Shown here piece after piece: positions 1 through 34,636 of a stretch of 34,636 bases of DNA. Numbering within the stretch: the stretch's first letter is position 1; each line of letters opens with the position of its first letter. The stretch covers positions 1-34,636 of the forward strand of contig JAGXTA010000145.1 in the NCBI GenBank assembly GCA_018333535.1. The letters run 5' to 3'. A program made the translations under genes and the position numbers. This DNA is from Deltaproteobacteria bacterium. Its GTDB lineage: Bacteria > Desulfobacterota > BSN033 > UBA1163. The notes under the pieces were generated by a model that was given only the letters and a program-made list of their open reading frames with translations, did not search any database and was not told the origin of the DNA.

Positions 1-60
1 TGCTCCTGGAGAACGTTATACAACATTGTTGAATCTGACGCCAGCTTTTTCTTTATTCGG

Positions 61-87
61 TTGTCAAAGAGCTTTTTTCAAAGAGCT
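61..87 (-). promoter_or_regulatory. Twin boxA-like motifs near left edge
   Basis: Read on the minus strand, GCTCTTTGAAAA (from 86 to 75) is followed by GCTCTTTGACAA (from 72 to 61). On the plus strand this is a direct repeat of TCAAAGAGCT at 64-73 and 78-87. Both resemble the boxA antitermination element of rRNA operon leaders. If so, an rRNA or other antiterminated transcript would lie left of the window. No rRNA sequence is visible in the remaining 60 bases, so this is motif similarity only. Confidence 0.3.
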
Positions 88-125
88 AAAGTGTTACAAT
101 TGCTTAAATTCTTTAGCTATAGTTT

Positions 126-392
126 TCACGCAGGTTTCAGGTTTAATCTCTTCCTCTTCTCAATGATTTCTTCTCCCGCCAGCAGGTTGACTGCTTTGCG
201 GTAGGCATCAGCGATCGTTTTCTGAATGCGTGCCGCCTGGTTAACAGTTCCTGCCTCGACACCGCATGCGGCGCATATATACTGTTCTACCGGAACGATT
301 ATTTTGACACCACGGAAAGTCATTCTCTTTTTGGCTCTCCTCAACACCATTTTCCCATGCCCACCCGGGCAATCCATTCCTGCTTCTTTCAT
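126..392 (-). CDS. YgiT/MqsA-type zinc-finger protein, apparently lacking its HTH domain
   Basis: The 88-residue protein resembles the N-terminal zinc-binding half of MqsA/YgiT-type antitoxin regulators. It has a Cys/His pair near the start (CPGGH), a CxxC (CAAC) about 35 residues later, and the helix leading into GEEIIEKRKRLNLKP, where the family normally begins its helix-turn-helix. The frame stops there, so the DNA-binding domain is missing. No continuation shows in the other minus-strand frames toward position 1. The ATG at 392 is preferred over the one at 407 because GAGGG lies six bases upstream of it. No toxin gene is adjacent. It could be a short stand-alone YgiT-type protein or a decayed antitoxin. 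Confidence 0.6.
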   Translation of the reverse strand: MKEAGMDCPGGHGKMVLRRAKKRMTFRGVKIIVPVEQYICAACGVEAGTVNQAARIQKTIADAYRKAVNLLAGEEIIEKRKRLNLKPA

Positions 393-433
393 TTTATTCC
401 CTCTCATCCGAGGACAACTTTTCCACCTCCACC

Positions 434-463
434 CTCGCCCTCTCCCATCGAAGGGGGAGGGGA
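434..463. repeat. CCCTCTCCC/GGGGGAGGG intergenic hairpin repeat
   Basis: A C-rich arm (CCCTCTCCC) and a G-rich arm (GGGGGAGGGG) form a hairpin in the gap between the zinc-finger gene and the DUF2905 gene. The core GGGAGGGGATTRAKGGG recurs near 33466-33490, so this is a dispersed intergenic repeat. No gene is recognisable in 408-563. Confidence 0.5.
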
Positions 464-563
464 TTAATGGGGAAATTTCAACTATCTGTAATTAGTGTTA
501 TTTTTTAGACCTAACTGGGTTGGATGTCAATTATAAAAATCAGGGATTGCAGATTGGGTGAAA

Positions 564-785
564 TTATTTCCGGAACAGAGCAAAGAATATTGTGATGAGA
601 AGGCTGATGAGAATGCAAGTGGCGAGGGGAAAATAGAAAGTAAACTTCTCCTTTTTAATGACGATATCTCCGGGAAGCCTTCCCACCCAGGGGATTTTAT
701 CGCCGACCATCAGAAGCAGACCCATCAATATAATAAAGACGCCCAATAGAACAAGCATCTTACCTAAAGCGCCCAATCCGAACAT
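564..785 (-). CDS. DUF2905 family small membrane protein
   Basis: This 73-residue protein matches the DUF2905 pattern: an N-terminal hydrophobic helix (about residues 8-26), a conserved centre with GDKIPWVGRLPGDI followed by a lysine-rich strand, and a second hydrophobic helix near the C terminus. The family is about 70 residues long, its function is unknown, and it is predicted to lie in the inner membrane. The ATG at 785 (MFGLG) fits family length better than the upstream ATG at 815, whose extra residues are encoded by simple repeat DNA and which has no ribosome binding site. It lies downstream of queH on the same strand, an arrangement I recall from other deltaproteobacterial-type genomes. 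Confidence 0.85.
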   Translation of the reverse strand: MFGLGALGKMLVLLGVFIILMGLLLMVGDKIPWVGRLPGDIVIKKEKFTFYFPLATCILISLLITIFFALFRK

Positions 786-790
786 ATTGC

Positions 791-928
791 CTTGAATCCT
801 AATTTCAAATGTCAAATTTCAAAGTTCAAAGGAATGTCAAACGACTAACACCGTACAAAATGAATTTCAAATGTCAAAACTCAGACACCATATTAATGTC
901 AAACCCTGAATGATTAAATATCAGAATT
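791..928. repeat. S23-type TCAAATGTCAAA simple-repeat tract (left)
   Basis: The tract is made of degenerate units such as TTTCAAATGTCAAA and TTCAAAGTTCAAA. Units of this kind typically surround genes for four-helix-bundle S23 proteins. Bases 792-810 match, inverted and with a single-base difference, the sequence at 1991-2010, so the queH-S23 gene is bracketed by inverted copies. No gene is visible inside the tract. Confidence 0.7.
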
Positions 929-1876
929 TCAACTCTTCTTCGCCAGAATGATTGAAGAAAAAATAAGCGCCAGCTCATGAGCCTCTTGCCAGAGTCTTTG
1001 GCACTCTGCTGCCTTGTGAGGATTTGCCTTTCGAATCATCCTTAGCCAGTGCTTTGTTTCTTTTGCTTCTTTCTTGCAAATTGCGATCTTATGCCTAAAA
1101 TCTTTCTTCGATTCCGCTCCGTCTGCTTCCATGTAATTCGCGCCGACACTCGTACCGGCGTCTACCAACTGACCAATGAGCGGCCGATTGATTTCATTCC
1201 TCTCAAGAGTTTTCACAAACTCAATAATCATTTCTCCAAACCTGCCAGTCCTCTCCTCTAAATCAAAAACCCTTTCGTTTGAATTTTTTATTTCATTTGA
1301 ACTTTGAACTTTATTTGACATTTGAACTTTGTCATTTGACATTTTGTTTTCTTTTAAAAACCTTTCCTTCTCACTATAGATACAACCGCAGTATTGCTGG
1401 CGATAGAGTCCCATCGCCTTGGAAACTTCCACGCCCCTCTTCCACCCTTGTCTAAAATCTTCATAATAGAAGGGAATTCCAATCTCCTTTGCCACACGCT
1501 CCCCCGTTTCTTTAATTAGAGCATGATTTTGATGTCCGCTTTCAAGAAGGGTGGTTGAAAAAGCATCGAAACCCTTATGCTTTGCCTCCTGTGCCGCTGC
1601 CTCGAGCCGGAGAGAGTAGCAATATTGACATCTTTCTTTGACGCGATGAGATACATTTCTCAAAAATTCCTCCAGTAGATACTCATCCCGATAAATGACT
1701 TTTAATCCTCCCTTATCCAAATATTGCTTCAGGGCGTCCAGCCTTTTCTGATATTCCTGATAAGGATGAATGTTGGGGTTAAAGAAATAGCCAACGACTT
1801 CATTCCCTGCTTCTCTTATTTTTTCAATGGGAGAAATAGCGCAGTTGGCACAACAGATGTGAAGGAGGACTCTCAT
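929..1876 (-). CDS. queH: Epoxyqueuosine reductase QueH fused to an S23-type four-helix-bundle protein
   Basis: Residues 1-175 are QueH, the non-cobalamin enzyme that reduces epoxyqueuosine to queuosine in tRNA. The family cysteines are all present: HICCANC (C8, C9, C12), CQYC (C83, C86) and the closing YCGC (C163, C165). Instead of stopping there, the frame runs through a repeat-encoded linker (KENKMSNDKVQMSNKVQSSNE) into a complete S23-type protein of the 23S rRNA intervening-sequence family (about residues 200-315; VGANYMEADGAESKKDFRHK is typical). S23 proteins are normally separate genes with this same low-complexity N terminus. Met179 (codon 1340-1342) could still start the S23 part alone. 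QueH activity is likely kept because all its cysteines precede the junction. The role of the tail is unknown. Confidence 0.85.
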   Translation of the reverse strand: MRVLLHICCANCAISPIEKIREAGNEVVGYFFNPNIHPYQEYQKRLDALKQYLDKGGLKVIYRDEYLLEEFLRNVSHRVKERCQYCYSLRLEAAAQEAKHKGFDAFSTTLLESGHQNHALIKETGERVAKEIGIPFYYEDFRQGWKRGVEVSKAMGLYRQQYCGCIYSEKERFLKENKMSNDKVQMSNKVQSSNEIKNSNERVFDLEERTGRFGEMIIEFVKTLERNEINRPLIGQLVDAGTSVGANYMEADGAESKKDFRHKIAICKKEAKETKHWLRMIRKANPHKAAECQRLWQEAHELALIFSSIILAKKS

Positions 1877-2010
1877 CTATTAGAATCTTAAGTTCAAATG
1901 TCAAAACCCAAATATCAAGGGAATGTCAAAGCCCGAAACTGAACTCTTTGACATTGAGACTTTGGATTTGATTTGGCATTTGAACTTTGTCATTTGAAAT
2001 TTAGGATTCA
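1877..2010. repeat. S23-type TCAAATGTCAAA simple-repeat tract (right)
   Basis: This tract fills the gap between queH and the ppsA stop codon and is built from TTCAAATGTCAAA and TTTGAACTTTGTCATTTG units. The same units encode the linker of the QueH-S23 fusion at about 1300-1345. Its right end (1991-2010) is a near-perfect inverted copy of 792-810. No gene is visible. Confidence 0.7.
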
Positions 2011-2014
2011 AAAC

Positions 2015-4498
2015 TTAACTGGCCGCTAAGGCCTTCTTTTCAGAATCTTTCCTTCTTGGAACGCCCAACTCCTTTTCGACCTGCAGGATCCTCTCCGTGG
2101 CCTTGATGACCGTATCCGGATTGAGGGAGATGCTGTCGATGCCGCACCGGACCAAAAACTCGGCGAACTCCGGATAATCGCTCGGAGCCTGTCCGCAGAT
2201 GCCGATCTTCTTGCCATTCTTCTTCACCTTTTCGATTACCCACTGAACCATCTTCTTGACAGCAGGATTTCTCTCGTCAAAGAGACGGGCGACCTTCTCC
2301 GAATCGCGATCCAGTCCCAGAATGAGCTGGGTGAGATCGTTCGACCCGATCGAAAATCCGTCAAAAATCTCGCTAAACTCTTCCGCCAGGATCACATTGC
2401 TGGGGATTTCACACATCATATAGATCTCAAGGTCTTTTTGCCCCTGTATCAAACCGTATTTCCTCATCTCCGCGATGACCAGCCTTCCCTCTTCTACGGT
2501 CCGGCAGAACGGAATCATCAACTTCACATTGGTCAGCCCCATCTCACCTCGGACCTTCTTCATCGCCAGACATTCGAGGCCAAACCCTTCCTGATAATCC
2601 TCATCGTAATAGCGTGAGGCCCCCCGATAACCGATCATGGGATTGTCTTCCACCGGCTCGAACCGGCTCCCTCCGATGAGATTCGCGTACTCGTTTGTCT
2701 TGAAATCGCTCATCCGGACGATTACATCCCTGGGATAGAAGGCCGCAGCAATTTTGGCCACTCCCTGTGCCAATCGGTCGATGAAGAAAACCTTCTTATC
2801 TTCGTAACCCACGGTCAACTGCTCGATCTCCTTTCTGACATGATCATCGTTCAATGAATCGAACTGGACAAGAGCCATGGGATGGATACGGATAACATTG
2901 TTGATGATGAATTCCAGTCGCGCCAGACCGACCCCGTCATTGGGGATGAATGAAAGATGGAAGGCATTATCCGGGTTCCCTACATTCATCATAATCCTGG
3001 TGTGGGGCTTCTCGAGATGTTCCATGTCGAAGCGTTTCACTTCATAGTCGAGGATCCCCTCAAAAACCAAGCCGGTCTCCCCTTCGGAACAGGAGACTGT
3101 GGCGCTCCGGTAATCTCCAAGAATCTCACTCCCGTTTACGGTCCCGACCACACAGGGAATGCCCAGTTCCCGGCTGATGATGGCCGCATGGCAGGTCCGG
3201 CCTCCCCGGTCGGTGACAATGCCCGCAGCGATCTTCATAATGGGTTCCCAGTCCGGATCGGTCATCTGGGTCACCAGCACCTCCCCCTTTTTAAACTGAT
3301 CGATCTCTTTTGCGCTGGAGAGGACATGGACGGGTCCAGCACCGATCTTCTCTCCGACGCTTCTCCCCTGAGCCAGGACCCTTCCCTTCTCTTTCAATAC
3401 ATAGGTCTCCAGGACATTCATATTGCGCTGAGATTTAACCGTCTCAGGCCTCGCCTGAAGGATGAAAAGCTGTTGCGTGATGCCGTCCTTTGCCCATTCG
3501 ATATCCATGGGCGTATAGTTGCCCGCCCTCTTTGAGTAATGTTCTTCGATGATCACGCCCCATTGGGCAAGCCGGATGATCTCTTCTTCCTCGAGGATGA
3601 ATTTCGATTTCTCCTGCAACGAGACCGGGATATTCTTTGTCGAACCCTCTCCTTCCATGGCATAAATCATCTTGATCTCTTTTGTCCCTAAGATCTTCTG
3701 GATGATGGGTTTATATTGTTTCTGGAGACAGGGTTTGAAGACATAAAACTCATCGGGATTGATCACTCCCTGAACAATATTCTCTCCCAGCCCATAGGAG
3801 CCGGTGATATAGACCACATGGGGAAACCCCGATTCAGTATCCATTGTAAACATCACCCCCGAGCAGGCTTTATCGGATCGCACCATCTTCTGTATCCCGA
3901 TAGAGAGGGCAACCTGAAAATGGTCAAACCCCCTGTAGGTCCTGTAGGAGATGGCCCGGTTGGTAAAGAGGGAGGCAAAACACCGTTTGCAGGCCTGAAT
4001 CAAGGCGTATTCCCCGCGAATATTGAGATAAGTCTCCTGCTGGCCTGCGAAACTCGCAGTGGGTAAATCTTCGGCTGTGGCGCTGCTCCGGACCGCCACA
4101 TCCGTATCCTCACCATACTCTTTGCATAACTTCCGGTAGGCCTTGATGATCTCTTCGACAACCCCTCTTGGAAACTCGAGGCTATAGATCAGTCTCCGGA
4201 CCCGGCTCCCCCTCTCGGAAAGGTTCTCCATATTATCCACATCGAGATCGGCGAGTATGTCCCGGATGTTCTCCCTCACGCCCGGTTTCTTCATAATATA
4301 TTGCCATTCCTGCACCGTTCCCTCGTCTAAAAAATCGTGGTAGGCATGGACCGTCACCGCAAACCCATTGGGGATGCTTACACCAAGTCCGGTCAGTTCC
4401 CGTCGCATCTCTCCCAGCGAGGCATTCTTTCCACCCACCAGGGGAAGATCATTAAGTCCGACTTCATCAAACCAGAGAACATAGGGTTTATTTCCCAT
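2015..4498 (-). CDS. ppsA: Phosphoenolpyruvate synthase (pyruvate, water dikinase)
   Basis: The enzyme converts pyruvate, ATP and water to PEP, AMP and phosphate, a gluconeogenic entry step in the cytoplasm. Order of domains: N-terminal ATP-grasp/PPDK domain (LVGGKNASLGEM, then AVRSSATAEDLPTASFAGQQ), the swivelling phosphohistidine domain with GGRTCHAAIISRELGIPCVVG (catalytic His about residue 437), and a C-terminal PEP-binding barrel with SIGSNDLTQLILGLDRD and the GICGQAPSD cysteine. The 827-residue length is slightly above the usual 790-800. The ATG at 4498 is chosen because AAGGAG lies six bases upstream. A TTG at 4513 is in frame, but that Shine-Dalgarno sequence would fall inside its coding region. 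It is divergent from ppdK. Confidence 0.96.
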   Translation of the reverse strand: MGNKPYVLWFDEVGLNDLPLVGGKNASLGEMRRELTGLGVSIPNGFAVTVHAYHDFLDEGTVQEWQYIMKKPGVRENIRDILADLDVDNMENLSERGSRVRRLIYSLEFPRGVVEEIIKAYRKLCKEYGEDTDVAVRSSATAEDLPTASFAGQQETYLNIRGEYALIQACKRCFASLFTNRAISYRTYRGFDHFQVALSIGIQKMVRSDKACSGVMFTMDTESGFPHVVYITGSYGLGENIVQGVINPDEFYVFKPCLQKQYKPIIQKILGTKEIKMIYAMEGEGSTKNIPVSLQEKSKFILEEEEIIRLAQWGVIIEEHYSKRAGNYTPMDIEWAKDGITQQLFILQARPETVKSQRNMNVLETYVLKEKGRVLAQGRSVGEKIGAGPVHVLSSAKEIDQFKKGEVLVTQMTDPDWEPIMKIAAGIVTDRGGRTCHAAIISRELGIPCVVGTVNGSEILGDYRSATVSCSEGETGLVFEGILDYEVKRFDMEHLEKPHTRIMMNVGNPDNAFHLSFIPNDGVGLARLEFIINNVIRIHPMALVQFDSLNDDHVRKEIEQLTVGYEDKKVFFIDRLAQGVAKIAAAFYPRDVIVRMSDFKTNEYANLIGGSRFEPVEDNPMIGYRGASRYYDEDYQEGFGLECLAMKKVRGEMGLTNVKLMIPFCRTVEEGRLVIAEMRKYGLIQGQKDLEIYMMCEIPSNVILAEEFSEIFDGFSIGSNDLTQLILGLDRDSEKVARLFDERNPAVKKMVQWVIEKVKKNGKKIGICGQAPSDYPEFAEFLVRCGIDSISLNPDTVIKATERILQVEKELGVPRRKDSEKKALAAS

Positions 4499-4529
4499 AT
4501 TCGGCTCCTTCAATCTCGTATTAAATAGT

Positions 4530-4669
4530 GTCTGTTTATAAACTAACTGTTTCCCAAAAGGTCGTCATTCCGGCGAAAGCCGGAATCCAGTCCTTTCAAT
4601 CCCGCCAAAGGCGGGACTGGATGCCGGATCAGGTCCGGCATGACGGAAAAGGTGCATTTATAAACAGAC
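4530..4669. mobile_element. 140-bp inverted-repeat element (MITE-like) in the ppsA leader
   Basis: Perfect 13-bp terminal inverted repeats, GTCTGTTTATAAA (4530-4542) and TTTATAAACAGAC (4657-4669), enclose a self-complementary body. The left half carries GTCATTCCGGC-GAAA-GCCGGAATCCAG and the right half CTGGATGCCGG...CCGGCATGAC, so each half is a hairpin and the two halves also pair. The body matches the element at 20672-20827. It has no coding capacity and lies between the ppsA promoter candidate and the ppsA start codon. Confidence 0.75.
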
Positions 4670-4679
4670 TTTAAATATA

Positions 4680-4708
4680 AATCTACCTAAACCCCCTGCC
4701 CTTGTCAA
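4680..4708 (-). promoter_or_regulatory. Candidate sigma70-type promoter for ppsA
   Basis: On the minus strand, TTGACA (4708 to 4703) and TAGATT (4685 to 4680) are separated by 17 bases. Transcription would start near 4673, placing the 140-bp inverted-repeat element inside the ppsA leader. The -35 box is consensus and the -10 box matches four of six positions. Confidence 0.45.
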
Positions 4709-4731
4709 GACAATTGCCCGATTCCCATAAT
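4702..4731 (+). promoter_or_regulatory. Candidate sigma70-type promoter for ppdK
   Basis: TTGTCA (4702-4707) and CATAAT (4726-4731) are separated by 18 bases. The -35 region overlaps the divergent ppsA -35 box within the 12-bp inverted sequence TTGTC-AA-GACAA (4702-4713), so one factor bound there could affect both genes. The ppdK leader would be about 195 bases and would contain the element at 4803-4926. Confidence 0.4.
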
Positions 4732-4802
4732 CCGGGAGTAAGATTGATTTTTCAGTTAAATAAATTTAATATGAATGTCGATAAGCTTAAAAGGGAGGAT
4801 TT

Positions 4803-4926
4803 ACCCCGTTAGAAGGTCTACGACCTTTCAGCGGGGAGGATTCACAGGAGGCTTTAAACTCCATGTTCGCTGCAAAAGGAATTTTATCTTAATTCCCGCT
4901 TTAAACAGCGGGTTTTCTAACGGGGT
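4803..4926. mobile_element. ACCCCGTTAGAA inverted-repeat element, copy 1, upstream of ppdK
   Basis: Perfect 12-bp ends, ACCCCGTTAGAA (4803-4814) and TTCTAACGGGGT (4915-4926), bound a 124-bp segment. Inside the right end is the hairpin CCCGCT-TTAAAC-AGCGGG followed by TTTT. A second element with the same ends and the same subterminal hairpin layout lies at 24567-24667. The right end stops eight bases before the ppdK ATG and its GGGGTG probably serves as the ribosome binding site. It could be a non-autonomous transposable element (subterminal hairpins recall IS200/IS605 or REP/RAYT elements) or a structured leader; two copies with shared ends favour a mobile repeat. Confidence 0.65.
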
Positions 4927-4934
4927 GAAAAATC

Positions 4935-7751
4935 ATGAAATATGTCTATCTCTTTGAAGAAGCGGATGGCTTCAATAAGAAGCTCTTCGGAGGAAAAGGA
5001 GCGGGGCTGGCTGAAATGACCCGGATGGGTCTCCAGGTTCCACCCGGGTTCATCGTCACCACCGAAGCATGTATCCAGTATTATGGAGCCAAAAAGAAGC
5101 TTCCGAAAGGCCTCATGGAAGAGGCTCAGAAAAATCTGAAAAAGGTTGAAGAAAAAGCGGGGAAAGTCTTTGGGAGTTCTCAGAACCCCCTTTTCTTCTC
5201 CGTCCGTTCGGGCGCCGCCCTCTCCATGCCTGGAATGATGGACACCATTCTCAACCTCGGATTAAACGACGAGACCATCGAAGGACTCATTCAGATCACC
5301 GCCGATGGAAGATTTGCCTACGATGCCTATCGCAGGTTCGTTCAACTCTTCGGAAAAATTGCTCTGGGAGTGGACGAAAAGGAATTCGATCATATCCTGA
5401 ATAAAACAAAAGAGAAGGCCAAGGCGGTCTATGATACGGATCTCGATGCAGACCATCTCAAAGACATCTGCAAACAATATTTGACACTGATCAGGAAAGA
5501 GACGGGTTCTCACTTTCCCGAAGACCCGATGGTTCAATTGAGGTTGGCCATTGAGGCGGTTTTCCGCTCCTGGATGGGAAAGCGCGCCATTGATTACCGG
5601 AGGGAATTCAATGTCACCCCGGAAATGGCGAACGGGACAGCGGTCAATATCTGCGCCATGGTCTTCGGAAACATGGGGTTCGACTCTGCTACGGGCGTGG
5701 CCTTCACAAGAGATCCCGGAACGGGCGAAAACATCCTCTATGGCGAGTATCTCGTCAATGCGCAGGGCGAGGATGTGGTGGCTGGCATCCGGACGCCCAA
5801 GCCCATCCACGAGATGAAGAAGGAGATGCCCAGGATTTACCGGGAGCTGGAGCGGGTGAGAAAGACCCTCGAGGAACATTTCCGTGAGGTTCAAGATTTC
5901 GAATTTACGGTGGAGAAGGGAACGCTCTACATCCTTCAGACCCGTAACGGAAAGATGAATGCCCAGGCCATCGTCCGGACCTCTAAGGAAATGGTGGCTG
6001 AAAAGATGATCAACAGACAGAAGGCGGTTCTGAGATTGAAACCCTTTGATCTTGAGCAACTCCTCCACAAACGGATCGATCCCAATTTTAAGGGGAAGCC
6101 GATTCTCGCCGGACTTCCTGCCTCTCCGGGAGCCTCTTCCGGCAAAGCCATCTTCGATGCGGATGAAGCCGAAAGAGTGGGAAAACTTGGCCATAAGGTC
6201 ATCCTTGTCCGTGAGGAGACGAAACCTGAGGATATTCATGGCTTCTTCGCCTCTCAGGGAATCCTGACCAGCCGGGGCGGGAAAACCTCCCATGCCGCGG
6301 TCGTCGCCAGAGGAATGGGAAAACCCTGCGTTTCAGGATGTGAGTCGCTCCACATCGACCCTAAAACAAGAGAGGCCATGGTGGGAAATATCCGCATTAA
6401 AGAAGGGGATTTTATCACGATTGACGGCTCCAGAGGCGAGGTCTATCAGGGAGAAGTGCCCACTGTTGATCCGGAGGTCAGTAAAGAACTTCTCACGATT
6501 CTGAGCTGGGCGGATGAGATCAGGACGATGGGGGTCCGGGCCAATGCCGATACGCCAGAATCAGCCGCAATGGCGAGGCAAATGGGCGCCGAGGGAATCG
6601 GTCTCTGCCGGACGGAGAGGATGTTCAATGCGGTTGACCGGCTTCCCATTGTCCGGGAGATGATTCTCGCGAGTTCAAAGGAGAAAAGAGCGGAGGCCAT
6701 TTCCAGACTCCTCCCCTCACAGAAGAGCGATTTTAAAGAAATCCTGAGGGCCATGAAGGGATTCCCGGTGACGATTCGGCTCCTCGACCCGCCCCTTCAC
6801 GAATTTCTTCCCTCTGCGGAAGAGTTAGGCTCGGAGTTAAGGAATCTGAAAAACCTTGAGGCAGCCCTCGACTCGATGGAGAATATCTCCGAAGTAATGA
6901 AGTATCTCGACACCACTTCCAGGGAATCTCTAAAACTTCTTGAGCATGTAGCAACGGATATCGTCGAGATTAAGGAGAAGAGGCTTGATAAGAAACTGAT
7001 CCGCAAACAGCAGGAGACTCTCAAAAAGGTTAAAGAGATGATGGAAGTCAACCCCATGCTCGGCCACCGGGGCGTGCGATTGGGCATCACCTATCCTGAA
7101 ATCTATAAGATGCAGATTCAGGCCATCATGGAAGCCGCCGCCGAATTGACCAAAGAGGGAGTCGATATCCAGCCCGAGGTCATGGTCCCTCAGGTCTGCA
7201 CAGCCCAGGAGTTGAAATGGGTCTATGAGTTGGTAAGAAAGGTTCAGCGGGAAGTGGAAAAAGAGTACAGGGTGAAGATCAAGTTCAAATTCGGAACGAT
7301 GATCGAAGTCGTCAGGGCCTGTATGAGGGCAGGAAGGCTTGCGGAGGTTGCAGACTTCTTCTCCTTTGGAACGAACGATCTCACCCAGGCGACTTTCTCC
7401 TTCTCAAGAGAGGATGCGGAGAACAAATTTCTCCCTCTCTACAATCAGCGAAAGATCCTCCAGGACAACCCCTTCGAGGTGCTGGATGTAAAAGGGGTGG
7501 GAAGATTGATGATCATCACCGTCGAATGGGGAAGAAGGACGAAGCCTGACCTGAAGATCGGGATCTGCGGAGAACATGGCGGCCATCCCGACTCGGTTGA
7601 ATTTTGCCACAACATCGGGCTCTCCTATGTGAGCTGTTCCGTGCCGCGGCTTCCGATTGCAAGGCTTGCCGCCGCTCATGCAAAGCTGAAAGAAAATGAG
7701 AGGAAACCTTCACAAAAATTCGACCCCGACTCCCCCAGTCTCTTCTTCTAA
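4935..7751 (+). CDS. ppdK: Pyruvate, phosphate dikinase
   Basis: The enzyme interconverts pyruvate + ATP + phosphate and PEP + AMP + pyrophosphate in the cytoplasm. The 938-residue length is about normal (870-940). Visible parts: N-terminal LFGGKGAGLAEM and the ATP-grasp segment with FSVRSGAALSMPGMMDTILNLGL (residues 88-110), nucleotide-binding NAQGEDVVAGIRTP (275-288), the phosphohistidine domain with SRGGKTSHAAVVARGMGKPCVSG (His453), and the C-terminal PEP/pyruvate barrel with LCRTERMF, GTMIEVVRA, SFGTNDLTQ and GICGEHGGHPDSVEF carrying the catalytic Cys. It is divergent from ppsA. PpdK can run in either direction, so the pair gives two routes between pyruvate and PEP. Its putative ribosome binding site comes from the end of the inverted-repeat element just upstream. 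Confidence 0.97.
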   Translation: MKYVYLFEEADGFNKKLFGGKGAGLAEMTRMGLQVPPGFIVTTEACIQYYGAKKKLPKGLMEEAQKNLKKVEEKAGKVFGSSQNPLFFSVRSGAALSMPGMMDTILNLGLNDETIEGLIQITADGRFAYDAYRRFVQLFGKIALGVDEKEFDHILNKTKEKAKAVYDTDLDADHLKDICKQYLTLIRKETGSHFPEDPMVQLRLAIEAVFRSWMGKRAIDYRREFNVTPEMANGTAVNICAMVFGNMGFDSATGVAFTRDPGTGENILYGEYLVNAQGEDVVAGIRTPKPIHEMKKEMPRIYRELERVRKTLEEHFREVQDFEFTVEKGTLYILQTRNGKMNAQAIVRTSKEMVAEKMINRQKAVLRLKPFDLEQLLHKRIDPNFKGKPILAGLPASPGASSGKAIFDADEAERVGKLGHKVILVREETKPEDIHGFFASQGILTSRGGKTSHAAVVARGMGKPCVSGCESLHIDPKTREAMVGNIRIKEGDFITIDGSRGEVYQGEVPTVDPEVSKELLTILSWADEIRTMGVRANADTPESAAMARQMGAEGIGLCRTERMFNAVDRLPIVREMILASSKEKRAEAISRLLPSQKSDFKEILRAMKGFPVTIRLLDPPLHEFLPSAEELGSELRNLKNLEAALDSMENISEVMKYLDTTSRESLKLLEHVATDIVEIKEKRLDKKLIRKQQETLKKVKEMMEVNPMLGHRGVRLGITYPEIYKMQIQAIMEAAAELTKEGVDIQPEVMVPQVCTAQELKWVYELVRKVQREVEKEYRVKIKFKFGTMIEVVRACMRAGRLAEVADFFSFGTNDLTQATFSFSREDAENKFLPLYNQRKILQDNPFEVLDVKGVGRLMIITVEWGRRTKPDLKIGICGEHGGHPDSVEFCHNIGLSYVSCSVPRLPIARLAAAHAKLKENERKPSQKFDPDSPSLFF

Positions 7752-7896
7752 ATGGATTTTTTTGCGAATTCAGAAATGGAAATCAGGAATGGGAAGCGGT
7801 ATGAAGGGATCTGCCTTTTTTCTCCGGAGTGCCGTTTGTTATTTCCTCAATCGACAATTGAAGATGTGACCCCGGAGCTCTTTTCAAAAACGATCT

Positions 7897-8385
7897 TTAT
7901 TTCATATGCTGTGGACACAGAAACCTTAGACGAACACCATTTTTTTTAAGTGCTTCCCTATGCTCCCACCAGTCAGTATCAACAGCATTCAAAACTGTGG
8001 GATGATTCCGGCTTCCAAGGGCCACAGCAACGTATTTCCTGTCAGAACGATCAAAAGCATTCAATTCAGGATCAGCAGGAAACTCAGCAAATTCTTCCGA
8101 GTTGCCTGGTATGGGTGTCAATGGAACCTTTTCACACCGTTCAATAACCGCCTGATTTTCCCATACCCATTTCATGAACAGGTCACCAACACCTGGCTGC
8201 CCAGCAATTCTCAAGCACCCCATATATTCCCACAGTATCCGCATTGTATCATCTATAACGACCATTCCTCTTGCACGGATCTCTGAAAGAATACCCACGC
8301 AAGTCAATACACAATCGATATCTGCGTGTGACGCTTTTTGGTTTGCAACTATAGCTACGTTGACGTCAACAACAAAAGCTGTCAT
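7897..8385 (-). CDS. PIN-domain-like nuclease, partner of the AAA ATPase
   Basis: This 162-residue protein begins with TAFVVDVNVAIVAN, a PIN-type first strand with Asp7. Further acidic positions fit the PIN pattern: Glu53 in LWEYMG, Asp115 in DRSDRKYVAVALGS and Asp136/138 in NAVDTDWWEH. PIN proteins are metal-dependent ribonucleases, usually toxins or RNA-processing enzymes. It starts inside the stop of the upstream ATPase gene (ATGA, 4-bp overlap), so the two are translationally coupled and probably work together. No VapB-type antitoxin is adjacent. The role as the nuclease effector of an ATPase-gated defence system is inferred from the pairing. Confidence 0.75.
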   Translation of the reverse strand: MTAFVVDVNVAIVANQKASHADIDCVLTCVGILSEIRARGMVVIDDTMRILWEYMGCLRIAGQPGVGDLFMKWVWENQAVIERCEKVPLTPIPGNSEEFAEFPADPELNAFDRSDRKYVAVALGSRNHPTVLNAVDTDWWEHREALKKNGVRLRFLCPQHMK

Positions 8386-9749
8386 TTGCCCTCTGCCTTT
8401 TTCCTTTCCATAGCTGCCTTGGTCATAGCTGCCATTTCCCCGAACTGGTCGCCAAAAAACTCTTTTGGCCAGTTTAAAATATTTCCAAAAAGATCAACAT
8501 TAAGAGATGTTAATTTGGAACCGTCATTCTCCGATTCACAGAAATATAAAGCCATCTTGTCAGGAGAAATCTTTTTTTCAGCAATCCGACGCTGCAAGCG
8601 CTTGAGGAGATGTTCGCTATGACTTTCAAAAATTATCTGAATATTGCGGGTCTTCACTGCATCTATCATGACGTCTGCTAAGCCTGCCTGAACAGCTGGG
8701 TGTAAATGTATCTCTGGTTGCTCAAGAATGATAATGGAGCCCTTCGGGGCATAGTAAGAAAGCACAATCGCAGGCAAAATTTGAGAAACTCCAAACCCAA
8801 CGTCTGTAATCAAAACCTCAGGCGAATTGGGATTCCGGCGAACTTTGACACGGTAGATATTCCCACCTTCCTTGGTAATCGGTTCAACGTGGAATGCATC
8901 AATGAGCTTTAATTCCTTCAACCAGGCAGCAACACACTGTTCCAAGCTTTCTCTTTTTTTTCTTTTTCCCCGAGAAATTGGCAAACCGCTTTCACGAGCT
9001 GCAAGAATTGCCTCCACGACTCGTTCCCCCCTCAATCCCATGTCAACAGGCTCAGCACCTGACCATGCGTACTGGCGTTTTGGATAATCACGAAGGGGGC
9101 CTAGGTACTTAGTCCCACTGAAAAGTCGTTCAAATTCAAGCTGGAGGTCGGATAAAAAGCCAGCATTCTGGAAACGAGCATTCACTTCATTTGGAAATCC
9201 ATAACATTTTACAGGGGCAGGGAGATCCCACACTCGTCCTTGTGTCCGGATAAATCGAAAATCTGCGGGGACCGCAATTAATTCATAATTCTCTTTTGTT
9301 GTCGGTTTCCGTCTCATAATGAAATCCCGACCAGCAAGAGAATAAATAATCTTGTTTACAACAAGTCTCTTCTTCTCGCTCTCCGAGATTTCAACGGTGA
9401 AACCAAGCTCTTCTCCTATGAATAAATCTACATTCTTGTCATCTGGGTTTTTCACTTTTAGTGGTTTAGTTAGCTTCCAGTGGATTGACCACTCAAGTTT
9501 TCCGGGTGCCTCATGTGAGTAAATTACGTCTCGGAAACTACCAAGGTTGGCAGGACTTTTCTCATTTCCGAAGTCTAAAACCTGCAAGCGGTCGGTGGAT
9601 TCAACCGTTTGTTTAATCATAAGAAGGAGCTGGATAATGCTCGTCTTACCCGAACTATTCGTGCCAAATAGGCCTGTAATTGGAGCGAACCGCATTTTCT
9701 CGACTTGTTTCCACGACTTGAAATTGATGAAACTCAGTTCTGTAATCAT
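8382..9749 (-). CDS. DUF3696-type AAA (SMC/ABC-like) ATPase
   Basis: The 455-residue protein is an OLD/RecF-like ATPase. It opens with ITELSFINFKSWK and a Walker A motif GTNSSGKT (residues 29-36). It has a signature-like GFGVSQILP (318-326), Walker B IIILEQPEIHLHP (339-351) and the sensor ESHSEHLL (375-382). The C-terminal NWPKEFFGDQFGE segment is typical of DUF3696 proteins. Such ATPases pair with nuclease effectors in Gabija, Septu and PARIS. This protein has no Toprim domain of its own; the adjacent PIN gene, overlapping by 4 bp, would supply the nuclease. A GGGGG stretch seven bases upstream may be the ribosome binding site. Confidence 0.88.
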   Translation of the reverse strand: MITELSFINFKSWKQVEKMRFAPITGLFGTNSSGKTSIIQLLLMIKQTVESTDRLQVLDFGNEKSPANLGSFRDVIYSHEAPGKLEWSIHWKLTKPLKVKNPDDKNVDLFIGEELGFTVEISESEKKRLVVNKIIYSLAGRDFIMRRKPTTKENYELIAVPADFRFIRTQGRVWDLPAPVKCYGFPNEVNARFQNAGFLSDLQLEFERLFSGTKYLGPLRDYPKRQYAWSGAEPVDMGLRGERVVEAILAARESGLPISRGKRKKRESLEQCVAAWLKELKLIDAFHVEPITKEGGNIYRVKVRRNPNSPEVLITDVGFGVSQILPAIVLSYYAPKGSIIILEQPEIHLHPAVQAGLADVMIDAVKTRNIQIIFESHSEHLLKRLQRRIAEKKISPDKMALYFCESENDGSKLTSLNVDLFGNILNWPKEFFGDQFGEMAAMTKAAMERKKAEGK

Positions 9750-9885
9750 AAGGGTACCCCCATTCTTACTAAGGTTTTCAAAAAGACAGTTTTCCCTGTG
9801 TATCCTTTAGGCCATCTCTCCGCGATACCAAGTGGCAAATCTCGGGCCAGGCAATATCAAGGTTGTTGTAAGCCAGCGCCTTTTT

Positions 9886-10560
9886 TTAAACAGATCGCTT
9901 ATTTCTTTCGATTGGCTTTGACAATTTCTCCGTTAATTGGGAAACGAGGCGGTCCACTGTAACCGGCATAGCGCCCGCTCTAACGATGATACTTTCTTTT
10001 TCCGATTCAAAGGTGTAAACCTGCTTCCCTGCACTTAGCACGTTTAGGCAAAGCTGTTCTGTCTTACTTTTAGGAGCGGCATAGGGAACGAAAAACTGAT
10101 CCGCCAAGAGCGAAACGAATCTGTTTCTTTTTTCAGCAAGAAGGGCCGAAATTCTTCCATGTTTTGGAGCGAACGGCGACAGAATGAGAAGCCTTCCCTC
10201 GGCACAAGCTTTTCGCCATGCCGAAGGTATACGCATGTTGGTGATGCTTCGGGCGGGACACACGACAACGGGTTGTTTGCCGCGTAACAAGAAGTCCAGA
10301 CATTCCTTCTCCATGGGAGAGTGAAAACCACCGATTACAGGTACTCCCGCGTCTCGAAGTGCACGAGCTAAATCGTAAGTCTGCACAATTACCCGGCCAG
10401 GACAACGGATCGAGCAGAGTAATCCCAGAAGCGGATTACTCAGGATCTTTACGTCACCGATTGCCCAGAAACGGGAGAATCCTTCATCTTCGATCACTCT
10501 GCGGAGGACCCCAGGGAGATCAGGGCTGCGAGAGTTAAGAGGGGTTACGATCTGTATCAT
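9886..10560 (-). CDS. DprA/Smf-like SLOG-domain protein
   Basis: The 224-residue protein has a Rossmann-type fold resembling the DprA/Smf branch of the SLOG superfamily: FWAIGDVKILSNPLLGLLCSIRCPG (31-55), a helix TYDLARALRDAGVPVIGGFHSPMEKECLDFLLRG (61-94) corresponding to the DprA 'L..G..vvSG.A.GID..AH' region, then PVVVCPARSI, RLLILSPF and FVPYA strands. It lacks the N-terminal SAM and C-terminal winged-helix domains of housekeeping DprA, which handles incoming single-stranded DNA. Stand-alone SLOG proteins in defence islands are thought to sense or process nucleotides. It is read in the same direction as the ATPase 136 bases downstream. After its stop codon the same frame stays open for 35 more codons (to 9778). 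Confidence 0.65.
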   Translation of the reverse strand: MIQIVTPLNSRSPDLPGVLRRVIEDEGFSRFWAIGDVKILSNPLLGLLCSIRCPGRVIVQTYDLARALRDAGVPVIGGFHSPMEKECLDFLLRGKQPVVVCPARSITNMRIPSAWRKACAEGRLLILSPFAPKHGRISALLAEKRNRFVSLLADQFFVPYAAPKSKTEQLCLNVLSAGKQVYTFESEKESIIVRAGAMPVTVDRLVSQLTEKLSKPIERNKRSV

Positions 10561-10662
10561 CTTTTTCTTCCAGGTAATCGGAGTTCATATTGATTTTGGT
10601 CCAAAAACATTCTCTTGACATTTAATTCCCAACCTGACACATTATTTTCAAGTGTAAAGGTC

Positions 10663-10715
10663 CCGCCCTGATAATAAGAGCCCAAGGGGCTCTCCCGAAA
10701 GGGTAGTCAGGGCGG
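10663..10715. other. Nested inverted repeats, three-way-junction-like structure
   Basis: An outer stem CCGCCCTGA (10663-10671) / TCAGGGCGG (10707-10715) encloses two hairpins: AGAGCCC-AAG-GGGCTCT (10677-10693) and CCC-GAAA-GGG (10694-10703, a GNRA tetraloop read on plus). It lies eight bases past the DUF1016 stop codon in the 163-bp gap before the SLOG gene. A T-run follows only on the plus strand. It may be a terminator for the DUF1016 gene, a REP-like element or a structured RNA; its identity is unknown. Confidence 0.55.
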
Positions 10716-10723
10716 TCGCATTT

Positions 10724-11896
10724 TTAGGATTGGTCGTCGAACTCCCTTTTTAAAAGTCTGAGTTCACGTCGAAGCTCTGCCTGAAGTTCTCCCTCCGTTG
10801 GCAGGTATAGTTTATATCGACTGGCAAAAATTTTCTTTGCCTGGTCCGGGCCGAGAGTGTAGTGGACAACGGCGTCGTTCTTGTCCGTGCACAGAATGAG
10901 ACCTAATGTTGGGTTATCTCCCTGGGTCCGGCGCTCGCGGTCGTAGTAATTGACGTACAATTGGAGTTGCCCCAAATTCTGGTGGGTAAGTTTGCCGACC
11001 TTGAGATCGATGAGCACGAAGCATTTGAGGATCGTGTGGTAGAATACCAAATCAATGTAGAAGTGGTCACCGTCAAGCGTGATCCGTTCTTGTCGGGAAA
11101 CAAAAGCGAAACCCTTACCCAATTCGAGTAGGAATGCCTGAAGGTTGTTGATCAGGGCCTGCTCCAGGCCGGACTCCACAAGTTTCGGCGATTCGGGCAA
11201 GCCAAGGAACTCCATGACCACCGGGTCTTTGAAAACGTCGGCAGGCCGCTGTATCGCTTGTCCCTTTGTGGCCAGTCGCATCAAACCCTTCTTGTCCTTG
11301 CTCAGGGCCAGGCGTTCATAGAGCAGGCTGTTGATCTGGCGCTCCAGTTCCCGCGCCGACCAATTGTTCTTGACCGCTTCTATTTCGTAAAAAGATCTGG
11401 CCTCGAGTGACTCAACACGGACAAGATGCCGGTACAGGGACCAAGAAAGGTTAGGGTGCAGCAGACCCGGCTGCCAAGATTGGTCACACAGTGTGTGACC
11501 AATTCCGGATTTTAACGGAACTGCGACAGGAAAGTTGTTTACATTGGATAAAGAGGATTGGTCACGCAGTGTGTGACCAATCTCCCTGCTTCTCAATCCC
11601 GGATATGCAAGGAAGAATTGCCGAAAGAGCTTAAGGTTCGTAGCGCTATACCCGGCCCCGTAATCTTGCTGGAGTTTCTCGGACAATTCGGCAATCAGCC
11701 TTTGACCGTATTCGGCTTTTCTACTCCCACGCTGCTCCTCCTCCACAATCTCCCGTCCGATCAGCCAGTTGGCCACAACCTGGGTCGTGTTAACCGACCT
11801 GGCCACATTGGTTCTGGCCGATTCCAGTATCTGTCGGATCCGCCTGTACAACGGCGTCCCCTTCGTTTCCGGCAAACTTGTCGGTTTCTTTCTCAC
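10724..11896 (-). CDS. DUF1016/YhcG-family PD-(D/E)XK nuclease
   Basis: The 390-residue protein is a YhcG/DUF1016 nuclease. The N-terminal part (IRQILESARTNVARSVNTTQVVANWLIGREIVEEEQRG...YGAGYSATNLKLFRQFF) is the family's helical DUF1016_N region. The C-terminal half carries the PD-(D/E)XK core: FAFVSRQERITLDGDHFYIDLVFYH (Asp) followed by CFVLIDLKVGKL (D-x-K). The family is common beside restriction systems, and some members are implicated in defence or DNA processing. Start: GTG at 11896 with GAGGAG eight bases upstream. Odd feature: an in-frame insertion of about 45 residues before LSWSLYRHLVRVE contains two copies of IGHTLxDQS, encoded by near-perfect palindromes 78 bp apart. Confidence 0.9.
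   Translation of the reverse strand: MRKKPTSLPETKGTPLYRRIRQILESARTNVARSVNTTQVVANWLIGREIVEEEQRGSRKAEYGQRLIAELSEKLQQDYGAGYSATNLKLFRQFFLAYPGLRSREIGHTLRDQSSLSNVNNFPVAVPLKSGIGHTLCDQSWQPGLLHPNLSWSLYRHLVRVESLEARSFYEIEAVKNNWSARELERQINSLLYERLALSKDKKGLMRLATKGQAIQRPADVFKDPVVMEFLGLPESPKLVESGLEQALINNLQAFLLELGKGFAFVSRQERITLDGDHFYIDLVFYHTILKCFVLIDLKVGKLTHQNLGQLQLYVNYYDRERRTQGDNPTLGLILCTDKNDAVVHYTLGPDQAKKIFASRYKLYLPTEGELQAELRRELRLLKREFDDQS
11478..11581. repeat. Two direct copies of a 26-bp palindrome inside the DUF1016 gene
   Basis: Copies at 11478-11503 and 11556-11581 each consist of GATTGGTCAC, a short CA-rich centre and GTGTGACCAAT, differing at one central base (A/G). They are 78 bp (26 codons) apart, so frame is kept and each encodes IGHTL(R/C)DQS on the minus strand. 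The palindromes could form hairpins in DNA or mRNA. Confidence 0.8.
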
Positions 11897-12136
11897 GGTT
11901 CCATCTCCTCACGCAATGGAGGTAGTTGTTCCGGCCCCGGTTGCGCTTCCTTAACTTCCATCTCCGGGAATTCGCATATGCTTTCCCATCAAGATATGAC
12001 GCCGTGGGGTCAAACCCTTCGGAGTTCTTCAAGCTCCATCATCATCCTCAGCGTCGCTCGCCCCCATGCGTTACTTGATGTCATAGTTGATTTTCTTCTC
12101 TATGGTTGTATATCCCGAATTACTTATTTATTGTGG

Positions 12137-14719
12137 TCAAGTGCCATTGCCATTTGTTTCACCTTGTCGTCCTAACACAATGTCCAACTCCGACCGGAAC
12201 CCCTGCGCGTCGTCTTTTCGAAGTTTGATAAAGAACTTATTAAAATCCTTCGGGGTAAGAAAATTGAGTTGGTAGGTCAAATCAATTCCGACTCTCTTCA
12301 GCCATTCATTCAGTCGGTTAAAATGATTGCGGGCATACTCGAACTTCTTCTGATTCTCTATGGAAGGGTCGTCAATCTCGCGGTCATCTTTAATCTCCAC
12401 AACAAAGAGTGTCTTATTCTTTCTAATAAAAAAGTCCGGGCTGAAATCACCACGTTTCTGCGTATTGCCTTTCTTCCAGGCATACTCAATAGCGTAGAAC
12501 CGTTGAGATGAATTCTTCAGCCAGCTGTCTATCACAAGCACATTTTCTCGCTCGCAAAGGCGGCGCATGAACTTACGTTCCGGCGTCCCATCGGCAATCG
12601 CCACGTTGCAGGGCGTCCTGAAGTCATGGGAGTTGGGAATTTCTTCGCTGCCGATCCGGTAATCACCATCTGGGTCCTTGACTGAGTTGAAGAAATCCTT
12701 TTGCTCGTCTGGCATCGTCTTCTCACAGTCAGGTGTATAGAAGACTGTTTTATCACCTCGGCGGATTTCGGCGGCGCTCACGCTGATTGTTGAGCGCTCT
12801 TTTGTGCTGAACGTGATTAGAGCGTTTGGCGTAAGTTTATATGCAACGCGCTTTGCTGACTTGCGCCGCAATGGCCCGAGGGCCTGCAAGATTTTCTGGC
12901 GGTTCTCCTCGGTGATCTTCCCGGTCTTGATTTTCGCCCGCTTCGTCGATGCCTTTACGATTTCAAGACAACGATCACGAGGGAACTTCTTGACGTACTG
13001 TGTACGGTCTTTCGGATCGGGTGCATCTTTGGATTCCTCGTCAATGGATTGTAAGCGCCGATACATCTCCTCAGCCACATCCTCAAAGGAATAAGTCTTG
13101 TGCTCAATCTTGGTCTTAAACTTCGTATGATCCCCGGTTACTGCCCGCTCAAAATCAATGGCAACATCTTCAATTTCCACCTGTGAAGGTAATTCAACGT
13201 ATTCTTTCTCAAGCAGCCGGTATTCACCCTTTTTAGCGAAATGGCTTGTGTCTGTCTCGCGAGTGTAATCAAGATTGTGGAGGTCGAAATGATAGGGCGA
13301 ATCCAGAATGATTGTTGAGGAGAGCCGATTTTCGATCTCAAGAATTTCGTCCACAAGGCTCTTTATCTGACCGGCCCATGCTACGTGATTGAAAACGGTC
13401 ACTTCTGGATCCACACCCTGCCAACCCTCGGGACGGCGTAAACCGCGTCCGAGGACTTGAGCAATCAACAACTTGCTATTGAACGCACGTTCTTCATGGG
13501 GGACGATTTGAAAAACGTTTTTCACGTCCCAGCCTTCATTGAGCATCGAAACGGAGACAATCCATTCAACCTTACTGTTAGGCCGATCAACGATCCTTAG
13601 TTTGGCAACGTTCACCTGATGTTCCGTGGCGGAACTGACCGGGAGAACCTTTTTCCCCGCATCATCCCCGGAAATCCCCTCCCATTCCTGCAAAAATGCC
13701 TGGAGTTCTTCAGCTACACGTTTGCACGACTTTATGTCTCGCGTGACGACAATCGACAAAGGGCTTATCTTGTGCTTTCTAAGCTGCCGCTTGAGACTTT
13801 GATGCATCTTGTAGATCAACTGCCATTTCTCTTCGGGGTCATCCGTTTGCGGCATATCCACTGCATATCTAACCCTTTTAACAAAGCGCTCCTCAATTGC
13901 CTGCCGCAAGGAATACCGACTCACGACGTCTGCAAAATATTCGTCTCCGATGTAACACGTCCCTGAAGCCCCCACCACATATCGGAAGCCGTATTCAGGG
14001 TTAAGTAAGAATTCCTTCCATTTCTTGACGTTGGTCCCTGATTCGTTTGCTACGTGGTGGGTCTCGTCATTGAAAACTGCCACTCGCGCCCCGCGGCCGA
14101 AAAGGCTATCCCGGATGGATGACTTTACATGTTTTAGGATAGCATGATAGTTTTCAACACATATTGAACTGTTAATGATACTTTCTGAAGCGTTAATGAC
14201 TTTAGGTACACGTACCTTTGCGTCCTCCGGGAGCAAATCGCGCAAGTCAGAATTACCAGCCATGTCGCGGAACTTCGCAAGCAACCCAGCTTCAATGGTA
14301 TTTGAGGGGCAAAGCACGAGGACTCGGTCAACGATGCCTTCGGCAAGAAGAATCATAGCCAATCCATAGAGCACATAACTCTTACCAGTGGCAGTGGCCA
14401 TATCAATCGAGCAAGCCAATTTCTCCGGCAGCTGCAAATAGCGTTCCATACCTTGCCATGAACCGTATCGTCTCTGCAATTCGTCGTTGTCTTCAAAATT
14501 CTCCTTGGCAAGGTCATGTAGGCTTTTATATTTACCGCCGACCAGGTAGCGCATCACTGTAAAAATCGCTTCTTTCTGGTACTCCCGACTTTGGCAAAGC
14601 TCGTCTATGAACGTCTCGTACTTTGACTCGTCCCACAAGGCAGGATCGATGTTTGTCGAGACCTTCAAAACGAGGTCTTCGTTCTTGAACTTTTGTCTGT
14701 CACCTCGCATCGGACTCAT
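12137..14719 (-). CDS. res: Type III restriction enzyme, Res (helicase-nuclease) subunit
   Basis: The 860-residue protein is the ATP-dependent restriction subunit of a type III system, which translocates or slides on DNA and cuts together with Mod. It has an SF2 helicase core with Walker A SIDMATATGKSY (residues 104-115), a DEAH-like box FNDETHHV (216-223), VSVSMLNEGWDVKNV and the motif VI segment QVLGRGLRRP. At the C terminus a PD-(D/E)XK nuclease is visible as RGDFSPDFFIRKNKTLFVVEIKDD (Asp762, Glu775, Lys777). All catalytic motifs are present and there is no frameshift, so it looks functional. Its start overlaps the mod stop by 4 bp (ATGA), giving coupled translation. Confidence 0.92.
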   Translation of the reverse strand: MSPMRGDRQKFKNEDLVLKVSTNIDPALWDESKYETFIDELCQSREYQKEAIFTVMRYLVGGKYKSLHDLAKENFEDNDELQRRYGSWQGMERYLQLPEKLACSIDMATATGKSYVLYGLAMILLAEGIVDRVLVLCPSNTIEAGLLAKFRDMAGNSDLRDLLPEDAKVRVPKVINASESIINSSICVENYHAILKHVKSSIRDSLFGRGARVAVFNDETHHVANESGTNVKKWKEFLLNPEYGFRYVVGASGTCYIGDEYFADVVSRYSLRQAIEERFVKRVRYAVDMPQTDDPEEKWQLIYKMHQSLKRQLRKHKISPLSIVVTRDIKSCKRVAEELQAFLQEWEGISGDDAGKKVLPVSSATEHQVNVAKLRIVDRPNSKVEWIVSVSMLNEGWDVKNVFQIVPHEERAFNSKLLIAQVLGRGLRRPEGWQGVDPEVTVFNHVAWAGQIKSLVDEILEIENRLSSTIILDSPYHFDLHNLDYTRETDTSHFAKKGEYRLLEKEYVELPSQVEIEDVAIDFERAVTGDHTKFKTKIEHKTYSFEDVAEEMYRRLQSIDEESKDAPDPKDRTQYVKKFPRDRCLEIVKASTKRAKIKTGKITEENRQKILQALGPLRRKSAKRVAYKLTPNALITFSTKERSTISVSAAEIRRGDKTVFYTPDCEKTMPDEQKDFFNSVKDPDGDYRIGSEEIPNSHDFRTPCNVAIADGTPERKFMRRLCERENVLVIDSWLKNSSQRFYAIEYAWKKGNTQKRGDFSPDFFIRKNKTLFVVEIKDDREIDDPSIENQKKFEYARNHFNRLNEWLKRVGIDLTYQLNFLTPKDFNKFFIKLRKDDAQGFRSELDIVLGRQGETNGNGT

Positions 14720-16749
14720 TTTTTCTTTCCGTTCTTCTTCGGCGCATCATTACCCGTCCCTTTGCCAAATGCCGCCGCATCAATCAAAACACGCGCTTCG
14801 TTTCCATAGATGTCTAAGAAAACGGCCATCATCGTCTTTCTAATCCGATCTTTGAGGAAACGCACCTTCCAGCCATCCTTTTCGATATCGCTTGCATAGT
14901 GGACTTCGTCGAGGTCAAAAACCTTGGCTCCTTCGTCGTAGTCGAAATCGATCATGACCATGGACAGCGTTTCGAGATTACCTTTCTTTTTGAACGGTTC
15001 ACGTACAACAGCATCACTCTTGAAAGTTTCAATCTTGATAAAACCATATTCAAAAAGCTCTCTTTTCGCCTTTTCGGTACCCGTCCTGTATTTCAATTCC
15101 GGTGTGCGAATAAAGTCGAACCCGACAGCCTCAACCGTATCATTGACAGCCATTTCGTCAGACGGTTGCTTCAGCGCTGTGAATTTACGCCGATGTAATT
15201 CGTGAATTATCGAATACGGGATCCGTAGGGCGTAGTAGCGAACTTTTTCGAAGTCAATATAGTCCTGTTGAAAATCGAATGTTAGCGCCGGGGCTATGAT
15301 GAAAACCCTGTTTCCTACCCGTGACCCAACAGCCTGATGGATCTCCTGAATCGTCTCCTCCGTGATCCGAGCATCTTTGTGCTTAGGTTCCATGTGATTG
15401 AAGACCATCACGCTTGCGCCCTGCCGATACCCGTCGAATTCAATGCCGCCAATCTTGTGCCTCTCATCACGGCATTGGAACAATTGCAATGCGAAGAACC
15501 GCCAATCCTGCCAGGGCAGTTCTCTGAGTTTCGAGAAGTCGTAAAGCCCTGCATTATAGAGCGTGAATGGCTTCGGTTCCAGGCTCAGGCCTTTATTGCC
15601 GATCTCACGGCGGAGGTTCAACATCCTTTTTTGTATTGTGTAGATCGCCAATTTCCCACAATCAGTTCCTACCCAGCGGCGGTTTAGCTTTTCCGCAACC
15701 GCAAGAGTGGTTCCTGAACCTGCAAAAGCGTCGAGAACAATGTCTCCTTTTTGTGAAGAAGCATTTATTATCCTTTCGAGCAATGGCTCTGGTTTTTGCG
15801 TCGGATACCCCACCTTTTCGTGCCGCGTATATGCATAGGTGCCTACGGGATAATCATTGAATTTATGCGCAAGATCCTCCTTACCGATCCAGACACTCCA
15901 CGCTGTTTGAGGTCGATTTTTTGTTGCCTCGCGAACGGCTTCCTCCTTCGAAAGGTTAGTGTTGTAGCAGATATATGTCTTTAAATAATTACTCCCTCCG
16001 CTGCTTTCTCTACCACGTGTGTAAAACCACCCATCTTTGTCTTTTTGCAACGCACCTGTTATCCGCTCAGAGTAGCCCAATCTTGGTGGGGGATTAAATT
16101 TTCCTCTTGCTGACTTATAGCAAAAAATGGTTTCATGCGCCTTTGGGTAGAACTTTCCGGAACCCATCAAACCACAAACCCACATTACCTCAGCAAATTC
16201 GAATGCCAGGAAAATCTCATCGATAATTGCTTTGATATAGTGGGACTTCCTGAAATCCATATGAACATAGATTGTGCCATCATCAGCAAGTAATTCGCGA
16301 AGAAAAACGAGTCTTTTTCTTAAGAACTCTATGAATACCGCCCCTGTTAACTTATCTTGATAAGCCTTTTGGTCCTCTGTGCCTCGAAAATCCTGCTTCG
16401 TTGCGAACGGCGGATCGATATAGATCAGCCGAGCACCAGGGGTACCGTCTGCATTGCACAGCTTACCTGCCTTTTTCATCTCGAAAAGGGTCTTCATCAC
16501 CTGGAGGTTGTCGCCGAAGACCAGCATGTTGTGCCAATCTTCACCATTACGTCCAAAGGTTCGAACGGGTTGGAGTGGAACGGCAAGGGTGTCGGCAATG
16601 ATGTCTCCTTCGGGGTCTTTGCCGTGATAAACAAGCTCGTATTCCCGCTTCTCCGGCGGAAAAAGAACACGGGCCCATTCTGGAGAAATTTCTTCACCAG
16701 CTTCGAGTAAACGAATCAATTCCTGACGCTGTTCAGGAGAAAGGCTCAT
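14716..16749 (-). CDS. mod: Type III restriction-modification adenine-specific methyltransferase, Mod subunit
   Basis: The 677-residue protein is the N6-adenine methyltransferase and specificity subunit. The catalytic motif YIDPPF (residues 110-115) precedes the SAM-binding motif VLDAFAGSGTT (338-348), the order of the beta class to which type III Mod enzymes belong. A recognition region lies between the two, including MGSGKFYPKAHETIFCY and YPTQKPEPLLERII. The region after residue 400 is long and not assigned to a domain here. GGAGAAG lies five bases upstream of the ATG. Overlap with res and the position downstream of radC suggest one transcript. The target site cannot be inferred from sequence alone. 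Confidence 0.92.
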   Translation of the reverse strand: MSLSPEQRQELIRLLEAGEEISPEWARVLFPPEKREYELVYHGKDPEGDIIADTLAVPLQPVRTFGRNGEDWHNMLVFGDNLQVMKTLFEMKKAGKLCNADGTPGARLIYIDPPFATKQDFRGTEDQKAYQDKLTGAVFIEFLRKRLVFLRELLADDGTIYVHMDFRKSHYIKAIIDEIFLAFEFAEVMWVCGLMGSGKFYPKAHETIFCYKSARGKFNPPPRLGYSERITGALQKDKDGWFYTRGRESSGGSNYLKTYICYNTNLSKEEAVREATKNRPQTAWSVWIGKEDLAHKFNDYPVGTYAYTRHEKVGYPTQKPEPLLERIINASSQKGDIVLDAFAGSGTTLAVAEKLNRRWVGTDCGKLAIYTIQKRMLNLRREIGNKGLSLEPKPFTLYNAGLYDFSKLRELPWQDWRFFALQLFQCRDERHKIGGIEFDGYRQGASVMVFNHMEPKHKDARITEETIQEIHQAVGSRVGNRVFIIAPALTFDFQQDYIDFEKVRYYALRIPYSIIHELHRRKFTALKQPSDEMAVNDTVEAVGFDFIRTPELKYRTGTEKAKRELFEYGFIKIETFKSDAVVREPFKKKGNLETLSMVMIDFDYDEGAKVFDLDEVHYASDIEKDGWKVRFLKDRIRKTMMAVFLDIYGNEARVLIDAAAFGKGTGNDAPKKNGKKK

Positions 16750-16829
16750 TGTCGCTTCTCCATCTTAGATTGTTTTGAAGATTTGCAGGTTGCTCTGGGT
16801 TCTTCCACTAGAAAACCTATCCGTTTCTT

Positions 16830-17570
16830 CTAATCTGTTGTTCCTGCCAAAGTAATTTCATCCATCATGCCACTGTCAGCAAAACTGAAAACCGAACTCT
16901 CACCGATGACAATATGATCCAATAACTTCAGACCGATGGGCTTCAATGCAGCATATAGATCTTCCGTGAAAAATCTATCCGACTCACTGGCGTCCGCGGC
17001 GCCGGATGGGTGATTGTGCGCCATGATCACCATGCTTGCGTTCGCCTGCAACGCCCGCGCCACAATCAATCGGATCTGCGGCCTAGCTTGGTCAACCGAC
17101 CCGACAGCAAGCAAAGCGTCTTCAAGTAAAGTCCCGCGCCGATTCAGGAACAAAGCCCTGAAATGCTCCTCAGGAAGTCCCTGTAATCGTGATTGCAGGT
17201 ATTTCGCTGCTGCATTTGTATTTTTGAGTGAGATCCGATCTCGCGCATCTGGGAGTGATATGCGCCGGCCAACCTCCATGGCAGCCGCCAACTGCGCCGC
17301 CTTTGCCCCCTTCAAACCTTTGACCTCCTGAAGTGCCGAAAGTGGGGCGCCGGCCACTGCTCGGAGCGAACCAAATTTCTTGAGGATTAGCCGCGCCATT
17401 TCAACGGCACTCGTATCCTTCACACCTACACGCAGAAGGATCGCAACAAGTTCAGCGTCTGTCAAAGCTTGTGCTCCTTGGCGTAACAACCGCTCCCGTG
17501 GGCGTTCACCCTCGGGCCAGGCAACAATGCCTCTTGATTTTGCCTTTTTTGAAGAACTCATCTTCTTCAT
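16830..17570 (-). CDS. radC: RadC-family JAB/MPN-domain protein
   Basis: This 246-residue protein has the UPF0758/RadC layout: an N-terminal helix-hairpin-helix part (RPRERLLRQGAQALTDAELVAILLRVG..., and ALQEVKGLKGAKAAQL at 80-94) and a C-terminal JAMM metalloprotease-like domain with LPEEHFRALFLN and HNHPSG...D (His185, His187, Ser189, Asp198). Despite the name, a role in repair is not established. RadC proteins are frequent in mobile and defence islands. It lies directly downstream of a truncated helicase fragment (12-base gap) and upstream of mod. Length and motifs are normal. Confidence 0.93.
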   Translation of the reverse strand: MKKMSSSKKAKSRGIVAWPEGERPRERLLRQGAQALTDAELVAILLRVGVKDTSAVEMARLILKKFGSLRAVAGAPLSALQEVKGLKGAKAAQLAAAMEVGRRISLPDARDRISLKNTNAAAKYLQSRLQGLPEEHFRALFLNRRGTLLEDALLAVGSVDQARPQIRLIVARALQANASMVIMAHNHPSGAADASESDRFFTEDLYAALKPIGLKLLDHIVIGESSVFSFADSGMMDEITLAGTTD

Positions 17571-17581
17571 CCATCGTCATC

Positions 17582-17812
17582 TCAATCAAAAGAATAATTA
17601 CCATAAAAGGTCTGGGGGAGTCGCTGCATCCCAACGAGCAGACGGCAGCAATGGTCAGGTCCGCCCGACCATTTTTCGACAAACTCATCAATGGCTTTCC
17701 ATCCCCGCAGGTTGAAGTACCCTACACAAAAGTCAGATCGGCTTGATAAGGCGAGAGTCTCCCGAAGTGCCGGGAGAAGAGATTGGTCTATATTATCGAA
17801 GATACGGGGCAT
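17582..17812 (-). pseudogene. N-terminal remnant of a PLD-like/SNF2-type helicase defence gene
   Basis: The 76 residues start [50 protein letters not shown] and continue to [14 protein letters not shown] recognise this as the start of long proteins combining an N-terminal phospholipase D-like domain with a SNF2-type helicase, common in defence islands. After about residue 66 the similarity ends, an unrelated decapeptide follows and the frame stops 12 bases before radC. Roughly 90 percent of a normal gene of this kind is missing and no other part is visible, so a deletion probably removed the rest and brought radC close. Functional survival as a small protein is unlikely. Confidence 0.65.
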
Positions 17813-17830
17813 TGGTTACGCTCCGAAGAT

Positions 17831-17898
17831 TAATAAGGAATGCAGGAAAGCATGAAGAAGGCATTTTGAGTTCTCCTGGATTCCTGGCTTCCTTATTA
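17831..17898. repeat. Imperfect hairpin repeat upstream of the helicase remnant
   Basis: TAATAAGGAA (17831-17840) pairs perfectly with TTCCTTATTA (17889-17898), and the adjacent TGCAGGAA pairs imperfectly with TTCCTGGC. It lies in the 277-bp gap between the defence island and the adenine deaminase gene. Nothing else is recognisable in 17813-18089. It may mark the island boundary or be a small dispersed repeat. Confidence 0.45.
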
Positions 17899-18089
17899 GG
17901 GGTAAGATTTCGATCCCGGTCTTGAAATCTCTTACGTCTGTTTTAATCACCCCCTGGAAATTGAACTATTTATACCAAAAATTTAACTTTATGGCAATTC
18001 CATCGAATTCTTCTATTTTTCTTGGTCTACCTCTCTCATGTTTCCAATTTTTAAACAGAAGGGAAGAAAAATAGGGTGGGAGATGATAG

Positions 18090-19820
18090 TTATGCTTCAA
18101 CTGGCAAGACTTTTCTGTCCTTCAATCTCACATAACCATTATGGGTAATTCTTAGGTGGGGGATGGCGGGAGAGGTGAGGGTGTCAACCGTGAGGGCAGG
18201 TTTTTCCCATTTGACACCGTTCTTCCTCAGAGACGCTTCGAGTTTTTTAACCTCTTCTCCCACAATCTCCATCGGTTTTAATGAGGCGACTCCGCAGAGG
18301 GGGGCAGGGAATTCGGCGACGACCTCCTTCCCTATGGCATAGACTCCTCCACCCCCAATCTCTTTGAGCCTTCCAATGACCGTTTCCATCGATTGAGTAT
18401 CACATCCCACGACAATCATATCCGGCGAATCCCAGCTCATCGTCGTTCCATAGGCCCCTCTTTCAAGGCCAAACCCTTTAAGGAGCCCCAAAAATGCCCC
18501 TCGATTTCCAACACGATCCAGGACGAGGATCATGATGACATCTTTTGACTCTTCAGGTTTATCAAGATCAATCATACTCTCCTTGGTCACAAGCCTGCTA
18601 ACAAGTTCCATCGCCCTCGCCTTCCCCTTGGCTGGAAGTGATGGAATCCTGTAATTTGAAACTTTCACCGTCTTGGACATATGATCCGAAAAGAAAACTT
18701 TTTTAGGTTCTGCCAGGGATTTGCCATCCCTGAAGATGATTTTCCCGTCGCACATCACGAGACGGGGCGAGAAGTCTTCCGGTGAAGGGAAGATCAGAAG
18801 GTCTGCCATCTTCCCGGGTGAAAGAGATCCAATGAGAGGGTCAAGACCGAAGTGCTCTGCTACATTGATCGTCACCATTTGATAGGCCAGTTGGAGCGGA
18901 ACTCCGAGCTTTAGGGCGCTCCTTAAAGATGCATCCAGATAACCTTCTTCGAGAAATCCTTCAGGGTCAACGCCATCGGTGGAAAGGATAAGCCTTCTGA
19001 AATCGATCTTCTTCTTAAAAATTCCAGCAACTCCGGGAAGTTCTTTTCTGATCGAGCCTTCCCTGATCATCACCCAGTAACCCAGCCTCAGCCTTTCAAG
19101 CGCCTCCTCATCGGTGATGGGTTCGTGGCAGGAAGAGACTCCAAAATCGGTGTAGGCCTGAAGCTTTCTCCCGGATGCGCCTGCTGTGTGGCCCTCGATC
19201 AGTTTGCCCATTTCAAGGGCAATGGCAACAAGTTCCCTCACTCTCTCTCCCTGTTGCCCCTCCAAAAAGATGTTTCCCCAGTAGATCTCCCCTATTCCCA
19301 GGCATTGAGGGTTTTTAAGAAGGGGCAGAAGTTCCTCGTTGGTCGGAACATTTATCTCCTCGGATGGGGTGAGACCGCACAGTGGAGAGATGGTGTAATA
19401 GAATCGAATGGGTTGCTCTTTAAGCCCTTTTACAAAATATTCCATTCCCTCCCTTCCAGCAATCAAACCAAAGTCCATCGTTTCCATGATAACCGTAGTG
19501 ACGCCGCCTGGAATCACATGCCTGACGAATTCCTCTATCCCTGACCTGTTAAGGTGCGTATGTCCTTCGATCAATCCGGGGAGAAGCGCCATGCCATCTG
19601 CATCGATCACCTGTGTTTTACCGTCCTTTTGTGGATCATGATCCGGACCCACATAGGCAATCCTTCCATCCTTGATCCAGATGGACTGTTTCTTGATAAA
19701 CTCTCCGGTGAAAACATTGAAGAGGATGCCGTTGGCGATGACCGTATCCGGAGAGATATTGCCTAAAGCAACTTCACTGAGGATCTTTCTTTTCTCTATT
19801 TCCTTCATACAAGGTTTCAT
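18090..19820 (-). CDS. ade: Adenine deaminase-family amidohydrolase
   Basis: The 576-residue protein matches the length and layout of bacterial Ade, which hydrolyses adenine to hypoxanthine and ammonia. Motifs: DTVIANGILFNVFTGE near the start, metal-binding PGLIEGHTHL (His87, His89), GEIYWGN, EGHTAGASG, SSCHEPITDEEA and LSTDGVDPE, then the C-terminal Ade domain (DRVGNRGAFLGLLKGFG...TMSWDSPDMIVVGC). The metal motif HTHLNRS differs from the common HxHIESS, so substrate preference may differ. It is divergently transcribed from tetR. An ATG at 19808 (Met5) is an alternative start; neither has a clear ribosome binding site. Hypoxanthine from Ade would be a conceivable substrate of the Mo hydroxylase locus, but that link is speculative. 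Confidence 0.85.
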   Translation of the reverse strand: MKPCMKEIEKRKILSEVALGNISPDTVIANGILFNVFTGEFIKKQSIWIKDGRIAYVGPDHDPQKDGKTQVIDADGMALLPGLIEGHTHLNRSGIEEFVRHVIPGGVTTVIMETMDFGLIAGREGMEYFVKGLKEQPIRFYYTISPLCGLTPSEEINVPTNEELLPLLKNPQCLGIGEIYWGNIFLEGQQGERVRELVAIALEMGKLIEGHTAGASGRKLQAYTDFGVSSCHEPITDEEALERLRLGYWVMIREGSIRKELPGVAGIFKKKIDFRRLILSTDGVDPEGFLEEGYLDASLRSALKLGVPLQLAYQMVTINVAEHFGLDPLIGSLSPGKMADLLIFPSPEDFSPRLVMCDGKIIFRDGKSLAEPKKVFFSDHMSKTVKVSNYRIPSLPAKGKARAMELVSRLVTKESMIDLDKPEESKDVIMILVLDRVGNRGAFLGLLKGFGLERGAYGTTMSWDSPDMIVVGCDTQSMETVIGRLKEIGGGGVYAIGKEVVAEFPAPLCGVASLKPMEIVGEEVKKLEASLRKNGVKWEKPALTVDTLTSPAIPHLRITHNGYVRLKDRKVLPVEA

Positions 19821-19875
19821 AGCAAAAATGCTCGAGTCGTGTCAAATACTTTGAAATCAGAATGATCCGCCATTC

Positions 19876-19894
19876 TTCCGAATTACATTCGGAA
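19876..19894. promoter_or_regulatory. 19-bp palindromic operator candidate
   Basis: TTCCGAAT-TAC-ATTCGGAA is a perfect 8-bp inverted repeat with a 3-base centre, located between divergent ade and tetR. Its size and symmetry suit a TetR-family dimer. An additional AT-rich dyad, ATGT-AAATTAATTT-ACAT with one extra base, follows at 19900-19918. Confidence 0.5.
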
Positions 19895-19953
19895 TTCATA
19901 TGTTAAATTAATTTACATAAATTCAATAGGTTATTTAAATAATAAAAAAATAG

Positions 19954-19979
19954 TTGACAAAAAAATAGAATAGTATAGG
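19954..19979 (+). promoter_or_regulatory. Possible tetR promoter
   Basis: A consensus TTGACA at 19954-19959 lies upstream of tetR. The best -10-like sequence, TATAGG (19974-19979), is only 14 bases away, so spacing is poor. A separate TATAAT occurs at 19993-19998 without a matching -35 box. Confidence 0.25.
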
Positions 19980-20029
19980 ATGTTCTTCGAATTATAATCC
20001 AAGTTTACTCCTTTAAATAGTCTATCTCA

Positions 20030-20656
20030 TTGAAAAAAAAACCGAATTCTGTTCAAAATATGGATAACATAAGCCGAGAATCTGAAAGAAAAGGGCAGAT
20101 ATTAAACTCTGCCATTAAGATCTTTGGAGAAAAAGGCTTCCAAAATGCTACGATTGCCGAAATCGCCAAAGATGCTGGCGTTGGGGATGCTACTATCTAT
20201 GAATATTTTAAAAATAAAGAAGACTTGATGCTGGCAATCCCCGTGGAATTCACCAAAGAACTCATCCCCCAAATCAATGATCATATGATGGGTATTAAGG
20301 GGGCCTTTAATAAACTACGGAAGTTTATCTGGTGGTGGCTTAATTATGTTGAAAAAAACCCCGGATACGGGTCCATTGTCTTACTTGAGTTAAAGACGAG
20401 CAAGACCTATGTATCCACGGAAGCCTATCAGGCGGCCAGGAGCTTTTATCAAATCGTCCTTGACATTATTAAGGAAGGACAGGAGGAAGGGGCGGTCAAG
20501 AAAGAAATTAATCCCTATTTGGCCCGCAGTCTTTGCGTTGGGGCGATGGAACATATCATCATTCGATGGCTATTGAAAGATAGGAAATATCCACTCATCC
20601 AATATGCTGACGAGTTGGCAGATCTTTTGATTGATTCTCTTAAAACCAGAGTTTGA
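20030..20656 (+). CDS. TetR/AcrR-family transcriptional regulator
   Basis: A 198-208-residue TetR-type repressor. The helix-turn-helix is clear: RKGQILNSAIKIFGEKGFQNATIAEIAKDAGVGDATIYEYFKNKEDLML (about residues 20-68). The C-terminal all-helical region would bind the ligand. The upstream start is TTG at 20030; an ATG at 20060 (MDNISRESERKGQ) gives normal family length and may be the true start, though neither has an obvious Shine-Dalgarno sequence. Neighbours are divergent ade and, 248 bases downstream, the Mo-hydroxylase operon. Likely targets are the palindromes at 19876-19894 and 20840-20860. The ligand might be a pathway intermediate such as a CoA thioester (inference). Confidence 0.9.
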   Translation: MKKKPNSVQNMDNISRESERKGQILNSAIKIFGEKGFQNATIAEIAKDAGVGDATIYEYFKNKEDLMLAIPVEFTKELIPQINDHMMGIKGAFNKLRKFIWWWLNYVEKNPGYGSIVLLELKTSKTYVSTEAYQAARSFYQIVLDIIKEGQEEGAVKKEINPYLARSLCVGAMEHIIIRWLLKDRKYPLIQYADELADLLIDSLKTRV

Positions 20657-20671
20657 TATTTCGGATGGAGA

Positions 20672-20827
20672 CAACATTGATGATCCCGTAAAAAGTCGAA
20701 AACTCTTAATGATCGTCATTCCGGCGAAAGCCGGAATCCAGTAATCTCAGACACTTATGAAAACACTGGACACCGGTTCCTGCCGCAGGACCGGTGAGAC
20801 GACTTTTTACGGAACCATCAATGTTGT
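20672..20827. mobile_element. Inverted-repeat element (MITE-like) between tetR and the Mo-hydroxylase operon
   Basis: Long near-perfect ends, CAACATTGATG...CCGTAAAAAGTCG (20672-20698) and CGAC...TTTACGG...ATCAATGTTG (about 20801-20827), enclose a body with GTCATTCCGGC-GAAA-GCCGGAATCCAGT and ACTGG...ACCGGT...ACCGGTGAGACGAC. The body corresponds to that of the element at 4530-4669, but the outermost ends differ. There is no coding capacity. It starts 15 bases after the tetR stop and ends before the operator/promoter candidate at 20840-20878. Confidence 0.7.
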
Positions 20828-20839
20828 TGGCCTCCAAAT

Positions 20840-20878
20840 GAGAAAAAACTTGTTTTTCTCAAACAGTATTATTCTAAT
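20840..20878 (+). promoter_or_regulatory. Promoter with overlapping palindrome for the Mo-hydroxylase operon
   Basis: TTGTTT (20850-20855) and TCTAAT (20873-20878, five of six matches to TATAAT) are separated by 17 bases, about 27 bases upstream of the first ATG. The -35 box lies within a perfect inverted repeat, GAGAAAAA (20840-20847) / TTTTTCTC (20853-20860), which would block polymerase if bound by a repressor. The TetR protein encoded upstream is the obvious candidate. Confidence 0.5.
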
Positions 20879-20904
20879 GCTGAAAATTAAACATGGAGGA
20901 ATAG

Positions 20905-21768
20905 ATGCGTATCCCAAGATTTGAATACTTCCGCCCATCATCGATCGATGAGGTTTGTTCTTTACTGTACAAGTATAGAGGAGAGGCGAAGGTCTTGGCT
21001 GGCGGTACCGACCTCTTCGTCAAAATGAAGAAAAAAGAGATTCTTCCCAAGGTTGTCATCAGCCTGAATGGGATCCAGAAACTAGACAGGATCGAATGTG
21101 ATGAGAAAGACGGTCTCAAAATTGGCCCACTCGTCACGCATGACGCAATCGTCAATCATCCATTCGTCAGAGAAAAGTTCGATTTTCTCTCTGAGACCTG
21201 TTTTAAGATCGGGACCCGCCAGGTGAGAAATATGGGAACCTTGGTGGGTAACCTTTGCAATGCCTCCCCTTCCTCTGACGCCTCTGCCCCTCTATTGGTC
21301 CTGGAAACAAAATTGAAGTTGGTTCACCTTTACGGTGAAAGAACCATCCCTCTTCAAGAATTTTTTATTGGGCCTTTCCAAACCGTTCTCGATCCCCAAG
21401 AAATCGTGGTAGAGGTTCAGATCCCAAAACCTGCCCCCCACACGGCCGGCTCTTACCAATACCTTCATAAAGCTTCCTCTGTCGGAGAAACCCTGGTCGG
21501 AGCGGCTGTGCTTCTCACAATAGATCCAAGAAATTCTACCTGTCAGGAGGCAAGAATTGGTCTCTCTTCTGTTGCTTCAACCCCTATCAGGGCGAAGGCT
21601 GCGGAAAGAACATTGAAGGGAAAAAGACTGGAGGAGAAGATCATTAGGGAGGCGGCTCAGGTGGCCATGGATGAAACCCAGCCTCGCTCCAGGTCTTTGT
21701 ATCGACGGGAGATGACCAGGGTATTAGTGGAACGCGCAATCCTTCGAGCGATGGAGAAAATCAGATGA
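20905..21768 (+). CDS. Molybdenum hydroxylase FAD-binding subunit (CoxM/XdhB-like)
   Basis: The 287-residue medium subunit of a xanthine dehydrogenase-family enzyme carries FAD and passes electrons from the iron-sulfur subunit. FAD contacts are visible: VLAGGTDLF (residues 30-38) and TRQVRNMGTLVGNLCNASPSSD (104-125). The C-terminal CO-dehydrogenase flavoprotein domain follows (SSVGETLVGAAVLL to the end). After GNLCNASPSSD there is no insertion with extra cysteines, so the [4Fe-4S]-bearing loop of 4-hydroxybenzoyl-CoA reductase beta subunits is absent. GGAGG lies just upstream of the ATG. It overlaps the next gene by 4 bp (ATGA). Confidence 0.93.
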   Translation: MRIPRFEYFRPSSIDEVCSLLYKYRGEAKVLAGGTDLFVKMKKKEILPKVVISLNGIQKLDRIECDEKDGLKIGPLVTHDAIVNHPFVREKFDFLSETCFKIGTRQVRNMGTLVGNLCNASPSSDASAPLLVLETKLKLVHLYGERTIPLQEFFIGPFQTVLDPQEIVVEVQIPKPAPHTAGSYQYLHKASSVGETLVGAAVLLTIDPRNSTCQEARIGLSSVASTPIRAKAAERTLKGKRLEEKIIREAAQVAMDETQPRSRSLYRREMTRVLVERAILRAMEKIR

Positions 21769-22235
21769 AAAAGCAATTAATCGAGTTGAGAGTGAATGGG
21801 GAATCCTTTGAGTTAGCCGTGGAGCCTCAGAAAACCCTATTGGAAGTGGTGAGAGAGGATTTAGGTCTCACAGGGGCAAAGGAGGCTTGCGGCACAGGAG
21901 AATGTGGTGCCTGTACCGTCTTAATTGACGGCAAACCCATCCTTTCCTGTTTGACGCTGGCGATTGAAGCCCAGGGGAAAGAGATTACTACCATCGAAGG
22001 TCTAGCCAAGGCTGGTGAACTCCATCCTTTACAGAAGGCTTTCATTCGGTATGGAGCCATTCAGTGCGGGTATTGTACATCAGGGATGATCCTCAATGCA
22101 AAATCTATTCTTGACGAAAATCCTAAACCCTCAAGAGATGAGATCTTAAAAGGACTGGAGGGTAACCTCTGTCGGTGCACAGGCTATAATAAAATTTTAG
22201 AAGCTGTCATGGCAGCCTCGACCGGAGAAGATTGA
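21765..22235 (+). CDS. Molybdenum hydroxylase 2x[2Fe-2S] subunit (CoxS/XdhC-like)
   Basis: The 156-residue small subunit carries both expected iron-sulfur clusters. The plant-ferredoxin-type cluster is ligated by Cys42, Cys47, Cys50 and Cys62 (ACGTGECGACTV, then SC). The all-helical C-terminal cluster uses Cys101, Cys104, Cys136 and Cys138 (CGYC and CRCTGY). It transfers electrons from the Mo site to FAD. Length is typical. It overlaps the FAD subunit gene and ends one base before the Mo subunit start, giving tight co-translation. Confidence 0.96.
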   Translation: MKKQLIELRVNGESFELAVEPQKTLLEVVREDLGLTGAKEACGTGECGACTVLIDGKPILSCLTLAIEAQGKEITTIEGLAKAGELHPLQKAFIRYGAIQCGYCTSGMILNAKSILDENPKPSRDEILKGLEGNLCRCTGYNKILEAVMAASTGED

Positions 22236-22236
22236 T

Positions 22237-24576
22237 ATGGAAGAGTTATCGTATGTCGGCAAGAGTGTTCCAAGAAAGGATGGCGTGGAGAAGGCAACTG
22301 GAAGAGCCCTTTATACTGTGGATATGGTTCTTCCTGGGATGTTGTGGGGTAAAATATTAAGGAGTCCCTACCCTCATGCCAAAATACTCCGTATTGATGC
22401 TTCCCGCGCAGAGAGACTCCCCGGAGTGAAGGCAGTCATCACAGGGAAGGATACTTTAGGGATCAAGCACGGATTTGTGGAAACTCCTCGATATCCCCCT
22501 GATCAATACCCTTTAGCCATGGATCGGGTCCGCTATATTGGTGAAGAAGTTGCTGCGGTTGCGGCCATCGATGAGTATGTTGCTGAAGAAGCCTTGAATC
22601 TTATCCAGGTCGATTATGAGGAGCTTCCTGCGGTCTTTGATCCTGAGGAGGCGATGAAACCCGAGGCTCCTGAAATCCATCCCAGCCACCCAAAGGTGAA
22701 AGAACCTTACAAGAATATTGGCGGAAAGACGGAATCCGGATGGGGAAACGTTGAGAAAGGGTTTGACGAATCCTACCTCGTCCGCGAGGATCGGTTCGAG
22801 GGGCAGCTAAGAACACATTGTTATATGGAACCCCAGGCCACGCTGGCCAGTTTCGATCTTTCAGGAAAGTTAAATGTTTGGACTTCAAGTCAAGGCCCTT
22901 TCATTAAAAGAGCCAAATTAGCCACGACCTTAGGACTTCCTTTCAGCAACGTTCGTGTTTTGAAAGCCTATGTGGGAGGAGCATACGGAGGGAAGATTGA
23001 CCTCTTCTCCCATGAATTCTGTGCTTCTCTGCTGTCCATCAAGGTCCAAAGGCCGGTGAAAATTGTTTGTACAAGGGAGGAGGTATTTGAGTCTGCCAGA
23101 CACGGCCAACCTATCTTTGTGGAGTTGAAAACGGGCGTCAAAAAAGACGGAACCTTAGTGGCTCAACAAATCAGGGTTGTCAATAATAGCGGCGCTTACC
23201 GTGGAAGCGGGGTAGTAGTTATTTTCCTCTGCTGGGGTTTTGTCATGCTCTGTTATCGAATTCCAAACCTGAAATATAAGGGCTACTCTATCTACACAAA
23301 CAATCCCGTCAGGGCCCCACAAAGGGGACATGGCGCCCCTAATCTTCGATTTGCCGTTGAATCACAGATGGACACGATGGCTGAAGAGTTAGGGATCGAT
23401 CCCGTAGAGATCCGTTTAAAGAATGCTCGACAGAAAGGGGACATTCTTCCCAATGAAGATTCGGTCAGGAACTGCGGTTTAGTCGAATGTATTGAAAGGG
23501 CTGCTGAGGCCACCCGATTTAAAGAAATATATGGGAAGAGGAAATCACAGGAGGGACAGAGGATAAGGAGGGGGATTGGAATGGGGGTGTCTTCTTACTT
23601 CAGCGGTTCCCTCATCTACCCCAACACGTCCGCGGCGATTGTCAAGTTGAATGACGATGGCACTGTATCGCTCCTCACAGGAGCCTTGGACATTGGCCAG
23701 GGGGCTGAGACCATTCTATGCCAAATTGTCGCTGAGGAGCTCGGGGTGTCAATGGATGATATTCGGGTTGTGGCAGCAGACACCGAGACCACTCCTGTGG
23801 ATATCGGCGCCTGGATCAGTGGAGGAGCTTATGTTTCCGGGAATGCTGTTAAGATGGCTGCCTCCGATGCAAGGCGTCAACTTTTTGAAGTGGCTGCGCA
23901 AGAACTTGAAGCCAATCCTGAGGACTTAATTGCAAAGAACCGAGAGATCTCTGTCAAAGGCATCCCAGGACGATCGATCTCTTTTACTCAGGCGGTGGCG
24001 TCAAGTATTTCAAAGCGCCGTGGGAATCCCATTATCGGTCAGGGCCATTTCCGAACAATGAAGGACATGCCAGCTCATCCGAGTCTCGCCACCACAAAAG
24101 GCAGATGGAGTGACAATTATGCCTTCGATGCCCAAGTCGCCGAGGTGGATGTCGATATGGAAACCGGCCAGGTAAAACTTGTGAAAGCGACCACAGCTCA
24201 TGACTGCGGTTTTCCTATTAACCCCTTACTGGTTGAAGGCCAGATTGATGGCCAGGTCTCTATGGCTCAAGGCCATGCCCTCTGGGAGGAAGTTTTGATG
24301 AAAGAAGGCAAAACCCTTACGACCTCTTTTCTCGACTATAAAATTCCCTGTGCTAAGGATCTGGTTGAATCTCACTACATCGACGTCATCACAGAGAGGT
24401 ATGAAAAAGATACTCCTTACCGCACAAAGGAGGTGGGAGAAGGATATGTCTCGGGAATGGTAGCTGCCATTGCCAATGCCGTGTATGATGCAACGGGGGT
24501 GAGAGTAAAAACGTTTCCGATCCTTCCTGAGAAGATACTGATGGGTTTGAAAGAAAAAGGGGATAAACCCCGTTAG
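22237..24576 (+). CDS. Molybdenum hydroxylase catalytic (Mo-binding) subunit
   Basis: The 779-residue protein has the aldehyde oxidase/xanthine dehydrogenase a/b hammerhead domain (VGKSVPRKDGVEKATGRALYTVDM...) followed by the Mo-cofactor domain: MEPQATLA, AYVGGAYGGKID, GALDIGQGAETI and the C-terminal KEVGEGYVSGM, whose Glu is the expected catalytic base. The carbon monoxide dehydrogenase motif AYxCSFR is absent; at the equivalent site is RAPQRGHGAPN, also unlike the usual AFRGFG of xanthine dehydrogenases. It hydroxylates an unknown N-heterocycle, aldehyde or aromatic, probably in the cytoplasm since no signal peptide is visible. GGAGAAG precedes the start. The last codons (CCC CGT TAG) lie in the end of the inverted-repeat element at 24567-24667. 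Confidence 0.93.
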   Translation: MEELSYVGKSVPRKDGVEKATGRALYTVDMVLPGMLWGKILRSPYPHAKILRIDASRAERLPGVKAVITGKDTLGIKHGFVETPRYPPDQYPLAMDRVRYIGEEVAAVAAIDEYVAEEALNLIQVDYEELPAVFDPEEAMKPEAPEIHPSHPKVKEPYKNIGGKTESGWGNVEKGFDESYLVREDRFEGQLRTHCYMEPQATLASFDLSGKLNVWTSSQGPFIKRAKLATTLGLPFSNVRVLKAYVGGAYGGKIDLFSHEFCASLLSIKVQRPVKIVCTREEVFESARHGQPIFVELKTGVKKDGTLVAQQIRVVNNSGAYRGSGVVVIFLCWGFVMLCYRIPNLKYKGYSIYTNNPVRAPQRGHGAPNLRFAVESQMDTMAEELGIDPVEIRLKNARQKGDILPNEDSVRNCGLVECIERAAEATRFKEIYGKRKSQEGQRIRRGIGMGVSSYFSGSLIYPNTSAAIVKLNDDGTVSLLTGALDIGQGAETILCQIVAEELGVSMDDIRVVAADTETTPVDIGAWISGGAYVSGNAVKMAASDARRQLFEVAAQELEANPEDLIAKNREISVKGIPGRSISFTQAVASSISKRRGNPIIGQGHFRTMKDMPAHPSLATTKGRWSDNYAFDAQVAEVDVDMETGQVKLVKATTAHDCGFPINPLLVEGQIDGQVSMAQGHALWEEVLMKEGKTLTTSFLDYKIPCAKDLVESHYIDVITERYEKDTPYRTKEVGEGYVSGMVAAIANAVYDATGVRVKTFPILPEKILMGLKEKGDKPR

Positions 24577-24667
24577 AAAGGATGGGGCTTTTAATCCCGC
24601 CCTCAATAATGAATGAATATTTTCTTTTTACATCCCCGTCGTAGATGGCGGGGCTTTCTAACGGGGT
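24567..24667. mobile_element. ACCCCGTTAGAA inverted-repeat element, copy 2, upstream of the PaaK-like gene
   Basis: Perfect 14-bp ends, ACCCCGTTAGAAAG (24567-24580) and CTTTCTAACGGGGT (24654-24667), bound a 101-bp segment. The outer 12 bases equal those of copy 1 at 4803-4926. Next to the right end is the hairpin CCCCG...CGGGG followed by CTTTC, as in copy 1. Its left end supplies the last two sense codons and the stop of the Mo-subunit gene. Its right end is 14 bases before the ATG of the next gene. The interiors of the two copies differ, which suits an ancient or non-autonomous mobile repeat. Confidence 0.65.
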
Positions 24668-24681
24668 AAATAGAGGGAAAT

Positions 24682-26001
24682 ATGGAAAAGGTCATCATGT
24701 GGAAACCGGAATTGGAGACAATGCCAAGAGATAAACTTTTAGGGTATCAACTTCAGCTATTCAGAAACCAGATGGCCTATGTCTATGAGCGGGCTCCCTT
24801 CTATAGAAAGAAGTTTGATGATGCTGGAATAAAACCTGAACATATTAAGACTTTAGAGGATGTCAGCAGAATTCCTTTCACGGTCAAGGACGAGTTGAGG
24901 CAGAGCCAGGAGAAATCTCCTCCCTTTGGAGACTTCCATTGTATCTCTCCAGCGGAGGGAGTAAGGGTCTTTCAAACTACTGGAACAACGGGAATACCTG
25001 TGCGGTCCTTGTTAAGTAAGAAGGACTGGTTGGAAGTCTACTATGACCAGTTTATGTACTTTATGTATGGGTATGGAATCACCAAGGCTGATATCATATT
25101 TATCCCTTTCAACTATGGACTCTATTTAGCCTGGTGGGGAATCCATTCATCTTTTGAGCAAGGAGGTGTTCTCGTCATCCCGGGTGGGGGACAAAGTTCC
25201 GAAGATCGCATTAAAAATATTCTTGAATGGAAACCGACCGTTGTTTGTGGTACGCCTACTTATATCCTTTTCCTCGGTGAGGTGGCTAAGAAGATGGGCG
25301 TGGATCTCTCAAAGACGGCTGTCCGAATTGTCATTACAGCAGGAGAGCCGGGAGCCCAGGTTCCTTCAACCAAAAAATTGATTGAAACCACCTGGGGGGC
25401 TAAAAATTATGACGACATCGGCTCCACAGAAATTTCCAACTTCGGTTTTGAATGTGTGGCTCAGAAAGGGACTCATGTTATTGAAAGCATGTTTCTCGCT
25501 GAGGTGATCGATCCGAAGACGGGCAAAAATTTGAATCCAGGTGAAGAAGGGGAGTTGGTTCTTACTAACCTTTGCTGTGAATCCATGCCTTTGATCCGAT
25601 GGCGGATGGGCGATGTCGTTAAATTCGATGTGACGAAGTGTGACTGCGGACGGACATTCCTCCGCTTAGAGAGAGGGATCATCGGTCGGGCGGATGATAT
25701 GTTCCAATTTGGCGGAGTCAATATTTTTCCGTCCGCAATTGAGAATTTCGTTCGCGAGACGAAAGAATTCTCAAATGAATATCAAGTCATTGCCCCCAAG
25801 ATGGGATCAGGGAAGCATTTAAGAATTCGCGTCGAACCCTCCTCCCCCTCCCTTTCAAAAGAAGAGATGGATCGAGCGGTGAATGCCTTCAAAGAAATTT
25901 TCAAATTTCGAATTGGGGTCACTCCGGATGTAGAAGTGGTTAAGATCGGCGAGCTTCCCCGATTTGAGGGCAAAGCCAAGCGGGTGATCAAGGAGGCTTG
26001 A
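24682..26001 (+). CDS. Phenylacetate-CoA ligase-family (PaaK-like) acid-CoA ligase
   Basis: The 439-residue adenylate-forming enzyme has PaaK-family length. Features: N-terminal LFRNQMAYVYERAPFYRKKFDDAGI and IPFTVKDELR, the phosphate-binding loop FQTTGTTGIPV (about residues 96-106), YDDIGSTEISNFGFEC, GELVLTNLCCESMPLIRWRMGDV, CDCGRTFLRLERGIIGRADDMFQFGGVNIFPSAIE, and the C-terminal lid with FEGKAKRV, whose lysine closes the active site. It activates an aromatic or related carboxylic acid to its CoA thioester with ATP. Several PaaK paralogues act on acids other than phenylacetate, so the substrate is open. GAGGG lies five bases before the ATG. Confidence 0.92.
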   Translation: MEKVIMWKPELETMPRDKLLGYQLQLFRNQMAYVYERAPFYRKKFDDAGIKPEHIKTLEDVSRIPFTVKDELRQSQEKSPPFGDFHCISPAEGVRVFQTTGTTGIPVRSLLSKKDWLEVYYDQFMYFMYGYGITKADIIFIPFNYGLYLAWWGIHSSFEQGGVLVIPGGGQSSEDRIKNILEWKPTVVCGTPTYILFLGEVAKKMGVDLSKTAVRIVITAGEPGAQVPSTKKLIETTWGAKNYDDIGSTEISNFGFECVAQKGTHVIESMFLAEVIDPKTGKNLNPGEEGELVLTNLCCESMPLIRWRMGDVVKFDVTKCDCGRTFLRLERGIIGRADDMFQFGGVNIFPSAIENFVRETKEFSNEYQVIAPKMGSGKHLRIRVEPSSPSLSKEEMDRAVNAFKEIFKFRIGVTPDVEVVKIGELPRFEGKAKRVIKEA

Positions 26002-26069
26002 AAAGAAGAATCAGGTCAATAGAAAGGAGGTGGACCGATCCCCTTTACTGTATTGTCTGAAGATTAGTG

Positions 26070-26098
26070 TTGATTTTTAAAAAGTCTCATCCTAACAT
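26070..26098 (+). promoter_or_regulatory. Candidate internal promoter before the ABC importer genes
   Basis: TTGATT (26070-26075) and TAACAT (26093-26098) are 17 bases apart, 28 bases upstream of the substrate-binding protein ATG. An extra AAGGAGGTGG without a following start codon occurs at 26024-26033, duplicating the functional AAGGAGGTGG at 26114-26123. Confidence 0.35.
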
Positions 26099-26125
26099 AG
26101 GAAAAAAATTTATAAGGAGGTGGCC

Positions 26126-27409
26126 ATGAAAAACAAAGCATTGGTAGGTCATATTGGCATAAATCTACTCCTCATATTAACCCTTCTACCCTTTGTTTGT
26201 GTTCTATCCCCTAACATATCTATAGCTCAGCCCATTGTACTCGGTGTTCCTATTTCCCGAGGATATCCCGACGGCGTGGATGCAGAACGAGGAATAACAT
26301 TGGCGGTGGATGTAATTAATGCCAAAGGCGGAGTTAACGTAGCGGGGAAAATGCGTCCTTTAAAACTTGAAATAAGCGATACCCGTGACCTTGAACCAGG
26401 TGTCCCGGTGGCTGAGGCACTTCTGGCAGTGGAGAGATTAATTATAGAGAAAAAGGCGAATTTTATTGTTGGTGGACCTATCCGGTCGGAGGGTGCTCTG
26501 GCAGCAATGGACATATTGTCTAAGCATAAGACAGTGTCCATACTCTCCGCAGGAGTTTTAAGCCCTGCCTATCACAAGCGGATAGCTGATAACTACGATA
26601 AGTACAAATATTGCTTTAGAACAACGGGGAGCGTGGTCCCTATGATAGAAGGGGCAATAGGAACTTTTGAGTCTATTAAAGCTAAAAAGGGATTTGATAA
26701 AGCTTTTATTATGGTGCAGGATGTCGCCCATGCTCGAGCCGCCGGCAGCGCTCTGAAAGACGGACTTGAAAAGAAAGGGTGGAAAATCATTGGGCATGAG
26801 ATATATCCAACCGGAACGACCGACTTCTCTGTTGGATTATCCAAAGCTAAGGACGGAATGGCACAGTATTTAATACCGTGGTTCGATATGCCCGAAGTCT
26901 CCATTTTGATGAAGCAGTGGTATGATATGAAGGTGCCTGCTTTACCAATTGGCTACATTCATGCTCTTCAGGATGAAGGAACCTGGAAGGCCACGGATGG
27001 TAAGGTTGCTTATTCGGTTGTCCTCTACGCAAAGGCAGGCTCGGTGGCGACCAAGGCAATTCCCATGAGCGAGATGTTCGTTTCCGACCATAAGAAAAAA
27101 TATGGAGTGGAGCCAAGATCAGAATGGACGTCCACCAGTTATACGGCTGTTTACATTCTGAAGGACGCCATTGAACGGGCGAAAAGCCTTGACCCTGATC
27201 TAATCATACCGGCTTTAGAAAAAACCGATTTGATGGGGACTTACGGCAGGGTAAGGTTTGACCCCAAGAGTCACCAAATTATTGAGAACGGCGACCCAAA
27301 AGAGACTGCCGTGGGCATGTGGGCCCAGTGGATAGATGGCAAGAGAACGATTGTCTTTCCGGATAAAATAGCGACAAGAAGTTTAGAGATGCCGCCTTGG
27401 ATGAAGTGA
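26126..27409 (+). CDS. Liv-type ABC transporter substrate-binding protein
   Basis: The 427-residue periplasmic binding protein of the branched-chain amino acid / amide / aromatic acid family begins with a signal peptide (MKNKALVGHIG, hydrophobic core INLLLILTLLPFVCVL, likely cleavage in SIA-QP). The mature part starts IVLGVPISRGYPDGVDAERGITLAVDVINAKGGVNVAGK, typical of periplasmic-binding-protein type 1 folds, followed by the RLIIEKKANFIVGGPIRSEGALAAMDI segment. The ATG at 26126 with AAGGAGG five bases upstream is preferred over the in-frame GTG at 26120. It delivers ligand to the permease encoded next. Relatives bind amino acids, aromatics or amides, so specificity is not assigned. Confidence 0.93.
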   Translation: MKNKALVGHIGINLLLILTLLPFVCVLSPNISIAQPIVLGVPISRGYPDGVDAERGITLAVDVINAKGGVNVAGKMRPLKLEISDTRDLEPGVPVAEALLAVERLIIEKKANFIVGGPIRSEGALAAMDILSKHKTVSILSAGVLSPAYHKRIADNYDKYKYCFRTTGSVVPMIEGAIGTFESIKAKKGFDKAFIMVQDVAHARAAGSALKDGLEKKGWKIIGHEIYPTGTTDFSVGLSKAKDGMAQYLIPWFDMPEVSILMKQWYDMKVPALPIGYIHALQDEGTWKATDGKVAYSVVLYAKAGSVATKAIPMSEMFVSDHKKKYGVEPRSEWTSTSYTAVYILKDAIERAKSLDPDLIIPALEKTDLMGTYGRVRFDPKSHQIIENGDPKETAVGMWAQWIDGKRTIVFPDKIATRSLEMPPWMK

Positions 27410-27434
27410 GTCAAACTGAGAGTAGGAAGTCAAG

Positions 27435-28301
27435 ATGAATATTTTTATTTTCGGGCTCGTCAATAGTGTCATTTTGGCCTTAATAGCCAGTGGTTTTGCA
27501 TTGGTGTACGGTGTCAGCCGATTGGCTAATTTCGCCCATGGCGCCCTGTATATCTTGGTAGGATTTGCCACTTGGCTCTTCCTGAACCGGCTGGGGATAA
27601 ACTATATAGGGTCCATCTTCCTTTCTATCGTTATTGTATCCATCATTGGAGGTGCAATCTATCGCTTCTTCCTGATCCGGGTAAAAGGCATGCCGGCATC
27701 GGAGATTATTGCCTCTTTATCCATAGGCATCGCTATTATGGAATTATTCCGCTGGAGGGGGTTCATCGGTGAGGCTTATATGCTTCCCCCTTTTGTCACT
27801 GGCTCCGTAAGTATCGCTGGAGTCATGATTGATTGGCAGCGACTCATCATCATAGGCATTGGTTTGGCAATGATGTTATCTTTGTGGCTGTTTACTCACC
27901 ATACTAAAGTAGGCTTATCTCTTCGGGCGATAGCTCAAGATAAGCGTGCCAGTATGATGTCGGGGATAGACCCGGACCGAACAGCAGTTATCGGATTAGC
28001 AATGGGGTCAGCCTTAGCTGGAGTCGCTGCTGTCGTTATCCTTCCTCTGGGAAGCATCACTGTAGAAACAGGATACATGGTTCTGACCGATGCAATAGCC
28101 GTGTGTATTATCGGAGGACTTGGCAGCTGGATGGGTGTTCTCGCCGGCGCTTTTTTATTAGGTTTTTCTCAAATACTGGCTACAGCCTTTATAGGACCTC
28201 ACTGGCAAATGGTGGTGGTTTTGCTATTCATTATTTTGACATTGATACTCAAGCCTTCTGGACTTCTTGGGAGACAAAAAGAACTTGAGGAGAGGGTTTA
28301 G
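27435..28301 (+). CDS. Liv-type ABC transporter permease, LivH-like
   Basis: The 288-residue membrane protein has about eight hydrophobic segments. Family landmarks include the N-terminal NSVILALIASGFALVYGVSRLANFAHGALY, RAIAQDKRASMMSGIDPDRTAVIGLAMGSALAGVAAV (coupling to the ATPase) and AIAVCIIGGLGSWMGVLAGAFLLG. It forms half of the inner-membrane channel together with the LivM-like protein. It follows the binding-protein gene by 25 bases and precedes livM by 2 bases. An AGGAAG Shine-Dalgarno-like sequence is upstream. Confidence 0.95.
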   Translation: MNIFIFGLVNSVILALIASGFALVYGVSRLANFAHGALYILVGFATWLFLNRLGINYIGSIFLSIVIVSIIGGAIYRFFLIRVKGMPASEIIASLSIGIAIMELFRWRGFIGEAYMLPPFVTGSVSIAGVMIDWQRLIIIGIGLAMMLSLWLFTHHTKVGLSLRAIAQDKRASMMSGIDPDRTAVIGLAMGSALAGVAAVVILPLGSITVETGYMVLTDAIAVCIIGGLGSWMGVLAGAFLLGFSQILATAFIGPHWQMVVVLLFIILTLILKPSGLLGRQKELEERV

Positions 28302-28303
28302 GA

Positions 28304-29317
28304 TTGGATGAGAAAATAAGGCGCAGGGAAAGATTAGACCGAGGCATCAAAGTACGAACGGAAGGCATATATGCTATTTCTTCATGGCGGGGAATAGCAT
28401 ATATGTCCTTACCGACGGTTGCTTTTGTCTTAGGACTGCTGATCATCCCTTTAGCTGTGACATCGATGGCCTGGCAAAAGATTATCATTATTGCCTGTAT
28501 CTTCGCTTTTTTGGCTTTAAGCTTTGACTTCTTAGCTCATTTCGTCGGAATCGTCTGTTTGGGTGGAGCTTTTTTCACAGGAGTGGGTGGCTATATCTCT
28601 GGTCTTCTGAATTCAGCATTTGGCCTCCCGTTGGTGATCACCATTCCCATAGCCACCATAGGTGGAGCAGTTATTTGCACGCTGTTTTTACTTCCCTGCT
28701 TGCCCATGCGGGGCATTTACTTTGCCATTGTAAGTCTGATGTACCCACTGCTATTTGCGAGAGTGATTCAGGCCCTGAATATTTTTGGTGGCACCGATGG
28801 GTTACCTGGGCTTGCAACTTTCCCCAATATATGGGTTGAGCTCTATTTAATTTTACCCCTGATTCTCCTCCTCACCTTCGGTCTAAGAAGGCTGGTGAAT
28901 GAAGACTTTGGGATGGTGCTACGCGCAATCAAAGATAATGACCAGGCCGTTAAGGCTTCCAATATCAATATTACTTGGTTTAAGATGAAAGCTGTTTTTT
29001 TAGCCGCAGCGATAGGTTGCTTTTCTGGCGCTTATCTTGCTCATCTTTACGGTTGGGTAGGCTTATCCTTATTCGCTTTAGACTTTTCCATATTCCCCAT
29101 TGCGGCTACGGTTGTCGGAGGGGTTGGTACTTTAGTCGGTCCTGTCATAGGAGCTCTCATCCTGACCCTGTTTTCAGAAATGCTTCGAGAATTTGGGCCG
29201 CTCAGGGTAGTTTTTTATAGTCTTATTTTAGCAGGGCTTGTGATCCTTAACACCGGAGGTTTGGTGCCTTATTTACAGAGAAAATATCATCAGTTTGAAC
29301 GTTGGACTGAAATATGA
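28304..29317 (+). CDS. Liv-type ABC transporter permease, LivM-like
   Basis: The 337-residue inner-membrane permease starts with a charged N terminus (DEKIRRRERLDRG) and has about nine hydrophobic helices. Landmarks are LALSFDFLAHFVGIVCLGGAFFTGVGGY, LRAIKDNDQAVKASNINITWFKMKAVFLAAAIGCFSGAYLAHLYGWVG and FPIAATVVGGVGTLVGPVIGALIL. The start is taken as TTG at 28304: no in-frame ATG occurs before the first membrane segments and GAGGAG lies upstream. The 3' end overlaps the ATPase gene by 4 bp (ATGA). It pairs with the LivH-like subunit. Confidence 0.94.
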   Translation: MDEKIRRRERLDRGIKVRTEGIYAISSWRGIAYMSLPTVAFVLGLLIIPLAVTSMAWQKIIIIACIFAFLALSFDFLAHFVGIVCLGGAFFTGVGGYISGLLNSAFGLPLVITIPIATIGGAVICTLFLLPCLPMRGIYFAIVSLMYPLLFARVIQALNIFGGTDGLPGLATFPNIWVELYLILPLILLLTFGLRRLVNEDFGMVLRAIKDNDQAVKASNINITWFKMKAVFLAAAIGCFSGAYLAHLYGWVGLSLFALDFSIFPIAATVVGGVGTLVGPVIGALILTLFSEMLREFGPLRVVFYSLILAGLVILNTGGLVPYLQRKYHQFERWTEI

Positions 29318-30063
29318 ATAAAGACGTTATTCTCCAAGTCAAAGGTGTGAGCAAATCATTTGGTGGGGTGAAAGCAATCAATCATGTCAGTTTTGACTTA
29401 TTAAAAGGCCAAATTCTTGGCATTATTGGCCCCAATGGCTCGGGAAAAACCACATTAGTCAACCTCATTACTGGTTTTGTCAAAGCAGACTCGGGTTTGA
29501 TTTTTTCTGAGGGGAAAAAACTTATCGGATTACCCCCATATAAAATTGCTGGCCTGGGGATTGTCCGTACCTTCCAGATACCGAGACCTTATCACTCCTT
29601 ATCCGCCATGAAAAACTTAGTGGTCCCGTTGTATTCCTCAAGGATTGTGCGCACGATTGGAGGCAAGCTGGGAGATAGAGATACAGTCGCTTTGGACATT
29701 TTAGAGGAAGTTGGTTTTGAGCGGGATGCCCATATTCCATATAAACACGCCTCTGCCTTTCCCGAAGGCTTTTTAAAACGCCTTGAGTTAGCGAGATGTC
29801 TTGCTCTAAGGCCTCATGTCATTATCATGGATGAGCTTTTCTCGGGATTGAGTGTCAGCGAGATTACAGCAATGATTCCTATCATAGAGAAACTCCAGAT
29901 GAATGGGATGACCCTCATCATGGTGGAACATAGGGTAAGAGAGCTTTTCCAATTAGCTCATCGAGTGATGGTGATGAATTTCGGAGAAAAGATTGCGGAG
30001 GATGTCCCGGACGAGATTATTAAAAGCGAAATTGTTAAGCAAGCCTACATGGGGGTAACATAG
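29314..30063 (+). CDS. Liv-type ABC transporter ATPase, LivG-like
   Basis: The 249-residue ATP-binding subunit has Walker A GPNGSGKTT (residues 39-47), a Q-loop in VRTFQIPRPY and a LivG-type position after the permeases. The signature motif, usually LSYGxQR in LivG proteins, reads FPEGFLKR (149-156) here. Walker B reads VIIMDE followed by LFSGLS rather than DEPxxGL. The H-loop is present (MVEHRV). The core catalytic residues are therefore kept, but the signature and the residue after the catalytic Glu are unusual. It probably works as a heterodimer with the LivF-like subunit. Confidence 0.93.
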   Translation: MNKDVILQVKGVSKSFGGVKAINHVSFDLLKGQILGIIGPNGSGKTTLVNLITGFVKADSGLIFSEGKKLIGLPPYKIAGLGIVRTFQIPRPYHSLSAMKNLVVPLYSSRIVRTIGGKLGDRDTVALDILEEVGFERDAHIPYKHASAFPEGFLKRLELARCLALRPHVIIMDELFSGLSVSEITAMIPIIEKLQMNGMTLIMVEHRVRELFQLAHRVMVMNFGEKIAEDVPDEIIKSEIVKQAYMGVT

Positions 30064-30067
30064 AAAC

Positions 30068-30814
30068 ATGCTGTACATCAAAAATCTTATGGTCTTTTAT
30101 GAGAATGCTTTAGCGCTCAATAATGTGACCTTCACATGCCGGGAAGGTGAAATAACGGGAGTTTTTGGATCTAACGGCGCAGGGAAGTCAACCTTGATGT
30201 TTACTATTTCTGGCATCATCCTGGATATAAAGAAAACTGAGATCATGATGGGTGGGGAAAGAATAACGATACTCGGTGAGATCCAGTTCGGGGGGAAAGA
30301 CATCATCAATATTAAGCCGAGCGAAAGAACCCGGAGGGGGATTGTCCTATGTCCGGAAAGACGCCGAATTTTCCCTGAAAGTAGCACTCTTGAAAATCTA
30401 AAAATAGGGGGCTATCTCGCCACACGTCAAGAGGCAAAAAAAACTCTTGAATATGTGTTTAGCCTTTTCCCAGCTTTAAAAGATCTAAAAAAAAGAGAGG
30501 GGGGTTTCTTGAGTGGCGGGGAACAGCAAATGCTTGCCATTGGCAGAGCATTAATGGCTCAACCAAAGTTATTGCTGCTTGATGAACCCTTAATGGGACT
30601 TAGTCCAGCGATACAATCAAAACTGATTCAAGCGGTTAAAGAGATCAATGAGAAAACTGGAATTACGATATTAATCGCGGAGCAATATGCTCAACCCATC
30701 TTCCCCATAATCCATTACGGCTACGTCATGGAAAAAGGGACAATCGTTATGGCTGGTACAGCCAAAGAACTTACGGATAACCCGCACGTAAAGGCAGCTT
30801 ACCTTGGGGCTTAA
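30068..30814 (+). CDS. Liv-type ABC transporter ATPase, LivF-like
   Basis: The 248-residue second ATPase subunit has canonical motifs: Walker A GSNGAGKST (residues 34-42), signature LSGGEQQ (148-154) and Walker B LLLLDEPLMGLSP (168-180). The usual ISG...GEI.F.G.DI region is expanded by about 15 residues (LDIKKTEIMMGGERITILGEIQFGGKDI), an insertion relative to typical LivF. It starts four bases after the livG stop. With its intact signature it may make up for the degenerate signature in the LivG-like partner. Confidence 0.94.
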   Translation: MLYIKNLMVFYENALALNNVTFTCREGEITGVFGSNGAGKSTLMFTISGIILDIKKTEIMMGGERITILGEIQFGGKDIINIKPSERTRRGIVLCPERRRIFPESSTLENLKIGGYLATRQEAKKTLEYVFSLFPALKDLKKREGGFLSGGEQQMLAIGRALMAQPKLLLLDEPLMGLSPAIQSKLIQAVKEINEKTGITILIAEQYAQPIFPIIHYGYVMEKGTIVMAGTAKELTDNPHVKAAYLGA

Positions 30815-30875
30815 TTTAAGACGGTCGATTTCTAAATTTTTTAAAGACATGGGATGAGTCATCATTAGGTGTTTT

Positions 30876-32528
30876 ATGACAGGTACCTCAAGAGAGAATC
30901 AAAACCTGTTTGGAGTTATTGAGAGTATTTGCGAGAAATATCCTCACAAACCGGCGATCATTTACCTGGGTGAAAAATTCTCTTATTCTAAACTAAGAGA
31001 CCTGGTCCGAAGATTTGCCGCGGCTTTATCCGATTTAGGTGTTGGAGTAAATGATAAGGTCGTGATTTATATTGCTAATTCTCCTCAGTTCTTAATTGCT
31101 TATTTTGGAATTCAGGAGATCGGTGCAATCCCAATACCTGCTCCCTCCGTTTATACCCCTTTTGAGCTTGAATACATGATGAATGATTCGGGTGTTGAGA
31201 CGATCATTTGCCAAGATACAAATTTCCGCTATGTAAAGGAAGTATTCGGAAAAACTAATTTAAGAAGGATCATTGTTACCAACCTTGTCGATTTACTCCC
31301 ATGGTGGAAACGGACGATAGGTAGGGTATTCGATAAGATCCCAACAGGTGTCGTCAAAAAGACCAGTGAGGTATATTCTTTCAGCGAGTTAATAAGAAGA
31401 TATCCAAGCCAACCCCCCAAAGTGACCATCAAGCCCGAGGAACACCTTGCCTCCATTCTTTATACCGGCGGAACAACAGGATTTCCTAAAGGGGTACCAA
31501 GTTCTCACACTAAAATGCTCTCCTCTCTAAAGGACTTTAGAGATCTGACAAAAGACCATATTCCGGAAGGAGGGAAGGATGTCCTCCTCGTGGTCACTCC
31601 TCTTTTTTCTATGATGGGGCAAGAAGCAATTCTGGGTTGGGGATTAGGGAAAGGGATCAGCGTGGTGTTAATGCCTGTCCCTCAAGTGGATGCTATATTA
31701 GAGGCTATACAATCGTATAAGGTGACCATATTGGTGGGCGTGCCTGCGCTATACCGTATGATCTTGGGAAATGATAGGATAAATTCGTATGACTTAAGTT
31801 CACTAAAATATTGCTGGTGTGGAGGGGATGCCCTTCCTTCCGATGTGTTTAAACGATGGCACGAAACGCTCCATATCCCATTGTATCAGATTTATGGTTC
31901 CACAGAAATGGGCTGTGTGACTCTTAGTTCTTTAGACAGATTCCCTGTGATGGGTAGTATTGGACTTCCTATACCCTCTAAGCAAATTAAGATAGTTGAC
32001 CCGGATACATTGGAAGAAATACCCCCAAATAAAGTAGGTGAACTATGGGTCACTTCTGAACATGGAACAAAGAATTATTGGAACAAGCCTGAAGAAACCT
32101 CCGAAAATTTTATGGAAAGAAGTGGCGGAATATGGAACTTAACTAAAGATTATGTTCAAATCGATGAGAATGGACTACTATTCTATGTCGATAGAAGCGC
32201 AGACATTATAAAGTATAAAGGGTATAGAGTTTCTTCTTCGGAGATCGAAGCAGTATTGCAAGACTTTAAATTAGTAAAAGAGGCTTGTGTGATCGGTGTG
32301 CCAGATCCAGCAATAGGAGAACTTATTAAAGCCATCGTGGTCCTTAAGGGTGACACCAGAGGTGTCGGAGCCTCTGAACTCATTAAGTGGTGTCGCGAAA
32401 AGCTTGCCCCCTATAAGGTTCCTGATCACATAGAATTTAGGGACACTCTGCCTAAATCTAAAGTGGGGAAACTTTTAAGGCGGGAAATAAGGGAGGAAGA
32501 GCGGAGACGATGGCTAAAAAGAAAATAA
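30876..32528 (+). CDS. AMP-binding acyl-CoA synthetase
   Basis: The 550-residue class I adenylate-forming enzyme activates a carboxylic acid to its CoA thioester with ATP. Motifs in order: phosphate loop LYTGGTTGFPKGV (residues 195-207), QIYGSTEMGCVTLS (adenine-binding), KTKN-type YWNKPEET, FYVDRSADIIKYKGYRVSSSEIE (hinge), and the C-terminal lysine in LPKSKVGKLLRREIR. It is unlike the PaaK-type ligase upstream, so the locus has two distinct activating enzymes. It lies 61 bases downstream of livF on the same strand and is probably cotranscribed. Substrate is unknown: fatty, aromatic or cyclic acids are all possible. Confidence 0.93.
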   Translation: MTGTSRENQNLFGVIESICEKYPHKPAIIYLGEKFSYSKLRDLVRRFAAALSDLGVGVNDKVVIYIANSPQFLIAYFGIQEIGAIPIPAPSVYTPFELEYMMNDSGVETIICQDTNFRYVKEVFGKTNLRRIIVTNLVDLLPWWKRTIGRVFDKIPTGVVKKTSEVYSFSELIRRYPSQPPKVTIKPEEHLASILYTGGTTGFPKGVPSSHTKMLSSLKDFRDLTKDHIPEGGKDVLLVVTPLFSMMGQEAILGWGLGKGISVVLMPVPQVDAILEAIQSYKVTILVGVPALYRMILGNDRINSYDLSSLKYCWCGGDALPSDVFKRWHETLHIPLYQIYGSTEMGCVTLSSLDRFPVMGSIGLPIPSKQIKIVDPDTLEEIPPNKVGELWVTSEHGTKNYWNKPEETSENFMERSGGIWNLTKDYVQIDENGLLFYVDRSADIIKYKGYRVSSSEIEAVLQDFKLVKEACVIGVPDPAIGELIKAIVVLKGDTRGVGASELIKWCREKLAPYKVPDHIEFRDTLPKSKVGKLLRREIREEERRRWLKRK

Positions 32529-32550
32529 CCCTTCTACAAAAATAGTTATT

Positions 32551-33324
32551 CTAATCGATCTTCTTCCATCTTACTCTTGCCCGACAGAGCTCCCGGCCAT
32601 CCTTTTTTCTGACCACCGTATGTAAAAAAGTCGGGATGGAATCTCTCTGTCGTTCTGAACGAATGGACAGTTCATCGCCGCAGTTCGATTCCGCGAGGAA
32701 ATTGATTTCGAAGGTCGAGATATGATGAGTCTGGTTCATCTCAAACGAATAACTATCCAGAACCCATTCGATATACCTTGCATTATTGACATGCTGGTGC
32801 ATATCCAGATCGCTATAATGGACGGTGAAAAACGTTTCCTCACTGGGAACGCCGGGAGCGGGAAGCTTATCCAGTTTTGTCTCTGTTCCGTCCTGACTTG
32901 GAAGGGGGGCCAAATCTTTGAGGAAGGGTTCAATTCGTTGGGGCTTCCGGGTTTTTAAATTTAGGACAACCCAGGCGCTTTTCGCGCCCCCGATGACCTT
33001 GCCATCTTCCCTGAGGATAGAAAAATCGCGAAAGGCAAATAGACGACTGTTCTCCAATAACCAGGTCTTCACCCATATTTTGTCCCCCCATCCGGGATAC
33101 TCATCCATGTCGATGACTAAACGGGATAAGACCCAGAAATGATCATTTTGAGCCAGATCGGAATAACCTATTCCGATCCGATTGGCATGGTTCCAGGCCG
33201 TTTCCTGCAAGTATTTCCAGAGGCTCGGAAGAAAAACTCTATTTTTCGCATCCACCTCATAAAAACTGACAAGATACGCATCCTCCCAAGTCATCGGCTT
33301 TGATAAACTCTCTGTCATCTCCAT
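32551..33324 (-). CDS. Acyl-ACP thioesterase (FatA/FatB-type double hotdog)
   Basis: The 255-257-residue protein has two hotdog domains of the bacterial acyl-ACP thioesterase family: the first around SFYEVDAKNRVFLPSLWKYLQETAWNHANRIGIGYSDL, the second around FTVHYSDLDMHQHVNNARYIEWVLDSY, where the family's acidic and Asn/His active-site residues lie. It releases free fatty acids from acyl carrier protein in the cytoplasm. An alternative start, ATG at 33318 (MTESLS), has AAGGA seven bases upstream, whereas the ATG at 33324 lies only one base after it, so the shorter form is likely. It is convergent with the acyl-CoA synthetase (22-bp gap), so free acid could in principle be re-activated nearby. 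Confidence 0.9.
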   Translation of the reverse strand: MEMTESLSKPMTWEDAYLVSFYEVDAKNRVFLPSLWKYLQETAWNHANRIGIGYSDLAQNDHFWVLSRLVIDMDEYPGWGDKIWVKTWLLENSRLFAFRDFSILREDGKVIGGAKSAWVVLNLKTRKPQRIEPFLKDLAPLPSQDGTETKLDKLPAPGVPSEETFFTVHYSDLDMHQHVNNARYIEWVLDSYSFEMNQTHHISTFEINFLAESNCGDELSIRSERQRDSIPTFLHTVVRKKDGRELCRARVRWKKID

Positions 33325-33446
33325 TTCCTTTGCGATATAAAGTAAAACAGCGTCATGAAGTTGTCAATCTTTCGGCTCCTCCAAAAGCGCTTACGCTTGA
33401 AACCGTCTATGGGTTGTGATACGGTCAAGTTGATTCTGGCCCAACA

Positions 33447-33562
33447 AAACCTCCCCTCCCCAACGTGGGAGGGGATTGAGGGGAGGGGGGACTAAATTCA
33501 GACCAAATCTTTTTATCCACCCCCACCTACATCCTCCCCCATCAAGGTGGGAGGAAATTAAA
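33447..33562. repeat. G/C-strand hairpin repeats in the thioesterase-flavoprotein gap
   Basis: The 307-bp gap contains two hairpins built from CCTCCC/GGGAGG words: CCCCTCCCC...GGGGAGGGG (about 33452-33488) and CCTCCCCC-ATCAAGG-TGGGAGG (about 33533-33554). The word GGGAGGGGATTGAGGGG matches the repeat near 441-463. No gene is recognisable elsewhere in 33325-33631. AAGGAGG just before 33632 is the ribosome binding site of the flavoprotein. Confidence 0.5.
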
Positions 33563-33631
33563 TAAGAGAAATTTCAAATATTTTTTGGTAGGAATTACAG
33601 AGTTTGAACTATTTCGTCTAAAGGAGGAATC

Positions 33632-34351
33632 ATGAAGGTTATTGCATTGAATGGGAGCGCGAGGGGAAAGAAAGGGGTAACCTGGAAATTGCTGGATTCG
33701 CTTTTGAAGGGGCTCTCAGAAGGAGGAACTACCGTGAGAGAGTTCCAGATCAAGGAAATGAATATCTCAACCTGTCGGGCGTGCCTGACGTGTATGCATA
33801 AAACACCCGGTCAATGTGCTCAGCGGGATGATATGGACCAGATCTATCCGTCCCTGAGAGAATCGGATCTCTTTGTGATGGGTACGCCCGTATACACAGA
33901 CAATATGAGCGCCCAGATGAAAACCGTAACAGACCGCTGTATCTGCGGCATGGATCCATTTTTACGGCTCGACCCTGCAAACCGGGTGAGGCACTCCTTT
34001 AGTTGGGCGATGCCTTCAAAATTCCTCCTCGTCTCAACGTCGGGATTCCCGGAGATGGAAAGCTTCCAGCCTCTGATCATGACGTTCAGGGCCCAGGCAG
34101 CCAACTTTGGTTGTGAATCCATCGGAGAAATCTGTATCCCCGGCTCCATTGCCCTGCAGATGGCGCCGCAACTTCTCGAGCCTCGCCTTGATCTGATTCA
34201 GCGGGCGGGCAAAATGCTTGCCCTCCAAGGGAAAATAGAGTCCACCCTTCTGGAAGAGATGAACAGGCCAATTCTGACCGTCGAGAAATACCTCGAAATC
34301 TCCGCAAAATACGAAGCCTGGGCTAAAAAGAGCCGGGAACAGGCCACCTAG
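33632..34351 (+). CDS. Flavodoxin-fold iron-sulfur flavoprotein / NADPH-dependent FMN reductase family
   Basis: The 239-residue protein begins MKVIALNGSARGKKGVTWKLLDSLL, the FMN-phosphate loop of the flavodoxin-like FMN reductase family. The segment CRACLTCMHKTPGQC supplies Cys48, Cys51, Cys54 and Cys62, the compact cluster motif of iron-sulfur flavoproteins (Isf), followed by DDMDQIYPSLRESDLFVMGTPVYTDNMSAQMKTVTDR, which builds the isoalloxazine site. It is a cytoplasmic electron carrier or quinone/oxidant reductase typical of anaerobes. AAGGAGG is well placed upstream. The stop codon nearly touches the end of the adjacent insertion sequence. Physiological partners are unknown. Confidence 0.9.
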   Translation: MKVIALNGSARGKKGVTWKLLDSLLKGLSEGGTTVREFQIKEMNISTCRACLTCMHKTPGQCAQRDDMDQIYPSLRESDLFVMGTPVYTDNMSAQMKTVTDRCICGMDPFLRLDPANRVRHSFSWAMPSKFLLVSTSGFPEMESFQPLIMTFRAQAANFGCESIGEICIPGSIALQMAPQLLEPRLDLIQRAGKMLALQGKIESTLLEEMNRPILTVEKYLEISAKYEAWAKKSREQAT

Positions 34352-34377
34352 TATAACGTTTCATTAAACCATATACA

Positions 34378-34636
34378 TTAAAAGTTTTGTGCAAAATTGA
34401 ATTTTTTCCATCTGTGCACAACAGGAGAATCGTTGATTTCTTTAATACCGAGAAGAATTCTATCTTTGAGTTCCTTCTTGGAAGTCACGCGAATATGTTT
34501 CAGAAAGGTTCTGGCCATTTTACCAAATAGGGTTTCAACCAAATTTAACCACGAACCGTGTTTAGGAGTATGAACATAAATAAATCTCCCCGGAAAACCG
34601 GCCAAATATTTCATCGTCTCTTTAGAGATGTGAGCA
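34378..34636 (-). mobile_element. IS630-type transposase, C-terminal part, cut by window edge
   Basis: The frame extends beyond the right edge. The visible residues read AHISKETMKYLAGFPGRFIYVHTPKHGSWLNLVETLFGKMARTFLKHIR..., the C-terminal part of an IS630-family DDE transposase. TPKHGSWLNLVE carries the last catalytic acidic residue, and the preceding catalytic Asp would lie just outside the window. The end of the element should fall in 34352-34377, directly after the flavoprotein stop codon. IS630 elements insert at TA dinucleotides, and CTAGTATAACG at 34348-34358 offers such a site. Whether the copy is complete cannot be judged here. Confidence 0.85.

Follow-up and report, generated by a model that had tools for sequence, protein, structure and literature searches.

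The window, i.e. the whole analysed stretch of 34,636 nucleotides from a Deltaproteobacteria bacterium, carries a gene for a Mo-cofactor-binding subunit, with the FAD and [2Fe-2S] subunits encoded upstream according to Pfam, followed by a gene for a PaaK-like AMP-binding protein. Two copies of a short element with inverted ends are present, one at the junction of these two genes (copy 2) and the other before a pyruvate phosphate dikinase gene (copy 1). The features are collected in Table 1.

Table 1. Coordinates of the two copies, their parts and the neighbouring genes
Feature	Position	Strand	Basis or remark
Copy 1, 122 bp, before the pyruvate phosphate dikinase gene	4804..4925	+	Between GGGAGG (4793-4798) and ATG (4935)
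GGGGTGA, Shine-Dalgarno-like, from element end plus flank	4922..4928	+	6 bases before ATG; putative use by the ribosome
Mo-cofactor-binding subunit gene	22237..24576	+	MoCoBD_1/2, Ald_Xan_dh_C (Pfam); C terminus ..GDK to ..GDKPR
Target duplication TAAA, left copy	24564..24567	.	TAAA single in the empty site GGGGATAAATAGAAGG
Copy 2, non-autonomous mobile element, 99 bp	24568..24666	+	Exact orthologous site empty in G007 (L156) and L301
Left terminal inverted repeat CCCCGTTAGAAAG	24568..24580	+	Ends common to the family
Element-derived TAG that closes the Mo-subunit gene	24574..24576	+	G007 has AAA TAG instead
GC hairpin CCCCGTC/GGCGGGG ('R end'), adjoining the right end, start-proximal	24634..24653	+	RNA fold, orientation bias
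Right terminal inverted repeat	24654..24666	-	Perfect inverse of the left end
Target duplication TAAA, right copy	24667..24670	.	Comparison with the empty site
Relic of the native TAG stop, now non-coding	24671..24673	+	Alignment with the empty site
PaaK-like AMP-binding gene	24682..26001	+	AMP-binding, AMP-binding_C_2 (Pfam); own AGAGGG before ATG still 3' of the element

Copy 2 is bounded by perfect 14-base inverted repeats, ACCCCGTTAGAAAG at 24567-24580 and CTTTCTAACGGGGT at 24654-24667, as a preliminary description of this DNA had reported. The same description had correctly read that the left end provides the CGT TAG closing the Mo-subunit gene, whose reading frame ends CCC CGT TAG and whose product ends ...KGDKPR*, and that the right end (24667) lies 14 bases before the ATG of the PaaK-like gene. 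The predicted RNA fold of copy 2, with its GC hairpin, reaches -43.7 kcal/mol (z -5.4). Copy 1, which had been described as the same element, belongs to the same family, but its length class and internal sequence differ. Its perfect ends, ACCCCGTTAGA, comprise 11 bases, and no direct duplication is formed by the flanking TTTA and TGAA. The orthologous site in G006 is without copy 1, the match being short of base-exact.

Other repeats are also found in the window. Directly 5' of copy 1, at 4530-4669, an imperfect inverted repeat with GTCTGTTTATAAAC-like arms surrounds a CATTCCGGCGAAAGCCGGAATCC hairpin, while a compact inverted AGTCTGTTTATAAA pair of 131 bp is present elsewhere (L095, 2858-2988); given this compact pair, these repeats probably represent another small mobile family. 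A second copy of the CATTCCGGCGAAAGCCGGAATCC repeat is surrounded by 57-bp arms that are 75% complementary (20642-20856 and 20708-20749). Near-identical palindromes, GATTGGTCACACAGTGTGTGACCAAT, lie 78 bp apart at 11478-11503 and 11556-11581 and resemble paired regulator sites, and TTCAAATGTCAAA-type repeats flank the gene at 929-1876 on both sides (792-2009).

Copy 2 and its empty site

The closest orthologue of the PaaK-like gene, 98% identical, belongs to the congener G007, in which the site is exactly empty (GATAAATAG). The same empty site is present in Thermodesulfobacteriota bacterium Yes70-18 (L301), whose Mo subunit is 97% identical. In particular, the G007 junction reads GGGGATAAATAGAAGGGAAATATG, whereas the window has GGGGATAAA, then 99 bases of the form CCCC...GGGG, and then TAAATAGAGGGAAATATG. 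The event was thus a 99-bp insertion accompanied by a duplication of TAAA. In Deltaproteobacteria bacterium RBG_16_49_23 the gene ends with GATTCATAG and is element-free up to an assembly gap. By this comparison the element proper is 24568-24666, with 13-bp ends, and the outer A and T of the 14-base repeats are part of the duplicated TAAA; the inverted ends of the element as originally delimited hold, while its 101 bp are trimmed to 99.

At the level of the gene, copy 2 entered the Mo-subunit frame precisely after its last codon and ahead of its stop. The end AAA TAG has become AAA CCC CGT TAG, with the gain of Pro-Arg, the native TAG has been replaced by CCCCGTTAG, and the distance from the stop to the PaaK-like start has grown from 9 to 105 bases. 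Alignment with insertion-free relatives, proposed earlier as a check, thus shows that copy 2 is an insertion, in that both an exact empty site and a target duplication are found. A second exact empty site is provided by a 33-bp copy (L093) compared with G004, and empty sites with local differences are found for L090, L087, L102, L109, L115, L118 and L096.

A MITE-like family

The exact 11-mer ACCCCGTTAGA occurs 51 times in the 4.39-Mb genome (31 forward, 20 reverse) and its reversed control not once. With one mismatch allowed the counts are 110 and 81, respectively, so that only the exact motif is clearly enriched. The 13-mer ACCCCGTTAGAAA is present in 23 of the 79 genomes searched, with 46 copies in the window's own genome and 33 to 183 in seven of nine congeners (zero in G005 and G008); it is further found in six of seven other family members and, at no more than five copies each, in 9 of 62 more distant genomes. 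A 168-bp element of the same type, with a TTCA duplication, lies in two contigs of a viral collection (L399, 2599-2766; L405, 2520-2687), and the family may thus extend beyond the clade. In these contigs a nested element with related ends, CCCCGTTACAAA, is seen at the 3' end of a serine-recombinase-like ORF.

Pairs in which both ends have at most one mismatch gave 65 elements from stretches of the window's genome G000 (21) and of G002 (16), G003 (22) and G004 (6), the latter three sets of stretches being chosen mostly where two listed ends paired. The shortest has 28 bp and the longest 338 bp, and the lengths cluster at 33, 40, 61, 68 and 95-103 bp. The family has the ends CCCCGTTAGAAA, 4-bp duplications and the target TTYAC/GTRAA. 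Indeed, a perfect 4-bp direct duplication outside CCCC...GGGG is found in 34 of the 65 (shuffled pairing: mean 15.6, maximum 26 in 10,000), and the oriented target among these 34 is T34 T34 T30 A34 C27. A perfect direct duplication is absent in the other 31. Perfectly inverted flanks, such as TTTA/TAAA, occur in 6 of the 65 and near-inverted ones in others, including copy 1; several elements have the flanks TTTA/TGAA or TTCA/TAAA, a state present at L096 in both G000 and G003. Inverted flanks are not explained by a simple 4-bp duplication and may derive from palindrome-templated repair or from recombination between copies. With terminal inverted repeats, short length, no transposase of its own, and empty sites and target duplications that are exact for copy 2 and either perfect or imperfect across the 65 elements as above, the family is MITE-like.

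Once inserted, the elements evolve in place. At a junction of putative nusG-rplK-like genes, one insertion is common to G000, G003 and G004, with its ends unchanged and its middle diverged, while the element is degenerate in G009 and absent in G007. At L118 a long copy in G006 corresponds to copies with 58-bp internal deletions in G000 and G002; short forms can thus be deletion products, and the notion of the 33-bp copies as the actual mobile unit was set aside. For L109, G000 and G003 have the same 103 bases in the element although the flanks differ. As a separate observation, two copies of about 140 bp with similar flanks form direct repeats around a gene pair that is presumably hicA/hicB-like (L094, 2950-4150, contig 46 of G000), as if a toxin-antitoxin segment had entered with a duplication.

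Gene junctions, hairpin orientation and reading frames

Gene calls were made with a simple caller (coding fraction 0.79, some genes missed). Of the 65 elements, 45 lie between tandem, 8 between divergent and 4 between convergent genes; a further 7 are within ORFs, and 1 is at the edge of its stretch. Non-random placement at gene starts had been suspected, and tabulation of the elements of the four genomes against start codons does reveal a bias: a start lies within 30 bp in 28 of 61 cases, against 12.7% of 220 intergenic TTTAC/GTAAA sites in the same stretches. Stops are, however, equally favoured (25 of 53 within 20 bp, against 7.9% of such sites), and tight gene junctions fit best. When tandem gaps of up to 400 bp are considered with the element removed, which excludes 4 of 43 single-element gaps, 12 of 39 insertions fall in gaps of at most 30 bp, which account for 2.1% of the bases in all tandem gaps considered and for 1.9% of their target motifs. 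With the orthologous duplicate L225 dropped and a 15-bp margin into genes, the figures are 11 of 38 against 9.1% expected (p 0.0004); a 30-bp margin weakens the excess (14.2% expected, p 0.014). Within longer tandem gaps no significant non-uniformity of position was detected (KS p 0.13, n 29). The bias is thus towards tight gene junctions, with gene ends as favoured as starts. The target preference that had also been suspected is borne out by TTYAC, but the motif alone is insufficient to explain the junction bias.

Orientation was scored in 69 elements, the 65 and another four whose ends have diverged further. In 24 of them a C-rich hairpin arm follows one end and not the other, and in the tandem setting this hairpin-bearing end is directed with transcription in 17 of 19. 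A common orientation relative to the gene, claimed earlier for both copies of the window, thus finds support in the one-hairpin elements, but copy 1 itself is unscorable by the hairpin rule. On the hairpin side the flank is TRAA in 21 of 24. Similarly, of the 27 tandem copies that have a start within 30 bp, 24 show TRAA on the gene side, i.e. GGGGTRAA, against a background in which 62% of such motifs in the 30 bases before element-free starts are TRAA. GGGGTRA before a start resembles a Shine-Dalgarno sequence and might be used by ribosomes; when the copy lies 5-9 bases from the start, it reads as the nearest long G run.

The family also enters reading frames. An upstream sense gene runs into 32 of the ends; of these, 17 stop in the duplication, 10 read into the element and 5 are in frame 0, of which 4 finish ..PR* as in the window and 1 stops earlier. 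Seven of the 65 copies lie inside ORFs (L096 3002-3096, L224, L226, L230, L236, L237, L246), including MutL, Ppx/GppA, LPG_synthase_C, a zinc alcohol dehydrogenase and a TPP/ferredoxin oxidoreductase. All seven are translated in one frame, (N/H)PVR(N/K)S...SNGVK, and have a length that, with 4 added, is divisible by 3, against 17 of the 58 others; both regularities are partly forced, since a stop in the left arm closes the two remaining frames and only ORFs spanning the element were counted. Two further observations lend independent support to in-frame insertion. The G007 orthologue of L096 is insert-free and its reading frame continues. The Pfam matches to Ppx-GppA and LPG_synthase_C are each split in two, the best stretch ending at the insert. 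No match to the peptide NPVRNSS... was found among plasmids or phages, and a literature search on it gave nothing relevant.

These features bear on the possibility, raised in the preliminary description, of a selected leader function, in which the element would be retained because it acts on the downstream gene, whether as a terminator, an RNA switch or a translational coupler. The orientation of the hairpin end, the strong folds (z -5.4 and -6.1), the unchanged ends at the nusG-rplK-like junction and the L109 element without a difference between differing flanks would all fit such a role. On the other hand, the sites are polymorphic, with close relatives element-free, the ends are lost in G009, and end conservation could equally come from palindrome-templated repair or from selection for mobility. 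In addition, no Rfam family was found in the window, and terminator and promoter scans were near background. We therefore regard retention as a regulatory leader as possible but unlikely.

Mobilisation and relation to known systems

A REPIN origin, in which a RAYT (Y1 tyrosine transposase) would have spread paired REP sequences in inverted order, with an end tag and a hairpin in each, would account for the inverted doublets and for the hairpins beside conserved ends, and the genome does hold 25 Y1_Tnp matches. However, none of these 25 loci has a family head within 1.5 kb, even with 2 mismatches allowed, or a flanking end pair. Neither IS200/IS605-type enzymes nor REPINs are known to make target duplications, whereas 4-bp direct duplications and exact empty sites are present here, and this origin was rejected as very improbable. 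As to ordinary intergenic DNA with chance ends, the outcome that the preliminary description had set against mobility, or a misjoin at a repeat, the draft assemblies have many contigs and the inverted-flank cases could be misjoins, but 51 exact ends against none in the control, exact empty sites and occupied orthologous sites common to several assemblies leave it a negligible probability, and for copy 2 the exact empty site refutes it.

In the search for the mobiliser, no flanking end pair was found at 25 PF13701 (IS1380-type) loci in the family or at 21 PF01609 (DDE_Tnp_1) loci in five genomes, and both were rejected as mobiliser; PF13612 (DDE_Tnp_1_3) gave 3 matches. The fully listed ends of G001, G011, G012, G013, G015 and G016 contain no inward pair of transposon length. 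Among loci numbered below 300, seven long inward pairs (0.45-4 kb) occur, five of which join ends that have nearer partners, while the other two (L101 and L147) have one unpartnered end each. In this non-exhaustive survey of draft genomes, no autonomous relative with the same ends came to light, whether beside members of three Pfam families or in the form of a clean inward pair of greater length.

Taken as a whole, the observations are best explained by a mobile element that inserted into TAAA, with a preference for junctions, an inferred transposase and nearly harmless arms, a reading that we hold to be highly probable. Copy 2 entered the TAAA with which the Mo-subunit gene closes, and the four bases were duplicated; a transposase acting in trans would cut and join with a 4-base stagger. 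Junctions would be favoured in part by the target, as GTRAA holds TAA/TGA stops and is similar to the A-rich sequence that precedes starts, and in part by the element being nearly harmless there, since every frame running into the left arm either meets a stop immediately (TRA in the duplication, or TAG) or remains open, and the right arm together with the duplication restores GGGGTRA, which is like a ribosome site. Copies entered in frame 2 whose length becomes a multiple of 3 once 4 is added could persist in proteins as extra peptides. More tentatively, and with more doubt than confidence on our part, the family may be a mobile gene-junction module, with ends shaped to enter operons and even proteins almost harmlessly by means of upstream-side stops, a transcription-oriented hairpin and, on the downstream side, a GGGGTRA like a ribosome site; if so, it would re-tune the translation coupling of neighbouring genes genus-wide.

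The family offers a natural, statistically testable bacterial example of a MITE whose ends fit gene boundaries, and its transposase is a findable target. Near relatives differ in which sites are occupied, and exact empty sites exist among them, so that the effects of insertion on operons are measurable. A full-text literature search (MITEs with a stop codon, ribosome site or target duplication; the end sequence; the peptide), with most subscription papers outside its scope, recognised the family nowhere from titles and the beginnings of abstracts, and a P. gingivalis paper matching the end sequence proved to be an oligonucleotide coincidence.

Bacterial MITEs such as Chunjie of Geobacter uraniireducens and MITEAba12 are short and non-coding, with terminal inverted repeats, direct repeats, variable size and a mostly intergenic location, Chunjie having inserted in an operon with copies of 178-235 bp (PMC10969869, PMC6382973). 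The present family shares these habits and differs from such descriptions in its ends, target and sizes; here, no mobilising IS was found, and junction and orientation bias were measured. REPINs are likewise described as inverted doublets with hairpins in many copies (PMC3116915), from which the family differs in its target duplications and in the lack of a linked RAYT. The bcr1 and similar repeats of Bacillus cereus, 100-400 bp long, are linked to TTTAT in an account that suggests a mechanism like site-specific recombination (PMC6542083); by description, TTTAT recalls the TTTAC found here, in another phylum. An intergenic bias with occasional in-frame fusion is known for bacterial MITEs and is strongest in Rickettsia palindromic elements (RPEs; PMC10969869, PMC2229807). 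The latter are palindromes of about 100-150 bp with 12-bp inverted ends, which occupy intergenic sites and also, in frame, the interior of conserved proteins, their target duplication being marked '?' in the review (PMC2229807). Likened by description, the present elements are similarly palindromic with in-frame copies in protein genes, one of the seven having an empty orthologue, and differ in belonging to another clade, in lying mostly at gene junctions and in their visible target duplications, thus extending RPE-like in-frame insertion to a lineage with relatives titled Deltaproteobacteria or Thermodesulfobacteriota.
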